Made by a program: the position numbers and the translations under genes. The notes beneath the pieces were generated by a model, which was given only the letters and a program-made list of their open reading frames with translations, did not search any database and was not told the origin of the DNA. From Flavobacterium lipolyticum (GTDB lineage Bacteria > Bacteroidota > Bacteroidia > Flavobacteriales > Flavobacteriaceae), in contig NZ_JAJJMN010000001.1 of the NCBI RefSeq assembly GCF_020905335.1, positions 2,170,001-2,234,000 on the forward strand: a stretch of 64,000 nucleotides of DNA, read 5' to 3'. Position 1 is the first letter of the stretch. Every line of letters starts with the position of its first letter. Below are positions 1-64,000 of this stretch, piece by piece.

Positions 1-799
1 CTTCAAAAGAGCTGCATTCAGAAAGAATATCCCCAAAAGGATCAATAATCATCGAACAGCCATTTTTCAGCTGATCGTCGTCCATTCCAATGGGGTTCGA
101 GAATACGGCATAAATAGCATTGTCATAGGCTCTTGCAGGAAGCCATTTCATCAGCCAGTCTCTGCCTTTCATTCCTTCAAATTCCAGTCGGAGAGAAGTA
201 GGATCAGATTCACGGTTTTCCCACAGCTGTGGAGCAACAAATCCGGCACCCGGTCGGGTAGAAGGAGTACACATCGTAACGTGAGGCATAAAAATAATTT
301 GGGCACCTAAAAGAGTGGTAGCGCGAACATTCTCAATAATATTGTTGTCGTAACAAATTAGAATACCGCATTTCCATCCTTTAATCTCAAAGATACAGTA
401 TTGGTCGCCCGGAGTAAGGTGTGGATTGATAAACGGATGAAGTTTTCGGTATTTGGCAACCAAACCATTTCCGTCTACACACACATAAGCTTTGAATAAG
501 TTATCGTCTTCGTCTTTCTCAAAGAGCCCCGCCAGAATCACGATATTATGGTTTCGCGCAATTTCGGTTAATTTTGAAATGCTTTCTCCACTCGGAATTA
601 ATTCTGCCAGGTTCAGCATTTGTTCTTTTGATAGATGTCGGGCAAAAGTATAGCCCGTTACAGAACACTCGTGAAAAGAGATAACATCGCAGCCCTGACT
701 TGCTGCCTGTTGTGAAAGTTTTTCAATTACGGATAAGTTATAACTTTTATCGCCACTTTTGTTCTCGAACTGAGCGGTGGCTATTTTTAAATTTTTCAT
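1..799 (-). CDS. Carbon-nitrogen hydrolase (nitrilase family), 3' end cut by window edge
   Basis: About 266 residues are visible from an ATG at 797-799 (MKNLKIATAQFENKSGDK); the C-terminus lies outside the window. The translation shows the Glu-Lys-Cys triad of the nitrilase superfamily: Glu in SFHECSVTGYTF, Lys in KYRKLHPF, and the nucleophilic Cys in GILICYDNN. Members hydrolyse amide or nitrile C-N bonds of small molecules in the cytoplasm; the substrate cannot be read from sequence. An AraC-type regulator gene lies 69 bp upstream on the same strand and may control it, which is inference. The family is certain, the specificity unknown. Confidence 0.88.
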   Translation of the reverse strand, partial: MKNLKIATAQFENKSGDKSYNLSVIEKLSQQAASQGCDVISFHECSVTGYTFARHLSKEQMLNLAELIPSGESISKLTEIARNHNIVILAGLFEKDEDDNLFKAYVCVDGNGLVAKYRKLHPFINPHLTPGDQYCIFEIKGWKCGILICYDNNIIENVRATTLLGAQIIFMPHVTMCTPSTRPGAGFVAPQLWENRESDPTSLRLEFEGMKGRDWLMKWLPARAYDNAIYAVFSNPIGMDDDQLKNGCSMIIDPFGDILSECSSFE

Positions 800-821
800 A
801 ATGCTTACTATTGATTGGCGG

Positions 822-829
822 CAAAGGTA
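822..829 (-). promoter_or_regulatory. Putative -7 box (TACCTTTG) of the nitrilase gene
   Basis: On the minus strand TACCTTTG matches the Bacteroidetes TAnnTTTG -7 consensus and lies 22 nt before the ATG. A TTG further upstream is spaced too widely (about 26 nt) to be a good -33 element, so this may be activator-dependent. Confidence 0.4.
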
Positions 830-868
830 GCATCGGTACTATTTTGAAAATTGTACAAAACCGACATT

Positions 869-1696
869 CTAAAGCAGAATTGGCGGAACAGTTTTGAGGA
901 GATTATTGGTTAATTTCCCGGTATTGTTTAAGTATTCTTTTGGTGTGATTCCGGTGTGTTTTTTGAATTCCTTTATCAGATGAGACTGATCCGAAAAACC
1001 GGCATTGTAGCTAATGTTGGTGAGATTTGTATCGACCGACTTATCTTTTAGCAGTTTTAAGAAATAATGCAGTTTGATAATATTTCCAAATTTCTTCGGA
1101 TTTAATCCGATGCACTCTTTGAACTTTCTTTCCAGATGACGTTCGGTATAACCTGTAAATTTAGCCAGTTGGTTTACATTAAAATTCCCTTTATGTGCGG
1201 TAATAAAACGAAGCGAACTTTCAATAATTAATTGGTAAGAAGCTGTTTTGTTGGAAATATAATTGTCGAAAAAATGATTGAGAAGTTCAACTTTCTTCAG
1301 GATCGTGTAATTTTCGCGTAGCTGCTCCTGAAGAATTAAACCGTCTCTGTTAAAAATAGTATCAATAGAGACAATAGAGTCGAGAAACTCATAAGCCGGA
1401 ATGCCCAACAATTGATGAATCCCGTTAGGCTGAAAAACAACAATTATAAGAGTGATTTCATGGTTGGAATAAATGTCTTTAAATCCCGTAAGTTGTCCAT
1501 ACAAAAAAGAATCCGGTAAGAAGCTCTGAACTTCCTGATTGTTTAGATCAGAGGTAAGATTGCCTTTTAAAGAAAACACCATACCGGTATTACCATCCGA
1601 AAACAGACGAAGCTTTTGTTCGGATACTTCTTTGGTATCTAAAAAAAGATAATGTTTAATGTAAGGTGATAATTCTACTGATGGTGAAATCTGCAT
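869..1696 (-). CDS. AraC family transcriptional regulator
   Basis: A 275 aa cytoplasmic DNA-binding protein. The C-terminal ~100 residues form the double helix-turn-helix of AraC/XylS proteins (FTGYTERHLERKFKECIG, then ISYNAGFSDQSHLIKEFKKH and TGITPKEY). The N-terminal ~150 residues resemble the ligand-binding half of Bacteroidetes AraC proteins of the DUF6597 type. It lies directly upstream of the nitrilase gene on the same strand, so local regulation of that gene is plausible. The inducer is unknown. The start is the ATG giving MQISPSVELSPYIKHYLF. Confidence 0.88.
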   Translation of the reverse strand: MQISPSVELSPYIKHYLFLDTKEVSEQKLRLFSDGNTGMVFSLKGNLTSDLNNQEVQSFLPDSFLYGQLTGFKDIYSNHEITLIIVVFQPNGIHQLLGIPAYEFLDSIVSIDTIFNRDGLILQEQLRENYTILKKVELLNHFFDNYISNKTASYQLIIESSLRFITAHKGNFNVNQLAKFTGYTERHLERKFKECIGLNPKKFGNIIKLHYFLKLLKDKSVDTNLTNISYNAGFSDQSHLIKEFKKHTGITPKEYLNNTGKLTNNLLKTVPPILL

Positions 1697-1828
1697 TATT
1701 TAAAAGATTATGGACTGCAGTCAATTGTTGTTACTTCTTCAAAACTCAATTGTATGAGATCATTTTTGATTTGTGAAGAATAACTTTTGATAAAATTAAG
1801 GATATTTTTTTAATTAAGATTTTAAATA

Positions 1829-2560
1829 TTAGTTCTGTAAAGCTACTCTCACCAGCGGTAAAATACGTTCAGTAAATAAAGTATAAGCTTTGGCCGAAGG
1901 ATGTAAGCCATCTGCGGCCACCAAATCAGGATTATCAAGGCCTTTGCGGGAAATATCGGTTATCGAAACAAAAACAATATTATTGAGTTTGCAGTAGCTT
2001 TCGGCAAAGGAATTGTATTGATTGATTTCGCTTGAAATTCTTTCGCCTTCTCCCTCCATTTGTATTTTGCCAAAAGGAGTATAAGCATAATCCGGAATAG
2101 AGATAACAATTACCCTTTCTTTATTGCCTTTTGCTAAAACAATTGCTTTTTCTACGAGTTCCGGAAATTCCTTCTCATAGATCGAAAAGCTTTTTCCCTG
2201 ATACTGATTGTTAACCCCGATAAGAAGTGTGACTAAATCATAATTAGGATCCGGATTTTGGGTGTTTATTGCCGAAATTAAATTGGTGGTAGTCCATCCG
2301 GTAGTCGCAATAATTTTTAAAGAAAAGCTGGCTTGCGGATAAATTGCGGTTAAACTCGATTTTAACTGTTCAGGAAATCTGCACGTTTCGCATACGCTTT
2401 GTCCGATGGTGTAGCTGTCTCCTAAAGCCAAATATTTTATGGAACCCAAAAGAGGTGTAATTGGAAAAGTAGATATTTCCGCAGTGTTTTCGTCAGAACT
2501 ACAGCTTAACAGGAATATAGAGAGGATAACAATAACTATTTGTTTGAAATGCAGTTTCAT
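1829..2560 (-). CDS. SGNH/GDSL hydrolase lipoprotein
   Basis: A 243 aa esterase/lipase-type protein. It has a lipoprotein signal ending in LLSC (Cys20), so it should be lipid-anchored in the envelope. Block I is ALGDSYTIG with nucleophile Ser49, block III is GVNNQ, and block V is DGLHPSAKAY carrying the catalytic Asp and His. SGNH proteins remove acyl or acetyl groups from lipids, sugars or esters; the substrate is not deducible. Neighbouring genes give no clear pathway link. The family call is secure. Confidence 0.9.
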   Translation of the reverse strand: MKLHFKQIVIVILSIFLLSCSSDENTAEISTFPITPLLGSIKYLALGDSYTIGQSVCETCRFPEQLKSSLTAIYPQASFSLKIIATTGWTTTNLISAINTQNPDPNYDLVTLLIGVNNQYQGKSFSIYEKEFPELVEKAIVLAKGNKERVIVISIPDYAYTPFGKIQMEGEGERISSEINQYNSFAESYCKLNNIVFVSITDISRKGLDNPDLVAADGLHPSAKAYTLFTERILPLVRVALQN

Positions 2561-2627
2561 AATTTTGACAAATTAATTTTCGGTTCATTTTAAACAAATA
2601 GTTACGTTAAATAACTTGTTTCGGTTT

Positions 2628-3410
2628 TTAAACCATTTCAGCCTTCATCAGAATTTCTTCTTCAATAGCATTCCAAAGTCCGATACGTTTTTCTAATGCC
2701 AAAATCGAAATTTCTTCCACTTCTTTCCATTTCTGAGCATCATCTTCACACAAATCAGTGATCATTTGCATTGCCATTGGTCCATGTTCATCGGCATCCA
2801 ATTCGATATGTCTTTCAAAGTAATATAAAAGTTTACTTAGATCCGTTTCAGGAAGATTCTTCTGGAAGTTTTTCAGGATTGCAGTAAACATACTCGGAAT
2901 CAAATCTTCTCTTCCGAAAGTAAATGCTGCCGCAATTTGATGAGGCTTTCCTTCTTCAATGACTCTAAAAGTAAAGTCCAGAAAAGCTTTTGTATCAGGA
3001 TGTAAGGAGCTTTGTTTTATGGCAACAAAAATATTATGCAAGGAGTTTACTTCGGCTAAAAAGTGGTTGATTCCGCTTGTATCGGCACCACAGTCTTCCA
3101 TGGCTTCAATATACATTTCGTAGTGACTTTGTCTTTTTCCATCAATACTTAAATCGGTTTCTTCTGCCAAAACGATTTCGTTGATTAAGTATCTTGTTTC
3201 AGGATTTTTTGTCGCGAACCAAGGAGTAGAAGTACAGGTAAGCTTAGATTGTAATGCTTTTAATAAGGACATAAAATCCCAAACAGCGAAAACATGAGTT
3301 TCTAAAAAACGATGTAAGTCATCGATATTTTGGATTTTATTGTATAATGAATGTTGTAGAAGTTGATCTTTTTGGGGTTGAATGCTATTGTTTATAGTTT
3401 CAATATTCAT
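2628..3410 (-). CDS. DUF3050 family protein (heme-oxygenase-like fold)
   Basis: A 260 aa soluble protein that I recognise as DUF3050 from its pattern: an N-terminal HRFLETHVFAVWDFMSLLKAL segment, ETRYLINEIVLAEETD, and FERHIELDADEHGPMA. Conserved Glu and His residues in these helices recall the heme-oxygenase-like/TenA metalloenzyme fold, where they bind a di-iron centre. No reaction has been assigned to the family that I can name with confidence. It follows the acyl-CoA dehydrogenase gene on the same strand, 87 bp downstream, so they may be co-transcribed. Confidence 0.75.
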   Translation of the reverse strand: MNIETINNSIQPQKDQLLQHSLYNKIQNIDDLHRFLETHVFAVWDFMSLLKALQSKLTCTSTPWFATKNPETRYLINEIVLAEETDLSIDGKRQSHYEMYIEAMEDCGADTSGINHFLAEVNSLHNIFVAIKQSSLHPDTKAFLDFTFRVIEEGKPHQIAAAFTFGREDLIPSMFTAILKNFQKNLPETDLSKLLYYFERHIELDADEHGPMAMQMITDLCEDDAQKWKEVEEISILALEKRIGLWNAIEEEILMKAEMV

Positions 3411-3497
3411 TTTCGAATTTTTTATGCAAATATAAAAAGCTTCCCGTTAAGAAGAAGCTTTTTGTATTGGTTTTGTATATATTTTAATAAATATTCA

Positions 3498-4676
3498 TTA
3501 TTTAAATGCTGGAATTCCAGTTACATCCATACCCGTTATTAGTAAATGAATGTCGTGAGTTCCTTCGTAAGTAATAACACTTTCGAGATTCATCATGTGG
3601 CGCATGATCGAGTATTCGCCTGTAATACCCATTCCGCCCAGCATTTGTCTGGCTTCGCGTGCGATATGTATGGCCATATCGACATTGTTGCGTTTTGCCA
3701 TTGAGATTTGTGTGGTTGTCGCTCTTCCTTCGTTGCGTAAAACACCCAGGCGCCAGGTTAATAACTGTGCTTTTGTGATTTCGGTAATCATTTCAGCTAG
3801 TTTTTTCTGTTGCAATTGCGTTCCTCCGATAGGTTTCCCAAATTGAATTCTTTCTTTAGAATAACGTAAAGCAGTATCGTAGCAATCCATTGCCGCTCCA
3901 ATAGCTCCCCAGGCAATTCCGTATCGTGCCGAATCTAAGCATCCAAGAGGTGCGCCAAGACCGGATTTGTTAGGTAATAAGTTTTCTTTAGGAACCTTTA
4001 CATTATCGAAGATTAATTCTCCGGTTGAAGAGGCGCGCAAAGACCATTTATTATGTGTCTCAGGAGTTGTAAAGCCTTCCATTCCGCGTTCAACGATTAG
4101 GCCGTGGATTCTTCCTTCTTCATTTTTTGCCCAAACAATTGCAATATCGGCAAAAGGAGCATTAGAAATCCACATTTTGGCACCATTTAAAAGATAATGA
4201 TCTCCCATATCTTTAAAATTAGTGATCATGCTTCCGGGGTCAGAACCGTGATCTGGTTCAGTCAAACCAAAGCATCCCATGAATTCTCCTGTAGCCAGTT
4301 TGGGTAAATATTTCATTCGTTGTTCTTCGTTTCCATATTTCCAGATAGGATACATTACTAAGGAAGACTGAACGGATGAAGTCGATCGAACACCGGAATC
4401 TCCGCGTTCTATCTCCTGCATAATTAAACCGTAAGAAATCTGATCCAGACCTGCGCCTCCGTATTCTACCGGAATATACGGTCCGAAACCACCGATTTCA
4501 CCGAGTCCTTTTATAATTTGTGTAGGGAATGCTGCTTTTTGAGCATATTCTTCTATAATTGGAGAAACTTCTCTCTTGACCCAGGCTCGTGCCGATTCGC
4601 GAACTAATTTGTGTTCGTCTGTCAATAAGTCATCTAAGTTATAGTAATCTGGTGCTTGAAATAGGTCTGGTTTCAT
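3498..4676 (-). CDS. Acyl-CoA dehydrogenase, glutaryl-CoA dehydrogenase type
   Basis: A 392 aa FAD flavoenzyme. Family signatures include GCFGLTEPDHGSDP, the Trp-containing KMWISNAPFADIAIVWAK stretch, GMLG-type QMLGGMGITGEYSI, and the catalytic base Glu near residue 371 in ITYEGTHDIH. The YEGTHDIH context and overall length fit glutaryl-CoA dehydrogenase, which oxidises and decarboxylates glutaryl-CoA to crotonyl-CoA in lysine and tryptophan breakdown. A more general short-chain acyl-CoA dehydrogenase remains possible. A TAGATTTG -7 box sits at 4696-4703 on the minus strand, 20 nt before the ATG. Confidence 0.85.
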   Translation of the reverse strand: MKPDLFQAPDYYNLDDLLTDEHKLVRESARAWVKREVSPIIEEYAQKAAFPTQIIKGLGEIGGFGPYIPVEYGGAGLDQISYGLIMQEIERGDSGVRSTSSVQSSLVMYPIWKYGNEEQRMKYLPKLATGEFMGCFGLTEPDHGSDPGSMITNFKDMGDHYLLNGAKMWISNAPFADIAIVWAKNEEGRIHGLIVERGMEGFTTPETHNKWSLRASSTGELIFDNVKVPKENLLPNKSGLGAPLGCLDSARYGIAWGAIGAAMDCYDTALRYSKERIQFGKPIGGTQLQQKKLAEMITEITKAQLLTWRLGVLRNEGRATTTQISMAKRNNVDMAIHIAREARQMLGGMGITGEYSIMRHMMNLESVITYEGTHDIHLLITGMDVTGIPAFK

Positions 4677-4813
4677 TTTTGATAGTTTTATAATACAAAT
4701 CTACGCAATAAAAATATAACAAAATACGGTTAAATTGTTATATTTCTATAAATGGTAAAGAAGGAAAATAGTATAAACACGAATTAATTTTAGTTTATTG
4801 TGAATTTATAAGC

Positions 4814-4821
4814 TATTTTTG
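4814..4821 (+). promoter_or_regulatory. Putative -7 box (TATTTTTG) of the TPR-AraC gene
   Basis: TATTTTTG matches TAnnTTTG and lies 20 nt before the ATG at 4842. No TTG lies at the ideal spacing upstream, so the assignment is tentative. Confidence 0.35.
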
Positions 4822-4841
4822 AGATTCAAAAAACGAATTGA

Positions 4842-6584
4842 ATGAGGCTGATCATCTCTTTTATATTCTTTTTTGTTGTAAACGTCGCTGTTTCTCAGGA
4901 GAAAAAGGTTTTTACGGAACAAGAGTACTTAATATTACAAGACAAAATTCGACTAACGGCAAATGCTAATGTTGACAGTTCGATCGTATATGCTAGTCAG
5001 CTGGCAAGATCTAATAATAATAAACATCTGGCTTTTGCAAATGCTGCATTGTCTTATTTGATTCAGTTAAAAGGAAATGCAGTAAAATCTAAGGAAAAGT
5101 ACCAGTTAGCCTTAAATTACTTAGATAAAATGCCGGATGATAAAGAAAAAACTCAACTTCGGTCTTATTTGTATAATTATGCCGGCTTATCAGAATGGAA
5201 AAGAGAGAATTACAGTGATGCAATCGAAAATTATCAACAAGGAATAAAACTCTCTATAAAGATTGGGGATATTATTCAAATTGTTAAGTTTAAGAGTAAT
5301 ATTGCGGCTATAAATGTTGCTGTAGGTAATTATAGATTAGCGATTAAGGATTTGCGGAGTCTCAATGATTTTGTGGATAAAAACCAGAGCGTTTATACCA
5401 AACAGCAGTACCTTAATAATAAGAGTAACATCAATCTTAGTTTGGCAGGATCATATGAAAGCTTTTATATGAAAGACCCTAAGAAGAAGGTTTTACTTGA
5501 CTCTGCGGAGTATTTTTATCAAAAAACGATCAGTTATTCTCAAAATTTTCCGGACAATAAAATTGTGGCGAAATTAAGTTTAGGGAATATTTACGGAGAG
5601 CTGAAAGAATACAAAAATGCCGAAAAAACGTATTACGACATCATCTTTCTGGCCAATCAAAATAATATGCAGGAAATCTTATGTACTACTAATTATAATT
5701 TAGGAGACTTGTATTATAATATCAAGAAGTATGATAAGGCATTAGTGTTTTTTAAAAAATCAGATTCTATTGGCGAGATAACAAAAACCAATCAGGTAGA
5801 TCATCTGAAGTCAAATTATTATCAGGCAAAGATTTATAACATACTAAAAGAGCCTGAACTGGCTTATAAACATTCAAAAAGTTACCTTGATAATTACGAA
5901 AAATTGGAATCAAAATTAAATGATGAGATTCTGGAAGTAAATTATAAACTTGGAGTAGGAGATTTGACCAGTGAGATGGTTACCATTCAGGAGAAGTATA
6001 AATACGACGTTTTTCTGAATAAAGCTCTAAAGGTCTTTTATGTTGTTTTATTTATAGGGATCGTATTCTTGCTGATAAAAAACATACGGGATAAAAATAA
6101 AGCACATAAAAAAATGAATGCTTTAATAGAAGAGTTTAAAGCTAATTTAGAGAAGAAAAACGAACCTGAACCAGAGATTGCTGCTCTGGAGTCTGAGGAG
6201 TTACAACTTAAGAAAGAGAATGTCAATTTAAGTATTGATGAGGCAAAAGAGAATAAAATAGTAGAAAAATTGCTGGCGTTAGAAAGTAAACAGGAATTTT
6301 TGCACGCTGATTTTACTTTGCCTTATGTGGCTAAGAAGATAAAAACAAATACGACTTATTTGTCTTATGTGGTTAACAAACGATTTGGTAAGTCTTTTGG
6401 AGAATATTCGAATGAGTTGAAAATTAATTATGTTATTAATGAAATGATTACGAATCATATGTATCGTAAATATTCAACTCAGGCGATAGCAGAAAGTGTA
6501 GGTTTCAAAAATGCAGTGTCATTTGCTAAATCATTTCGCAAAAGAACTGGAGTGTCTCCAGCTCAGTTTGCGAATAATATTTAA
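4842..6584 (+). CDS. Membrane TPR sensor with cytoplasmic AraC-type HTH
   Basis: A 580 aa one-component regulator. Residues 1-19 form a signal peptide or signal anchor (FIFFFVVNVAVSQ). Residues ~40-370 are tetratricopeptide repeats rich in Tyr and Asn, for example GDLYYNIKKYDKALVFFKKS. Residues ~396-414 form a membrane helix, followed by a charged coiled stretch (~415-470). The last ~100 residues are an AraC-type double HTH (VAKKIKTNTTYLSYVVNKRFG, then AIAESVGFKNAVSFAKSFRKR). This places the TPR domain in the periplasm, where TPRs can bind peptides, and the DNA-binding domain inside. The gene converges on five GG-leader peptide genes whose last stop is 19 bp away. A peptide receptor role is inference. 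Confidence 0.85.
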   Translation: MRLIISFIFFFVVNVAVSQEKKVFTEQEYLILQDKIRLTANANVDSSIVYASQLARSNNNKHLAFANAALSYLIQLKGNAVKSKEKYQLALNYLDKMPDDKEKTQLRSYLYNYAGLSEWKRENYSDAIENYQQGIKLSIKIGDIIQIVKFKSNIAAINVAVGNYRLAIKDLRSLNDFVDKNQSVYTKQQYLNNKSNINLSLAGSYESFYMKDPKKKVLLDSAEYFYQKTISYSQNFPDNKIVAKLSLGNIYGELKEYKNAEKTYYDIIFLANQNNMQEILCTTNYNLGDLYYNIKKYDKALVFFKKSDSIGEITKTNQVDHLKSNYYQAKIYNILKEPELAYKHSKSYLDNYEKLESKLNDEILEVNYKLGVGDLTSEMVTIQEKYKYDVFLNKALKVFYVVLFIGIVFLLIKNIRDKNKAHKKMNALIEEFKANLEKKNEPEPEIAALESEELQLKKENVNLSIDEAKENKIVEKLLALESKQEFLHADFTLPYVAKKIKTNTTYLSYVVNKRFGKSFGEYSNELKINYVINEMITNHMYRKYSTQAIAESVGFKNAVSFAKSFRKRTGVSPAQFANNI

Positions 6585-6603
6585 ATTTTTTTTTAGAGTT
6601 TTA

Positions 6604-6744
6604 TTAAGGAATTTCGTCAGTACTTCCTTTCCCATTCCCTCTGGAAGGGTCACCGTCATCATCACCTCCAAAAATTGTTTGTTGCTCTTTTCTTGATAAT
6701 TTTTCGTTTCCAAAATCTTCGAATTTTATTTTTTTAGTTTTCAT
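6604..6744 (-). CDS. GG-leader small peptide, fifth of five (RGNGKGS family)
   Basis: A 46 aa peptide starting MKTKKIKFEDFGNEKLSR and continuing KEQQTIFGG, then the core DDDGDPSRGNGKGSTDEIP. The leader shares the F-E-x-F...LS-x-KEQ-x-T-x-x-GG pattern of the four upstream paralogues, and the core shares DPSRGNGKGS. It contains no cysteine. Its ATG lies 2 nt beyond the stop of the preceding copy, which argues for translation coupling. A C39-type exporter further along would be expected to cut after GG. It is the most diverged copy in its C-terminal tail. Function unknown: signalling peptide or bacteriocin. Confidence 0.8.
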   Translation of the reverse strand: MKTKKIKFEDFGNEKLSRKEQQTIFGGDDDGDPSRGNGKGSTDEIP

Positions 6745-6746
6745 TG

Positions 6747-6884
6747 TTATAGGTTTATTAGTTGTGTAGATCCGTTGCCATTTCCTCTATTACTATCGTT
6801 GTCACCTCCACGAACCGCTTTTTGTTCTTTTTTTGAAAGTGTATTGCTTGTAAAATCTTCGAAATTTAATTTTTTATTTTCCAT
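6747..6884 (-). CDS. GG-leader small peptide, fourth of five (RGNGKGS family)
   Basis: A 45 aa peptide with leader MENKKLNFEDFTSNTLSK, then KEQKAVRGG, and core DNDSNRGNGNGSTQLINL. It is the copy in which the motif reads RGNGNGS in place of RGNGKGS and the preceding DPS is lost, so it marks which core positions tolerate change. The start is the only ATG in frame and follows the previous copy by 20 nt. Export by the C39-ABC transporter at 10123 is inferred from the double glycine. Confidence 0.8.
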   Translation of the reverse strand: MENKKLNFEDFTSNTLSKKEQKAVRGGDNDSNRGNGNGSTQLINL

Positions 6885-6904
6885 TTTTGGTAGATCTTTA
6901 GCAA

Positions 6905-7057
6905 TTAATTAGATCCCTTTCCATTTCCTCTGCTTGGATCACCAGTAATTGTATTGATAGGGGTATTAGGGTCATCACCTCCACGAACTGTTTTTTGTTC
7001 TTTTTTTGAAAGTGTATTGCTTTTGAAATTTTCGAAGTTTAATTTTTTATTTTTCAT
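6905..7057 (-). CDS. GG-leader small peptide, third of five (RGNGKGS family)
   Basis: A 50 aa peptide with leader MKNKKLNFENFKSNTLSK, KEQKTVRGG, and core DDPNTPINTITGDPSRGNGKGSN. It differs from the next copy upstream at only two residues (T/S and N/D in the variable core) and few bases, so the two look like a recent tandem duplication. The core is hydrophilic and rich in Gly, Asn, Asp and Pro, without cysteine, unlike the precursor at 9295. No modification enzyme that would act on such a core is encoded nearby. Confidence 0.85.
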   Translation of the reverse strand: MKNKKLNFENFKSNTLSKKEQKTVRGGDDPNTPINTITGDPSRGNGKGSN

Positions 7058-7076
7058 GATTTGATTTTTTTATTGA

Positions 7077-7229
7077 TTAATTAGATCCTTTTCCATTTCC
7101 TCTACTTGGATCACCAGTAATTGTATCGATAGGACTATTAGGATCGTCACCTCCACGAACCGTTTTTTGTTCTTTTTTTGAAAGTGTATTGCTTTTGAAA
7201 TTTTCGAAGTTTAATTTTTTATTTTTCAT
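7077..7229 (-). CDS. GG-leader small peptide, second of five (RGNGKGS family)
   Basis: A 50 aa peptide, near-identical to the copy at 6905-7057: leader MKNKKLNFENFKSNTLSK, KEQKTVRGG, and core DDPNSPIDTITGDPSRGNGKGSN. The 19 nt gaps before and after it also match the neighbouring copy. The few differences between the two are concentrated in the core ahead of the invariant DPSRGNGKGSN tail, so leader and tail appear to be under constraint. Confidence 0.85.
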   Translation of the reverse strand: MKNKKLNFENFKSNTLSKKEQKTVRGGDDPNSPIDTITGDPSRGNGKGSN

Positions 7230-7249
7230 GATTTGATTTTTTTAAATGA

Positions 7250-7387
7250 TTAATTAGATCCTTTTCCATTCCCTCTACTTGGGTCACCTGGAATAATAGA
7301 TTCGTCTCCTCCCTGAACAGTTTTTTGTTCTTTTTTTGACAGTTTTTCCGATTGAAAATCTTCGAATTTTTGTGCTCGATTTGCCAT
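7250..7387 (-). CDS. GG-leader small peptide, first of five (RGNGKGS family)
   Basis: A 45 aa peptide, promoter-proximal in the run: leader MANRAQKFEDFQSEKLSK, KEQKTVQGG, and core DESIIPGDPSRGNGKGSN. Its leader N-terminus is diverged, but the LSKKEQKTV-x-GG cleavage region and the DPSRGNGKGSN tail are kept. Such selective conservation at the processing site and tail supports a real coding gene. A -7 box lies 30 nt upstream of its ATG. Confidence 0.85.
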   Translation of the reverse strand: MANRAQKFEDFQSEKLSKKEQKTVQGGDESIIPGDPSRGNGKGSN

Positions 7388-7416
7388 GTTTATTTGTATT
7401 AGGATTATTGATATAT

Positions 7417-7424
7417 CAAAACTA
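7417..7424 (-). promoter_or_regulatory. Putative -7 box (TAGTTTTG) for the five-peptide operon
   Basis: On the minus strand TAGTTTTG fits TAnnTTTG and lies 30 nt before the first peptide ATG. No good -33 TTG is present, which would fit an activator-dependent promoter. The 259-bp region 7388-7646 is the divergent control region between the peptide run and the VKOR gene; it also holds AATCTTTG at 7607-7614, a weak -7 candidate for the plus strand. Confidence 0.45.
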
Positions 7425-7646
7425 TACAAAAAGGAAAACGCTTAATCGAGAATAGGGTTTTTGGGGTTTCGGACAAATCATTTTAAGAATAAAAGACTGA
7501 TAATCAGTTGATTGTGATTTTATTCAGACTGATATAATTTATAAATTGTATGTAGTATAATTAATAAAATGTGTACTACTAGCGTTTTTTTCTCAATAAA
7601 AACAACAATCTTTGCAGTGTAATTATGATTTTAAAGACTCGAAAAG

Positions 7647-9209
7647 ATGTTAAAACTTGTCCAAAAATTTCTACAAATAAACAAGTACTCGGAGATTAAA
7701 AATGAGTTTAAAGATTTGTTCCTTTCTCATCCAAATTATCCTAGTTTGTTTGCGATAACAGATTCTCTAGATTTACTGTCTGTAGAGAATGCTGCGATAC
7801 GAGTTCCGAAAGAGCAAATAGTAGATTTGCCTTCAAATTTTTTGGCTTATTTCAAAGAAGAGTTAATATTAGTGGAAAAGGCAAAGAATTTTGTTCGAAT
7901 CAATACGATGAAAAAAGGAAGTCAGAAAATGGCTTATGAAAAGTTTTTATTAGACTGGAATGGGGTTATAGTTGCAATTGAACCAAACAATGTTATAGCA
8001 AGAGACAGAATAAAAGTTGAATTCAGCTGGTTGAAATATGGTTTGCCACTTTTGTTGGTAGTTGGATTGTCATTTTTTTATAATACATACAATTTATTTA
8101 GCCTGTTTTTTTTAACAACATCAATTTTAGGACTCATTGTAAGTATTTTCATTGTTCAGGAAAAACTGGGATTTAAGAATAGTATCATTTCAAAACTTTG
8201 CAATTTTAGTTCTAACTCTTCCTGTAGCTCTGTAATCAATAGTAAAGAGGATAATGAAAGCAAATGGATTAGCTTTCCGGACTTGCCACTAATGTTTTTT
8301 GGAGCCAGTTTGATTGCAATTCTGGTAAAACCACTGGAGTCCTCGATTTTCATAGGTTTTTTAAGCTTATTAGCGATACCCGTTATTGTGTCTTCCATTT
8401 GGATTCAAAAATTTGAAATTCAAAGATGGTGTGTAATGTGCTTAGTGGTGTCTTCTTTGATTTTTGTACAAAGTGCTATATGGTTTGCGTCAGATTTGTT
8501 TACGTTGAGTTTTGGTTTTGCGGAAATTTTTCCATTCCTGTTCTCATTGGCACTTCTTGTTCCTATTTGGGCAGTTTTGAAAACAATTATAAAAAACATC
8601 TTAGGTACTGAAAGTTCACTTAAAGAGATGAAAAAGTTTAAAAGAAATTATTCTTTATTGAACTTCTTGTCTAAAAAAGTGCCTCATATAAATGGACTTG
8701 ATGATCTAAGAGGATTGCATTTTGGAAATAGAAATGCGGCCGTTAAGTTATCCGTAATCATCAGCCCTAGTTGTGGACATTGTCATAAAACATTTCAGGA
8801 GGCGTTTGATTTAGTATTGAGATTTCCTGATAAGATACACTTGAATGTCTTGTTTAATGTAAATCCTGAGAATGCCGAAAATCCATATAAAGTAGTAGTT
8901 GAAAGACTTTTAACCATAAACAGATCTACACCGGGAAAAACGGTTGAGGCTATTTCGGACTGGCATATTAAAAATATGAGTCTTAAGAAATGGTTGAAAA
9001 AATGGACTGTTGATTCTGTAAGTATGATGATAACACAGGAAATAAACAAACAATATGAATGGTGTTCTAAAAATGATTTTAATTACACACCTGTTAAGAT
9101 TGTAAATGATAAAATTTTCCCGGCAGAATATGAACTAGGAGAGTTAAAATACTTTTTAAACGATTATATCGAAGAGAAGGAAGAGGTTGTTTTGGAAAAA
9201 ACAGCATAG
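7647..9209 (+). CDS. C39-like/VKOR/thioredoxin fusion, disulfide-forming protein
   Basis: A 520 aa integral membrane oxidase. Residues ~1-112 align by eye with the C39 peptidase domain of the exporter at 10123 (PNYPSLFAITDSLDLL..., LPSNFLAYF, AYEKFLLDWNG) but lack the catalytic Cys and His, so this is a C39-like leader-binding domain. Residues ~130-315 hold several membrane helices with the VKOR cysteines Cys185 and Cys193 (followed by SSVINS) and the CxxC Cys262-Cys265 (WCVMC). Residues ~340-515 form a DsbA/thioredoxin-like domain with CGHC at 376-379. VKOR moves electrons from the thioredoxin domain to quinone. It lies 85 bp upstream of a six-Cys precursor, its likely substrate. Confidence 0.88.
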   Translation: MLKLVQKFLQINKYSEIKNEFKDLFLSHPNYPSLFAITDSLDLLSVENAAIRVPKEQIVDLPSNFLAYFKEELILVEKAKNFVRINTMKKGSQKMAYEKFLLDWNGVIVAIEPNNVIARDRIKVEFSWLKYGLPLLLVVGLSFFYNTYNLFSLFFLTTSILGLIVSIFIVQEKLGFKNSIISKLCNFSSNSSCSSVINSKEDNESKWISFPDLPLMFFGASLIAILVKPLESSIFIGFLSLLAIPVIVSSIWIQKFEIQRWCVMCLVVSSLIFVQSAIWFASDLFTLSFGFAEIFPFLFSLALLVPIWAVLKTIIKNILGTESSLKEMKKFKRNYSLLNFLSKKVPHINGLDDLRGLHFGNRNAAVKLSVIISPSCGHCHKTFQEAFDLVLRFPDKIHLNVLFNVNPENAENPYKVVVERLLTINRSTPGKTVEAISDWHIKNMSLKKWLKKWTVDSVSMMITQEINKQYEWCSKNDFNYTPVKIVNDKIFPAEYELGELKYFLNDYIEEKEEVVLEKTA

Positions 9210-9294
9210 TATCTAAAGAAAGTTACAACAGACAGAAGCTTCAGCTGTCTTAAAATGATTGAAGTAGGAGTTCAAAAAACAAAAACCTTTAGTT

Positions 9295-9492
9295 ATGTTA
9301 AAAATCATTTTAAACTTAGAAGGTGCTCAAGAGCTAAGTGCATTCGAGCAAAAAAGCATGATAGGAGGGCAGCCAATTAATCCGCCTAAAAGATGTTGCA
9401 TTTGTCCGGGTAAAGGTTCGTCTACTCTTGTAACGTGTGATTCGATTTGTTCGAATGGTACAATACCGGCAGTACTTGAGGATTGTTTATAG
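9295..9492 (+). CDS. GG-leader precursor peptide with six-cysteine core
   Basis: A 65 aa precursor. The leader is residues 1-25, MLKIILNLEGAQELSAFEQ then KSMIGG, a typical Bacteroidetes double-glycine leader. The 40-residue core runs from Gln26 to Leu65 with cysteines at 34, 35, 37, 48, 52 and 64, enough for three disulfides. It lies between the VKOR-thioredoxin gene and the C39-ABC exporter gene, so oxidative folding and GG cleavage during export are strongly suggested by context. It is likely a bacteriocin-like or signalling peptide; activity is not shown by sequence. Confidence 0.88.
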   Translation: MLKIILNLEGAQELSAFEQKSMIGGQPINPPKRCCICPGKGSSTLVTCDSICSNGTIPAVLEDCL

Positions 9493-9804
9493 TCTTATCT
9501 GATGTAAAAAATGTTTTTAGATTCATGTATAGACAAAAAAGAAGGACTCTCGGGTCGCGTTTTTGGAATTAATTATTTATAGCGTTTTAATAGAAGTACG
9601 AAATAGCCTTTTTTAGAATTTAGTCATGTTTTTTTTAATTTGTAGGCGCTCGATCGTGGAACATTGAGCAAATTTCCCCACATTGATGATTGGTGTAGGG
9701 ATTCTTAGGAAATTGGTCACTGAGTTGATTTTAATTGGTTAGGGTTAACCAGTGCCATGTCCTAAAGAAATTGTATTTCTAATAGATATGTTTTTAAATA
9801 CTCT

Positions 9805-9839
9805 AACAGAGAAGATTTGTTTCTTCTCTGTTTTTTTTT
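9805..9839 (+). terminator. Intrinsic terminator after the precursor transcript
   Basis: A perfect 10-bp stem (aacagagaag / cttctctgtt), 8-nt loop, and a run of T to 9839. Confidence 0.9.
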
Positions 9840-10060
9840 GGATTAACCCATCCTTTCGTAATGAACTTAAAGAAATCTCTTGTGTCGTTTAGTTGTTTAA
9901 GGTGGTTAAGTATGGAAATAAGATCTTTAAATGGCCAGGTAGCCTCAAACCCCCAATAAAAAAATCTTGTAAAATCCTTTTTTTTAGGATCATTGTTGTA
10001 TTTTAACTATAAATCAGAAGGAAAAACAAATAATTGCGATTTTTTGGCGGATAAATATTA

Positions 10061-10068
10061 TATTTTTG
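10061..10068 (+). promoter_or_regulatory. Putative -7 box (TATTTTTG) of the exporter operon
   Basis: It matches TAnnTTTG. A TTG at 10034-10036 is 24 nt upstream, slightly wide for a -33 element. It follows a terminator, so the exporter and adaptor genes are probably transcribed separately from the precursor. Confidence 0.5.
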
Positions 10069-10122
10069 TAAGGCAGATAATGGTAAGATTGTGTGTGCAT
10101 AAATGATTAACCCTAAATTAAA

Positions 10123-12315
10123 TTGAAAAAATTCACCAATTATAAACAGGCCGATTATAAAGATTGTGGGCCGACGTGTTTAAAAATAATAGCGAAACAT
10201 TACGGCAAAACAATCAACATTCAGGAGTTGAGAGACATCAGTGAAACAACTCGTGAAGGAAGTAATTTGCTTTTTTTGAGTGACGCTGCCGAGAAAATAG
10301 GTTTTAGAACTTTAGGTGTAAAATTAAATCTCGAGCGATTAGAAGAGGCGCCGCTTCCTTGTATCCTGCATTGGAACAAAAATCATTACGTAGTACTTTA
10401 CAAAATTAAAAGAAATACCTACTATATTTCTGATCCTGCTTTTGGCTTGATCGAATACAACAAAGAAGATTTTATTAAATTCTGGATCGGAAACAATGCA
10501 GATGAATCTACTCAGGAAGGAATAGCATTATTGATTGAAGCGACTCCTAAATTTTTCCAGTCTGATTTTGATAAAGAAGACAATCATGGACTCGGATTTG
10601 GGTTGTTGGCACAATACGTGCTTCGGTACAGGTCGTTTCTCATACAATTAAGTATAGGGTTACTGGCCAGTAGTTTATTACAGCTTATTTTCCCGTTTTT
10701 AACCCAAAGTATTGTGGATGTCGGGATTCAAAATCAGAACATTCATTTTATTTACCTGATTCTTTTTGCTCAATTGTTCCTTTTTGCCGGAAGGACAGGT
10801 CTGGAACTTATTAGAAGCTGGATTTTATTACATCTTTCTACCCGAATAAACATTTCTCTTATTTCGGATTTTTTTATTAAATTAATGAATCTGCCCATTT
10901 CGTTTTTCGATGTAAGAATGACTGGTGACATTATGCAGCGTATTAATGACCATCGCAGAATTGAACGAATTTTGACAACATCATCTTTGAACGTCTTATT
11001 TTCTGTGATCAATATGTTTGTGATGGGAGGTGTTTTGGCTTATTTCAATCTGAAGATCTTTCTGGTGTTTTTTGCCGGTAGCTTACTTTATTTCGGATGG
11101 ATTACTTTGTTCTTAAAAAGAAGAGAAGTACTCGATTACAAGCGTTTTGCAGAGGTTTCCAGTGAGCAAAACAAAGTGATGGAGCTTATCAACGGAATGC
11201 AGGAAATAAAGCTGCACAACGCCGAAAAACAAAAGCGCTGGGGATGGGAATACATACAGGCAAGGCTTTTTAGAGTTTCCATAAAAGGGCTTGTTTTAGA
11301 GCAAACACAAACGATAGGTTCTTCCGTAATTAATGAATTAAAAAATATCTTCATTATATTCCTATCGGCAAAACTGGTAATCGATGGCTCCATTACACTG
11401 GGGATGATGCTGGCAATTAGTTCGATAGTAGGGAGTTTAAACGGGCCAATTACGCAGCTTATAGAATTCGTCAGGGAGCTTCAGGATGCGAAGATATCAT
11501 TGGCCAGATTGTCTGAGATTCATGAGAAAGAAGACGAAACGCAGCAAGAAGTCTATCAGACGAGTGATGTTCCTTTTGATTCGGATATTGATATTAATAA
11601 CCTTTCCTATCGATATTTAGGTTCTGATATTCCTGTTCTGGAAGATCTAACACTGAAAATCCCGGCCAATAAAGTAACGGCAATAGTAGGAGTCAGCGGA
11701 AGCGGTAAAACAACTTTAATGAAGCTCTTATTGAAATTCTATGAACCTGAAAAAGGGGAAATAAGCATCGGAAATGCACAATTGAAAAATATTTCGCAAA
11801 AAGCATGGAGATCCAATATCGGCGCCGTTATGCAGGAAGGGTTTATTTTTAGTGATACCATTGCTAATAATATTGCAATTGGTGTCGATAAAGTAGATAA
11901 AGAACGTTTGGTCTATGCTGCTGATGTAGCCAATATAAAAGAATACGTTTCAGGTTTACCATTAGGATACAATACCAAAATTGGTGCCGAAGGACTTGGG
12001 ATGAGTACCGGACAAAAGCAGCGTTTGTTAATTGCAAGGGCTGTTTATAAAAACCCGGAAGTTTTGTTTTTTGATGAAGCTACGTCGGCATTAGACGCGA
12101 ATAATGAAAAAGAAATTATGCAAAAACTGGATATTTTCTTCAAAGACAAAACAGTTGTGGTTATCGCCCATCGCTTGAGTACTGTGATGAATGCAGATCA
12201 AATTGTGGTTTTAGATAAAGGAAAAATCATCGAAATTGGCAGTCATTCTGTTTTGGTAGAACAAAAAGGAAATTATTTTGAACTGGTTAAGAATCAATTA
12301 CAATTAGGAAATTAA
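10123..12315 (+). CDS. Peptidase C39-containing ABC exporter (PCAT)
   Basis: A 730 aa bacteriocin/pheromone processing exporter of the inner membrane. The N-terminal C39 cysteine protease has Cys15 in YKDCGPTCL, His88 in NKNHYVVLY and Asp104 in ISDPAFG, so it should be active and cut after GG. Residues ~165-450 carry the six-helix membrane domain. The ATPase has Walker A GVSGSGKTT, a signature that reads MSTGQKQR in place of LSGGQ, Walker B EVLFFDEATSALD, and the His switch VVVIAHRLST. I use the TTG start (10123-10125), since it begins just before the conserved YKQADYKDCG. The adaptor gene follows after 3 nt. Confidence 0.95.
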   Translation: MKKFTNYKQADYKDCGPTCLKIIAKHYGKTINIQELRDISETTREGSNLLFLSDAAEKIGFRTLGVKLNLERLEEAPLPCILHWNKNHYVVLYKIKRNTYYISDPAFGLIEYNKEDFIKFWIGNNADESTQEGIALLIEATPKFFQSDFDKEDNHGLGFGLLAQYVLRYRSFLIQLSIGLLASSLLQLIFPFLTQSIVDVGIQNQNIHFIYLILFAQLFLFAGRTGLELIRSWILLHLSTRINISLISDFFIKLMNLPISFFDVRMTGDIMQRINDHRRIERILTTSSLNVLFSVINMFVMGGVLAYFNLKIFLVFFAGSLLYFGWITLFLKRREVLDYKRFAEVSSEQNKVMELINGMQEIKLHNAEKQKRWGWEYIQARLFRVSIKGLVLEQTQTIGSSVINELKNIFIIFLSAKLVIDGSITLGMMLAISSIVGSLNGPITQLIEFVRELQDAKISLARLSEIHEKEDETQQEVYQTSDVPFDSDIDINNLSYRYLGSDIPVLEDLTLKIPANKVTAIVGVSGSGKTTLMKLLLKFYEPEKGEISIGNAQLKNISQKAWRSNIGAVMQEGFIFSDTIANNIAIGVDKVDKERLVYAADVANIKEYVSGLPLGYNTKIGAEGLGMSTGQKQRLLIARAVYKNPEVLFFDEATSALDANNEKEIMQKLDIFFKDKTVVVIAHRLSTVMNADQIVVLDKGKIIEIGSHSVLVEQKGNYFELVKNQLQLGN

Positions 12316-12318
12316 AAC

Positions 12319-13611
12319 ATGGCAGAAGATACTACATTTGAACTAAGAAGCGAAGAAGTTCAGGATATTCTAACCAAAGTACCGCATTGGATGATTCGTT
12401 GGGGAACCGTTTTGATATTTGTCATTATTGTGATGCTTTTTTTCGTGTCCTGGTTTATTAAATATCCTGATGTTGTTACTACCCAAATTGTAATTACAAC
12501 CAATATTCCGCCAGAGAAGATCGTTTCGAAATCATCGGGTCGTATTGAGGCAATTTTAGTAAAAGACAAATCGATTGTTTCAAAAAACAGTACACTTGCT
12601 GTTATTGAAAACACGGCAAATTACAAAGATGTTTTTTTGTTGAAAAAAATCGTTGACGAATATAATATCAATGATCCCAAGAAAGCCTTTCCTTTCGAAC
12701 TGTTGAAAAATACTCAGTTAGGAGAGATTGAAAGTGCTTTTGCTGTTTTTCAGAAAGATTATCAGGCAGAACAACTAAATAAAAATTTGCAGCCTTTTGA
12801 AGTAGAAAACCGGGCACAGGTTTCTGAAAAAATTCAGATTAAAGACAGATTGGAGATTTTGCAGCAGCAAAAAGTGATCAATGAAAGTGAACTACAGCTT
12901 CAGAAAAATGAAATGGCAAGATTTGAAACATTGTTTAATAAAGGAATCATTTCTGCACAGGAAATGGAGGCTAAAAAACTGGGATATCTCCAGGCGCAAA
13001 AAAATTATAAAACCCTTTTGTCTTCCATTTCTCAGTTAAAGTCGGCTTTAATTACCAATACTAAATTGAGTCAGAACTCACAAATCAGCGGGACTAAAGA
13101 AGAAGTTACTTTAGGAAGAAATATGGCGCAGTCTTTTTATCAGCTTAAGAAAGTGATAAAAGATTGGGAATTGGCCTATGCTTTAAAGTCATCGGTGAGT
13201 GGGGTGGTTACTTTTTTGCAGGTCTGGACAGAGAATCAAACGATCAATATTGGGGATAATGTCTTCTCGATTATTCCGGATAGCAAAAATGGTTTTGTAG
13301 GTAAGGTAAAAGCACCGGCATTGAATTCAGGGAAAATAAAAGTAGGTCAGATGGTGAACATCAGATTAGCAAATTTTCCCGACAGAGAATTTGGAGTGTT
13401 AAGAGGAAAGATCCAAAATATCTCTTTGGTTCCTGATAAAGATGGAAATTTATTGTTGGATGTAGCGCTTCCCAACGGATTGGAAACGTCCTATAAAAAG
13501 CAAATCGTTTTTCAGCAGGAAATGAAAGGAAGTGCAGAGATTGTGACCGAAGATTTACGTTTAATCGAGCGGATTTTATATCAGTTTAAGAGTCTTTTTG
13601 AGCAGGTTTAA
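12319..13611 (+). CDS. HlyD family secretion adaptor
   Basis: A 430 aa membrane-fusion protein. One N-terminal membrane helix (residues ~24-48, WGTVLIFVIIVMLFFVSWFI) is followed by a lipoyl/barrel-sandwich half (SSGRIEAILVKDKSIVSKNS), a long coiled coil (~100-255, Gln/Lys/Glu-rich), the returning lipoyl half (SSVSGVVTFLQVW) and a beta-barrel domain. It should link the PCAT exporter to an outer-membrane channel. No TolC-like gene is present nearby, so the channel must be supplied from elsewhere. The 3' end overlaps the convergent trmN6 gene by 4 bp. Confidence 0.92.
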   Translation: MAEDTTFELRSEEVQDILTKVPHWMIRWGTVLIFVIIVMLFFVSWFIKYPDVVTTQIVITTNIPPEKIVSKSSGRIEAILVKDKSIVSKNSTLAVIENTANYKDVFLLKKIVDEYNINDPKKAFPFELLKNTQLGEIESAFAVFQKDYQAEQLNKNLQPFEVENRAQVSEKIQIKDRLEILQQQKVINESELQLQKNEMARFETLFNKGIISAQEMEAKKLGYLQAQKNYKTLLSSISQLKSALITNTKLSQNSQISGTKEEVTLGRNMAQSFYQLKKVIKDWELAYALKSSVSGVVTFLQVWTENQTINIGDNVFSIIPDSKNGFVGKVKAPALNSGKIKVGQMVNIRLANFPDREFGVLRGKIQNISLVPDKDGNLLLDVALPNGLETSYKKQIVFQQEMKGSAEIVTEDLRLIERILYQFKSLFEQV

Positions 13612-14315
13612 AATTTTAAATAAAAATCTTTAGTAAGATCGATATACTGAGGAGTATAAACGTGTCGGTTCATTTCTATTGTTAATTCATCGACTTCAGG
13701 TTGTGAGGTTTCGTTACGGCTAAAAGCCAAAAGGCTACGTTTTACAACAGCTGTAGGGGTGCCTTTTACGCGCGTAATTTTGATGGGGTATAATTCTGAT
13801 TCTTTGGCTAAGGCAATAAATTTTTCTTCTTCTTTAAAAGGAAGAATTATGGCAAGTATTCCATTTTCAGATAAAAGTAAATCGGCTGCTTCGACTAATT
13901 CTTCAAAAGGCATTGCGTCCTGAAAGCGCGCTAAATCTCGTTGTTCGTTTTCGCTTTTATAATCTTCAGCATAAAAGGGTGGATTCGAAACAATCAGATC
14001 ATATTCGTCTTCCGGTTCTTCTATAAATTCATCCAAACCTGCATGGAAACAAAATAAACGGTCTCCCCAAGGTGAGTTTTCAAAATTTTCTACTGCTTCT
14101 TCATACGCATCTTCATCAATTTCAAGAGCGTCAATTTGTTCTGCATTTGTTCTTTGTGCGAGCATTAAAGCGATAATCCCGGTTCCGGCACCAATGTCTA
14201 AAACACTAAATGGATTGTGATTTATAGGTGCCCAAGCGCCCAGTAAAACACCATCAGTGCCCACTTTCATAGCGGTTTTGTCTTGTAGAACTGAAAATTG
14301 TTTGAATTGAAACAT
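13608..14315 (-). CDS. trmN6: tRNA1(Val) (adenine(37)-N6)-methyltransferase
   Basis: A 235 aa Rossmann-fold, SAM-dependent methyltransferase. Signatures are the N-terminal FQFKQFSVLQDKTAMKVGTDGVLLGAW, the SAM loop LDIGAGTGIIALMLAQR, and the catalytic NPPF motif in IVSNPPFYAEDY, which is typical of N6-adenine enzymes. The match to the YfiC/TrmN6 family is strong. It acts on A37 of tRNA1(Val) in the cytoplasm. It is convergent with the exporter operon and unrelated to it. Confidence 0.9.
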   Translation of the reverse strand: MFQFKQFSVLQDKTAMKVGTDGVLLGAWAPINHNPFSVLDIGAGTGIIALMLAQRTNAEQIDALEIDEDAYEEAVENFENSPWGDRLFCFHAGLDEFIEEPEDEYDLIVSNPPFYAEDYKSENEQRDLARFQDAMPFEELVEAADLLLSENGILAIILPFKEEEKFIALAKESELYPIKITRVKGTPTAVVKRSLLAFSRNETSQPEVDELTIEMNRHVYTPQYIDLTKDFYLKF

Positions 14316-14448
14316 CTTGATTTGTGATTGAAGATTAACGATTTTTAATTTCAGATGGAATAGGTAATAATGATGACAAGATTTTTAATTGCAAGAGTAA
14401 TCAAGTCAGTCTAAAAATCCAACAATCTAAGGCGGTCTAATAATCTAA

Positions 14449-14973
14449 TTAAAGGTACATCTCCACTAAGCCTTCAGGAAGATTCATGATAACCTTTTTG
14501 TTTTCACGGTCTATTTTTACAAGGAATTGATCGATCATCGGAATTAACATTTCGACTTCGCCATTCAAAACTTCAAAAAGAGGTTGTGCTGTCGTATCGT
14601 TTACGGCAGCTATTTTTCCAAAAACACCTAAACGTTGGTCTTCGATTTCAAAACCGATTACTTCGTGGAAATAAAATTTGTTGCCCGAAAGTTTTGGCAA
14701 CATGCTTAAAGGAAGATAAATCGCATTACCAAGAAGGGCATCTGCATCTTCTTCTGTGTTTACATCTTCAAAACGAATTCTAAGAAAGTCGTTTTTGTGC
14801 AAAGAACTTGTTTCAATAAAAAAAGGAACCAAGTGTTTGTTGCATTCAACAAACACTGATTCCAGATTTTCGTATAACTCAGGTTCGTCCGTGTCTAAAT
14901 AAGCCAGAACTTCACCTTTGAAACTAAATTTTTTAGCGATTTTACCTAAATAAAAACATTCTTCTTTACGCAT
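14449..14973 (-). CDS. rimM: Ribosome maturation factor RimM
   Basis: A 174 aa two-domain protein: N-terminal RimM beta-barrel (CFYLGKIAKKFSFKGEVLAYLD) and C-terminal PRC-barrel (KFYFHEVIGFEIEDQRLGVFGKI, ending EMLIPMIDQFLVKID). It assists 16S rRNA processing and 30S head assembly and binds S19. It follows rpsP by 15 bp on the same strand, the conserved rpsP-rimM order, so the two are co-transcribed. Confidence 0.95.
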   Translation of the reverse strand: MRKEECFYLGKIAKKFSFKGEVLAYLDTDEPELYENLESVFVECNKHLVPFFIETSSLHKNDFLRIRFEDVNTEEDADALLGNAIYLPLSMLPKLSGNKFYFHEVIGFEIEDQRLGVFGKIAAVNDTTAQPLFEVLNGEVEMLIPMIDQFLVKIDRENKKVIMNLPEGLVEMYL

Positions 14974-14988
14974 TCTCGCTAGCTAAAA

Positions 14989-15555
14989 TTATGCTTCAGT
15001 TGTTTCGTTATTCTCTTCAGTAGCAGTTTCTTCAGTTGAAGCTTCAACTTCAGCAACTTCTTCTGTAGCTTCAGCAGCAGTAGCAGCAGCAATTGCGTCA
15101 GCTTCAGCTTGAGCAGCAGCAGCTAAACGTTTAGCGTTAACTTCTTGTTCTGCTTTTAAAGCTTTAGCTTTAACATCAGCTTGTGCTTTTGATAAACCAT
15201 CTTTTTTAGCATCAACTTTTCCAGTTTTAGCTTCTAACCATGCAGCTAATTTAGCGTCAGCTTGCTCTTGAGTCAAAGCTCCTTTACGGATACCTCCATC
15301 AAGGTGGTGTTTCAATAAAGCTCCTTTGTAAGAAAGAATTGCTCTAGCAGTATCAGTTGGTTGTGCACCATTGTGTAACCATTTAACTGCACTATCAAGG
15401 TTTAAGTCGATAGTTGCCGGGTTTGTGTTTGGATTGTAAGTACCGATTTTCTCTAAGTATTTACCATCTCTTTTTGAGCGTGCATCTGCAGCTACAACCC
15501 AGTAAAAAGGTTTTCCTTTTTTACCGTGTCTTTGTAATCTAATTTTTACTGACAT
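14989..15555 (-). CDS. rpsP: 30S ribosomal protein S16
   Basis: A 188 aa protein. Residues 1-~85 are the S16 core (MSVKIRLQRHGKKGKPFYW, VVAADARSKRDGKYLEKIG, TYNP). The remainder is a long Ala/Glu/Lys-rich tail (repeated AEATEE, EVAEVE-like stretches) that is typical of Flavobacteria but absent from the ~80-aa enterobacterial protein. The tail is low-complexity and probably disordered. It is the first gene of the rpsP-rimM pair. Confidence 0.97.
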   Translation of the reverse strand: MSVKIRLQRHGKKGKPFYWVVAADARSKRDGKYLEKIGTYNPNTNPATIDLNLDSAVKWLHNGAQPTDTARAILSYKGALLKHHLDGGIRKGALTQEQADAKLAAWLEAKTGKVDAKKDGLSKAQADVKAKALKAEQEVNAKRLAAAAQAEADAIAAATAAEATEEVAEVEASTEETATEENNETTEA

Positions 15556-15751
15556 AATCGTATGATTAAATTTTGAGGTACTCGACCCCTGTTAATTAAG
15601 GGCGCAAAGATATAATTTTTTTATGAATTATACGTTCGAAATCATATTAAATGCATTTCAGGTGTATTTCTGAGGCATTTATGTCATTTTAACTTCATTT
15701 TTTAAATAATTATCTTAATTGAGGTTATTTTTGCCTCAAATTTACTGTGAT

Positions 15752-16234
15752 ATGAAAAAAATAATTTCTTTAGTATTACTACTTTTTATTGTTTCTGCTT
15801 GTTCTGAAGATATAAAATTTAATAATCCGGCCTTCCAAAGTTTAAAAGAAAACGTGTTTTGGCGCGCTACAACCTATAATGCTTATAGCTCTGTGGGCGG
15901 CGGTATTGTTATTGAAGGTGATTTGGGATTTGAGAAAGTAGTTTTAAAAGTTCCGAATACAGGAGTGCAGACTTATGCTCTTGGACGTGACAATATCACG
16001 ACTGCAAATTACATTAATACGCAGCCGTCGCAATCATACAGTTTCTCTACCGGTACGGATAGGGGGCATGGGCTAATCGTGATTACTGAGTTTAATGCCG
16101 AGAATAAAACAATTTCAGGAACCTTTAAGTTTGACGCTCTGAACGAGGATAAAAAAGATACTGAAAAGCCAAAAATTAGTTTTACCGAAGGTGTTTTTTA
16201 CAAAATTCCAATTTCGGCAACATCTGAGAATTAG
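15752..16234 (+). CDS. Uncharacterised lipoprotein (DUF6252-like)
   Basis: A 160 aa protein from the ATG at 15752, which gives the lipoprotein signal MKKIISLVLLLFIVSAC; an in-frame TTG 33 nt upstream would put residues before the signal and was rejected. The mature part is a beta-rich domain (FWRATTYNAYSS, GGIVIEGDLGFEKVVLKVPN, ISGTFKFDA) resembling the DUF6252 lipoproteins of Flavobacteria. No function is known to me. The call of a real exported lipoprotein is firm, the family name less so. Confidence 0.75.
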   Translation: MKKIISLVLLLFIVSACSEDIKFNNPAFQSLKENVFWRATTYNAYSSVGGGIVIEGDLGFEKVVLKVPNTGVQTYALGRDNITTANYINTQPSQSYSFSTGTDRGHGLIVITEFNAENKTISGTFKFDALNEDKKDTEKPKISFTEGVFYKIPISATSEN

Positions 16235-16336
16235 AAATTTAATTTGTCGTAGTTTGGTTTTATTGAGATCTATTTTTTTAAATCAAAATAAAAACATAAA
16301 TAAACTAATATATAGTAGATTACAGAAAAATAAAGT

Positions 16337-16344
16337 TACATTTG
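16337..16344 (+). promoter_or_regulatory. Putative -7 box (TACATTTG) of the RRM protein gene
   Basis: An exact TAnnTTTG match 24 nt before the ATG at 16369; no clear -33 TTG. Confidence 0.45.
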
Positions 16345-16368
16345 CTACATTATTATAAATAAGTACAT

Positions 16369-16719
16369 ATGAACATTTTTGTTGGAAGCCTTCCATTCAG
16401 TATTGAGGAAGCAGATTTAAGAGAGTCTTTCGAGGCTTACGGAGCAGTAGATTCAGTTAAAATTATTACTGATAAATTTACTGGAAGAAGCAAAGGATTT
16501 GGTTTCGTTGAGATGCCAAACGATAGCGAGGCTCAAAAAGCAATTGATGAATTGAACGGAGCTACTGTTCAAGGTCGTTCAATTGTTGTTAATAAATCTG
16601 AACCAAAACCTGAAGGTGAAAGAAGAAGCTTCAATAACAACCGTGGAGGTGATTCTCGCGGAGGTTACGGAAACAACCGTGGTGGAAATGACCGTGGTGG
16701 TAACAGAGGAGGATATTAA
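16369..16719 (+). CDS. RRM RNA-binding protein with RGG tail
   Basis: A 116 aa protein. Residues 1-~80 are a single RNA recognition motif with RNP2 IFVGSL and RNP1 KGFGFVEM. The tail is rich in Gly, Arg and Asn (NNNRGGDSRGG, NRGGYGNNRGG-type repeats), an RGG-box that adds non-specific RNA affinity. Such small RRM proteins are widespread in Bacteroidetes and cyanobacteria and often act in cold response or as general RNA chaperones. It is monocistronic with its own terminator. Confidence 0.92.
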   Translation: MNIFVGSLPFSIEEADLRESFEAYGAVDSVKIITDKFTGRSKGFGFVEMPNDSEAQKAIDELNGATVQGRSIVVNKSEPKPEGERRSFNNNRGGDSRGGYGNNRGGNDRGGNRGGY

Positions 16720-16740
16720 TATTTTTTTCTAAATATACAA

Positions 16741-16772
16741 AAGGGATCAACTTGCGTTGATCCCTTTTTTTT
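16741..16772 (+). terminator. Intrinsic terminator of the RRM gene
   Basis: A 10-bp perfect stem aagggatcaa / ttgatccctt, loop cttgcg, then T run. Confidence 0.92.
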
Positions 16773-16780
16773 GTTTCATG

Positions 16781-16871
16781 TTTTCTTGTTTCATGTTTTC
16801 TTGTTTCACGTTCCACGTTTCAGGTTTCAGGTTTCACGTTCCAACAACCTGAAACCTGAAACTTGAAACTA
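16781..16871. repeat. Short direct and inverted word repeats between RRM gene and leuB
   Basis: Two copies of tttcatgttttcttg are followed by cacgtttcaggtttcaggtttc and its complement cctgaaacctgaaact. The ends form an imperfect hairpin around ccaacaa. Confidence 0.7.
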
Positions 16872-16878
16872 AAATAAA

Positions 16879-17940
16879 CTATAAGTTAGCTACAAGCCAG
16901 TCTCCAACTTCACTGGTTTTATAAGCTTTAGTGCCTTTTGGAGCCAGATCTTCGGTAACAATTCCCTGTTCTAAGGATTGGTTTACAACTGCTCTAATGG
17001 CTTCGGCTTCGTCTTTTAATCCGAAAGCATCTTCAAACATCATGGCGGCTGATAAAATAGTAGCCAGCGGATTTGCGATATTCAATCCTGTAGCTTGGGG
17101 GTAAGATCCATGAATTGGTTCGTAAAGAGAAGTGTGTTCCCCAACAGAAGCAGAAGGCATTAATCCCATAGAGCCCGAGATTACAGAAGCTTCATCAGTT
17201 AAAATATCTCCAAATAAATTCTCTGTAATTAGAACATCATAAGAATTAGGCCATTGAACCAATCGCATGGCAACGGCATCTACAAACTCGTAAGATACGG
17301 TAACTTCCGGATAGTCTTTTTCCATTGCCTGTACTGTTTCTCTCCATAAACGAGAAGTTTCCAGAACGTTCGCCTTGTCAACACAGCATAATTTTTTGCT
17401 GCGGGTCATGGCCAGTTCAAAGCCTTTTTTTGCCAGACGTTGTACTTCAGCTCTGGTATAAACACAATTGTCAAATGCTGTATCACCATTATCTTTTCTT
17501 CCTTTTTCCCCAAAGTAAATCCCTCCGGTTAATTCTCTTAAGAAAACCAGATCAGTACCTTCAATTCTTTCTCTTTTTAAAGGAGAATTATCAATTAAGG
17601 ATGGAAAAGTGAAGGTTGGACGTACATTCGCAAACAATCCTAATTTTTTACGCATGAGCAGTAAACCCTGTTCCGGACGTACCGGTGCACTTGGATCATT
17701 ATCGTATTTTGGATGACCGATTGCGCCAAATAAAACAGCATCGGCTTTCATGCATATTTCGTGAGTTTCATCAGGATAAGGAACTCCAACGGCGTCAATT
17801 GCACATGCTCCGGTTAAGGCCGGGGTCCACGTTATTTGGTGATTGAATTTTTTTGCAATGGCATCAGATACTTTTACCGCTTCGTTTATTACCTCAGGAC
17901 CAATTCCGTCTCCTGCTAAAAGGGCTATGTTTAATTTCAT
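16879..17940 (-). CDS. leuB: 3-isopropylmalate dehydrogenase
   Basis: A 353 aa enzyme of leucine synthesis that oxidises and decarboxylates 3-isopropylmalate with NAD. Signatures are LLAGDGIGPEV, the substrate loop LVFLRELTGGIYFGEKG, DKANVLETSRLWRE, and the metal/NAD site ITENLFGDILTDEASVISGS and HGSYPQATG. Length is normal for the family. It is the last gene of the leuC-leuD-leuA-like-leuB cluster, separated from the upstream gene by ~206 bp containing a triplet repeat. Confidence 0.96.
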   Translation of the reverse strand: MKLNIALLAGDGIGPEVINEAVKVSDAIAKKFNHQITWTPALTGACAIDAVGVPYPDETHEICMKADAVLFGAIGHPKYDNDPSAPVRPEQGLLLMRKKLGLFANVRPTFTFPSLIDNSPLKRERIEGTDLVFLRELTGGIYFGEKGRKDNGDTAFDNCVYTRAEVQRLAKKGFELAMTRSKKLCCVDKANVLETSRLWRETVQAMEKDYPEVTVSYEFVDAVAMRLVQWPNSYDVLITENLFGDILTDEASVISGSMGLMPSASVGEHTSLYEPIHGSYPQATGLNIANPLATILSAAMMFEDAFGLKDEAEAIRAVVNQSLEQGIVTEDLAPKGTKAYKTSEVGDWLVANL

Positions 17941-18025
17941 TCTATGTTTGTTATTTAAGGTTCTAAGGTTCTGAGTTGCTAAGGTTCTAAGATTTTTTCT
18001 AATTTAACGCATTTAGTAACTTGAC

Positions 18026-18074
<49 letters not shown>

Positions 18075-18146
18075 CTCAGGTTCTGAGTTGCTTGGATTCT
18101 GTTTTTTTCTCAGTTTCTTAGAATCTTAGCAACTTAGCACCTTTTA

Positions 18147-19667
18147 TCAGGTAACTATATTAAGCATTTTTTGAGTGGCTATAATCGCTGCAACGGTCTG
18201 GTCAGAATCTAATCCTCTTGTTTTGAATTCTTTTCCGTTGTTGACCCAGGTGATGATAGTTTCGCACAAGGCATCAGAGCTGCTTCCGGGAGGGATTCTT
18301 ACGGCATAGTCAATTAATTTGGGAAGTGTTAGTTTTTTGTTTTTATAAATCTTGGATAAAGCATTCATAAAAGCGTCAAACTGACCGTCACCCTGCGCAT
18401 TTTCTTCGATAACTTCATCGCCGAATTTTAGGCATAAAGTCGTTGACGGGCGCATTCCTTTGGAGTGAACTAATATATAGGATTCAATTTTTATTCTTTC
18501 TTCATAAGTATGGCTGTCCAGAACATCAGAAATAATGTAGGGAAGATCTTCTTTGGTTACGGTCTCTTTTTTGTCTCCCAATTCGATGATTCTTTGTGTG
18601 ACCAATTTCAAATCTTCCTGATTCAATTTTAAGCCTAATTCCTGAAGATTCTTTTCTATATTGGCTTTTCCCGATGTTTTTCCTAAAGCATATTTTCGTT
18701 TTCTTCCAAAGCGTTCCGGAAGCAAATCGTTAAAATACAGATTGTTTTTATTGTCTCCGTCGGCATGAATTCCGGCAGTTTGTGTGAAAACATTATCTCC
18801 AACAATCGGTTTGTTGGCAGGAATTCTGTAGCCTGTAAAAGTTTCTACCAGTTTACTCACGGTGTACAAAGAAGTTTCCTTAATGTTGATGCTCACTTCA
18901 GGCAGGTAATCGTTTATTACGGCTACGGTACTTTCGAGTGGTGCATTTCCGGCACGTTCTCCCATTCCGTTTACGGTCACATGAAGTCCGTTGATGCCGG
19001 CTTTTATAGCTTCCATAACATTGGCAACGCTTAAGTCGTAGTCGTTATGAGCGTGGAAATCGAAATGAATTTTAGGATATCGGGCTCTGATTTTTGAAAT
19101 AAACTCAAAAGTCAGTGACGGAATTAATACACCTAAAGTATCCGGAAGTAAAATTCGTTTAACAGGCTGAGTGGATAGAAAATCCAGAAATTGAAAAACA
19201 TAGTCAGGAGAATTTCGCATTCCGTTACTCCAGTCTTCCAGATAAACATTGGTTTCAATATCATTTTCCTGGGCTAAACTGATGATGTATGCGATTTCAG
19301 AAAAGTGCTGTTCAGGTGTTTTTTTTAATTGATGGGTGAGATGATTTAGGGAGCCTTTGGTCAATAAATTCTGAACTCTTGCGCCAGCTTTTTTCATCCA
19401 TTCTATCGAAACGCCGCCGTCTACAAAAGCAAGAACTTCAATGCGATTGATGTATTCTTTTTCGGTTGCCCAGGTAGTGATGCTTTTTACGGCCTGAAAT
19501 TCTCCTTCGCTTACACGTGCAGAGGCAATTTCGATTCGGTCAATATTTAACTCCTCCAACAGTAATTGTGCAATGGTTAGTTTTTCTGCAGCAGAAAATG
19601 ATACTCCCGAGGTTTGTTCACCATCACGGAGTGTTGTATCCATTATTTCAATTTTTCTTTTTTCCAT
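18147..19667 (-). CDS. 2-isopropylmalate synthase family enzyme (LeuA-like)
   Basis: A 506 aa protein from the ATG at 19665-19667, chosen because it puts MEKRKIEIMDTTLRDGEQTSG at the start as in the family; an ATG nine codons upstream also exists. The DRE-TIM barrel shows TLRDGEQ, the metal-binding HAHND in FDFHAHNDYDLSVANV, and GNAPLE; the C-terminal ~120 residues form the LeuA regulatory dimer domain (GDGQFDAFMNALSKI). It condenses acetyl-CoA with a 2-oxo acid. Position inside leuCDB suggests 2-isopropylmalate synthesis, but citramalate synthase cannot be excluded. Confidence 0.85.
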   Translation of the reverse strand: MEKRKIEIMDTTLRDGEQTSGVSFSAAEKLTIAQLLLEELNIDRIEIASARVSEGEFQAVKSITTWATEKEYINRIEVLAFVDGGVSIEWMKKAGARVQNLLTKGSLNHLTHQLKKTPEQHFSEIAYIISLAQENDIETNVYLEDWSNGMRNSPDYVFQFLDFLSTQPVKRILLPDTLGVLIPSLTFEFISKIRARYPKIHFDFHAHNDYDLSVANVMEAIKAGINGLHVTVNGMGERAGNAPLESTVAVINDYLPEVSINIKETSLYTVSKLVETFTGYRIPANKPIVGDNVFTQTAGIHADGDNKNNLYFNDLLPERFGRKRKYALGKTSGKANIEKNLQELGLKLNQEDLKLVTQRIIELGDKKETVTKEDLPYIISDVLDSHTYEERIKIESYILVHSKGMRPSTTLCLKFGDEVIEENAQGDGQFDAFMNALSKIYKNKKLTLPKLIDYAVRIPPGSSSDALCETIITWVNNGKEFKTRGLDSDQTVAAIIATQKMLNIVT

Positions 19668-19734
19668 ATTGATTTTCCAAATTCCTTTATACAAATAGAT
19701 TGTTGTTGTGTTGTCTGGGTTTGTTTAAGTTATA

Positions 19735-19770
19735 AGACCCGACAGATTTAAAAAAAAAACTGCCGGGTCT
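19735..19770. repeat. Inverted repeat between leuD and leuA-like
   Basis: Arms agacccgacag and ctgccgggtct (one mismatch) enclose an A-rich loop. It may act as an intercistronic hairpin; it does not end in a T run beyond the stem, so it is not called a terminator. Confidence 0.7.
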
Positions 19771-19791
19771 CATAGGACTGAACCTGATTTT

Positions 19792-20388
19792 TTAATAAGG
19801 AAGTTTGTCAGCAAAAGCCACAATGTCTTCTTTAATGTTTTGTAAATAATCAATATCGTCAAAGCCATTAATCATGTTGTTCTTTTTGTATCCGTTAATA
19901 GCAAATGATTCTTGCTGGCCTGTCGATAATAAAGTAATCGTTTGATTGGGTAAATTAATTTCCAGTTCTGTTTTAGGATCAGCTTCGATGGCTTTAAAAA
20001 TGGTTTCGGCAAATTCAGGGCTTACCTGAACCGGAAGAACTCCAATATTCAGACAGTTTCCTTTGAAAATGTCAGCAAAGAAGCTTGAAACTACCGCTCT
20101 GAAACCGTAATCGTAAACCGCCCAGGCAGCATGTTCTCTTGAAGATCCTGAACCGAAGTTTTTTCCTCCAACGAGAATTTTTCCACTGTAAGTTGAATCG
20201 TTTAAAACGAAATCAGTTTTTGGAGTATCGTCTCCGTTGTACCTCCAGTCTCTAAACAGATTGTCTCCGAAACCTTCACGTTTAGTTGCTTTAAGAAAAC
20301 GAGCCGGAATAATTTGATCGGTGTCTACGTTTTCAATTGGCAGTGGCACTGCACTGCTGGTAAGTATGTTAAATTTATCGTATGCCAT
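19792..20388 (-). CDS. leuD: 3-isopropylmalate dehydratase small subunit
   Basis: A 198 aa subunit that pairs with LeuC to isomerise 2- to 3-isopropylmalate. Family signatures are [46 protein letters not shown] and [10 protein letters not shown]. Length is normal for bacterial LeuD. It lies 156 bp downstream of leuC; the gap holds short agattttagattt direct repeats and their complements. Confidence 0.96.
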
Positions 20389-20544
20389 TTTCTGGAATTT
20401 TAGATTTTAGATTTCTGGATTTTAGATTTTTTTTGAAAACTTAAAACTTAGAAACTAAAAAGTTTTGTATTAAATAATTGTAAGTCAATTTTATCTGAAG
20501 AGGTTTAGATCAGCAATCTGAAATCTAAAATCTTCAATCTAAAA

Positions 20545-21939
20545 TTAAAATAACTCTCTTGGGTCTGTTAGTTTTCCGGTAACAGCGGCTGCAGCAGCCA
20601 TAATCGGACTTGCTAATAACGTTCTTGAACCGGGGCCCTGACGACCTTCAAAATTTCGGTTGGAGGTACTTACCGCATATTTTCCGGCAGGAACTTTATC
20701 GTCGTTCATTGCTAAACAAGCGGAGCAGCCCGGCTGACGTAATACAAAACCGGCATCCGTAAGAATATCTAAGATTCCTTCTTCTTTAATTTGAGCTTCA
20801 ACAACATGAGAACCGGGAACCAGCCATGCCGTTACATTGTCAGCTTTTTTTCTTCCTTTAACAATTTCGGCAAAAGCCCTGAAATCTTCAATACGCCCAT
20901 TGGTACAGCTCCCTAAGAAAACATAGTCAATTGGTTTTCCAATCATGACATCGTCTTCTTTAAAGCCCATGTAAGCCAAAGATTTTTTGTAAGTTTCCTC
21001 ACCGCCTTCAACTTCTTTTGCATTTGGGATATGTTTTGAGATACCAATTCCCATTCCTGGGTTGGTACCATAAGTAATCATTGGTTCAATATCGGAAGCA
21101 TTGATGTTCAATTCGGCATCAAAAACAGCATCCGGATCCGTTTTTAGGGTTTTCCAGTAGGCAACCGCTTTGTCCCATGCTTCTCCTTTTGGAGCATATA
21201 ATCTTCCTTCAAGGAAATCAAAAGTAGTCTGATCCGGAGCAATCATCCCGCCTCGGGCACCCATTTCAATACTTAGGTTACAAACCGTCATACGGCCTTC
21301 CATGGTCATATTTTCGAAAACATCTCCGGCATATTCAACAAAATAACCGGTTCCGCCCGAAGTAGTTAACTGAGCAATAATATAAAGCGCAACATCTTTT
21401 GGTCCAACTCCTTTGCTTAACTGACCGTTTACGTTGATACGCATTTTCTTGGGTTTTGGCTGCATGATACATTGCGTAGAAAGAACCATCTCAACCTCAG
21501 AAGTTCCGATACCAAAAGCAATCGCTCCAAAAGCACCATGTGTAGACGTGTGTGAATCACCACAAACAATAGTAGCACCTGGCAAAGTAATTCCGTTTTC
21601 AGGACCTACTACGTGTACAATTCCATTTTTAATATGTCCCAGTCCCCAGTGCGAAATTCCGTATTCGTTGGCATTGTCCTCAAGAGCTTTCAGCTGATTG
21701 GCTGATAGAGCATCTTGTACTGGCAGGTGTTGATTAATAGTTGGAGTATTGTGGTCTGCAGTTGCAAAAGTACGCTCCGGATATAAAACGGAAACGCCTC
21801 TGGCTTTTAATCCTAAAAAAGCAACGGGACTTGTAACTTCGTGAATAAAATGGCGGTCAATAAAAAACACATCTGGTCCATCTTCAATTTTACGCACTAC
21901 ATGTGAATCCCATACTTTGTCAAATAATGTCTTACTCAT
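20545..21939 (-). CDS. leuC: 3-isopropylmalate dehydratase large subunit
   Basis: A 464 aa aconitase-family protein. It carries the three [4Fe-4S] ligand cysteines in [13 protein letters not shown] and [12 protein letters not shown], along with [20 protein letters not shown] and the C-terminal [15 protein letters not shown]. With LeuD it performs the second step of leucine synthesis. It is the first gene of the leu operon, preceded by a good promoter at 22005-22034. Confidence 0.97.
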
Positions 21940-22543
21940 TGTTTTGTTTTTTTAATTGTAATTTCTATAACCACAGCAATTTCTGCTTCTATATAGTAGG
22001 AAAGCAAAATTAAAAAAAGCTAAAAAGTGATCAATTTCAATATTTCATTATATACGATACCCAAACTAAAAATACGAATTGCGATTGGCTTTTGAAAAAT
22101 CTGTTTTTGGTCGAAAAAAGAATCGCAGATAAGTATTGTTTTTCTTTCCGAAGTTAATTTTCGGAGAGTGGCTTCGAATTTTAGCAGTTGACGAATTTGC
22201 CTTGAAATTACTATAAAGTATAGACTTTAGGTCTTAAAAATGTAACAAAATCAATAAAAAAGACAGTTTTTGTTGATTTTGAATTCCTTTTTAAGTTTCT
22301 GGGATCTCAGATAAAAACACTTTTTAAGCGTACTTTGACGCCTTGAAGAGGAATATGTATTTGTGTTTTTTTAATGGAAATAATACGACATCCAAGAACC
22401 GTATTTTTTTCTTTTTTAGAATGAAATTAAATGAAGAAGTAGAAGATTGCTCGTGGAGAAATTAATAGATAATGACGGGTATCTGACATTTGCTTTTAAA
22501 AGCTAGTGCTAATTTTGAACATTCTAATTTTAAAAATAATGTT
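21940..22543. other. 604-bp divergent intergenic region, leuC / DUF417 gene
   Basis: It holds the leu promoter. A long hairpin lies at 22246-22281: arms caaaatcaa / ttgattttg with an inner a5/t5 extension. A smaller ccgaa/ttcgg hairpin lies near 22160. No leader peptide with runs of Leu codons was found, so classical attenuation is not supported. No gene was recognised. Confidence 0.6.
22005..22034 (-). promoter_or_regulatory. Bacteroidetes-type promoter of the leu operon
   Basis: On the minus strand TTG (22032-22034), a 19-nt spacer and TAATTTTG (22005-22012) fit the TTG-N19-TAnnTTTG consensus. It lies 66 nt before the leuC ATG. Confidence 0.7.
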
Positions 22544-22963
22544 ATGAATTTAAATGAATTTGCGTACAAACTGGGAGTTTTAGGAACTGTGATTATTTTG
22601 CTTTGGGTGGGAGTTTTTAAGTTTACAGCAGTGGAAGCCGGAGCGATAAAAGAATTGGTCGAAAATCATTTTGCTATGGGCTGGATGTACAAAGTAATGT
22701 CAGTTCAGCAGGTTTCAAATCTTATTGGGATTTTTGAAGTGCTAACGGGGATTGGTTTGCTGGCTTCTTTGTTTTTAAGAAGAATTGGTTTTTATGCGGG
22801 CTTTGCATCAGCGGTTATATTTGTGACAACATTGAGTTTTCTGGTGACCACTCCGGGGGTTTTTAAAATGGTTGAAGGATTTCCTGTAACCGATTTTTTT
22901 ATTTTAAAAGACATTCCGTATTTGGCAATTTCACTGATGGTTTTTGTGAATGGGAAAGAATAA
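22544..22963 (+). CDS. DUF417 (YkgB-type) membrane protein
   Basis: A 139 aa inner-membrane protein from the ATG at 22544 (MNLNEFAYKLGVLGTVIILLWVGVFKF split over the first helix); 18 codons upstream in frame lack membrane character and begin at a TTG. Four hydrophobic segments are visible. FKFTAVEAGAIKELVENH and the C-terminal FPVTDFFILKDIPYLAIS are characteristic of DUF417/YkgB proteins, which resemble the DoxX superfamily. Function is unknown; some members are linked to stress caused by reactive chlorine or nitrogen species. Confidence 0.82.
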   Translation: MNLNEFAYKLGVLGTVIILLWVGVFKFTAVEAGAIKELVENHFAMGWMYKVMSVQQVSNLIGIFEVLTGIGLLASLFLRRIGFYAGFASAVIFVTTLSFLVTTPGVFKMVEGFPVTDFFILKDIPYLAISLMVFVNGKE

Positions 22964-23024
22964 AAAGAGTAATTGATATGGATAACCTCTGTTGTTTAGG
23001 ATGCCTTTCTGATAAAGAAAAAAG

Positions 23025-23060
23025 AAAGAGGAAATCTCATTGTTTTGAGACTTCCTCTTT
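23025..23060. terminator. Bidirectional hairpin terminator
   Basis: A 14-bp stem with one mismatch (aaagaggaaatctc / gagacttcctcttt) sits between the convergent DUF417 and PKD-protein genes, with A/T runs on both sides. Confidence 0.88.
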
Positions 23061-23080
23061 TATTTTTTAATTCATGAAGT

Positions 23081-24457
23081 TTATAGTTTGTGATAAGTAA
23101 GGTTGGAATCTATGGCTCCAAGTCTCACTTTGTAAAGAGAGTAATTCTGATACAGGTCCGGTCTTGCAATTGCAAAATAAATTACATTTCCTTTTTTGAC
23201 AAAATCAGAATGATTTGTTCCTTCGGATGAAATAGATTTTGTTAGGTTTCCTAGGTTGTCATATTTTTCTATTTTTCGGGCACTGGAAACAATAAAACCA
23301 TTATCAACTTCTATAAGTCCCTGTATGTTTCCGCTGCCATTAAATCTAATTAATTTAAGCTCTTCACCTTGAGGTGATGTAATTCTCAGTTCATTGTGGC
23401 TGTATAGAGCTAAATTTCCATTTGTAAGGTTTATTACTTTATAGAAACCATTTAGGTTATTCCATTCTTTTAAGGAAGTATTTAAGCTGCCTGTCTCGTA
23501 TATTTTTTGATTGGTTATCTCGAGATTTTCATTAAGAAATAGTATTAAAGGTTTGTAATTCATAAACGCATCTGTCGTTGATGGGGCATATTTACCTCCA
23601 AAAGCAACGTAGGTATTTCCTGTTTTAATTAAATGCCCGATAAATGCATTTTTAAGGGTGTTTTCGTAAGTTTTTCGACTTATAATCTGACCTGCATTAT
23701 TTCTAATTTCGATGGAAGGATTTTCGGCATAAGATCCATAAAAATAATATTGGTTATTATTTTGAATTGAGCCATAAGTGATTTGACCTGAGTTGCCGAA
23801 TTTAATGAATTCCCAATTAGAGTTTAATTCTACTTCTCGACCTCCTATATAATTAAGAGACTCAACCATTGTCACAATTTTATTTCCGTTGTTTAGAAAA
23901 GTAGTGTGGGAATGTCCTGAATTAGCCATCTTTTGAGCAACCATTTTTGTAGTAAAAGTTTTGGTTGTTTCATCGTATGCTACATGTCGGTACAATTGGG
24001 GAGATGATGTTAATATTGTTCTGTAACCTTCAGTATAGAATATTTTATTCTCGTAAACACCTATTTCTATAGGGAATACATCAGTGTCGTTGTTGGTTGT
24101 AATTGGATTTTGAGTTGGAAAAGAATAAAGATTATTCACTGTAACTCCAATTGTATTGGTGGTACTTAGTCCATTCGCATCTTTAACAACTAATGAAACA
24201 CTATATTGTCCGGGTTTAGAATAATAAAAGGTAGGTTCTTTTTCGGTAGAGGTAATGTCGTTTCCAAAATTAAAAGTATAGGATACGATTTCTGCACCTG
24301 CTGTGGCGGTATTGGTTACTTTAATTTCATCCCCAATATTAACTATTGTTGCTGATAGAGTAAAGGAAGCAATCGGTTTGACTGTTTCGGAATTGTCGCT
24401 GCTGCAGGAATTAAGAAGATTTAAAAGGATAAATGAAAGAAGTAAAATTTTTTTCAT
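23081..24457 (-). CDS. PKD-domain surface or envelope lipoprotein
   Basis: A 458 aa protein with a lipoprotein signal (LLSFILLNLLNSC). Residues ~27-110 form a PKD/immunoglobulin-like domain (SYTFNFGND, YYSKPGQYSVSLVVKDANG). The rest has repeated beta-strand segments with Ser/Thr/Asn/Tyr and no catalytic motif that I recognise, perhaps a beta-propeller. PKD domains mediate extracellular protein or carbohydrate contacts. No SusCD genes adjoin it. The role is unknown. Confidence 0.8.
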   Translation of the reverse strand: MKKILLLSFILLNLLNSCSSDNSETVKPIASFTLSATIVNIGDEIKVTNTATAGAEIVSYTFNFGNDITSTEKEPTFYYSKPGQYSVSLVVKDANGLSTTNTIGVTVNNLYSFPTQNPITTNNDTDVFPIEIGVYENKIFYTEGYRTILTSSPQLYRHVAYDETTKTFTTKMVAQKMANSGHSHTTFLNNGNKIVTMVESLNYIGGREVELNSNWEFIKFGNSGQITYGSIQNNNQYYFYGSYAENPSIEIRNNAGQIISRKTYENTLKNAFIGHLIKTGNTYVAFGGKYAPSTTDAFMNYKPLILFLNENLEITNQKIYETGSLNTSLKEWNNLNGFYKVINLTNGNLALYSHNELRITSPQGEELKLIRFNGSGNIQGLIEVDNGFIVSSARKIEKYDNLGNLTKSISSEGTNHSDFVKKGNVIYFAIARPDLYQNYSLYKVRLGAIDSNLTYHKL

Positions 24458-24722
24458 AAAATTAAATGCGTTTTTTATTAGGTTTTAAAGCCCAAAGGTA
24501 TCTTTTTTTATAAGAAAAGGAGTCGTTTTTTTCTAAGAATGATATTCATGATTCTTTATTTTTTCAAGCAAAAAAAAAACGTAAATTTGAACTTCCATCA
24601 TTTTTATTTTTTGAATTTTTATCGATCACTAAATCAGTAATTTAGGATCGGATAATCTTCGAAATTTGGACACAAGCGAAAGCGAACTGGCGGAGCAATT
24701 TTAAATTTGTCTTTTTATACCT

Positions 24723-27700
24723 ATGTACTTAATATTCGATACCGAAACCACCGGATTACCAAAACGATGGGATGCTCCGATAACTGATTCTGATAACTGG
24801 CCTCGCTGTATTCAGATCGCATGGCAGCTCCATGACGAGATGGGACAGCTCATAGAACACCAGGATTATCTGGTTAAGCCCGATGGATTTAATATTCCGT
24901 ACGATGCCGAACGTATTCACGGAATTTCGACAGAATTGGCTGATGCCGATGGAATCACGCTGGCCGAGGTTTTGGAGAAATTCAACATTGCTTTAAGTAA
25001 AACCAAGTTTATTGTGGGTCAGAACTTAGGTTTTGACGTTAATATTATGGGGGCTGAATTTCATAGAATGGGAGTCGATTCTCCTATGAGTTCGATGCCG
25101 GTTTTGGATACTTGTACAGAAGTTACCGCTTCATTATTAAAACTTCCGGGTGGACGTGGAGGAAGATTCAAATTGCCAACGTTAACAGAATTACACGAAT
25201 ATCTTTTTAATAAACCTTTCGCAGAAGCGCACAACGCAACTGCCGACGTTGAGGCAACTACGCGTTGTTTCCTGGAGTTAATCAGAAGAGAAGTTTTTAC
25301 CAAAGAAGAGCTGGATGTTCCTAAGGATTATTTCAAGGAATTCCAAAGTAGAAATCCACAAGAGTTTCCGTTAATTGGTTTAAAACACATTAACCTTAAA
25401 AAAGCGTCTGATAAAATCAGAGAGCAATTAAAGGCTTTAGAGTCTGTTGGACAAGAACCTGCCGTTTCGCATTCTGACAGAGAAGATTTTAAAGCCGCAA
25501 AATATGCGCACTTACACAATCATACACAGTTTTCGGTACTGCAATCTACTATAGGGGTTGGAAATATCGTTGCCGCTACCGCCAAAAACGGAATGCCGGC
25601 TGTTGCCATGACCGATACCGGAAACATGATGGGGGCTTTTCACTTTGTGAGTGCCGTTATGAATCATAATAAAGGAGCGTCTGCCAAAAATAAAGCTTTG
25701 GTCGAAGCAGGTGAGGAGCCAACGGAAACAGAGATAAAGCCAATTGTAGGTTGCGAATTTAATGTTTGTGACAATCACCTGGACAAAAGCAAAAAAGACA
25801 ATGGAAACCAGATTGTATTATTAGCCAAAAACAAAAATGGTTATCACAATCTGGCTAAAATGTCCTCGATCGCTTTTACAAACGGATTTTATTATGTTCC
25901 GAGGATTGACCGCGGTATTATTGAAAAATACAAAGAAGACATTATGGTCTTGTCCGGAAATTTATACGGAGAGATTCCAAGTAAAATTCTGAACATTGGT
26001 GAAACTCAGGCTGAAGAAGCTTTGATCTGGTGGAAAGAACAATTTGGAGACGATTTTTATCTGGAAGTGATGCGTCACAATCAGGAAGATGAAAACCGTG
26101 TGAATAAAACGCTGATTGAATTTTCTAAGAAACATGATGTTAAATTAATTGCGACCAATAATACCTACTATTTAAATAAAGAAGACGCCAATGCACACGA
26201 CATTTTGCTGTGTGTAAAAGACGGTGAAAAACAAGCCACACCAATTGGTCGCGGCCGTGGATATCGTTACGGATTACCCAATCAGGAATACTACTATAAG
26301 TCAGGTGAGGAGATGAAAAAACTCTTCGCGGATTTACCCGATGCCATTATTAACATTCAGGAAATTGTAGACAAGGTCGAAGGATATTCGCTTTATCGCG
26401 ATGTATTGCTTCCTAAATTTGATATTCCCGAAGAGTTTGTTGTTGCCGAAGATGAGGCTGATGGAGGAGTTAGAGGAGAAAATAAATATTTGCGTCATCT
26501 TACCATGGTGGGAGCAAAAAAACGATACGGCGAAATCACAGAGTCGATTCAGGAGCGTTTGGATTTTGAGCTTTTGACCATTTCGAACTCCGGATATCCG
26601 GGTTACTTTTTGATCGTTCAGGATTTTATCGCCGAAGCCAGAAATATGGACGTTTCGGTAGGTCCCGGTCGTGGATCTGCTGCCGGTTCTGCGGTAGCGT
26701 ATTGCTTAGGAATTACCAATATCGACCCGATTAAGTACGATTTACTTTTTGAGCGTTTTCTTAATCCTGACCGTGTATCGATGCCCGATATTGATATTGA
26801 CTTTGATGATGAGGGTCGTGGACGTGTTATGGAGTACGTAATTAATAAGTACGGTCAGAATCAGGTGGCGCAAATTATTACGTACGGTAAAATGGCAACC
26901 AAATCTGCGATACGTGATACCGCTCGTGTACTGGATTTGCCATTGTTTGAAGCCGATAGAATTGCAAAGCTGATTCCGGCTATGATGCCTTCAAAGTGGA
27001 ACTTGGCGCGTTTTATTTCTGAAAGTGAGGATGAGGTTAAAAAAGCACTTCGTTCAGACGAATATGATAATGTAAAGGAATTGATCGCCATTGCCAATGA
27101 ACAAGATTTGGCAGGTGAAACCATTCAACAGGCAAAGATTCTGGAAGGATCGATGCGTAATACCGGAATTCACGCCTGTGGTGTAATCATTACGCCATCG
27201 GATATTACGAATTTCGTTCCTGTTACCACCGCAAAAGATTCTGATTTGTACGTGACCCAGTTTGATAACTCGGTAGCAGAAAGTGCAGGATTACTAAAGA
27301 TGGACTTCCTGGGTCTGAAGACCCTTACCCTTATAAAAGATACCGTTAAACTGGTAAAATACAGAAACGGAATTGATCTGGATCCGGACACATTTCCAAT
27401 TGATGATGTCGAGACTTATGCACTTTTCCAAAGAGGTGAAACGGTTGGAATCTTCCAATACGAGTCACCCGGAATGCAGAAATACATGAAAGATCTGAAA
27501 CCTACGGTTTTTGGAGATTTAATTGCGATGAACGCCCTGTATCGTCCGGGACCTCTGGAGTACATTCCATCTTTCGTTCGAAGAAAAAACGGGGAAGAGG
27601 AAATTAAATACGACTTAGATGCCTGTGAAGAATATTTGGGAGAAACCTACGGAATTACAGTTTACCAGGAGCAGGTAATGCTTTTGTCACAATCGTTGGC

Positions 27701-29252
27701 TGATTTTACAAAAGGTGAAGCCGACGTTTTGCGTAAGGCGATGGGTAAGAAACAAAAGGACGTACTGGACAAAATGAAGCCTAAATTTGTGGAACAGGCC
27801 GCGAAAAAAGGGCATGATGCAAAAGTTCTGGAGAAAATCTGGAAAGACTGGGAAGCCTTTGCGAGTTATGCCTTCAACAAGTCGCACTCGACCTGTTATG
27901 CCTGGATTGCTTATCAAACAGCCTACTTAAAAGCACATTATCCCGCAGAATATATGGCAGCGGTTCTTTCGAATAATATGAACGATATCAAACAAGTATC
28001 GTTTTTTATGGAAGAATGTAAACGAATGGGCTTGCAGGTTTTAGGACCCGATGTAAACGAATCCTATTATAAATTTACCGTAAACGATGAGTATGCAGTT
28101 CGTTTTGGAATGGGAGCGATTAAAGGAGTGGGTTCAGGAGCCGTAGCAACTATCGTAGAAAACAGAAAAGACGGAAGATATAAATCGATTTTTGATTTAG
28201 CGAAACGTATTGATTTGCGTGCCGCCAATAAAAAAGCAATCGAAAACCTGGCGCTGGCAGGTGGTTTTGATTCCTTTGAAGGAACAACCAGAGCACAGTA
28301 TTTTCATGATGATGGTGACGGAATTACATTTTATGAAAAAGCGATGCGTTACGGATCGAAGTTTCAGGAAAACGAAAACTCCTCACAGGTGAGTTTGTTT
28401 GGAGAAGCAAGTGAAGTGCAGATTGCAGAGCCTGTTGTGCCTCCTTGTGAAGACTGGAGTACCATGGAGAAACTGGCGAAGGAAAAAGAAGTAGTTGGGA
28501 TTTATATTTCAGGACATCCTTTGGACGATTTCAGATTTGAGATGAAATACTTCTGCAATAACAAATTGGAATCCTTGAAAAGTATGAACGAGTTCGTGGG
28601 TAAAAATCTGAATTTTGCGGGAATCATAAACAATGTTCAGCATCGTGTGGCTAAAAATGGAAAAGGCTGGGCAGTTTTTAACTTAGAGGGGTATGACGAA
28701 AGTTACGAGTTCAAGATTTTTGGGGAAGAGTATTTAAAATTCCGCCATTTCTTAATTCAGAATAATTTTGCTTTCATCAAAATACTAATAAAAGACGGTT
28801 GGGTAAATCATGATACCGGTAAGAAATCGGATCCAAGAATGCAATTTGTTGAAATAAGACAATTGCAGGACATTTTAGAAGCTTTTGCCAAAAAGCTCAT
28901 TTTACTGTTAAACATAAAAGACCTTCAGACAGATTTTATTCATAGGTTAAGCCATTTGTTTAGCGAGAATAAAGGAGACAATTCAGTGACTTTTGAGATC
29001 ATGGAATTAGAAAAAGTAAAGAGATTGGTTGAGGTCGAAACGCCAAAAGATTTTGAGGAAACTACTTTTGAAGAAGAGAATGACAGGGAAGATGATGGAA
29101 TGGAAGAAACAAAGATTCAGGAAGTAAATGAAGTTGAGGAAATTAAGGTTGTAAACAAATTAACCATGCCAAGCCGCAGGTTAAAAATAAAAATCTCAAC
29201 AGAGCTATTGATAGAATTGGAAAAAATGCAGGTGAATTTTAAGTTAAATTAG
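24723..29252 (+). CDS. dnaE: DNA polymerase III alpha subunit with N-terminal exonuclease
   Basis: A 1509 aa replicative polymerase. Residues 1-~190 are a DnaQ-type 3'-5' exonuclease (ExoI IFDTETTGLP, ExoII GQNLGFDVNIMG, ExoIII HNATADVEAT). The PHP domain starts near 260 (AHLHNHTQFSVLQS). The C-family polymerase core contains SVGPGRGSAAGSAVAYC and the catalytic acidic cluster PDIDIDFDDEGRGRVMEY. Helix-hairpin-helix and OB-fold domains follow. The exonuclease-DnaE fusion is the usual form in Bacteroidetes. The last ~100 residues are Glu-rich and lineage-specific. A TAAATTTG -7 box lies at 24702-24709. Confidence 0.96.
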   Translation: MYLIFDTETTGLPKRWDAPITDSDNWPRCIQIAWQLHDEMGQLIEHQDYLVKPDGFNIPYDAERIHGISTELADADGITLAEVLEKFNIALSKTKFIVGQNLGFDVNIMGAEFHRMGVDSPMSSMPVLDTCTEVTASLLKLPGGRGGRFKLPTLTELHEYLFNKPFAEAHNATADVEATTRCFLELIRREVFTKEELDVPKDYFKEFQSRNPQEFPLIGLKHINLKKASDKIREQLKALESVGQEPAVSHSDREDFKAAKYAHLHNHTQFSVLQSTIGVGNIVAATAKNGMPAVAMTDTGNMMGAFHFVSAVMNHNKGASAKNKALVEAGEEPTETEIKPIVGCEFNVCDNHLDKSKKDNGNQIVLLAKNKNGYHNLAKMSSIAFTNGFYYVPRIDRGIIEKYKEDIMVLSGNLYGEIPSKILNIGETQAEEALIWWKEQFGDDFYLEVMRHNQEDENRVNKTLIEFSKKHDVKLIATNNTYYLNKEDANAHDILLCVKDGEKQATPIGRGRGYRYGLPNQEYYYKSGEEMKKLFADLPDAIINIQEIVDKVEGYSLYRDVLLPKFDIPEEFVVAEDEADGGVRGENKYLRHLTMVGAKKRYGEITESIQERLDFELLTISNSGYPGYFLIVQDFIAEARNMDVSVGPGRGSAAGSAVAYCLGITNIDPIKYDLLFERFLNPDRVSMPDIDIDFDDEGRGRVMEYVINKYGQNQVAQIITYGKMATKSAIRDTARVLDLPLFEADRIAKLIPAMMPSKWNLARFISESEDEVKKALRSDEYDNVKELIAIANEQDLAGETIQQAKILEGSMRNTGIHACGVIITPSDITNFVPVTTAKDSDLYVTQFDNSVAESAGLLKMDFLGLKTLTLIKDTVKLVKYRNGIDLDPDTFPIDDVETYALFQRGETVGIFQYESPGMQKYMKDLKPTVFGDLIAMNALYRPGPLEYIPSFVRRKNGEEEIKYDLDACEEYLGETYGITVYQEQVMLLSQSLADFTKGEADVLRKAMGKKQKDVLDKMKPKFVEQAAKKGHDAKVLEKIWKDWEAFASYAFNKSHSTCYAWIAYQTAYLKAHYPAEYMAAVLSNNMNDIKQVSFFMEECKRMGLQVLGPDVNESYYKFTVNDEYAVRFGMGAIKGVGSGAVATIVENRKDGRYKSIFDLAKRIDLRAANKKAIENLALAGGFDSFEGTTRAQYFHDDGDGITFYEKAMRYGSKFQENENSSQVSLFGEASEVQIAEPVVPPCEDWSTMEKLAKEKEVVGIYISGHPLDDFRFEMKYFCNNKLESLKSMNEFVGKNLNFAGIINNVQHRVAKNGKGWAVFNLEGYDESYEFKIFGEEYLKFRHFLIQNNFAFIKILIKDGWVNHDTGKKSDPRMQFVEIRQLQDILEAFAKKLILLLNIKDLQTDFIHRLSHLFSENKGDNSVTFEIMELEKVKRLVEVETPKDFEETTFEEENDREDDGMEETKIQEVNEVEEIKVVNKLTMPSRRLKIKISTELLIELEKMQVNFKLN

Positions 29253-29398
29253 ATTTTAACAGTTAAAATTTAAAAGAATGCATTTTTTTTAAGTTAAAAT
29301 TATGCATGCATAATAGTTTTTTAGTAATATTGCTCAAAATTACAACGATTTCGTTCCAAGTCTAACAATACAAACCAGAAGATTATGTTAAAATAATC

Positions 29399-29406
29399 TA
29401 TGTTTG
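29399..29406 (+). promoter_or_regulatory. Putative -7 box (TATGTTTG) of the beta-barrel gene
   Basis: An exact TAnnTTTG match 23 nt before the ATG at 29430; the -33 region lacks a TTG at standard spacing. Confidence 0.45.
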
Positions 29407-29429
29407 TAAAAATTAATTAAATCAAAATT

Positions 29430-30398
29430 ATGAAAAAGAACCTATTTTTATTAGGGTTATTAGTTTGCTCTATGGCCACAATGGCGCAAACAGAAAAAGC
29501 AGATAAACCGGAAAGCTGGTATTTTAAATTGGGTGCATCTTATTTCAACCAAACTGCTTCTACAGAATTTCCTGTTGTTGGAGGTCAATTGCCAAACAGA
29601 GATGTTTATGCAGGTACTTTAGCAAATAATAAATTAGCATCTAGAGAAAGTGTTACTGGGTCTTTTGGACAAGGTTTCAGAAGTGGAATTACTGCTGGTT
29701 ATAGATTTTCAGCACGTTTAGGAGTTGAGATGTCAGCTAACTATTATGTAAGTAATGAAAAAACCATGTCACAAACGACTAACAGACTTATTTCATATAA
29801 TCCAGCTACTAGTCCGGCAGCTACTTATGTAAGTTTTACAGCGAATGGAGAAATTAAAGCTTTTGATTTAGCACCAGCAATTGTGATGTTTTTAGGAGAA
29901 GCTCATGGTTTTGAACCATACACTAAAGTAGGAGTTATTGTTCCTGTTCATGGTACATTGGATATTAAAACGGATAGACAGTATACGACGTTTGTAGGAG
30001 CTAATCAAGTTGCTTCAACAAATGCTTTCTCAAAAGATGTAGTTAAGCCAAATCCAACAATCGGATTTATGGCATCTTTAGGTACCTCTTATAAATTAGG
30101 GAAACATATTTCTGCTTTCGCAGAATTGGAATACCGTAACTTTACAGTACACGGAAAGACTAAAGAAACTACAATATATACTGAAAATGGTGTAGATAAA
30201 TTAAATGAAACAACTGCTTTCAGAGCTGCTTCATATTCTGCAACTCATACTAAATATGTAGATCGTTTAGACGGAAACTCTAATAATAAGGAGTATAATC
30301 CATCAGGGTACGATTCTACTAAACCAATGAACGAATTAAGTTCTTATGTTGGAATTTCAGGTTTAGGACTGACTTTAGGTCTTAAATACAGCTTATAA
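29430..30398 (+). CDS. Outer-membrane beta-barrel protein
   Basis: A 322 aa protein with a clear signal peptide (MKKNLFLLGLLVCSMATMAQ). The mature part has alternating amphipathic strands, aromatic belts (WYFKLGASYFNQ, SAFAELEYRNFTVHG) and a C-terminal strand ending in Leu (GLGLTLGLKYSL), all typical of an 8-10-strand barrel of the porin/OmpA-N type. No OmpA peptidoglycan-binding domain is present. It is monocistronic with its own terminator. Porin or structural role is inferred only from fold. Confidence 0.85.
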   Translation: MKKNLFLLGLLVCSMATMAQTEKADKPESWYFKLGASYFNQTASTEFPVVGGQLPNRDVYAGTLANNKLASRESVTGSFGQGFRSGITAGYRFSARLGVEMSANYYVSNEKTMSQTTNRLISYNPATSPAATYVSFTANGEIKAFDLAPAIVMFLGEAHGFEPYTKVGVIVPVHGTLDIKTDRQYTTFVGANQVASTNAFSKDVVKPNPTIGFMASLGTSYKLGKHISAFAELEYRNFTVHGKTKETTIYTENGVDKLNETTAFRAASYSATHTKYVDRLDGNSNNKEYNPSGYDSTKPMNELSSYVGISGLGLTLGLKYSL

Positions 30399-30422
30399 TT
30401 TTATATAGTTTTAGTTTTTAGA

Positions 30423-30458
30423 AAAAGAGGATATTCATTGCGAATATCCTCTTTTTTT
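30423..30458 (+). terminator. Intrinsic terminator of the beta-barrel gene
   Basis: A perfect 14-bp stem aaaagaggatattc / gaatatcctctttt with a 5-nt loop and T run. Confidence 0.93.
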
Positions 30459-30582
30459 GTCCCCTGTCATTTCGATTTTTATCATAGAAATTGAAATGAC
30501 AATATTGAGGTCAAGACTAATGATCGCAGAAAAAAATCTGCAAAATCTGCAGGATCTGCGTGAAACAAAATGGGCTCGCTCT

Positions 30583-31575
30583 TTATCTAGAGTTTCTAAA
30601 TTCTTTCAACACTTCATCAATAACCCAGGTTGTTCTGGCAGCAGAGGTTCCTTTTGATGGTGAGAAACCGTCTTTGCCTAAAATTTCAGCAACAACAGTT
30701 TCAACAAGTGGCAATTGAATGTGAAGCGGATTTTCGATCGTAATACTTTCTTTTTCACCATTTGCATACTGAATATGAATTGGGTCATTACCGAAAGTAG
30801 AGAACGAAATCTTTCCTTTGTCGCCTACAATATCAGTATTGTCGTAACGTTCAAAACTGGTAAAATTCCATAAGCCGGTTCCGTGGATTCCATTTTCGAA
30901 TAAAAATGACATCGAAACCGAATCTTCTGCCGGATAGGCTTTGAGCTGTGAACTCGCATGCCCGCGGACTGATTTAATCGGACCAAATACAAAATCAAGA
31001 AAATCTAAGGTATGACAAGCCAAATCGACAAATATTCCGCCACCGGAAATGTGTGGTAAAACCGTCCAAGGTAAATTGATTTCGTCGTCGTAGCGCTTCT
31101 CAAACGGATGGTATAAAACACAATTTACATGTCTGACAGTTCCTATTTTACCTTGTTCTATAAGTTCTTTTATTTTCAGGAATCTTGGAAGGCTTCTTCT
31201 GTAATAAGCAACAAATAAAGGCACATTGTGTTCTTTACAAACGCTGATCATTTCGTTGCATTCTTCAAAATTTAAAGCCATTGGTTTCTCTACGTAGACA
31301 GGTTTCCCGGCCTTGGCACATAAAATAGTATATTCTTTATGGGAAGATGGAGGTGTAGCAATATAAACGGCATCAACTTCAGGATCATTAATTAAATCGA
31401 TGGCGTTGGAGTACCATTTCGGAACATTATGACGTTTGGCGTAATCTTCGGCAAGAGCTGCGTCTCTGCGCATAACAGCAACTAAAGCTGAATTTGAAGC
31501 TTTCTGAAAAGCAGGACCGCTTTTAACTTCCGTTACATTTCCGCAACCTATAATTCCCCATTTTACAATTTTCAT
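30583..31575 (-). CDS. Gfo/Idh/MocA family oxidoreductase
   Basis: A 330 aa NAD(P)-dependent oxidoreductase. The Rossmann motif is WGIIGCGNVTEV, followed by AVYIATPPSSH and the catalytic-region Lys in KPVYVEKPMALN; the C-terminal half has GGGIFVDLACHTLDFLDFVFG, with the conserved Asp and His of the family. Substrates are usually sugars or inositols, which cannot be assigned here. The gene is isolated, bounded by intergenic repeats on both sides. Confidence 0.9.
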   Translation of the reverse strand: MKIVKWGIIGCGNVTEVKSGPAFQKASNSALVAVMRRDAALAEDYAKRHNVPKWYSNAIDLINDPEVDAVYIATPPSSHKEYTILCAKAGKPVYVEKPMALNFEECNEMISVCKEHNVPLFVAYYRRSLPRFLKIKELIEQGKIGTVRHVNCVLYHPFEKRYDDEINLPWTVLPHISGGGIFVDLACHTLDFLDFVFGPIKSVRGHASSQLKAYPAEDSVSMSFLFENGIHGTGLWNFTSFERYDNTDIVGDKGKISFSTFGNDPIHIQYANGEKESITIENPLHIQLPLVETVVAEILGKDGFSPSKGTSAARTTWVIDEVLKEFRNSR

Positions 31576-31671
31576 GTTTTAGATTTTAGTTTTTCAAATT
31601 TAGAAAGTTTGCCCTGAATTACACTAATTATTACTAATTCTTTGTGGTTAGAATAGTTGTTATGAATTATT

Positions 31672-31814
31672 TTTCACGCAGATTTAAAAGGATTTGAGCA
31701 GACACTCACAGATTTTTTTAAATTCAATTGGTTTGGATCTGCCTAAATCTGCAATATCTGCGTGAAATAAAAATAAAGCCACGAACTCACAAAATAATTC
31801 GTGAATTCGTGGCT
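31672..31814. repeat. Two intergenic inverted repeats (cgcagattt and ccacgaattcac words)
   Basis: First element: arms tttcacgcagattt (31672-31685) and atatctgcgtgaaa (31754-31767). Second: arms agccacgaactcac (31777-31790) and gtgaattcgtggct (31801-31814). Both belong to dispersed families seen elsewhere in the window. Confidence 0.85.
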
Positions 31815-31834
31815 AAAAAATTTAGCTTAAAGTA

Positions 31835-33943
31835 TTACTTTTTTGGTAAAGCTTTAAAGCCCATATTGTAAAGTGTAAACGCTTGAACATCTACATTCTC
31901 CTGAATGGTTGCGGCAACAGATTTTCCTGCACCGTGACCTGCTTTTACGTCAATACGGATTAATACCGGATTTTCTCCTGTTTGTTTCTCTTGCAGCTCA
32001 GCAGCAAATTTAAAACTGTGTGCAGGAACTACACGGTCATCGTGATCACCTGTAGTTACCATAGTTGCAGGGTACTTAACGTCTTTTTTTACGTTTTGTA
32101 CTGGTGAGTAACCTTTTAGGTATTCAAACATTTCTTTGTTATCCTGTGCGGTTCCGTAATCGTAAGCCCAACCTGCACCGGCAGTAAAAGTATGGTAACG
32201 TAACATGTCCATTACACCAACAGCTGGTAAAGCAACTTTCATTAAATCAGGACGCTGTGTCATGGTCGCTCCCACTAATAAACCTCCGTTAGAACCTCCG
32301 CGAATAGCAAGGAAGTCTGAAGAAGTATATTTTTGTGCAATTAAATATTCGCCAGCCGCAATAAAATCGTCAAATACATTTTGTTTTTGCAATTTAGTTC
32401 CGGCATCATGCCATTTTTTACCGTATTCACCACCACCTCTTAAATTGGCAACAGCATAAACGCCTCCGTTTTCTAACCAAACGGCATTTGCAATACTGAA
32501 ACTAGGAGTTAAGCTAACGTTGAATCCGCCGTATCCATAAAGAATGGTTGGGTTTTTACCGTCTAATTTTAATCCTTTTTTATAAGTGATGATCATCGGA
32601 ATTTTTGTTCCGTCTTTTGAAGTATAGAACACTTGTTTTGATTCGTAATCCTCGCTTTTAAAATCAACTTTTGGTTTTTGATAGATTTCAGATTTACCTG
32701 ATTTTGGTTCAAATGAATAGATCGTTCCGGGAGTCGTGTAATTGGTAAAGCTGTAGTATAATGTTTTATCCTCCTTTTTGGCTCCAAATCCACCGGCACT
32801 ACCTACTGCAGGAAGTTTGATTTCACGGATTAATTTTCCACTGTAATCGTATTGTTGTACAAATGAAACCGCGTCTTTGGTGTAATTAGCAAAGAAGAAT
32901 CCTCCACCAGTCGAAGGAGATAAAATGTCCTTAGTTTCTTTAATGAAATCTTTCCAGTTTTCAGGTTTCGGATTGCTTATATCAACGGTTACAACACGAG
33001 TGTTTGGTGCATTTAGGTCAGTTTCAATAAATAATTTAGTTCCTTCATTCTCGATAATCTGATTGCTGCTGTTGAAATTGTCTACAATCGTTACAATAGG
33101 ACTATTAGGTTTCGTTAAATCTTTGATAAACAACTCATTTCCGTAAGTAGAATTGGCTGCAGAAATTACCAGATATTTGTCGTCTTCTGTAACATATCCG
33201 CCAATATATCTGCGTTTTTGATCGGCTCCGTAAATCACTTTGTCTTCTTTTTGAGAAGTTCCCAGTTTGTGGAAATACAATTTATGCTGATCAGTTTTTG
33301 CTGATAATTCGCTTCCTTTTGGTTTGTCGTAACTAGAGTAATAAAAACCGTTGTTGCCATGCCATGAAACTCCGCTGAATTTTACGTCAACCAAAGTGTC
33401 TTCCAGAACTTTTTTCGTAATAGCATCAATAATGATTACTTTTCTCCAGTCGCTTCCTCCTTCAGAAATAGCATAAGCCGCTTTTGATCCATCTTTCGAG
33501 AAGTTTAATCCTCCAAGAGAAGTGGTACCGTCTTTAGAAAAAGTGTTCGGATCTAAGAAAACTTCTTCTTTACCGTCTTTTCCTTTTCTATAAACTACAG
33601 ATTGATTCTGAAGTCCGTTGTTTTTAGAATAGTAAGTAAATTTTCCTTCTACAAATGGAGCACTGATTTTTTCATAGTTCCATAATTTTTCCATACGCTT
33701 TTTAAGTTCATCGCGGAATGGAATTTTATCTAAATAACCATAAGTTACTTCATTTTGAGCCTTTACCCAAGCTCCTGTTTCGGCCGATTTATCGTCTTCA
33801 AGCCAACGATACGGGTCGTTTACTTTAGTGTCAAAATACACATCAACCGTTTCGTCTTTTTTAGTTTGGGGATACTGAATTTTGCCTTGCCCGAACGAAA
33901 TTCCTGCAGTTGTGATTGCCATTAGAAGAAATGTTTTTTTCAT
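31835..33943 (-). CDS. Prolyl oligopeptidase (S9A family)
   Basis: A 702 aa serine peptidase with a signal peptide (MKKTFLLMAITTAGISFG), so it is probably periplasmic. The N-terminal part (NDPYRWLEDDKSAETGAWVKAQN) and a seven-bladed propeller precede the alpha/beta-hydrolase domain. The nucleophile Ser lies in IRGGSNGGLLVG, Asp in TGDHDDRVVPAHSFKF and His in KAGHGAGKS. The family cleaves after proline in short peptides. It lies alone on the minus strand with its own 5' region. Confidence 0.94.
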   Translation of the reverse strand: MKKTFLLMAITTAGISFGQGKIQYPQTKKDETVDVYFDTKVNDPYRWLEDDKSAETGAWVKAQNEVTYGYLDKIPFRDELKKRMEKLWNYEKISAPFVEGKFTYYSKNNGLQNQSVVYRKGKDGKEEVFLDPNTFSKDGTTSLGGLNFSKDGSKAAYAISEGGSDWRKVIIIDAITKKVLEDTLVDVKFSGVSWHGNNGFYYSSYDKPKGSELSAKTDQHKLYFHKLGTSQKEDKVIYGADQKRRYIGGYVTEDDKYLVISAANSTYGNELFIKDLTKPNSPIVTIVDNFNSSNQIIENEGTKLFIETDLNAPNTRVVTVDISNPKPENWKDFIKETKDILSPSTGGGFFFANYTKDAVSFVQQYDYSGKLIREIKLPAVGSAGGFGAKKEDKTLYYSFTNYTTPGTIYSFEPKSGKSEIYQKPKVDFKSEDYESKQVFYTSKDGTKIPMIITYKKGLKLDGKNPTILYGYGGFNVSLTPSFSIANAVWLENGGVYAVANLRGGGEYGKKWHDAGTKLQKQNVFDDFIAAGEYLIAQKYTSSDFLAIRGGSNGGLLVGATMTQRPDLMKVALPAVGVMDMLRYHTFTAGAGWAYDYGTAQDNKEMFEYLKGYSPVQNVKKDVKYPATMVTTGDHDDRVVPAHSFKFAAELQEKQTGENPVLIRIDVKAGHGAGKSVAATIQENVDVQAFTLYNMGFKALPKK

Positions 33944-34000
33944 AATTTGTGTTTAACAGTTATAGCAAAAATAAAGTTTTTTGTGAGATGAGTAAGTATT

Positions 34001-34130
34001 TAACCGCAAAGCACACAAAGATTTTTTCTAATTGGAGTCATTAGAAAACGCAAAGTTCACAAAGCTTTGCGAACTTTGCGTTTTGATAAACTTTGCTATG
34101 TATAAAAAGCTTTGCGCACTTTGCGGTTAA
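34001..34130. repeat. Nested inverted repeat built from gcaaag words
   Basis: Outer arms taaccgcaaagcacacaaag and ctttgcgcactttgcggtta enclose an inner near-perfect palindrome (aacgcaaagttcac...gcgaactttgcgtt, about 34045-34084). It sits between the peptidase and TonB-receptor genes. Confidence 0.85.
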
Positions 34131-34138
34131 ACTAAAAA

Positions 34139-36346
34139 TTATAAGTTGAAGTTAACTCCAAGGACAATATTTCGTCCTATGTTTGGTATACCGTCCGTTT
34201 TTAATCTTGACAGGTGAGCAATATATTTTTTATCCAATAAATTGTTTCCGTTTAGGTTAACATCAAAAGCATGTTTGCCTAGTTTTACTGTTCCACCAAA
34301 ACCTAAATTCACTAAAGTATATCCTTTTGAAGCAGTTTCAAAACCGCTTACATTATTTTGGCTAAAAGTAGAAGAAACATTTAGAGAAGCATAGCCTTCT
34401 TCAAACCAATTTTTGATTTTGAATTCAGTTCGTAAAGTATTATTCCAGTTATTAGCAGGAATTAAAGGCAGGTAATCATTGTTTTGTTTTTTACCGGTTA
34501 CCGTTTCAAAACTGGTTTCAAAATGCAGCCAGTCCAGCGGATGAGGGTGAAAGTGTAAACCTGCTTCACCTCCGTATAATTTGGCGTCATTCTGAATATA
34601 AGCAAAAACATCGTTGTTATCACGTACTTCGCCTGTTGGTGAAGTATAAATGTAGTTGTTTACATGATTGTAAAATCCGTTGATGAAAAACTCAAAATGG
34701 GTGTTTTTATATTCTAAGTTTAAATCGGTTTGAACGTTTTGCTCGTTTTTTAAAGTAGCATTTCCAACTTCATAACGGTTTGTTCCTTCGTGAACCCCGT
34801 TTGAAGTAAGCTCGGCTAAGTTTGGCGCTCTGAAACCTGTTGCTACATTCAGTCTCAGTGTTAAAGGTTCTGCAAGTTTGGTTTTATATCCCAAAGAAGC
34901 ATTAAAACTGTCAAAGGAACGGTCTAAAGGCAGAAAATAACCTTCTTCACCTTCGGTACCGTGGGCTTCAGAAGTTACTTTTCGATTGTCAAAACGTAAT
35001 CCGGCTTGTAAAACATTATTGTTCCATTCGTAATTTGCAGTTCCAAAAGCACCAAAGTCATTTGTGGTTGCATCCGGAATTAAATATTCTTCCCCGGAAT
35101 TTTTATTAGTCTGATGCATTCCCTGAACCCCAACAATCGTTTCAATTTTACCGAATTTTGGAAAATGATATTTGGCATTGTAATTAAAAGTATTCAGTTT
35201 CATATGAAGTGCAGCAACATTACTGTCTTCAAATTCACTTCTGTCATTCGCAATGTAGCCTAAATCAACATCCAGTTTAGAGTTTTGAAAAAAGATCACA
35301 TTGTTCAAACTCAATAAATGGTTGAAGATTCCTTGTCTTGGGAACATCGTATTTTTGCTTGATGACTGCTCTGCGATTCCTTCTTCGGGAATACCAATGT
35401 CGAGCTTGTTGTAATTGTAACGCAAAACACTTGAGAAACTAGAGTTGCTATATCCAACTCCGGTTTTAAAATCGGTTTCATTATAGCGGGTATTAGTTAC
35501 ACGATCACCGTCGGCAATTTTGTAATCAGAATGAGTATTAAAGCTTCCTCTGGCTAAGAATTTCCAGTTGTCTGTTGAAGTTTTTAAGCCAATAGAAGAA
35601 TTACTTCCCTGTGTATTGGTGAAATATTTTTGACTAAAATTAGCTTTGAAGGTATTCGCATCGGCAAATTTTTCAGGATTAAAATACAAAACACCGCCTA
35701 AAGCATCAGATCCGTATAATAAAGAAGCCGGCCCTTTGATTACTTCGACACTTTCTATTCCGGCATCGTTAAGTCCCAGACCATGTTCGTCTCCAAATTG
35801 TTGATTTTCGATACGAACTCCTTGTGAGTATACTAAAACACGATTTCCGCTTAAACCTCTAATAACCGGTTTTCCAATAGAAGTTCCGGTAGAAATTTGA
35901 GAAACCCCCGGAATAGTTGCCAGACCTTCGATTAAAGTTGAAGTTCCTTTTTGCTGTAAGGTTTTAATGCTTTCATGTTCTACTTTCATTACGTTTTGCG
36001 ATTGCAATTTGTTGAAAGGAGTTGAAACCACTACTTCATCCATTTCAAAAACAGATTCCGTAAGTGTAATGTCTAAAGTGTTTTCTTTTAATAGTTTAGA
36101 AATGGTCTTGCTTTGCGTAGTGTAACCTATAATAGTGAAGGAAATTCGGAAACTTCCGTTTGGAAGATTCTTAAATTCGTATTTTCCGTTTTCATCTGTT
36201 GTTGTTCCTTTGTGTAGTTCAGCTGCATAAACAGATACGCCGGCTAAGGGTTTGTTTTGAAGGTCGATAACAGTTCCCGATACCGAATTTTGAGCAGAAA
36301 GAATGCCCGTAAACCCTAAAATAAGGGCCAATATTAGTTTTTTCAT
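34139..36346 (-). CDS. TonB-dependent outer-membrane receptor
   Basis: A 735 aa protein: signal peptide (LILALILGFTGILSAQ), a carboxypeptidase-regulatory-like domain (~22-105, GTVIDLQNKPLAGVSVYA, FTIIGYTTQS), a plug with GKPVIRGLSGNRVLVYSQGVR and SVEVIKGPASLLYGSDALGG, then a 22-strand barrel ending in NIVLGVNFNL. The plug stretch ENQQFGDEHGLGLNDAG resembles metal (zinc or copper) receptors of the ZnuD group, and a His/Cys-rich protein gene lies 158 bp upstream on the same strand. Metal import is therefore likely but inferred. Confidence 0.9.
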   Translation of the reverse strand: MKKLILALILGFTGILSAQNSVSGTVIDLQNKPLAGVSVYAAELHKGTTTDENGKYEFKNLPNGSFRISFTIIGYTTQSKTISKLLKENTLDITLTESVFEMDEVVVSTPFNKLQSQNVMKVEHESIKTLQQKGTSTLIEGLATIPGVSQISTGTSIGKPVIRGLSGNRVLVYSQGVRIENQQFGDEHGLGLNDAGIESVEVIKGPASLLYGSDALGGVLYFNPEKFADANTFKANFSQKYFTNTQGSNSSIGLKTSTDNWKFLARGSFNTHSDYKIADGDRVTNTRYNETDFKTGVGYSNSSFSSVLRYNYNKLDIGIPEEGIAEQSSSKNTMFPRQGIFNHLLSLNNVIFFQNSKLDVDLGYIANDRSEFEDSNVAALHMKLNTFNYNAKYHFPKFGKIETIVGVQGMHQTNKNSGEEYLIPDATTNDFGAFGTANYEWNNNVLQAGLRFDNRKVTSEAHGTEGEEGYFLPLDRSFDSFNASLGYKTKLAEPLTLRLNVATGFRAPNLAELTSNGVHEGTNRYEVGNATLKNEQNVQTDLNLEYKNTHFEFFINGFYNHVNNYIYTSPTGEVRDNNDVFAYIQNDAKLYGGEAGLHFHPHPLDWLHFETSFETVTGKKQNNDYLPLIPANNWNNTLRTEFKIKNWFEEGYASLNVSSTFSQNNVSGFETASKGYTLVNLGFGGTVKLGKHAFDVNLNGNNLLDKKYIAHLSRLKTDGIPNIGRNIVLGVNFNL

Positions 36347-36504
36347 TTGAAAATGATGCTATAGTTAATTGAATTTGTCTTCCAATCTGAAACTAAAATC
36401 AACGATGCAACCTGCCGAACCTGAAAGTTTCAGGATGGGGAAATTCACCAATTTTTTAGAATTAGATTAAAAAGAGTTTAAATGTATTTCGTGTGTTTCG
36501 AAAT

Positions 36505-36858
36505 TTAGGCAACTATAGCTAGCGGAGGCCCCCTTAGTAAATAGGCACTCTCTGAAAACGAAAATAATCTTTCTGAAAGAGTAAAGAAGTATGGAATTTC
36601 GTTATCGAAATCGTGAAACTGAAGCGCAATTTCTTCCGGAACAATATAACTGCCAAAAGCAAAATGACAAACATAACATAAGTCATAATTATGGTGCTGG
36701 TGCGTTATTTCGCCACTTGGATCATTGTAATCGTGGTGGCATTGTTTTTCTGAAAGTTGCTTTACAATATGCTCATAACTGTGTATGGACTGAAAGAATA
36801 TTGAGAACAATATCATCAGAACCAAAGAAACACTTAATATGAGTTGTTTTCTTTTCAT
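36505..36858 (-). CDS. Small His-rich exported protein upstream of a TonB receptor
   Basis: A 117 aa protein from the ATG at 36856-36858 (MKRKQLILSVSLVLMILFSIFF), with an N-terminal membrane or signal helix. Residues ~36-70 are rich in His and Cys (KQCHHDYND, ITHQHHNYDLCYVCHF) and it ends in LLRGPPLAIVA, recalling DUF2946-type proteins, which often accompany metal TonB receptors. It is the first gene of a likely two-gene unit with the receptor. Metal binding is inferred from composition. An ATG three codons further upstream is less likely. Confidence 0.72.
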   Translation of the reverse strand: MKRKQLILSVSLVLMILFSIFFQSIHSYEHIVKQLSEKQCHHDYNDPSGEITHQHHNYDLCYVCHFAFGSYIVPEEIALQFHDFDNEIPYFFTLSERLFSFSESAYLLRGPPLAIVA

Positions 36859-37282
36859 TACACACAAAGGTATAAAAGATAGAAGGAAAATAGATTTATT
36901 TTTTAGATTCTGTTAACGATTCATTGAAAAAAGTTTAGAAAAGGCATTTTTTTTGGATCGAAAAGCGAATAATTACATTCAAATTGCTTCCTGAACTGGC
37001 ATTATATTATATTTGTAAACCGTTGGGTGTAATTAACAAAAAAAATGACTTGACACATAGAAATATAGATTTTAGGTGTAAAAAAGAGGATTAAAAAAGA
37101 AATATATTTCTTTCACATAGTAAGATATGTGTGTTTAAATGAAGTGAAACGTCTTTTTTAGGAAAACAGAATCTATGTCACTATGTGTTGAAATGAATTA
37201 TACTAAATTAGGTATTTGTAAGTGAAATAAAACTACCCTAAAAAACGTTTACTTGAAAAACTCTTTAAAACCAAAATACGAT
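36859..37282. other. 424-bp intergenic region with an inverted repeat
   Basis: A TTG (36984-36986) and TATATTTG (37008-37015) form a promoter-like pair with 21-nt spacing on the plus strand, ~268 nt ahead of the next gene. Words around 37051-37075 (gacacatagaaatatagattt) and 37169-37190 (aatctatgtcactatgtgtt) are complementary and form another dispersed-type long hairpin. No gene was recognised. Confidence 0.55.
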
Positions 37283-37996
37283 ATGCGACTACTATTTAGC
37301 TGTTTGTTTTTAGTATCGTTTTTTAATTCTTTTGCTCAGGAAGTAAAGCCGGAGGTTAAACCAGAAGTGAAACCTGTTGTTAAAATAGATTCATTGTATC
37401 GGGAAGATCAGTTTTATTTCTCCGTTACCTATAATCTTCTGACTCAGATTCCACAAGGACTTAAACAGAATAAATTCTCTGTCGGGCTTTCTACCGGTTT
37501 TCTGCGTGATATGCCAATCAATAAAAGCAGAACGGTTGCCATTGCAGCGGGTTTGGGTTTGAGTTATCAAAATTATAATCAGAACCTGACTATTGCTAAA
37601 GGAGCAGATGGTGAGTTGATTTATGACGTAACCGATTATAATGATATCAAATCAAACCGATACAAGCAGTATATGGTTGATCTTCCGATAGAATTTCGTT
37701 GGAGAAATTCGACCTACGAAAGTTATAGATTCTGGAGGATTTACGGAGGATTCAAACTGAGCTATGTTTTTTCTAATAAGTCTCTTTTAGACACCGGAGA
37801 AGAGTCTCATAAAATTTCGAACAATCCTGATATAAACAGGCTTCAGTACAGCGTATATTTGGCTGTTGGTTATAACACCTGGAATCTTTACCTCAATTAT
37901 GGATTAAACCCTTTGTTTAAAAATGTAACAACGGTTTCAGGACAAAATATTAATGTAAGAACGCTGAATGCGGGATTGATTTTCTACATTTTATAG
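37283..37996 (+). CDS. Outer-membrane beta-barrel protein (porin/PorT-like)
   Basis: A 237 aa protein from the ATG at 37283, which starts the signal peptide MRLLFSCLFLVSFFNSFAQ; an in-frame TTG 30 nt upstream would add a charged lead and is rejected. After the signal comes a short VKPEVKPEVKP repeat tether, then a beta-barrel with aromatic-rich strands (YFSVTYNLLTQ, RFWRIYGGFKLSYVF) and C-terminal LNAGLIFYIL. The overall plan recalls PorT-family proteins, but membership of the type IX secretion machinery is not shown. Its end overlaps the convergent next gene by 6 bp. Confidence 0.78.
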   Translation: MRLLFSCLFLVSFFNSFAQEVKPEVKPEVKPVVKIDSLYREDQFYFSVTYNLLTQIPQGLKQNKFSVGLSTGFLRDMPINKSRTVAIAAGLGLSYQNYNQNLTIAKGADGELIYDVTDYNDIKSNRYKQYMVDLPIEFRWRNSTYESYRFWRIYGGFKLSYVFSNKSLLDTGEESHKISNNPDINRLQYSVYLAVGYNTWNLYLNYGLNPLFKNVTTVSGQNINVRTLNAGLIFYIL

Positions 37997-38623
37997 CCAT
38001 AAATACAGAAACAATAACTGCGGTAAAATTCCAATAAAAGTTCCAATCACTAACTCATTAGGAGAATGGGCTTCCATTTCTAAGCGTGATGAAGCGACAA
38101 TTCCCGTCATTAAAATCAGGAAAGCACTCCAGTAAGGATTTTGCAATTGAAGATGTGTGTTCAGTCCAATTACAAAAATGGTGAATCCGCTAAGGGCCAT
38201 CATGTGTAAGCTTGCTTTTATTTTGAACAGCGAGTAAATCAGAGCCAGAATGGTACTGAACAAAGCGCCCAGAAAAAAGAAATGCAATTCAGGATAACGG
38301 CTAATGACGATGCTTCGTTTTACCAGTAAAATATACAAAAAGCACTGTAAAATCAGAGGGATTTTGCGTTGTGAAGTTTCGTGTATCATAATAGAATTCA
38401 CACGCCCCGTCGAACGTAGTAAAAGATAAAACAGTATGGGTACTAAAATGGTGATGATCAGAATTTGAAGCAGCACATAATATTTTTCCTGAGTACTAAA
38501 GAGATCGTGTTTGAAGAAAAGATAAAACAAGGTGGCATACATCGATATAAAAATCGGATGAAAGATATAGGAGAATATAGGCAGGATTCTTTTCAAAACG
38601 TTGTATTTAGTGGTGTTAAGCAA
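37991..38623 (-). CDS. Multipass membrane protein, divergent PAP2-like
   Basis: A 210 aa protein with about six hydrophobic helices. Near the C-terminus SSRLEMEAHSPNELVIG fits PAP2 phosphatase motif 3 (SR-x5-H-x3-D) with Glu in place of Asp. Motif 2 (PSGH) is replaced by LHMMALSG and motif 1 is unclear, so phosphatase activity is doubtful. The gene ends convergently with the barrel gene. Similar proteins are common and uncharacterised in Flavobacteria. Confidence 0.65.
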   Translation of the reverse strand: MLNTTKYNVLKRILPIFSYIFHPIFISMYATLFYLFFKHDLFSTQEKYYVLLQILIITILVPILFYLLLRSTGRVNSIMIHETSQRKIPLILQCFLYILLVKRSIVISRYPELHFFFLGALFSTILALIYSLFKIKASLHMMALSGFTIFVIGLNTHLQLQNPYWSAFLILMTGIVASSRLEMEAHSPNELVIGTFIGILPQLLFLYLWL

Positions 38624-38799
38624 ATATAAACAAATAATGTTTTTTTGCTACGAATCGTGTGAATTAGCAGGAGTTAAAATTCGTGCAATTCGCGACAAAC
38701 TTTTTAGTAATCTGTGGCAAAAAGTGCCACAAAGAATTAGTGAAAATTTGTGAAATTCATGGTAAACCTTTTTTTAAATTTGACAAAAAGAAAATCTTA

Positions 38800-41271
38800 A
38801 TGAGCATAAATGTAAAAAGCCTTATCCCGGTTCTCAATGCCGAATGGACAGGTTCAGATTCTGATGTTTTTGTTGACCATATTTCGATCGACAGCCGTTC
38901 TCTGCAAAACGGTTCCAAAACTTTGTTTATTGCCCTGTCGGGGATTAATAATGATGCTCATTTGTATATTGCAGAATTGATAGAAAAAGGAGTTCAGAAT
39001 TTTGTAGTACAGCATATTCCTGAAGATGTAAAAGGAAAAGCCAGTTTTTTGGTGGTCAAAAATACACTACAGGCTTTGCAGGAATTTGCAGGTTATTACA
39101 GAGATTTGTTTCATTTCCCTATTATCGGATTGACCGGAAGTAATGGCAAAACGATAGTAAAGGAATGGCTTAATTTCTTGTTGAGTCCGGACTTTAATAT
39201 TATCCGAAGTCCTAAAAGTTACAACTCTCAGGTAGGCGTTCCGTTGTCTGTAATTGCTATTAATGAAAAACATAATCTGGGAATTTTCGAAGCCGGAATA
39301 TCTACGGTTAATGAAATGGTGAAACTCGAAAGAATCATTAAACCTAATATTGGAGTTTTAACCAGTATTGGTTCGGCACATGATGAAGGATTTAAAAATC
39401 TGGAAGAGAAAATAGACGAAAAGTTACTGCTTTTTAAAAACTCGACCGTTATTATTTATCAGAACAACAAGCTTGTAGACGAAGGTCTTGCGAAGTTAAG
39501 TCTGGACTATCTTTTACCGGAACGAGTACTTTTTTCATGGAGTTTCACTGATGAGTCGGCAGATGTTTTTGTCGTGAAACGTGTTAATGAGGACGAAACG
39601 ACCAGTATTCAGGCCCGTTATAAAAATGAAATTTTTGATCTAGAAATTCCATTCAGTGATTCCGCTTCCATAGAAAATGCGATTTCCTGTCTCTTGGTTT
39701 TGCTTTACATGAAGTACGATGCCGAAACCATTCAAAATCGATTTCAGAATTTATACCCCGTGCAAATGCGTTTGGAGGTTAAAAACGGAATCAACAATTG
39801 TAGTATTGTCGATGACAGTTACAGCTCAGACTTTCAGTCACTCAAGATAGCATTGGATTTTTTAGAGAGTCAGCAGAAAAAGAACGCGTCAAAAACAGTT
39901 ATTCTGTCGGATATTTTCCAAAGCGGATTTTCAAATGAAGAATTGTACACCAAAGTAGCACAGTTGATTGCGGATAATAAAATAAACCGTGTCATTGGAA
40001 TAGGAGAAACTATTTCTTCCTTTGCCGCTAAATTCTCAAACTGTATTACTTTTCCCAATACAGCTGAATTTATTGCGCAAATGGAGGGTCTGAATTTCGA
40101 AAATGAAGCCATTTTAATTAAAGGAGCGAGATCGTTTCAGTTTGAAGAAATTGTGTCATTACTCGAAGAAAAAACGCATGAAACGATTCTGGAGATCAAT
40201 CTGAATTCGATTAGCCACAATCTGAATTACTATAAATCGAAATTAGCGGCTAACGTTAAGCTAATGGTGATGGTGAAAGCATTTGGTTATGGAAACGGCG
40301 GACTTGAAATTGCAAAACTGCTCGAACATCACAAAGTAGATTATTTGGGTGTGGCTTTTGCCGATGAAGGAATCTCTCTAAAAAATGGTGGAATAAAACT
40401 ACCAATTATGGTGCTGAATCCGGAATCGACCAGTTTTCCTTCGATTATACAATACCATTTAGAGCCAGAGATATATAGTGTCAAAGGATTAAAAGCATTT
40501 TTGAAAATTGCAAGAGAAAAGAACCTCAAAGATTTTCCGATTCACATAAAGCTGGATACCGGAATGCATCGTTTGGGTTTTGAAGAAAATACACTGGAGG
40601 AATTGATTGAAACTCTCAGAGGAAATTCGACCGTAAAAGTAAAAAGCGTGCTGTCGCATTTGGCAACAAGTGACGAAGTGAAGCATTTTGATTTTGTGAG
40701 ATCCCAGATTCACCTGTTTGAAAATTTGTCTTTAAAATTGATTACGGCTTTGGATATTAATCCGATTCGTCATATACTGAATACTTCCGGAATAAGTAAT
40801 TTTCCCGACGCGCAATACAATATGGTACGTTTAGGAATTGGTTTGTATGGAGTTTCGAACGATCCTGCTGAGCAAAAATATCTGGAAAATGTAGGTACTC
40901 TGAAATCAATTATCTCTCAGGTACGAACAATTCCGGGAGGAGACAGCGTTGGTTACGGACGTCGTTTTATGGCAGATAAACAAACCAGAGTTGCCACCAT
41001 ACCCATTGGATATGCAGATGGAATTTCGCGCTTGTGGGGAAATAAAGTAGGGTATGTGGTGATTAAGGATCAAAAAGCATTTATTTTAGGAAGTGTTTGT
41101 ATGGACATGCTCATGGTCGATGTCACCGATATCGATTGTAAAGAAGGTGACTCGGTAATTGTTTTTGGAGAAAGTCCAACGGTTATTGAAATGGCAACTG
41201 CTTTAAAAACAATACCGTATGAAATTATGACCAGCATATCACAACGGGTGAAAAGAGTGTTTTTTAGATAA
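38800..41271 (+). CDS. murF-alr: Bifunctional MurF ligase / alanine racemase
   Basis: An 823 aa fusion making and using D-alanine for peptidoglycan. Residues 1-~455 are UDP-MurNAc-tripeptide:D-Ala-D-Ala ligase (ATP loop GLTGSNGKT at 110-118, SYNSQVGVPLSV). Residues ~460-823 are a PLP alanine racemase (PLP-Lys in MVKAFGYGNGG, HLATSDE, GIGLYGVS, SVGYGRRF, GYADGISR). The ATG at 38800 is chosen because it gives MSINVKSLIPVLN, whereas the 39 codons upstream are repeat-like DNA. The fusion is the usual Bacteroidetes arrangement. Confidence 0.95.
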   Translation: MSINVKSLIPVLNAEWTGSDSDVFVDHISIDSRSLQNGSKTLFIALSGINNDAHLYIAELIEKGVQNFVVQHIPEDVKGKASFLVVKNTLQALQEFAGYYRDLFHFPIIGLTGSNGKTIVKEWLNFLLSPDFNIIRSPKSYNSQVGVPLSVIAINEKHNLGIFEAGISTVNEMVKLERIIKPNIGVLTSIGSAHDEGFKNLEEKIDEKLLLFKNSTVIIYQNNKLVDEGLAKLSLDYLLPERVLFSWSFTDESADVFVVKRVNEDETTSIQARYKNEIFDLEIPFSDSASIENAISCLLVLLYMKYDAETIQNRFQNLYPVQMRLEVKNGINNCSIVDDSYSSDFQSLKIALDFLESQQKKNASKTVILSDIFQSGFSNEELYTKVAQLIADNKINRVIGIGETISSFAAKFSNCITFPNTAEFIAQMEGLNFENEAILIKGARSFQFEEIVSLLEEKTHETILEINLNSISHNLNYYKSKLAANVKLMVMVKAFGYGNGGLEIAKLLEHHKVDYLGVAFADEGISLKNGGIKLPIMVLNPESTSFPSIIQYHLEPEIYSVKGLKAFLKIAREKNLKDFPIHIKLDTGMHRLGFEENTLEELIETLRGNSTVKVKSVLSHLATSDEVKHFDFVRSQIHLFENLSLKLITALDINPIRHILNTSGISNFPDAQYNMVRLGIGLYGVSNDPAEQKYLENVGTLKSIISQVRTIPGGDSVGYGRRFMADKQTRVATIPIGYADGISRLWGNKVGYVVIKDQKAFILGSVCMDMLMVDVTDIDCKEGDSVIVFGESPTVIEMATALKTIPYEIMTSISQRVKRVFFR

Positions 41272-41340
41272 TTTTAACAAATTGTCAATAAAATTACGTA
41301 TTTTCGAAAATCAATTAAGTATAAACTAAAATAATCGATT

Positions 41341-41757
41341 ATGGGATTTTTTGCAGATTTTAAAGCTTCTTTGCTGAAAGGTGATGTGTTGAGTTTAGCA
41401 ACAGCAGTTGTTATTGGTGGCGCATTTGGAAAAATAGTGGGTTCTGCTGTAGACGATATTATTATGCCAGTTGTTGGTTTACTTACGGGGGGAATTGATT
41501 TTACTCAAAAATTTGTTACGCTCGATGGTAATAGTTATCCCAATTTAGCTGCTGCTAAAGCTGCCGGAGCCGCAGTAATTACCTATGGAAATTTGGTTCA
41601 GGCAATCATTAACTTCGTAATTATATCATTTTTTGTATTTGTGGTATTAAGAGCTGCTGAAAAGGCTAAGAAAAAAGAAACAGTAGTTGAGGCGGCACCT
41701 GCCGGTCCAACTCAAGAAGAACTACTTACGCAAATTAGAGATTTGCTTAAAAAATAA
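41341..41757 (+). CDS. mscL: Large-conductance mechanosensitive channel
   Basis: A 138 aa pentameric inner-membrane channel that opens under hypo-osmotic tension. TM1 and its glycine-rich gate are visible in [20 protein letters not shown] and [19 protein letters not shown]2 in [21 protein letters not shown], and a C-terminal amphipathic helix ends TQIRDLLKK. Length is normal for the family. It follows murF-alr by 69 bp but has its own terminator. Confidence 0.96.
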
Positions 41758-41780
41758 TTCCGCTACACTAAGTCTAACTA

Positions 41781-41810
41781 AACCGTTCCTTAATTGGGGC
41801 GGTTTTTTTT
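41781..41810 (+). terminator. Intrinsic terminator after mscL
   Basis: A stem aaccgttcc / ggggcggtt (with two G-T pairs), loop ttaatt-like, then eight T. Confidence 0.85.
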
Positions 41811-41856
41811 ACTATTTGTTTGTTTTGTAACATTTTGTTATTTTTTGTGAAGCACG

Positions 41857-41886
41857 TTGTTTTGACTTTTATTATGTATACTTTTG
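41857..41886 (+). promoter_or_regulatory. Promoter of asd (TTG-N19-TACTTTTG)
   Basis: TTG at 41857-41859 and TACTTTTG at 41879-41886 with exactly 19 nt between match the Bacteroidetes housekeeping consensus. The ATG follows 38 nt later. Confidence 0.75.
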
Positions 41887-41924
41887 CATAACAAAATAAA
41901 TTAATTCATACTAAACATATAAAA

Positions 41925-42914
41925 ATGAGAATAGCAGTCGTAGGTGCCACTGGTATGGTTGGCGAAGTAATGCTTAAAGTTTTAGCAGAAAGAAATTTTC
42001 CTGTTACAGAGTTAATTCCGGTAGCTTCTGAGAAATCAGTAGGAAAAGAAATTGAATATAAAGGAACAAAATACAAAGTGGTAGGACTGCAGACCGCAGT
42101 GGATATGAAAGCTGATATTGCTGTTTTTTCGGCAGGTGGTGAAACTTCGCTGGAATGGGCTCCAAAATTTGCTGCAGCCGGTACAACGGTTATTGACAAT
42201 TCATCAGCATGGAGAATGGACCCGACTAAAAAATTAGTGGTTCCTGAAATCAACGCTTCGACTTTAACCAAAGAAGATAAAATTATCGCAAACCCAAACT
42301 GTTCAACCATCCAAATGGTGTTGACTTTGGCTCCATTGCACAGAAAATACAATATTAAGAGAATTATAGTTTCTACCTATCAATCGATCACCGGAACGGG
42401 TGTGAAAGCGGTAAGACAGTTAGAAAATGAGTACGCCGGAGTTCAGGGCGAATTGGCTTATAAATATCCAATTCACAGAAATGCTATTCCACATTGCGAC
42501 AGTTTTGAGGAAAACGGATACACTAAAGAAGAAATGAAACTAGTTCGTGAAACTCAAAAAATTCTTGGCGATAATACGATCAGAGTAACCGCTACTGCAG
42601 TTCGTGTGCCTGTTGTGGGCGGACACAGTGAGGCCGTAAACGTTGAGTTTACGAATGATTTTGATGTAAATGAAGTACGTGAAATTTTACACCATACAGA
42701 TGGAGTAGTAGTTCAGGATAACTTAGATACTTTTACGTACCCAATGCCATTGTTTGCAGAAGGTAAAAATGATGTTTTTGTAGGTAGAATTCGTCGTGAC
42801 GAAAGCCAGCCAAACACTTTAAACCTATGGATTGTTGCTGATAACCTTAGAAAAGGAGCTGCAACAAATACGATTCAAATCGCTGAGTATTTAATCGCGG
42901 CAGGTTTGGTATAA
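41925..42914 (+). CDS. asd: Aspartate-semialdehyde dehydrogenase
   Basis: A 329 aa NADP-dependent enzyme of the Lys/Thr/Met pathway that reduces aspartyl phosphate to the semialdehyde. Signatures are VVGATGMVGEVMLKVL at the N-terminus, the catalytic Cys in IIANPNCSTIQM, VSTYQSITGTG, and the substrate-binding RVPVVGGHSEAVNVEF with catalytic His. Length is normal. It has its own promoter and terminator. Confidence 0.97.
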   Translation: MRIAVVGATGMVGEVMLKVLAERNFPVTELIPVASEKSVGKEIEYKGTKYKVVGLQTAVDMKADIAVFSAGGETSLEWAPKFAAAGTTVIDNSSAWRMDPTKKLVVPEINASTLTKEDKIIANPNCSTIQMVLTLAPLHRKYNIKRIIVSTYQSITGTGVKAVRQLENEYAGVQGELAYKYPIHRNAIPHCDSFEENGYTKEEMKLVRETQKILGDNTIRVTATAVRVPVVGGHSEAVNVEFTNDFDVNEVREILHHTDGVVVQDNLDTFTYPMPLFAEGKNDVFVGRIRRDESQPNTLNLWIVADNLRKGAATNTIQIAEYLIAAGLV

Positions 42915-42948
42915 ACAGAGATTAAATAAAATTGTTATAAAGAGAAAG

Positions 42949-42981
42949 CCGTAATTGCAGCAATGCAGTTGCGGTTTTTTT
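42949..42981 (+). terminator. Intrinsic terminator after asd
   Basis: An imperfect stem ccgtaattgca / tgcagttgcgg with loop gcaa, then eight T. Confidence 0.82.
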
Positions 42982-43030
42982 GATGCATAAACTTAAAAAT
43001 TATAAATTAGCTGTTGTAAAAATCAATGAT

Positions 43031-43534
43031 ATGAATTTCGATAACTATAAAATAATAGCCAATTACAATACCTGTAAAACAGACTTGTTTGTAGCGGATG
43101 AAGAAGAGATTCTGGCTTGTGAGAAAACGCTAAATATTCTTTTTGATGAAGATTACAAAGCGTATGTTTCAGAATTCGGAAGCGGAATACTTGGAGGGAC
43201 CTACGTACGGATTTATCTTCCCGAAACAATAATGCTGACACTTGACGAGTGGAGAAAGCGTATAACAGAATATTGGTTCTGGGATGAAGGAAAGGACGTG
43301 CTTACGAAAGAAGAAGTTTTGAATTCCGTAAGAATAGGAGACACGTACGATGGCGATGAGATTATTCTTTTAAAAAACGAGTACTTTGTACTGCCAAGAC
43401 ATAGTGAAATGATCTATAAAGCAGGAACTACACTTGAAGAAACAATCACCTGGTTGTGTTCGTCGGGAATTCTGACGGAAGCATTTTCTGAAAGAAATTT
43501 TGAACCATTTAATCCGGGAGAAATTACGGAATAA
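43031..43534 (+). CDS. SMI1/KNR4 (SUKH) family protein
   Basis: A 167 aa protein from the ATG at 43031 (MNFDNYKIIANYNTCK); in-frame starts at 42980-42983 fall on the T run of the asd terminator. The SUKH pattern is visible in EEILACEKTLNILFDEDYKAYVSEFGSG and the later EIILLKNEYFVLPRHSEM. SUKH proteins commonly act as immunity proteins to polymorphic toxins, but cytoplasmic regulatory roles also exist. The next gene, 24 bp on, belongs to the CbrC family, also linked to toxin tolerance. Confidence 0.75.
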   Translation: MNFDNYKIIANYNTCKTDLFVADEEEILACEKTLNILFDEDYKAYVSEFGSGILGGTYVRIYLPETIMLTLDEWRKRITEYWFWDEGKDVLTKEEVLNSVRIGDTYDGDEIILLKNEYFVLPRHSEMIYKAGTTLEETITWLCSSGILTEAFSERNFEPFNPGEITE

Positions 43535-43558
43535 TTAATAAAAAAAGCTTTTATAATT

Positions 43559-44107
43559 ATGGAATTACCTAGGTTTAAATATAGTCCTAATGCATACGAA
43601 ATAGATGTTTTTACTGAAGAAGAAGGAATTTGTTCAATTTGTAGTGTAAAAAGAAACTTAAAATATACAGGTTCTTTTTACAGCATTGAAGAACCAGAAT
43701 ATATTTGTCCATGGTGTATTCATGATGGGAGTGTATCAAAAAAGTATAATGGAGAGTTTAATGATTATAGCGGTATTGAAAAGATATCTCCAGATCCTTC
43801 AATTCAAAGTAAAATCAATATTTCTGAGAAGCACTTATTGGAGGTATGCGAAAGAACCCCCAGCTACGTAAGCTGGCAACAAGAAGTATGGCTAACGCAT
43901 TGTAATGAGCCGTGTGCTTTTATTGGTTATGCAAACAATAAAATTATCGAACCGTTTTTAGATGAGCTTAAAGAAGATATTGAGGTAAATATTGGTTACG
44001 ATCCAGAGCTTATTCGTAAGTACTTAACAACTGACGGAAGCCTGGTCGGTTACTTATTTCAATGTGTAAACTGTGGACAGCATAGACTACATGCAGACTC
44101 TGATTAA
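43559..44107 (+). CDS. CbrC (UPF0167) family protein
   Basis: A 182 aa protein. LPRFKYSPNAYEIDVF, then CSICSVKRNLKYTGSFY, EYICPWCIHDGSVSKKY and C-terminal FQCVNCGQHRLHAD are typical CbrC/UPF0167 signatures, with paired CxxC motifs that probably bind zinc. The E. coli namesake affects tolerance to colicin E2. It lies 24 bp behind the SUKH gene and is followed by a terminator, so the two form a small operon. No toxin gene adjoins them. Confidence 0.85.
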   Translation: MELPRFKYSPNAYEIDVFTEEEGICSICSVKRNLKYTGSFYSIEEPEYICPWCIHDGSVSKKYNGEFNDYSGIEKISPDPSIQSKINISEKHLLEVCERTPSYVSWQQEVWLTHCNEPCAFIGYANNKIIEPFLDELKEDIEVNIGYDPELIRKYLTTDGSLVGYLFQCVNCGQHRLHADSD

Positions 44108-44140
44108 GTAAGTCTGTAGATTAGTTTGTGTAACAGCTAT

Positions 44141-44173
44141 AAAAAAAGCGAGAATTTTACTTCTCGCTTTTTT
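44141..44173. terminator. Bidirectional hairpin terminator
   Basis: A stem aaaaaaagcgagaa / ttctcgctttttt with loop ttttac lies between the convergent cbrC-like and ferredoxin genes. Confidence 0.92.
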
Positions 44174-44177
44174 GTAT

Positions 44178-44495
44178 TTAATATTCCGGGGCCAGTTCTA
44201 ATTCCAGGCCTTCTAATTCTTCAGTAATAGGGATCTGACAACCTAAACGGCTATTAGATTTAACATAAAACGCTTCCGAAAGCATAGCTTCTTCTTCATC
44301 TCCCATTTCCGGTAATGCAACATCATTTAGAACGTAACACTGGCAAGAGGCACACATTGCCATTCCTCCGCAAGTTCCTTCAACAGGAAGTTCGTATGCT
44401 TTGCATAACTCCATTATGTTCATTGCCATATCAGTCGGAGCTTGTAATTCGTGTATAACTCCTTCTCGATCTTTAATCTTTATTAATACATCCAT
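44178..44495 (-). CDS. [2Fe-2S] ferredoxin, adrenodoxin type
   Basis: A 105 aa electron carrier. The cluster ligands are visible as C-x5-C-x2-C in GTCGGMAMCASCQCYV plus the distal Cys in SRLGCQIPI. The C-x5-C spacing places it in the adrenodoxin/ISC-type ferredoxins. NifU-like and Mrp genes for iron-sulfur cluster handling lie just upstream on the same strand, so a role in cluster assembly or P450/hydroxylase electron transfer is plausible. Confidence 0.92.
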   Translation of the reverse strand: MDVLIKIKDREGVIHELQAPTDMAMNIMELCKAYELPVEGTCGGMAMCASCQCYVLNDVALPEMGDEEEAMLSEAFYVKSNSRLGCQIPITEELEGLELELAPEY

Positions 44496-44555
44496 TTTAA
44501 TTAGTGGAATTTTACGGGTTCGGATCTTATAACGTGAAAAAATCCTTAAATTATA

Positions 44556-45038
44556 TTAACTGTTTTTGATACTAAATGCGTATTCTTTTTTGTTACCTTC
44601 TTTAAGGTGCATTTTTACCCCAAGAGTATTTCCGTTTTTCTCTAATATCGTTACTATGGCAATTACAGAATAATAATCTTTATCAGATTGAAAAACCAAA
44701 GTTCCTTCATAGGTTGAATTCATTACTCCCTGTTTGTCTGTGGTAACAGATACTTTTCTCGGGTGAGAGAATTGTGCAACACTATAAGTTGCTTTGTTGG
44801 CAAACTTTGCTTTTCCGCCACAAATGTCGAACAGAAAATCATAGTTTCCAATTCTCAGGCTTCCTTCTTCTTCGTTGGCATTAGTCGAAAATACAATCTG
44901 ACCTGTGTATTTAAAATCCGACCATTCTTCAGAATCATTTAGCCAAGCTTTGTCAACAACTAACGTTTGAGTGGTTTGTTGCGCATAATTTACAGAAACA
45001 CAAAATAATAATAAAAACAGAGCGTAAAACTTCTTCAT
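44556..45038 (-). CDS. Uncharacterised exported protein
   Basis: A 160 aa protein with a signal peptide (KKFYALFLLLFCVSVNYAQ). The mature domain is beta-rich (WSDFKYTGQIVFSTN, GNYDFLFDICGGKAKF, YEGTLVFQSDKDYYSVIA) and holds one Cys. I recognise no family. It lies between the ferredoxin and NifU genes on the same strand but is separated by ~60 and ~216 bp. Confidence 0.7.
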   Translation of the reverse strand: MKKFYALFLLLFCVSVNYAQQTTQTLVVDKAWLNDSEEWSDFKYTGQIVFSTNANEEEGSLRIGNYDFLFDICGGKAKFANKATYSVAQFSHPRKVSVTTDKQGVMNSTYEGTLVFQSDKDYYSVIAIVTILEKNGNTLGVKMHLKEGNKKEYAFSIKNS

Positions 45039-45254
45039 AAAATTTAAGATTTAAGGGTTATGTGACAAATTTAATTAAATAAGTGACAATTCCTTAACTA
45101 AAACTCTTAAATATTTGTATTATATTTTGCTAAAAACGCAACAACCCGTTTATTTAGCACTGTTTTTTTGCGAAATTATAAATTAAACGATATAAGGCGC
45201 TATTATTCTTGTTAAATCGATGAAATCGAATTGCTGAGAAAAATCGCGTTTTTA

Positions 45255-45494
45255 TTACATTATATTAACCACCGTTTCTATTTGTGGGGCATATTTTTTT
45301 ATAGTGGTCTCAACTCCTGCTTTTAGCGTCATTTGATTTACACTGCAGCTGATACATGCTCCTTCAAGACGAACTTTAACGTGTTTGTCATCTTCTATAG
45401 AAATAAGCGTAATGTCTCCTCCATCAGAATTTAAAAAAGGTCTGATTTCGTCAAGAGCTAATAATACGTTGCTTGTTAATTCTTCTGTTGTCAT
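45255..45494 (-). CDS. NifU C-terminal domain protein (Fe-S scaffold)
   Basis: A 79 aa protein from the ATG at 45492-45494 (MTTEELTSNVLLALDEIRP); nine earlier in-frame codons fall in a ctaattttctaatt repeat and were excluded. IRPFLNSDGGDITLI and the cluster-binding CISC in LEGACISCSVNQMTLKAGVE are diagnostic. It carries or delivers [4Fe-4S] clusters. It lies 89 bp behind mrp on the same strand, which fits joint work in cluster maturation. Confidence 0.93.
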   Translation of the reverse strand: MTTEELTSNVLLALDEIRPFLNSDGGDITLISIEDDKHVKVRLEGACISCSVNQMTLKAGVETTIKKYAPQIETVVNIM

Positions 45495-45583
45495 AATTTT
45501 ATCAATTAGAAAATTGGTCAATTAGAAAATTAGACAATTGTATGCATTATCTAATTTTCTAATTATCTCATTATCTCATTATA

Positions 45584-46714
45584 TTAATTTTTTTTAACCG
45601 CTGAACATCCCGCCATAGTTGTAATTTTTATGGCTTCAGTCGCAGGTAAACTATCGTTTCGGTTTACAGTTTCCTGTACAACATTACGTGTAATTCCTTC
45701 AAAAACGGTTTCGATTACCGAAGCAGTTTGTAAAGCAGCCGGACGACCGTAATCACCAGCTTCACGAATAGATTGTACAATTGGAACTTCTCCTAAAAAA
45801 GGAACGTTTAAGTCTTCGGCAAGATTTTTTGCTCCTTCTTGTCCAAAGATATAATATTTATTGTCAGGTAATTCTTCGGGTGTAAAATAAGCCATATTTT
45901 CTATGATTCCCAAAACAGGTACATTGATGTTGTCCTGCATGAACATCGCTACTCCTTTTTTAGCATCGGCTAAAGCCACAGCCTGAGGAGTACTTACTAC
46001 TACAGCTCCTGTAATTGGCAGCGATTGCATAATCGAAAGATGAATATCTCCCGTTCCCGGAGGTAAATCGATCAACATAAAATCTAATTCTCCCCAATCG
46101 GCATCAAAAATCATTTGATTCAGTGCTTTTGCAGCCATTGGACCTCTCCAGATCACAGCCTGACTTGGCGCTGTAAAGAAACCGATAGAAAGTATTTTGA
46201 TTTCATAGCTTTCAATAGGTTTCATTTTTGATTTTCCGTCAACAGTAATCGAAACCGGTTTTTCGTTTTCAACGTCAAACATAATTGGCATCGATGGTCC
46301 GTAGATATCGGCATCAAGAACTCCAACTGAAAAGCCCATTTTGGCAAGTGTTACAGCAAGATTTGCGGTAACAGTCGATTTTCCAACTCCTCCCTTACCG
46401 GAAGCAACTGCAATAATATTTTTGATTCCAGGGATAGCACGACCTTTAATTTCGTTTTTCTCCGGAGTTTCTACTTTAATATTTACTTTGATTTTAGCTT
46501 CAGGGGATACCAATTCATGGATTGTTTTTTTGATATCATCTTCTGCTCTTTTTTTGATGTGCATTGCCGGTGTATGCAACACCAGGTCTACCACAACTTC
46601 ATCACCAAAAGTAATGACATTGGCAACGGCGCCGCTTTCAACCATATTTTTTCCTTCTCCCGCTATAGTAATTGTTTCTAGAGCTTTAAGAATTTCTTTT
46701 CTGTCTAATTTCAT
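45584..46714 (-). CDS. Mrp/NBP35 family Fe-S carrier ATPase
   Basis: A 376 aa P-loop NTPase. Residues 1-~90 form a MIP18/DUF59 domain (MKLDRKEILKALETI), and the deviant Walker A is VASGKGGVGKSTVTANLA. LDADIYGPSMPIMF, MLIDLPPGTGDIHLS and IENMAYFTPEELPDNKYYIFG are typical of ApbC/Mrp. The usual CxxC of the group is replaced (only one Cys, near the C-terminus, in MAGCSAVKKN). It transfers [4Fe-4S] clusters to apoproteins; the NifU gene follows it. Confidence 0.94.
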   Translation of the reverse strand: MKLDRKEILKALETITIAGEGKNMVESGAVANVITFGDEVVVDLVLHTPAMHIKKRAEDDIKKTIHELVSPEAKIKVNIKVETPEKNEIKGRAIPGIKNIIAVASGKGGVGKSTVTANLAVTLAKMGFSVGVLDADIYGPSMPIMFDVENEKPVSITVDGKSKMKPIESYEIKILSIGFFTAPSQAVIWRGPMAAKALNQMIFDADWGELDFMLIDLPPGTGDIHLSIMQSLPITGAVVVSTPQAVALADAKKGVAMFMQDNINVPVLGIIENMAYFTPEELPDNKYYIFGQEGAKNLAEDLNVPFLGEVPIVQSIREAGDYGRPAALQTASVIETVFEGITRNVVQETVNRNDSLPATEAIKITTMAGCSAVKKN

Positions 46715-47131
46715 TTTAATGGACTATTTTCGATTGATCGAAATTGATTTAAAGTATTGTATTTATTTAAACTGATTTCAGACTGCAAAGATAACAGATT
46801 ATGTTCGGATTCAAACCCTTTTTGGATTGTATTTATTGATATTGAGATTGCTCAAAACGATTCTTATAGGCTGTTTTTGATTTCAAAATCAGAAAAAAGA
46901 TAAACTTTGCTTCGTTTATAGGTTAAGATTCATAAAAAACTTAACAGCGAAAGAGTGTAAAATTAAGAATAAGACCGTTAAAATGTCAATAATCTTAGCT
47001 ATATTTGAGTTCCCTAAATTTGCGATTTCCAAATATTCTGAAAAATATACGAGAATTTGTCTTTGGGGACAATTATAGGTTTTCGGTATTTTCTGAATAG
47101 AATTTAATCTTAAAATTTAAATCTGAAAAAT
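46715..47131. other. 417-bp divergent intergenic region, mrp / L,D-transpeptidase
   Basis: It carries the mrp promoter and, on the plus strand, a TATATTTG box at 47000-47007, 124 nt ahead of the transpeptidase ATG. A 31-codon frame from ~46983 overlaps that box and is not believed. Nothing else was recognised. Confidence 0.5.
46786..46814 (-). promoter_or_regulatory. Promoter of mrp-nifU (TTG-N18-TATCTTTG)
   Basis: On the minus strand TTG (46812-46814), an 18-nt spacer and TATCTTTG (46786-46793) match the consensus well; 71 nt before the ATG. Confidence 0.6.
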
Positions 47132-48751
47132 ATGCGAAATTTTACTTCTTCATCTGTAATTATTGCTATTAGTTTTTTACTGCTTTCTTTCGGATCTTCC
47201 GCTAAAGAGAGCCCTGTAAATCACAAATTCAAAGCGTTTGATAATGTTTCTGCATCGAATAGATATCTTTTTAAAACCGCTGTTGATGCGGCAGCAATCA
47301 GTCAGTTTTACAAAAAGTATCCCAATTTAAAAAAATATCAGAATGACGTTTTGGATCTGTATAAGAAAAAGGAATACAAAACGATCTGGTACGATGATAA
47401 AAGTGTGAGCGAATTTGGTGCGTTGCTGTATCATAAGGTACGCTTGTTAAATGAGCAGGGAATTAAAGCTACGATGCCTTATATGAATTTGGTAGATGAT
47501 GTTTTTAACGAGAACGTAACGAATGATCTTCCGGAAATTGATACAGAATTGTTGCTGTCTAATATGTATGTGTTTTATGCGAGCAACGTTTATTCGGGAG
47601 TTGATCCGGCTACACTAAAAAAAATTGGATGGTTTCTTCCTGCAAAAACTATTTCTTACTCTAAAATATTAGATTCGCTGATGGTTGACCCTGGACGACT
47701 GAATAAAGACGAGGATCTTTTGTTTGGACAGTACTACAAACTTAAATCAGTATTGAAAAGGTACAGAAACATTGAGAAAAACAATCAATGGACAAAAATT
47801 GATATTGACAGTATAAATTATAAAGACCTGAAGCCTTTTGATAGTGGCGTTGCCATCAAGCAAATCAGACAGCGATTGTTTGTAGTGGGAGATTTGGCAC
47901 AAGATTCTAAAAGAGATGTGTATGACGAGGAGATGATGGCCGGAATTTTAAAGTATAAAAAAAGGTACGGACTTAAACTGAATTATACCTTAACCCGTGA
48001 TCATATCAATCAGATGAATGAACCCATTGGTAATCGTATCAAAACGATCATGCTGAATATGGAGCGCTGCCGATGGATACCCGCTTCACTAGCAAAGGCC
48101 AGCGAGTATATCATGGTTAATATTCCATCCTTCAGGCTGATTTATGTGAAAAATGGTAAATATGAACTCGTTTCGGATGTCTTTGTGGGAACCCGAATGA
48201 CCGAGACCGTAATTTTTAGTGGTAATATGGATCGAATTGTATTTAGTCCGTATTGGTATGTTCCGCAGAGCATCATCAAAAATGAGCTGAAGCTGAAAAT
48301 GGCAGAAGATAAAAACTATCTGGCCGATCATAATATGGAATGGAACGGAGGCAATGTAAGACAAAAACCGGGACCTAAAAACTCTTTAGGATTAGTTAAA
48401 TTCATGTTTCCAAATCCAAATGACATTTACCTGCACGATACCCCTGCGAAAAGTTTGTTTGATTTCGAAAAACGTATTTTCAGCCATGGCTGTATTAATG
48501 TTAAAGAGGCAAAACCATTGGCTTTGGCTATTTTGAAAGACAATCCCGACTGGCCGGTAGATAAAATCGATAAAGCAATGAGCGGTGAAAAAGAAACCAC
48601 TTGTATGCTGAAAACCAAAATTCCAATTTATATCGGATACTTTACCGCCTGGGTAACGGATGACGGGGAGATTGGTTTTTATCCTGATGTTTACGACAGA
48701 GATAAACAACTGGATAAATTATTGTATTCCGATTCAGTTGTTTCGAAATAA
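47132..48751 (+). CDS. L,D-transpeptidase (YkuD/YcbB type)
   Basis: A 539 aa cell-wall enzyme with a signal peptide (SVIIAISFLLLSFGSSAKE). Residues ~60-290 are the scaffold/peptidoglycan-binding-like region (FDSGVAIKQIRQRLFVVGD). The YkuD catalytic domain follows, with the active-site Cys in KRIFSHGCINVKEAKPLAL and the upstream His in IYLHDTPAKSLF. It forms 3-3 peptide crosslinks or attaches proteins to peptidoglycan in the periplasm. Length and two-part layout match YcbB-like proteins. Confidence 0.94.
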   Translation: MRNFTSSSVIIAISFLLLSFGSSAKESPVNHKFKAFDNVSASNRYLFKTAVDAAAISQFYKKYPNLKKYQNDVLDLYKKKEYKTIWYDDKSVSEFGALLYHKVRLLNEQGIKATMPYMNLVDDVFNENVTNDLPEIDTELLLSNMYVFYASNVYSGVDPATLKKIGWFLPAKTISYSKILDSLMVDPGRLNKDEDLLFGQYYKLKSVLKRYRNIEKNNQWTKIDIDSINYKDLKPFDSGVAIKQIRQRLFVVGDLAQDSKRDVYDEEMMAGILKYKKRYGLKLNYTLTRDHINQMNEPIGNRIKTIMLNMERCRWIPASLAKASEYIMVNIPSFRLIYVKNGKYELVSDVFVGTRMTETVIFSGNMDRIVFSPYWYVPQSIIKNELKLKMAEDKNYLADHNMEWNGGNVRQKPGPKNSLGLVKFMFPNPNDIYLHDTPAKSLFDFEKRIFSHGCINVKEAKPLALAILKDNPDWPVDKIDKAMSGEKETTCMLKTKIPIYIGYFTAWVTDDGEIGFYPDVYDRDKQLDKLLYSDSVVSK

Positions 48752-48759
48752 AAAAAAGA

Positions 48760-48793
48760 AACCCGCCAGATCAATATGATTTGGCGGGTTTTA
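48760..48793. terminator. Hairpin terminator after L,D-transpeptidase
   Basis: A 14-bp stem aacccgccagatca / tgatttggcgggtt (one G-T pair), 3-nt loop, flanked by A and T/A runs, between convergent genes. Confidence 0.85.
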
Positions 48794-48917
48794 AAAAAAT
48801 GGTCTACAAGTTTATATCAAATTTACTTACATTTTAGTTCAATGTTTTCTGATATAATGCCGATGTAATATGAAAATAGTACAATGCAATTGGACTATAT
48901 TGAATATACAATCGGTA

Positions 48918-51347
48918 TTATTCGTATTTTAGGTATTTTAAGATATCAATCTTAGTTACCTGATAAGCTTTTGCTAAAACGATGATAAGCGTTAAAGCCA
49001 ACAGGGAAACCAGAGCGATACTGAATGGAATTACCGAAACTCCAATTCGGAAGGCAAAGTTTTCCAGCCATTTTTGTAGCAAAATGTATGCCGGAATAAT
49101 ACCAATAACAAATCCAAGTAAACAAAAGCCAACATATTGCTTGGATAATTCTTTTAGTAAAGCATCTGTTTCGGCGCCTAATGTTTTTCTAATGGCAATT
49201 TCTTTTAGTCTTCGCTCCATTGAAAAAGAGGCCAAAGCAAACAATCCGAAAATAGCGATGATGATGACCACAAGGTTTAGAATGAAAAACAAATTTTTCT
49301 GTTTTACCTGCTCCTGATACGTTTTAGCAAAACCCTTATTAACGAATTCGTATTCAAAAGGATAATCCTGATTGATGTTTTTCGTCCAGTATTTGTCTAG
49401 TTTTGCTAAGGTTTCGGTTAAATTATTGGGAGAAACTTTTACATAAATTTCTTCAAAATTATTCCACTTTAACGTTTTAAGGTTAATGAAAATCAGTGGA
49501 GGAACTTTATCTTGTAATCCTGTGATGTGGAAATCTTTTACTACACCAACGATTTTAAATTTCATATTTCCTTTTTCATTTCCCCAACCTGATGTTATAA
49601 CCGTATTAAGTGGTTTTTTAAGGCCTAACATTTTGACAAGGGTTTCGTTTACCAGCCAATTTTCAATGGTATCCGAAGCAAATTTTGGAGATAAATCACG
49701 TCCCTGAATAATTTTGATTTTCATCATATCCAGAAAACCAAAATCCATTTCGACATTTCCGGATTGTACAGAAATACCGTTGTGTGTAAGTCCTGAACTG
49801 GAATAAGTGCTATTTCCGAAAGAACCGGCAAAGGTGGATACGTCTAGAACACCGGACATTTTTAAAAGTTCTTGTTTTGTGGTTTGATATTTAGATAATT
49901 TCGTTTTGTAATCCTGGAAATTAAAAGGGATTTTAATGACCTGATCTCCACTAAAACCAAGGTCTTTGTTCATCATATAACTCACCTGAGAATTCACGAT
50001 TAAAGCACCTATGATAAAAAAAGCAGCGATACCAAACTGGAAAATAAGCATCGAATTTCGAATCCATATACCGCTTTTACTTCTGGAGAAGTTTCCTTTT
50101 AGCACTTTTAAAGTCTCAAAATTGGAGATGTAAATGGCAGGCAAAATTCCAGCCAAAACGATTACTAATCCGAAAATAAAAATGAGCTGCAGGTAAAATT
50201 CACTGCCGTTCATCGTTAAAGATTTTTTCAGGAAAGTATTATAGTAAGGTAGTGAAAGTTCTACAATTGCCAAAGCAAAAAGAATGGCTAAAACCACTAT
50301 TATAGCGGTCTCAAAAATAAATTGAAGGACGATTTGTCTTTTAGACGCTCCTACAATTTTGCGAACACCCACTTCTTTAGCACGTTTTATTGCCGATGCT
50401 GTCGCTAAATTAATGTAGTTGACTAAAGAAAGAATCAGAATTAGAATAGACAGACCTACCATAATATAAAGCAATTGCAGATTTCCTTTTCCCTCAGGAA
50501 AACTGGCGCCTTGTACAGATTTTATGCCGTGTAGACGAGCGCTACTTAATTTGTCCAGCATCACTATGATCTCACCATTTTCTTTAATATACTGTTCCGG
50601 AGTCAGTCCGTTGGCTTTGGCATCTTTCAAAGTCCGGTTAACGTAATTTATGTTTCGCATTTTCTTTTCAACAGCAGCGATATCGGCCCCTTTTTTTACT
50701 TTAATCATTAAAGCATAATTAAAGTTACCCCAACTTTGTTCGTCGTTTTCACGGGCAATTCCACTGAAAACGTAGTTAGGTTCAAAAGCTGAGGGGGTTA
50801 TGTTTTTATAGACAGATTTTACCGTGTAATCTTTGTAATTGTAAGTAATGGATTTGCCAATTGGATCCTGATTCTTAAAAAGCAGTTGTGCTGTTTCTTC
50901 TGATATTGCCACACTGTTTTTCTCTTTCAGGATATTGGTTTTGGCTCCTTTTACGATAGGCAGGGGGAACATATCAAAAAAACTATTGTCGGAAACTGCG
51001 ATCTTTTTGTGAAAGAATTTTTGCCCTTGGTATTTGATCATATCATTATTATACCAGGAATTAAAAAAACAGATTGATTCGATTTCCGGAATGGTGGCTT
51101 TACAGGTTCTTCCAAAAGGAATATTGTTGTAGGACCAAATATCCCCATCCTCTCCAATTCTATTAAAAACCTGATAGACGTTCTCTTTTTCAGGATTCCA
51201 TTGGTCGTAGGCATTTTCGTTATTCCAATATAGAATGGCGAAAATCACTCCCGCGATTCCAATGCTTAATCCCAGGATATTTAAAAACGAAAACAGTTTG
51301 TTTTGTTTCAAATGATATATAAATATCTTAAACCAGTTAAAAATCAT
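48918..51347 (-). CDS. ABC transporter permease, MacB/FtsX type
   Basis: An 809 aa inner-membrane permease. TM1 is at ~17-40 (LFSFLNILGLSIGIAGVIFAILYW), followed by a large periplasmic MacB-PCD domain (~45-280), then FtsX helices near 290-400. A second FtsX-type block ends the protein (MERRLKEIAIRKTLGAE, IIPAYILLQKWLENFAFR). KRAKEVGVRKIVGASKRQIV is the signature of the first FtsX block. With the ATPase at 51495 and the adaptor at 52387 it forms a tripartite efflux or mechanotransmission system under control of the adjacent sigma-54 pair. Confidence 0.93.
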   Translation of the reverse strand: MIFNWFKIFIYHLKQNKLFSFLNILGLSIGIAGVIFAILYWNNENAYDQWNPEKENVYQVFNRIGEDGDIWSYNNIPFGRTCKATIPEIESICFFNSWYNNDMIKYQGQKFFHKKIAVSDNSFFDMFPLPIVKGAKTNILKEKNSVAISEETAQLLFKNQDPIGKSITYNYKDYTVKSVYKNITPSAFEPNYVFSGIARENDEQSWGNFNYALMIKVKKGADIAAVEKKMRNINYVNRTLKDAKANGLTPEQYIKENGEIIVMLDKLSSARLHGIKSVQGASFPEGKGNLQLLYIMVGLSILILILSLVNYINLATASAIKRAKEVGVRKIVGASKRQIVLQFIFETAIIVVLAILFALAIVELSLPYYNTFLKKSLTMNGSEFYLQLIFIFGLVIVLAGILPAIYISNFETLKVLKGNFSRSKSGIWIRNSMLIFQFGIAAFFIIGALIVNSQVSYMMNKDLGFSGDQVIKIPFNFQDYKTKLSKYQTTKQELLKMSGVLDVSTFAGSFGNSTYSSSGLTHNGISVQSGNVEMDFGFLDMMKIKIIQGRDLSPKFASDTIENWLVNETLVKMLGLKKPLNTVITSGWGNEKGNMKFKIVGVVKDFHITGLQDKVPPLIFINLKTLKWNNFEEIYVKVSPNNLTETLAKLDKYWTKNINQDYPFEYEFVNKGFAKTYQEQVKQKNLFFILNLVVIIIAIFGLFALASFSMERRLKEIAIRKTLGAETDALLKELSKQYVGFCLLGFVIGIIPAYILLQKWLENFAFRIGVSVIPFSIALVSLLALTLIIVLAKAYQVTKIDILKYLKYE

Positions 51348-51415
51348 GTTTTATTTTTTATAGTTGTTACAGTTGGTTTTGAAATAGTTTTACAGGTTTT
51401 GAAATCTGTAAGGCA

Positions 51416-51487
51416 TTATAAGCCGGATAGTATTTTGCAAACAAATCCCATCAGAATTATGATTGCACTTAGGATGAATTTGATCAT
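51416..51487 (-). CDS. Possible 23-aa membrane micropeptide
   Basis: MIKFILSAIIILMGFVCKI plus LSGL is encoded 7 bp downstream of the ATPase stop and 68 bp before the permease ATG, on the same strand. It is a single hydrophobic helix with a Lys near each end. It could be a small accessory of the transporter or a chance frame; conservation would decide. Confidence 0.3.
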   Translation of the reverse strand: MIKFILSAIIILMGFVCKILSGL

Positions 51488-51494
51488 TTTATCG

Positions 51495-52202
51495 TTATTT
51501 AACGTCCATAAAAACATCAACATTTCGTTGGTTGAATTTTTCAGAGAATACCACCCCATCTTTCATATGGATTGTTCTTTGCGAAAACGAAGCATCATAA
51601 TCAGAGTGGGTAACCATTAAAATGGTAGCTCCTTTAGCATGTAAATCGGTTAAGAGTTCCATTACCTCATTACCGTTTTTACTATCTAAATTTCCGGTTG
51701 GCTCATCGGCCAGAATAATTTTAGGATCGTTTACCAAAGCTCTTGCAACGGCAACCCTTTGCTGTTGTCCCCCCGAAAGTTGTTGCGGGAAATGTTTAAG
51801 GCGGTGAGAGATATGCAGTTTCTCGGCAATAGCTTCGACTTTTTGTTTTCTCTCAGCCGCTTTTACATTGTTGTAGATCAAAGGCAATTCGATATTGTCG
51901 TAAACCGAAAGTTCGTCGATCAGGTTGAAATTCTGGAAAATAAAGCCAATGTTTTCTTTGCGTACATTTGCTCTCCCTTTCTCTTTTAAACCAATCATTT
52001 CCTGATCTAGTAATTTGTAGCTCCCGCCTGAAGCGCTGTCCAGAAGGCCTATGATATTAAGTAAAGTCGATTTTCCGCAACCTGAAGGCCCCATAATGGT
52101 TAAAAAATCCCCTTTTTTAATCTCTAAAGAAATTCCGCTTAAAGCTGCTGTTTCTACTTCTTCTGTTCTGAAAACTTTGGTTAGGTTTTGAATGGTTATC
52201 AT
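51495..52202 (-). CDS. ABC transporter ATP-binding protein, MacB/LolD type
   Basis: A 235 aa ATPase. Walker A is GPSGCGKSTLL, Q-loop FIFQNFNLIDEL, signature LSGGQQQRVAVARAL, Walker B IILADEPTGNLD and H-loop MVTHSDYD. The EPTGNLDSKNG stretch is typical of the MacB/LolD group, which drives FtsX-type permeases such as the one encoded 147 bp downstream. The last ~15 residues (FNQRNVDVFMDVK) extend past the usual end. Confidence 0.95.
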   Translation of the reverse strand: MITIQNLTKVFRTEEVETAALSGISLEIKKGDFLTIMGPSGCGKSTLLNIIGLLDSASGGSYKLLDQEMIGLKEKGRANVRKENIGFIFQNFNLIDELSVYDNIELPLIYNNVKAAERKQKVEAIAEKLHISHRLKHFPQQLSGGQQQRVAVARALVNDPKIILADEPTGNLDSKNGNEVMELLTDLHAKGATILMVTHSDYDASFSQRTIHMKDGVVFSEKFNQRNVDVFMDVK

Positions 52203-52291
52203 AAGTTTTGAAATTTTAGTGGTTGTTAATTCTATTTTTTGATTGATGATTGAAACTTTGTGAATTGTGAATTATAAGATGTAAAATGTAA

Positions 52292-52395
52292 ACTGCGACC
52301 GTGTACTGCGACTGTTTACTGCGACTGTTTACTGTGACTGTGTACTGCGACTGTGTACTGCGACCGAAAACCGCGACTAGAAACTACTACTGAGA
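52292..52395. repeat. 13-bp tandem repeat (actgcgactgttt), about 7-8 units
   Basis: Units of 13 nt run from 52292 with substitutions such as actgcgaccgtgt and actgtgactgtgt, degrade towards 52395, and touch the stop codon of the adaptor gene. They lie between the adaptor and ATPase genes. Confidence 0.92.
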
Positions 52396-53631
52396 ACTGA
52401 TCGATAATTCTTCAATGTCTTTATAATCGCTATAGGAGGAAGTGATAACTGATTCACCTTCTTTTAAACCTTCGAGAACTTCATAATACGATGGGTTTTC
52501 TCTGCCTAGTTTTATGTTTCTTCTTTCTGCTTTATTTCCTTTTACTACAAAAATCCATTTTCCTGCTGACTCCTGATTGAAACTTCCTTTTGAAACCACA
52601 AGCGTTTTGTTTTTTTCGGAGAGAATCAGTTTTACACCAAAACTAAGACCGTCCTGTAAAGGGATATTTTCTTTGGATATAAAAGCCAGCTCCACTCTAA
52701 AGTGCCCGTTTTTTACCTCCGGAATTACTTTTGTAACTAAAACTTCCAGATTTTTTCCTTGAAATTCTACTTGACCTTTCAGTCCTTCGCGTACTTTTTC
52801 CAAGTAAAATTCATCTACATCGGCTGCTAATTTGTAGCCTTGCTTAGAATCTATTTTTCCGATACTTTCACCTGCCTGAAACGTTTTTCCCAAAACCGGT
52901 TGAAAAGAAGTTAATCTCCCCGATTCCGGTGCTGTAATTAAAAAGTTCTTTTTATTGTTTCTTAAAATATCCAGACTTTTTTCCATAGTCTGAATCGAAC
53001 GGTTGATTTGAGAAATTTGAACCTGATTGGTTTGTTTTTCTTTTTGAATACTTTGTTGGATCGTTCTTTTGCGCTCGTCCTGAAAACGCAGACTTTCTTT
53101 AAAATTATTCCAGTCATTTCTCGAAATCACATCTTTTTCAAACAATTTCGCGTTCATGTCGTACAGCCTTTTGGCGTCATTGTAATCGTGTTCGATTAAA
53201 ACCAGGTCTTTGGTTAAGTTCAGCTCCTGATTTCTGATGTTCAGTTTTCCGGTGTTCAAATTATTGATTTGCTCGATAATAGCCGTTTCCTGAGTCAAAT
53301 AATTCAGTTCTGTGTTTGGGTTGAACAAACGTGCTAAGGACTGACCTTTGGTAACCATTGCGCCATTTTCAACAAAAATCTCTTTTACAGAACCGCCTTC
53401 GGTAACATTCACAAGCATTACGTTAAGAGGTTCTACTTTGGCCTGAAAAACAACAAAATCTTCAAAGAAAGCTTTTTCTACTTTTTGAACGCTAAGTTCA
53501 TCGGCTTTTACATTTAAACTTCTTTTGGTGTTAAACGAGAAAAATGCAATTGTCGCCAAAACTAAAAAAACTCCAATTGCTATTGTGAGATATCTAAATT
53601 TTCTATTTTTACGAGGAATTATCTTGTCCAT
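52387..53631 (-). CDS. Efflux periplasmic adaptor (HlyD/MacA-like)
   Basis: A 414 aa membrane-fusion protein with an N-terminal membrane helix (RYLTIAIGVFLVLATIAFFSF). Lipoyl halves (GGSVKEIFVENGAMVTKGQSL and ITAPESGRLTSFQPVLGKTF) flank a long coiled coil (~115-230), followed by beta-barrel and membrane-proximal domains (GKWIFVVKGNKAERRNIKLGRE). It couples the ABC permease to an outer-membrane channel that is not encoded here. A -24/-12 promoter precedes it, so it is the first gene of the efflux operon. Confidence 0.92.
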   Translation of the reverse strand: MDKIIPRKNRKFRYLTIAIGVFLVLATIAFFSFNTKRSLNVKADELSVQKVEKAFFEDFVVFQAKVEPLNVMLVNVTEGGSVKEIFVENGAMVTKGQSLARLFNPNTELNYLTQETAIIEQINNLNTGKLNIRNQELNLTKDLVLIEHDYNDAKRLYDMNAKLFEKDVISRNDWNNFKESLRFQDERKRTIQQSIQKEKQTNQVQISQINRSIQTMEKSLDILRNNKKNFLITAPESGRLTSFQPVLGKTFQAGESIGKIDSKQGYKLAADVDEFYLEKVREGLKGQVEFQGKNLEVLVTKVIPEVKNGHFRVELAFISKENIPLQDGLSFGVKLILSEKNKTLVVSKGSFNQESAGKWIFVVKGNKAERRNIKLGRENPSYYEVLEGLKEGESVITSSYSDYKDIEELSISSQ

Positions 53632-53659
53632 TTCTTTAATAATTTACTGATTACCAATA

Positions 53660-53675
53660 GGTAAATACTGTGCCA
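53660..53675 (-). promoter_or_regulatory. Sigma-54 promoter (-24/-12) of the efflux operon
   Basis: The minus strand reads TGGCACAGTATTTACC, against TGGCAC-N5-TTGC, with one mismatch in the -12 element. The -12 lies ~30 nt ahead of the adaptor ATG. A sigma-54 activator gene is divergently encoded next to it. Confidence 0.65.
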
Positions 53676-53738
53676 TAAAAAGTATAATCTGTAAAGTATT
53701 GATTTTAAAGAAGCTTTAAAAACCATCTAAAAAAGAAG

Positions 53739-53776
53739 TGTTCGGAAATGAACAGTTGACCGTTCAGAATCGGACA
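53739..53776. promoter_or_regulatory. Two 16-bp palindromes, likely activator sites
   Basis: TGTTCGGAAATGAACA (53739-53754) is a perfect 5-bp dyad. CGTTCAGAATCGGACA (53761-53776) is a related site (TGTCC-N6-GAACG on the other strand). Their centres are 22 bp apart, two helical turns, and ~70-100 bp upstream of the -24 element, a normal place for enhancer sites. Confidence 0.6.
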
Positions 53777-53788
53777 AAAAAAGACAGC

Positions 53789-55135
53789 ATGCGAAAGAAA
53801 CAAGCCCATATTTTAATCGTCGACGATCAGGAAGAAATTCTTTTTTCGGCAAAAATGATTCTCAAAAAACATATTGAAACCATTTTTACGGCCAACAGTC
53901 CCAAAAAAATCATCTCTATTTTAAACGAAAATGAAATAAATGTGGTTTTGTTGGACATGAACTATCGAATTGGTTTTGAAGATGGGCGTGAAGGAATTCA
54001 TTGGTTGAAGGAAATTAAAACACTTTCGCCACAAACTATTGTGATTTTAATGACTGCTTTTGGTAAAATTGACACTGCGGTTGAGGGAATTAAAATTGGG
54101 GCTTTTGATTATGTTTTGAAGCCCTGGAACAACGAAAAATTACTGGAAATCATTGATAAGGCTGTAGTAGAGAGCCGAAAGAATGGTAAAAAAGAAGTAG
54201 TAGAAAAACCAGCCAAAAGTTATTTTACAGGAACTTCTCCTAAAATTAAGCAGGCTTACGGTATTGCTGAGAGAGTCGCCAGAACAGCTGCTAACGTTTT
54301 AATCTTAGGTGAGAACGGAACCGGAAAATATGTTTTTGCCGAGTTCATTCATTTGAATTCAGAGCGAAAAGAACAGCCTTTTGTGCATGTCGATCTGGGG
54401 TCGCTGAGTGATAACTTGTTTGAAAGTGAACTGTTTGGATATGCCAAGGGTGCTTTTACAGATGCTAAAACAGATACCGCGGGAAGATTTGAAGCGGCTT
54501 CGGGCGGTACGATCTTTCTCGATGAGATAGGGAATATTCCGTTACATCTGCAATCCAAACTCTTGCATGTTTTACAAACCAAAACCGTAACCCGTTTGGG
54601 CGAAAGCAAAGCAAGACCGCTGAATGTAAGGATCATTGCGGCTACCAATGCCGATATAAAAGCAGAAGTAAAAAATAAAACATTTAGGGAAGATTTACTG
54701 TACCGAATCAATACCATGGAGATTCATTTACCTTCTTTGCGTGAGCGAAAAGACGATATTATTCCAATGGCAAATTTTATTTTGGATAACATTGCTGAAA
54801 AATACAATCAGGAAAATTGGTGTTTTGACGACAATGTCGGACCCTATTTAGAAAAATATCCCTGGAAAGGAAATATTCGGGAATTAGAGAATAAGATTGA
54901 GCGGGCCTTAATTTTGGCTGATAATCATACTATTTCGGTAACCAATCTGGATATTTTGGATTTCGAAGAACTTCCGGAAAACGACGAAAATCCACTGTCT
55001 GAAATGGAACGAAATGTCATCGAGAAAACATTGTTTAAGAATAATGGGAATATCAGCAAAACAGCCGAAGAACTTGGGCTTTCAAGGGCCGCGTTGTACA
55101 GAAGAATTGAAAAATACGATCTGAAAAACATCTAA
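53789..55135 (+). CDS. Sigma-54-dependent response regulator (NtrC family)
   Basis: A 448 aa protein from the ATG at 53789 (MRKKQAHILIVDDQEE); a GTG 51 nt upstream in frame would place the operator palindromes inside the gene. Residues 1-~120 are a receiver with phospho-Asp56 (NVVLLDMNYR). The AAA+ domain has Walker A GENGTGKYVF and the sigma-54 contact loop GAFTDA in place of GAFTGA, a known tolerated variant. The C-terminus is a Fis-type HTH (ISKTAEELGLSRAALYRRIEKY). The kinase gene follows after 82 bp, and the efflux operon is divergent. Confidence 0.94.
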   Translation: MRKKQAHILIVDDQEEILFSAKMILKKHIETIFTANSPKKIISILNENEINVVLLDMNYRIGFEDGREGIHWLKEIKTLSPQTIVILMTAFGKIDTAVEGIKIGAFDYVLKPWNNEKLLEIIDKAVVESRKNGKKEVVEKPAKSYFTGTSPKIKQAYGIAERVARTAANVLILGENGTGKYVFAEFIHLNSERKEQPFVHVDLGSLSDNLFESELFGYAKGAFTDAKTDTAGRFEAASGGTIFLDEIGNIPLHLQSKLLHVLQTKTVTRLGESKARPLNVRIIAATNADIKAEVKNKTFREDLLYRINTMEIHLPSLRERKDDIIPMANFILDNIAEKYNQENWCFDDNVGPYLEKYPWKGNIRELENKIERALILADNHTISVTNLDILDFEELPENDENPLSEMERNVIEKTLFKNNGNISKTAEELGLSRAALYRRIEKYDLKNI

Positions 55136-55217
55136 ACTTAAAAATAGTTTCGAACGGCTTTGAAAGATTTTCATTAGATATTAAACTTTTGAATCTGTCC
55201 GAATAAAAAATAAAACA

Positions 55218-56546
55218 ATGAAGAACTGGAAATTTTATAACGCTTTGTTTGCAAGGATTCTGCTCCTGATGATTCCCTTTTTCTTTTGTGTCTTTTTGGT
55301 TTACAAAGAACTGTATTACAATGCGATTCTGGTTGGTTTTGTCGTTTTTCTATTGTTGTCTGAAATGTATTTTTTTGTTAAAGGGCAGACCTTGTTTTAC
55401 GATAAAATGCTTTTATCGATCCTACAGGATGATTTTTCGAATAATTTTCCGGAAGAAAGTAACAAGGAGAATTTCAGAAACTTGTTTTTACTTTATGATA
55501 AATTAAAGGTTCAGCGACAGGAACAGACGTCAAAAGAGCGCGTCTATCAGTCCATTTTAAATAATATCGACACCGCTACTTTAATTCTGGAGAAAGAAGG
55601 TGGCGAGGACTGGAATCTTTTTTTAATGAACGATTGCTTCTCCAACTTATTCAAAGTGCCAAAAGTAAGCCAATGGAAGTATCTTAAAAACTATTTGCCC
55701 TCTCTTTGTGAGGAAATCGAAAAGACCGATTTTACAGAATTGAAAACGGCAATTTCGATTAAGATCGAAGATCAGGATTTACAGACTTTTGTGCTTCAGA
55801 CTTCGCATACGAAAATGTATGACAAAGAATATTTTATTATTCTGCTGGACAGTATTCAGCGTGTTATCGAGAAAAAAGAAAAGGAAGCCTGGATCAATCT
55901 GATGAAAATTATTTCGCACGAGTTAATGAATTCGCTAACGCCAATCCGTGCACTTTCGCAAAATTTACTGCAAATAGTTGATCAGGAGGAATTAGAAGAG
56001 GATGATTTTGAGGATATTAAAAGCAGTATTTTGACCATTATCAATCGGAGCGATCATTTGCAGGTTTTTGTAGAAAATTATCGAAAACTGGCTATGCTGC
56101 CTACTCCGACTAAAAAAATGACTCCTATAAAAGTTCTTTTTGAAGACTGTCTTCGGGTAATGAGTCCAATTTTAAAGACGGAAGATATTGAACTGGTAAA
56201 CGAAATTAATAGTTCAAGATCGATTTTAATTGATAAAAGTCAGATAGAACAGGTAATTATCAATTTGATTACCAATAGCATTTATGCTTTGAAAGAAAAG
56301 CGCGAAAAGAAGATGTTCCTGTCATCGTATACTGAAAACAATCGCTTTTTTATTGCCATTTCGGATAACGGAAAAGGAATCGATACCGAGATCAGAGATA
56401 AAGTTTTTCTGCCGTTTTTTACCACCAGAAAAGATGGTGCCGGAATTGGACTAACGCTTTCTAAAAATATCATCGAAGCACACGGTGGCTATTTGAGTTA
56501 CCAAACTGATGAGGACAAAACCAGCTTTGTAATTTGCCTGATTTGA
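55218..56546 (+). CDS. Sensor histidine kinase
   Basis: A 442 aa membrane kinase with two helices (~11-29 and ~34-54), a PAS-like linker (~100-210), an H-box with His234 (KIISHELMNSLTPI), N-box QIEQVIINLITNSIYALKE, G1 ISDNGKGID and G2 GAGIGLTLSKNIIEAHGG. The very short extracytoplasmic loop suggests that it senses within the membrane, as do kinases that monitor membrane-active agents or transport. It should phosphorylate the adjacent NtrC-type regulator. Confidence 0.94.
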   Translation: MKNWKFYNALFARILLLMIPFFFCVFLVYKELYYNAILVGFVVFLLLSEMYFFVKGQTLFYDKMLLSILQDDFSNNFPEESNKENFRNLFLLYDKLKVQRQEQTSKERVYQSILNNIDTATLILEKEGGEDWNLFLMNDCFSNLFKVPKVSQWKYLKNYLPSLCEEIEKTDFTELKTAISIKIEDQDLQTFVLQTSHTKMYDKEYFIILLDSIQRVIEKKEKEAWINLMKIISHELMNSLTPIRALSQNLLQIVDQEELEEDDFEDIKSSILTIINRSDHLQVFVENYRKLAMLPTPTKKMTPIKVLFEDCLRVMSPILKTEDIELVNEINSSRSILIDKSQIEQVIINLITNSIYALKEKREKKMFLSSYTENNRFFIAISDNGKGIDTEIRDKVFLPFFTTRKDGAGIGLTLSKNIIEAHGGYLSYQTDEDKTSFVICLI

Positions 56547-56650
56547 TTCAGATATCAAAATGTAAAATGGCAAACAAGTTATGGTTCTAAAAATAGAATT
56601 TGGGATTGTCATATGTGCCCCTTGCGTCTCTAGCGGTTAAACAAAAAACT

Positions 56651-56977
56651 TTAAAGTTCGATTTCCGGCTGCCAGAAATGTTTTTCAAAATCTATAATCT
56701 GATTGTCTATGACTTTAATGCCTTCACTTTCGAGTAATTGTTGCATTAAATGGGTTCCGTCAAAATGGTGTTTTCCGGTGAGAAGCCCTTTTCTGTTTAC
56801 CACACGATGCGCGGGTACATCATCCATGTTGTGACAGGCATTCATGGCCCAGCCTACCATTCGGGCAGAACGGGCTGTTCCTAAAGCTTTGGCAATTGCA
56901 CCATAAGAAGTTACTTTTCCGTACGGAATTTGTCTGGCAATCGCATAAACTCTTTCAAAAAAATTATCTTCTGCCAT
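56651..56977 (-). CDS. Alkyltransferase-like protein (ATL), Cys-less MGMT
   Basis: A 108 aa protein from the ATG at 56975-56977 (MAEDNFFERVYAIARQIPYG); an earlier GTG adds four residues. The fold matches the DNA-binding domain of O6-alkylguanine transferase (GKVTSYGAIAKALGTARSARMVGWAM), but the active-site motif PCHRV reads PAHRVV, so the acceptor Cys is Ala. Such ATL proteins bind alkylated guanines and flag them for nucleotide excision repair and cannot perform the transfer. A Lys-rich DFEKHFW end is typical. Confidence 0.92.
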   Translation of the reverse strand: MAEDNFFERVYAIARQIPYGKVTSYGAIAKALGTARSARMVGWAMNACHNMDDVPAHRVVNRKGLLTGKHHFDGTHLMQQLLESEGIKVIDNQIIDFEKHFWQPEIEL

Positions 56978-57025
56978 AATTTGTAGCACAGGTTAGAGGG
57001 TGAGAAATGATTTTACTAACGAAAT

Positions 57026-57117
57026 TTTCACGCAGATTTTATGCATTAAAATGAAGCCCAATTTTTTTAATTTAGGAAGGAAAAAGGATCTGCTTAATCT
57101 GCAAAATCTGCGTGAAA
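57026..57117. repeat. Intergenic inverted repeat (cgcagattt family)
   Basis: Perfect 15-bp arms tttcacgcagatttt (57026-57040) and aaaatctgcgtgaaa (57103-57117). The inner part carries further gatctgcttaatctgc words. Confidence 0.9.
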
Positions 57118-57158
57118 CTAAAATTTACAAATAAATAATAATCTGATCTTATATTTTA

Positions 57159-57794
57159 TTAACTGAAATAGTAAGTCAAAATATTAAAAAGCGTGAGTAC
57201 GGCAATTAATCCTGTGATGCTTCCAATAATGGTATTCATGTTTTTCATCAGATAATCTGTTTTCTTCTCGATTCTTCCAAAGAAACCAATGTAGCTGTAT
57301 AAAGCGGCAAATGAGCCTAAAACAGATCCGAATACAAAAGTAAAAATAATGTTGTTTTCAAATGCAAAAAGGTGGTAAGAGGCCAAAGTAACACTTACAA
57401 CCACATAATACGGAATAGGGAAGAAGTTAAGTCCGGAAAGCAGCATTCCCAGAAAGAAACGACTTTTTTTACTGGTTTTTTTTATTTTCGATTTTTTGGC
57501 TTTCGGTTCTTTGGCTAAAAACAAAAAATAAACGGTTAAAACAGAGAAAATAACAAATCCTACTTCGCGTAATAATGTCACCACATCCGGGCGATTGTCG
57601 ATGACTCGTGCAAAAAAAACGGCTAAAGAAACCTGAAAAAAGATCACTAAGACAGCTCCGGCAACAAACCATAAAGCATTTTTTTTCCCCTCTTTCAAAT
57701 TTACTTTGGCTGCTGTCATGTTGATTAAACCTGGTGGAATAATCCCAATGAAAGCGGCAAGAAAACCTGAAAGTAATGGGGTAAGTAATGCCAT
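57159..57794 (-). CDS. LysE family exporter
   Basis: A 211 aa inner-membrane protein with five to six helices. GFLAAFIGIIPPGLINMTAAKVNLKEGKK at the N-terminus is the family's conserved first helix and loop, and FFLGMLLSGLNFFPIPYYVVVSV follows a basic loop (KEPKAKKSKIKKTSKKSRF). LysE/RhtB proteins export amino acids or related small molecules. The substrate is not known. It lies 42 bp downstream of trmB on the same strand, so they may be co-transcribed. Confidence 0.85.
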   Translation of the reverse strand: MALLTPLLSGFLAAFIGIIPPGLINMTAAKVNLKEGKKNALWFVAGAVLVIFFQVSLAVFFARVIDNRPDVVTLLREVGFVIFSVLTVYFLFLAKEPKAKKSKIKKTSKKSRFFLGMLLSGLNFFPIPYYVVVSVTLASYHLFAFENNIIFTFVFGSVLGSFAALYSYIGFFGRIEKKTDYLMKNMNTIIGSITGLIAVLTLFNILTYYFS

Positions 57795-57836
57795 TCAGTT
57801 GATTGATGGGTTATGAAAAAAGTTTTTAAAATTAAA

Positions 57837-58514
57837 TTAGTCTTTAATTTTAAAACGAATATACGTAATTGCCTTGTTAATCTCTAAATATTGTTTTTCA
57901 TAAAAAGTCTGGAATGCCGTAACTTCTTCAGGGCTTCCTTCATTTTTATATACATTATGATTGGCATATAAAACCTCGTGACCTTCACCGTGAAGTAATC
58001 CCAACGTGTAACCGTGCATAAATTCGCTGTCGGTTTTTAAGTTTACGACACCGTCTTTTTTAAGGATTCTTTTGTATAATTTCAGGAACTCCGAATTGGT
58101 CATACGGTGTTTGGTTCTCTTGTATTTGATTTGCGGATCCGGAAAAGTAATCCAGATTTCGTCCACTTCATTGTCGGCAAAAATATGATTGATTAGTTCG
58201 ATTTGAGTTCGAACAAATGCAACATTGTGTAATCCGTTTTCAACAGCGGTTTTGGCACCTCTCCAGAAACGGGCTCCTTTAATATCAATTCCGATAAAAT
58301 TTTTGTTCGGATATCTTTCTGCTAATCCAACAGAATATTCTCCTTTTCCACATCCCAATTCTAAAACTAATGGATTATCATTTTTAAAGAAATCAGAATT
58401 CCATTTTCCTTTCAAAGGCATTAAATCGCCTACAACTTCTTCTCTGGTTGGTTGAAAAACGTTTTGAAATGTTTCGTTTTCTCTGAATCTTTTTAGTTTA
58501 TTTTTACTTCCCAC
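57837..58514 (-). CDS. trmB: tRNA (guanine(46)-N7)-methyltransferase
   Basis: A 225 aa enzyme making m7G46 in tRNA. I use the GTG start at 58512-58514, which yields the family N-terminus GSKNKLKRFRENETFQNVF; an open frame continues 68 codons further upstream but consists of intergenic repeat DNA. The SAM site is LVLELGCGKGEYSVGLAERY and the catalytic region is DEIWITFPDPQIKYKRTKHRM. Length is then normal for TrmB. Confidence 0.93.
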   Translation of the reverse strand: MGSKNKLKRFRENETFQNVFQPTREEVVGDLMPLKGKWNSDFFKNDNPLVLELGCGKGEYSVGLAERYPNKNFIGIDIKGARFWRGAKTAVENGLHNVAFVRTQIELINHIFADNEVDEIWITFPDPQIKYKRTKHRMTNSEFLKLYKRILKKDGVVNLKTDSEFMHGYTLGLLHGEGHEVLYANHNVYKNEGSPEEVTAFQTFYEKQYLEINKAITYIRFKIKD

Positions 58515-58618
58515 TTTTACAAAAATTTTCAGCAAAATTAAGGAATATAAACGAATGAAAATAGTACAATTAGCTTTAAAAGTTTTCGGCCACGAATTTT
58601 CATCAAGGATATTTTTCT

Positions 58619-58799
58619 TCGCCACGAATTCACGAATTAATTTAAGCGGTTTGGTTGGAAAAAAATTAGTGCAGATTAAATTTAATTCGTGGCAAAAGAA
58701 ATAAAAGTTTTTCGCCACGAATTCACGAATTTCCGTGAATTAATTTAAGCGGTATGTCGGAAAAAATTAGTGTAGATTAGTGAATTCGTGGCGAAAAAA
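58619..58799. repeat. Two adjacent copies of a ccacgaattcac inverted-repeat element
   Basis: Copy A is ~58619-58700 and copy B ~58708-58798; both include ttaatttaagcggt and an aaaattagtg word. Copy B has perfect 19-bp arms (58708-58726, 58780-58798). They lie upstream of trmB and downstream of amt. Confidence 0.92.
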
Positions 58800-58808
58800 A
58801 AAGATTTC

Positions 58809-60191
58809 TTAACTGTACTGCGGTTCTGCAATAGATTTTAATTTTGGATCAAGCGTCTCATCGTGTTGGGAGAGATCCAATCCGATATGTTCGTTCTCTT
58901 CAGAAACACGCAATGGAATAATGAAATTGGTTACCTTAAACAAGAAGTACGCTCCGAAGAAAGTAAATACAGAAACCAATACCAATGCCATCATGTGATG
59001 CGCAAATACATTCCAGCCTCCGTGTAACAAACTCGCATCTTCACCATGAGCAAAAATAGCGGTTAGAATCATTCCCATAATTCCGCCTACACCGTGACAG
59101 GCAAAAACATCAAGGGTATCATCGAATTTTTTTGATAAGCGACAATTTACCACTGAGTTGGAAACCAGAGCTGTTATAAATCCAAAGAACATACTTTCAG
59201 GAACTGACACATAACCTGCAGCCGGAGTAATGGCGACCAAACCTACCACAGCTCCAATGCAAGCACCAAGAGCCGAAACTTTTCGGCCGTTCATTCGGTC
59301 AAAGAAAACCCAGGTTAACATGGCTGCTGCCGATGAGGTTGTAGTTGTCGCAAAAGCCATTGCGGCGGTTCCGTTGGCAGCAAGAGCCGAACCGGCATTG
59401 AAGCCAAACCATCCGAACCATAACATTCCGGTTCCTAGTAAGACAAACGGAATATTGGTTGGAATGTGTTGATTGTTTTTTCTTTTTCCTAAAACCAGTA
59501 CTCCCGCCAAAGCTGCAAATCCTGAACTCATGTGTACAACGGTTCCTCCGGCGAAATCTTTTACGCCAAAATAACTGCCTAAAATACCTGTTGGATACCA
59601 AACGGAATGGCACAATGGCGCGTAAATAAAAACGGTAAACAGACTGATAAAAAGTAAATACGATATAAAACGAACGCGCTCTGCAAAAGAACCGGTGATA
59701 ATGGCCGGAGCAATAATCGCAAATTTCATTTGAAACAATGCAAAAAGCATAAACGGAATCGTGCTAGCCAATTGTTTATGAGGCAGAACTCCCACATAAT
59801 CCATAAAAGCAAAAGTGGTTGGATCACCGAAGAAACTGTAAAAATGACCTCCTAAATTTAGCCCTACAGGATCGCCAAAAGCCAGACTAAAGGCCACTAC
59901 AACCCATAAAAGCGTGACAACCCCTAAACAGATAAAGCTCTGCAGCATGGTCGAAATTACATTTTTCTTGCCAACCATTCCGCCGTAAAAAAAAGACAGT
60001 CCCGGAGTCATGATTAAAACCAGACAGCAGGACGTTAACATCCAGGCGACATCGGCAGGAACGATATGATCGGTTGTGCCAAATTCAGATAATACGTAAC
60101 TATTTTCGGTGATAGTTGGCCAAAAAGCACCAGTAACGCAAACAATACTGATGATAATAAAGGAAATGATCCAGCGTTTTTCTATTTTCAT
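58809..60191 (-). CDS. amt: Ammonium transporter
   Basis: A 460 aa trimeric channel with an N-terminal extra hydrophobic helix (WIISFIIISIVCVTGAFW) and eleven core helices. Family signatures are DVAWMLTSCCLVLIMTPGLSF, FYGGMVGKKN, the first pore His in APLCHSVWYPTG, GGTVVHMSSG, and the second pore His in DVFACHGVGGIMGM. It conducts NH3/NH4+ at low nitrogen. No glnK gene adjoins it, unlike many bacteria. The C-terminal tail includes ENEHIGLDLSQHDE. Confidence 0.96.
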   Translation of the reverse strand: MKIEKRWIISFIIISIVCVTGAFWPTITENSYVLSEFGTTDHIVPADVAWMLTSCCLVLIMTPGLSFFYGGMVGKKNVISTMLQSFICLGVVTLLWVVVAFSLAFGDPVGLNLGGHFYSFFGDPTTFAFMDYVGVLPHKQLASTIPFMLFALFQMKFAIIAPAIITGSFAERVRFISYLLFISLFTVFIYAPLCHSVWYPTGILGSYFGVKDFAGGTVVHMSSGFAALAGVLVLGKRKNNQHIPTNIPFVLLGTGMLWFGWFGFNAGSALAANGTAAMAFATTTTSSAAAMLTWVFFDRMNGRKVSALGACIGAVVGLVAITPAAGYVSVPESMFFGFITALVSNSVVNCRLSKKFDDTLDVFACHGVGGIMGMILTAIFAHGEDASLLHGGWNVFAHHMMALVLVSVFTFFGAYFLFKVTNFIIPLRVSEENEHIGLDLSQHDETLDPKLKSIAEPQYS

Positions 60192-60452
60192 TTTTCAAAT
60201 ACTTTATGTGTCCCTATTTTTTTAGGGTTAAAGTTATGAAAAAATGAATATTATGGTTTTAAGGGGTGTAAAAACAGAGGTGTTGTTTATATTTTAGTGG
60301 ATTTTGTAAAATACACCCTGTTTTTTTGAGGGTATTTTATTTTGCGCTTCTAAAAAAGAGACAAAATTGCCAATTGTATTATAATAAAATTGGCAAAGTG
60401 TACTGTAAAGGGCGTAAAAAGTTAGGATTGTAAAAAGAAAGTCCAAAAATGT

Positions 60453-60944
60453 TTATTTTTTTTGAAGCTTTGCAATCAAAACGTCTTCGATAGGAGCCTT
60501 AATTTTGATCGCTGCATTTACTTCCTCATTAGGAACCGTCATAGATAACACATAATGTTGAATTTTCCATTCTTTCCCTATTTTAATTAAAACCCCCGAT
60601 CCGCGGCAAATCTTCATTTGTGTGTTTAACAGTTCATCAAACCACGCAATTTTTCCGGTTTTGTCGAAAAAGATGTGACGTTCTAAAGCTGTGAAATTCC
60701 AGGCAGTTCCTTTGTCAAAATAGGGTTTAGCCCAAACTTTAAAATCTTTTTTGATCCAGTTTTCGGTGGCATCAGTTCCGATGAAAATAGCATCTTCGGC
60801 CATTAAATCAAAATAAGCATCAAATTTTACTTCGCCGGCTGCTTTGTGCCAGGCATCAATAGTTTGGTTGACTTTGTCTTTTTCAGAAGTCTGTGCGTTT
60901 GCAAAAAAAGTAACAAATAATAAAAGTAGAATTGGTTTTTTCAT
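60453..60944 (-). CDS. Exported NTF2-like (SnoaL-type) protein
   Basis: A 163 aa protein with a signal peptide (PILLLLFVTFFANAQ). The NTF2-like cone is visible from VNQTIDAWHKAAGEVKFDAYFDLMAEDAIFIGTD to GVLIKIGKEWKIQHYVLS. NTF2-like proteins bind small molecules or act as hydrolases; many exported Bacteroidetes members have no assigned role. It stands alone between amt and a repeat-rich gap. Confidence 0.85.
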   Translation of the reverse strand: MKKPILLLLFVTFFANAQTSEKDKVNQTIDAWHKAAGEVKFDAYFDLMAEDAIFIGTDATENWIKKDFKVWAKPYFDKGTAWNFTALERHIFFDKTGKIAWFDELLNTQMKICRGSGVLIKIGKEWKIQHYVLSMTVPNEEVNAAIKIKAPIEDVLIAKLQKK

Positions 60945-61351
60945 AAATGGTTTGTTTTGGATTTAAAGGTAGCAAATATTTTTTGAAAGGTTCTGAGGTA
61001 CAAAGGTTCAAAGATGCAGAGGTTCAAGACGCAGTGCTGTTAAACGTACCGTTTGTCATCCTGAGGAACGAAGGATCACATAAGAAACTCTACAAAGATT
61101 GGCGACATTCTGTGTAGAGTTTCTGGTACTATTTGCTTAGTCCGCTTGCTATCGCTCGAGTCTATAAATTTTAGGGGATTAAATTTATTAATGTTGTGCA
61201 TGCATCTGCTTAAATCTTTTTAAAATCTGCGTGAAACAATAACGCTGCGTCTTTGCAAACCCAAATCGCCAAGTAAAACTTAAATTATCTTACATCACTT
61301 ATATGGTATAATAGGATTTAGTATATTTGATAGCTTTAAAATCGATACATC
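60945..61351. other. 407-bp repeat-bearing intergenic region
   Basis: It contains gttctgaggtacaaaggttcaaag and gcagaggttcaag words, tttgtcatcctgaggaacgaaggatc (61045-61070), an imperfect hairpin aactctacaaag / tgtgtagagttt (around 61087-61122), and aaaatctgcgtgaaac of the cgcagattt family. No gene was recognised. Confidence 0.6.
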
Positions 61352-62017
61352 ATGAATCCAAAAATACTCATCACCTCATTAGTACTTTCCTCTATCTTTT
61401 TAACTTCCTGCAAAAAGGAATTAGAACCTCAGGAAAACACACCAAATTCTGAATTGGTAAAACTGGGATTGGCAAAAGATACGACAAAAGCAGCCCCTGT
61501 TGTTCAGGCTCCTACTGCCGCAAATCCAAATACAGTTTTGAGTGCGAATGGCGGAATGAATCCTGCACACGGGCAACCCGGACATCGTTGCGATATTGCC
61601 GTTGGGGCGCCTTTAAATTCGGCTCCTACACAAGGACAAGCTACAACAACACAGCCTGCACAAACCGTTCAGGTCAAACCAGGGCAGCAAAATGTAGTGA
61701 CCACAACAACTGTTACGCCAACAAAAGTGGCTAAAGGCATGAATCCTGCCCACGGACAACCCGGACACCGCTGCGATATTCCGGTGGGAGCTCCGTTAAA
61801 TTCTCCGGCTGCTGCCAAACAAGCTGTTGCCGCCAATACAGCACAAAGCGGAACTGCTTCGCAAACCTTTACCGTAACACCTCCGGCGACAGACAATGCG
61901 GTTCCGGCTTTGTTAAGTACAGAAACAGCAACTGTAGCCGACGGAAAAAATCCCGCACACGGAAAACCGGGGCATCGCTGCGATATTGCAGTAGGGGCAC
62001 CATTACCAAAATCATAA
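61352..62017 (+). CDS. Lipoprotein with three NPAHGxPGHRCDI repeats
   Basis: A 221 aa protein with a lipoprotein signal (LVLSSIFLTSC). Three copies of a ~22-residue motif, NPAHGQPGHRCDIAVGAPLN (with Q/K and A/P changes), are near residues 70, 131 and 198 and separated by Thr/Gln/Ala/Pro-rich linkers. Each motif offers His-x6-His-x-Cys, suited to metal or heme binding, but no known domain was recognised. The repeats are nearly identical at protein level. It ends before a hairpin terminator. Confidence 0.82.
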   Translation: MNPKILITSLVLSSIFLTSCKKELEPQENTPNSELVKLGLAKDTTKAAPVVQAPTAANPNTVLSANGGMNPAHGQPGHRCDIAVGAPLNSAPTQGQATTTQPAQTVQVKPGQQNVVTTTTVTPTKVAKGMNPAHGQPGHRCDIPVGAPLNSPAAAKQAVAANTAQSGTASQTFTVTPPATDNAVPALLSTETATVADGKNPAHGKPGHRCDIAVGAPLPKS

Positions 62018-62064
62018 GGAAGCCGAGAATTGTATAAATAATAATCTGGGCGTGCCACCAATAT

Positions 62065-62106
62065 AAAAAGGGGCTGACTATTGCAATCGCTTAGTCGCCC
62101 CTTTTT
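62065..62106. terminator. Hairpin terminator between convergent genes
   Basis: A stem aaaaggggctgacta / tagtcgcccctttt with one bulge and a T/A-rich end. Confidence 0.83.
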
Positions 62107-62243
62107 ATATTGCTGTCGGGCTTTCGCTGCTACTTCGGTAGCTTAGCTCTATCCCTCACGCGAGACGGTTTTCAGTCTCAGTTTTCGGTCTAATTTTGTC
62201 GTCCTGAGCGTAGTCGAAGGGCGACAATGTATAAAAGATTGTT

Positions 62244-63404
62244 TTATTCAATTTCAAAAATCGCCTGAATTTCTACAGCCGAATTAATCGGTAACGAAGC
62301 AGCACCAATGGTCGCTCTGGCATGTTTTCCTTTTTCTCCAAAAACCAAAGCCGTTAAATTTGAAGCCGAATTCATAAGGGCTGCATGTTGCGTATATTCC
62401 GGAATGGTATTAAAATATCCTGTTAACTGTACACATTGTTTTACTTTATTTAAATCTCCTCCGCAGGCTTCTTTTAGTACCGCAATTACATTTAGCATCG
62501 TTTGATACGTAGCTTCTTTGGCCTGATCATCCGTAACCGTTGCGCCAACTTTACCGGGATTCAGAATCTTTCCGTCTTTTAAAGCCACCTGATTAATGTA
62601 TACTTTATGATCTGAAATCGTAAACGGAACATAATTCCCAACCGGTTTAGGAGCTTCAGGAAGCGTAATGTTATTGTCTCTTAAGGTTTTGTTGATATCG
62701 CTTTTAGCCTCAATCGAAGTTGTTTTTGCGGCTTTAATCGTTTCAGTATTTTTCAAACCGAAGGCTGCTCTCGCCAAAGCTTTTCCTTGTTCTTTGGCCA
62801 AATTCAATTCGCCTGCAGAAGGTCTCGTTCCGACAGATCCTGCCAATGAAGTAGCTCCAAACGGAGTATTTCCCTGAGGAATCGTTTTATCTAAAGTTGC
62901 TGTTCCCATGATTCCCGTAGGTACGATTACCATTCCATGTGAGGCTAGGATGTTCCAGAACGATAAAATCGCAGCCTCTTTTCCGGCTCCCGATCCTGCC
63001 GACATAAACACAGTAGTTGGTTTTCCTTCCAGAGCTCTTGAAGTCCAAAGCGGAATACTCTGGCCGAAGAAGTAACTCATATCGGCACTAATATTTGCAA
63101 AGTGAACAGGACTTCCAAATGCGATTCCGTCATAATTGGCCAATTCGTCGATAGTTGCAATGGGTAATTTTTCTACATCAGCATTCAGTTTTTCTTTTGA
63201 ATTGATCGAAGGAATACGTTTTATGATTGCTTTTGCATTGGGATATTCCTGAATTCCTTCGGCAATAGATTTGGCCATTTTATAAGTTCCGCCGTTTTGA
63301 GAATAGATCAAAACCAGCACATTGGTTTCAGCTGATTTTACTTGCGCATTTGAACCAAAACCTATAAAAAGAGCTGTTAATAATAGCAGTAGTTGCTTTT
63401 TCAT
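62244..63404 (-). CDS. Exported flavodoxin-RidA fusion protein
   Basis: A 386 aa protein from the ATG at 63402-63404, chosen because it begins the signal peptide MKKQLLLLLTALFIGFGSNAQ. Residues ~27-225 are a WrbA/flavodoxin-like quinone reductase fold (VLVLIYSQNGGTYKMAKSIAEG, AFGSPVHFANISADMSYFFGQ, MSAGSGAGKEAAILSF). Residues ~258-386 are a RidA/YjgF domain (VAVLKEACGGDLNKVKQCVQLTG split, NLTALVF) with the substrate-binding Arg in HARATIGAASLPINSAVEI. RidA proteins deaminate reactive enamines. Both domains are usually cytoplasmic, so export of the fusion is unusual. Confidence 0.85.
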   Translation of the reverse strand: MKKQLLLLLTALFIGFGSNAQVKSAETNVLVLIYSQNGGTYKMAKSIAEGIQEYPNAKAIIKRIPSINSKEKLNADVEKLPIATIDELANYDGIAFGSPVHFANISADMSYFFGQSIPLWTSRALEGKPTTVFMSAGSGAGKEAAILSFWNILASHGMVIVPTGIMGTATLDKTIPQGNTPFGATSLAGSVGTRPSAGELNLAKEQGKALARAAFGLKNTETIKAAKTTSIEAKSDINKTLRDNNITLPEAPKPVGNYVPFTISDHKVYINQVALKDGKILNPGKVGATVTDDQAKEATYQTMLNVIAVLKEACGGDLNKVKQCVQLTGYFNTIPEYTQHAALMNSASNLTALVFGEKGKHARATIGAASLPINSAVEIQAIFEIE

Positions 63405-64000
63405 GAGGGGTAATTTTAAATAATTTGTAATGGATAATCTCAATTAAGAAATTTGTTCTATTTTGACAACCAAGTTTCTCTTTTGGGAGTGCAAAATTAC
63501 TTCTTACAATATCAAAAAGCGTTATTATTATCTTAATTAAGGTTTTTGGGTATAATTTATTTTAGGTCCCATCAGGACGAATATATTTATAAAAAAAATC
63601 AAGAATAATATATTTAGAGCTCCGGAGGAGCAATAAATTTATAGGAAATTAAAAATGCACATCAACAGAACCCCATCGGGGTGACCTATCAAATTGTGCT
63701 AAAATTATATGTCGCTCCGCTGGAGCTGGATTAGAACAACGCATACTCAAATTAGTCTATAGATATATCGCTCCGTCGGAGCTTTAGATTAAAAAGAATA
63801 GAAAAAAATCTGCGTTATCTGCAAACCCGAACGATAACGAATCGACGAAGCAATTCACGAATTATTATAAAGCAATAATTCGTGAATTCGTGGCGGAATT
63901 TTTTATTCACCTTTTCTAAAGAAATAAATTCTATGTTTCTATGTATTCAAAAAAGGCACAGAAAAATCTGCTCAATCTGCTGAATCTGCGAGAAAAAAGT
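63405..64000. other. 596-bp gene-free tail with many hairpin repeats
   Basis: No gene was recognised. Hairpins occur at 63619-63631 and 63714-63726 (gctcc...ggagc), 63670-63682 (acccc...ggggt) and 63770-63782 (gctcc...ggagc). After 63800 come aatctgcgttatctgc, gaattcgtgaattcgtggc, tctatgtttctatgt and aatctgctcaatctgctgaatctgcgag words of the dispersed families. Confidence 0.7.

Follow-up and report, generated by a model that had tools for sequence, protein, structure and literature searches.

Analysis of a 64,000-nt stretch of the Flavobacterium lipolyticum genome (the whole of which we call the window) led us to propose that five tandem GG-leader peptide genes on its minus strand (6604-7387) encode an autoinducing peptide that is probably read in the periplasm by a one-component TPR-AraC receptor encoded beside them (4842-6584, plus strand), switching on a bacteriocin-like locus. 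This regulator, which is absent from the first-pass annotation of the window, is the key to interpreting the array.

The array consists of five ATG-started ORFs of 46, 45, 50, 50 and 45 residues (6604-6744, 6747-6884, 6905-7057, 7077-7229 and 7250-7387; for the last, the ORF list gives an upstream TTG start and we used the ATG), separated by 2, 20, 19 and 20 nt. Inspection of the ORFs and their alignment thus confirmed what the first-pass annotation had reported, namely five tandem minus-strand GG-leader genes of 45-50 residues lying 2-20 nt apart, and the leader it claimed for all copies, LS[KR]KEQ-x-[TA]-x-x-GG, is present in 5/5. The cores are DESIIPGDPSRGNGKGSN in copy 1, the array's first (7250-7387), DDPNSPIDTITGDPSRGNGKGSN in copy 2 (7077-7229), DDPNTPINTITGDPSRGNGKGSN in copy 3 (6905-7057), DNDSNRGNGNGSTQLINL in copy 4 (6747-6884) and DDDGDPSRGNGKGSTDEIP in copy 5, next to the regulator stop (6604-6744). 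They had been described as ending in (DPS)RGNGKGS, which needs amending: four of the five carry DPSRGNGKGS, whereas copy 4 has DSNRGNGNGS, the common tail being RGNG[KN]GS, and two cores extend beyond it (TDEIP, TQLINL). Their description as hydrophilic and Cys-free stands (GRAVY -1.33 to -1.87, charge -1 to -4, Cys in 0/5). The copies are 66-96% identical to one reference copy, and the two most alike (6905-7057 and 7077-7229) differ by 6 synonymous and 2 non-synonymous changes. When the F. lipolyticum genome was searched with one copy, E-values for the five array copies ranged from 2e-28 to 1e-7; a single further match (E = 0.05) was obtained, inside an 816-residue frame. A dN/dS comparison across copies, suggested with the original description, gave 0.34 for leaders and 0.23 for cores (298 copy pairs from the named Flavobacterium loci introduced below), which supports the view that the five array ORFs are genuine protein-coding genes evolving under constraint.

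A profile of the five peptides matched 44 proteins among 187 candidates, those with an organism name being from Flavobacterium and mostly called 'rSAM-modified peptide', and there were peptide matches at E <= 0.01 in 20 of 150 related genomes (F. lipolyticum included), all of one genus, with arrays of up to 8 copies. Many relatives appear in NCBI under the name 'rSAM-modified peptide' or 'TIGR04149 family rSAM-modified RiPP', so the expectation that such genes escape automatic calling is not borne out here. The accompanying statement that the peptides belong to no described family was correct in part: the leader matches NCBIfam TIGR04149 (curated cut-off 25 bits) in three of five copies (copies 2, 3 and 4, with 29.0, 29.2 and 27.7 bits; copy 5 scored 22.8 bits, and all matches to copy 1 were below cut-off, the best being the NF047798 leader at 19.8 bits) and its relatives are so named, whereas in the literature searched we recognised no description of the array core, or of a Bacteroidota peptide paired with a TPR-AraC receptor. 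The database name would make the array a radical-SAM-modified RiPP precursor, a reading for which the TIGR04149 scores and the NCBI names of relatives speak and which we nonetheless find barely credible. The genome has 13 PF04055 matches, of which the nearest lies about 100.8 kb away, there is no Cys in any of the five cores, and in two Bacteroides TIGR04149 clusters described in PMC4573289 radical-SAM genes are found near the precursor. In three of its five copies the array has the leader domain of the rSAM-modified RiPPs of TIGR04149 (GG-Bacteroidales), and it differs from them in its Cys-free core, its TPR-AraC partner and the lack of a nearby radical-SAM gene; with no PF04055 match within about 100 kb of the array we rejected this candidate, and the name 'rSAM-modified' is without local support.

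The regulator gene and the array are convergent, lying tail to tail 19 nt apart. Pfam matches (HTH_18, TPR), an AF2 model and hydropathy together predict that the regulator starts with a signal helix, followed by a TPR superhelix, then a membrane segment and finally an AraC-type HTH, with hydropathy peaks at residues 1-21 and about 389-417. With a signal helix at the N-terminus and a membrane segment between TPR and HTH, the TPR part is predicted to lie outside the cytoplasm, in the periplasm. On structure comparison the TPR model matched peptide-binding TPRs, including the pheromone receptors Rap and NprR; the best matches were to eukaryotic LGN, so the fold indicates a peptide-binding TPR and not a pheromone receptor specifically. 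PlcR and Rgg were not among the matches listed for the TPR model, which excludes nothing; the list contains many unrelated TPR proteins. Database names within this TPR-AraC subfamily include 'helix-turn-helix domain-containing protein', 'AraC family transcriptional regulator' and even 'histidine kinase'.

On the other side of the array, and divergent from it, are four plus-strand genes. The first (7647-9209) encodes a VKOR-thioredoxin-like protein (Pfam VKOR 43.7 bits; Thioredoxin_4 18.8 bits, below cut-off) that we expect to function in disulfide formation; its N-terminus has a weak, below cut-off likeness to C39 peptidases (18.5 bits) and is perhaps a leader-binding domain. It is followed by a Cys-rich GG-leader peptide (9295-9492; ORF and GG-leader scan), which had no Pfam or NCBIfam match and is the probable effector of the locus, by a PCAT comprising C39 peptidase and ABC exporter (10123-12315; Pfam), in which the Cys, His and Asp that we take to be catalytic in PCAT1 are aligned (alignment to 4ry2), and by a HlyD-type membrane fusion protein (12319-13611; Pfam HlyD_3 51.1 bits). 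A terminator-like hairpin with a T-run is found between the Cys-rich peptide and PCAT (9805-9832, plus strand; the shuffled region averages 2.1 such sites), so PCAT may have its own promoter. A search of Rfam at gathering scores gave 0 matches in the window. Cys-rich GG peptides between VKOR and PCAT also occur at loci L036, L037, L040-L046, L048, L049 and L052, and in these 12 loci, not in the window, a type with IP[ED]CW...SR[LV]CC is almost invariant, which is unusual for a bacteriocin.

The same gene order (regulator, convergent peptide or array, VKOR, PCAT) was seen in 18 of 19 other 20-kb regions, with HlyD in 17 (the L050 region stops within PCAT); the nineteenth, L047 (G061), was a stray peptide match and was dropped, its genes remaining among the 539 control genes used below. 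L038 has two regulator-VKOR units, the peptide is diverged in L035, L038 and L039, and PCAT does not adjoin every regulator-peptide pair. Several unusual peptides were seen along the way. Protein P0023 (Flavobacterium sp. B183) has the usual leader and a tail resembling another reading frame of the usual core, suggesting that single copies can decay. At L089, the first peptide behind the regulator has the tail motif DPSKGDGKGNT twice in one core. At L077 and L204, which are one genome place, four ORFs of 34-51 residues with FQVEELEKR[YF]EM and variable ends lie on the same strand behind the regulator and are possibly another small peptide family.

The peptide and regulator genes are consistently paired. 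Across 49 neighbourhoods and the window, a convergent GG peptide (strict pattern) was found within 300 nt of 26 of 33 regulators (100 bits or more) versus 7 of 539 other genes; since many of the 49 regions had been chosen by peptide, the fair subset is L054-L083, with 8 of 12. The seven misses among the 33 are accounted for by an upstream in-frame ATG in the L036 array, by leader peptides with an altered GG at L038a, L055 and L058 (two), and by L045a and L076a, each of which precedes a second regulator. Paired peptides without the standard GG occur at L038a, L055, twice at L058, and at L206, and one without the Gly-rich tail at L035. A second set consisted of 80 named Flavobacterium loci, the best of 467 relatives, for which the regulator was the sole criterion of choice; F. 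johnsoniae strain CI04 is represented among them (L115). In 71 of these the pattern found 1-7 peptides, the nearest within 300 nt in 71/71; of the remaining 9, seven carry tandem receptors (two or three) and have the peptide behind the last, L142 has a five-copy array behind a broken receptor frame, and L159 ends 105 nt past the receptor at a contig edge. A peptide therefore stands behind the (last) regulator in 79 of 80 named loci, the eightieth being the one that stops at a contig edge. VKOR was present in 76 of the 80, and the other four (L111, L118, L145 and L159) hold 703 nt or less behind the receptor. Tandem receptors, two or three before the VKOR gene with one peptide gene behind the last, were noted at L110, L114, L116, L119, L123, L128 and L163.

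Wider searches of 397 and 296 genomes, in which the best 3 or 4 candidates per genome were scored and the best 30 loci or fewer kept from each (another search scored the best 9 or fewer), yielded 58 regulator-like frames; as just these best few were scored per genome, absence in those genomes is no proof. The peptide pattern was matched at 14 of the 15 frames scoring 355 bits or more, four of which (L164, L165, L199 and L204) repeat genomes already counted, and at 1 of the 43 scoring 228 bits or less. Pattern matches at L206 and L212 look spurious; the L206 stop is 22 nt away from a degenerate leader peptide. At L203 the regulator is broken and the array lies further on. L204 and L205 belong to another family of the order.

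The VKOR genes provided a complementary view. Among 48 of them, a divergent GG peptide was present at 24 of the 26 with an upstream regulator versus 0 of the 22 without; in the two misses, at L038 and L058, the peptide has an altered GG or lies further off. The peptide thus follows the regulator and not the export machinery. Against this, a Cys-free GG peptide is found elsewhere in L070 and L082, neither of which has a close regulator, and a distant TPR-HTH protein (about 70 bits) occurs near VKOR without pairing at L069 and L082. These counts bear directly on the possibility that the array is a cocktail of antibacterial peptides whose adjacent regulator merely controls the locus. Its GG leaders, the PCAT in the locus, the several copies and the variation of the cores between species would all suit such a bacteriocin set, and a toxin cocktail had been one of the two roles first suggested. 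Against it stand the 22 of 22 regulator-less VKOR genes that also lack the divergent peptide; at several of them, Cys-rich GG peptides and PCAT are retained. Class II bacteriocin cores are usually membrane-active, cationic or hydrophobic, whereas the five cores here have the negative GRAVY and charge values given above, and the 215 cores of the named loci (median length 20, G+N 36%) are hydrophilic (mean GRAVY -1.37), net negative (mean charge -1.96) and mostly Cys-free (Cys in 7). Furthermore, copies within an array are similar to each other (mean core distance 0.30, 299 pairs) compared with arrays of different species (0.64). We therefore consider the bacteriocin explanation improbable. The other suggested role, a secreted signal, fits well with peptides that track a receptor-like regulator and not the export genes, with hydrophilic Gly/Asn-rich cores, and with a tail that is common within an array and differs between species.

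It could also be argued that the peptides target other organisms or a host, and that their linkage to the regulator is hitchhiking. The clear secretion signal agrees with this, which we regard as very improbable given that in the duplicated loci L038, L057 and L058 (two pairs each) every regulator copy has its own, different peptide, and given that both partners are missing together from L060. That locus is syntenic, with two flanking genes, VKOR, eight Cys-rich GG peptides, PCAT and HlyD all kept and the regulator and array absent; a 131-residue HTH_3 protein (L060:6603-6998, minus strand) stands in their place. No subfamily regulator was found in the L060 genome at E <= 1e-60, with all 91 candidates scored. 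At L060 the control module seems to have been exchanged and the effectors retained.

An operator-like block lies between the array and the VKOR gene (7525-7567, minus strand; alignment and site scan). It consists of a repeat, TTATACTA/TTATATCA, spaced 23 bp start to start around a near-palindrome; AraC-type proteins often bind repeats about two helical turns apart, which the 23-bp repeat fits. When 19 loci were aligned in two sets, the block was nearly unchanged in 16 and most of its surroundings were not, and it reads TTATACCACATACAATTTATAAATTATACCA in most species of the second alignment. Scanning 50 stretches with a matrix built from nine rows gave a single strong site in each of 16, weak sites in L057 and L059, and nothing in the other 32; there was no second strong site in the window, the region upstream of PCAT included. 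The 21-base core has 1 exact match in the genome and 2 more places at three mismatches, a reversed control pattern also giving 2, and an exact copy of the 18-mer follows 71 of the 80 named regulators at a distance of up to 3.2 kb. In more diverged pairs, a related near-palindrome exceeded resampled sequence (first-order Markov, promoter-only stretches, p < 0.05) in 10 of 15, the L059 site being just outside the stretch tested; among these stretches no site was found at L058 (two), L075 or L077, and four VKOR promoters without a regulator likewise had none. Alignment also revealed a conserved array promoter (7417-7448, minus strand) made up of CGATTAA (7448-7442) and TAGTTTTG (7424-7417), read against the Bacteroidetes promoter consensus TAnnTTTG. 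A sigma-70 promoter scan gave 27 matches against a shuffle mean of 25.5, which is no excess, so our promoter statements depend on the alignment and this consensus.

Over 68 loci, the TPR part was the most variable of the sequences compared (distance 0.363), followed by VKOR (0.217), the membrane-HTH part (0.118), a ferritin-like protein (0.090) and an acyl-CoA dehydrogenase (0.021). With other distances held, tail distance tracked TPR distance (partial r 0.146, p 0.001) and showed no relation to VKOR distance (0.007). Whole-core distance, however, was more closely associated with the membrane-HTH part (partial r 0.169, p 0.0045) than with the TPR part (0.070, p 0.073), and leader distance also tracked the TPR part (0.230, p 0.0005); as the leader is not expected to touch the receptor, some of the covariation reflects linkage or general divergence. 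The covariation signal is thus weak and partly contrary to the receptor reading. The columns most tied to the tail include a pair in a single TPR helix (156 and 159) and another pair in a helix of the repeat that follows (202 and 208), as well as 484 in the HTH part. A non-acidic residue 159 accompanies a GKG-type tail in 9 loci and an acidic one some other tail in 54, leaving 5 of 68 discordant. In a FastTree phylogeny built from three neighbour proteins, residue 159 changes five times and the tail six times, and three changes of each fall on shared branches; residue 159 was picked after all variable columns had been viewed, so this is a lead only.

In the mechanism we favour, an autoinducing peptide acting through the regulator, each precursor would be cut after GG and exported by the PCAT-HlyD pair, producing a hydrophilic peptide of 18-23 residues with a species-typical Gly/Asn-rich tail. 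In the periplasm, the TPR superhelix of the membrane-anchored regulator would bind it, and the AraC-type domain on the cytoplasmic side would in turn act at the one operator-like site that separates the array from the VKOR gene. More peptide would be made (positive feedback), and the VKOR (disulfide-making) and Cys-rich-peptide genes would be switched on too, with PCAT and HlyD following directly or by read-through. What the computations establish is the pairing and joint absence of the genes, the constraint on coding, the layout of the domains and the conserved site; cleavage, export, binding, the direction of regulation and density sensing are steps we infer. Several observations given above weigh against the mechanism: the LGN matches, the paired peptides with an altered GG or without the Gly-rich tail, the loci at which no site was found, the pairs that PCAT does not adjoin, the exceptions at L069, L070 and L082, and part of the covariation results. 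A variant of this scheme, which we consider unlikely and still take seriously, is that the peptide is a regulator ligand reporting export state within one cell, or restraining the regulator, and does not act between cells. The pairing evidence fits it equally, and since the receptor domain is predicted to be periplasmic, release into that compartment could be enough for the peptide to act, with no need to exit the cell. On the other hand, the HlyD-type adaptor beside PCAT suggests export across both membranes, and the species-specific tails suggest, though they do not prove, cell-cell specificity.

The proposed autoinduction circuit has features of two known kinds of peptide signalling. It is like the RRNPP systems of Bacillota (Rap-Phr, NprR-NprX, PlcR-PapR, Rgg-SHP) in the TPR superhelix of its receptor (Pfam TPR, with model matches to Rap and NprR) and in having a propeptide gene adjoining the receptor gene, as at 79/80 named loci. 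It differs in that the RRNPP receptor is cytoplasmic and its peptide re-imported, whereas here a signal helix and membrane segment are predicted to hold the TPR part outside the cytoplasm; in the AraC-type HTH of the receptor; in the hydrophilic GG leader for PCAT instead of a basic-hydrophobic export signal; and in its hosts, the Flavobacteriales. BlpC, plantaricin and ComC exemplify GG-peptide inducing systems of class II bacteriocin loci. These likewise have a GG pheromone by bacteriocin-like GG genes, a PCAT exporter in the locus (export being predicted here) and a conserved site between the pheromone genes and the exporter side, for which the locus offers one conserved candidate, between the array and the VKOR gene, as the shared control site of Blp/Pln type. 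They employ a histidine kinase and response regulator, whereas the paired regulator here is a single TPR-AraC protein, and the cell plan here is Gram-negative. To our knowledge there is no established peptide pheromone circuit in Bacteroidota, and we recognised none in the literature searched. The nearest literature precedent we saw is a survey of Bacteroidales RiPP clusters that contain PCAT along with TPR or HTH genes, whose authors comment that nearby signalling proteins could mean a signalling role (PMC10352776); these clusters share PCAT and GG peptides with the present locus but differ in gene order, and we saw in that survey no mention of a dedicated peptide-receptor pair, an operator or a joint loss. 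RRNPP systems have been surveyed across complete genomes of Firmicutes (PMC10075063). Peptide autoinduction is thus known, and this combination of receptor build and export route has, as far as could be seen, not been met before.

We tentatively suggest, as a possibility short of being likely, that these loci represent a new class of cell-cell signalling, in which a PCAT-exported pheromone is read directly by a membrane-spanning TPR-AraC factor, with species-specific pherotypes set by the Gly/Asn-rich tail and matched TPR-groove residues, widespread in Flavobacterium and present in at least one other family of the order. With both partners, a probable DNA site and a natural case of joint absence in hand, the idea can be put to a simple bench test. 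The pairing argues that the 'rSAM-modified peptides' of these loci are misnamed, and the cognate-peptide rule would supply ligands for a vaguely annotated subfamily of TPR-AraC receptors. If the autoinducer reading is true, this would be the first peptide quorum-sensing circuit of Bacteroidota known to us, and a synthetic peptide could switch on the Cys-rich peptides of these loci at will.
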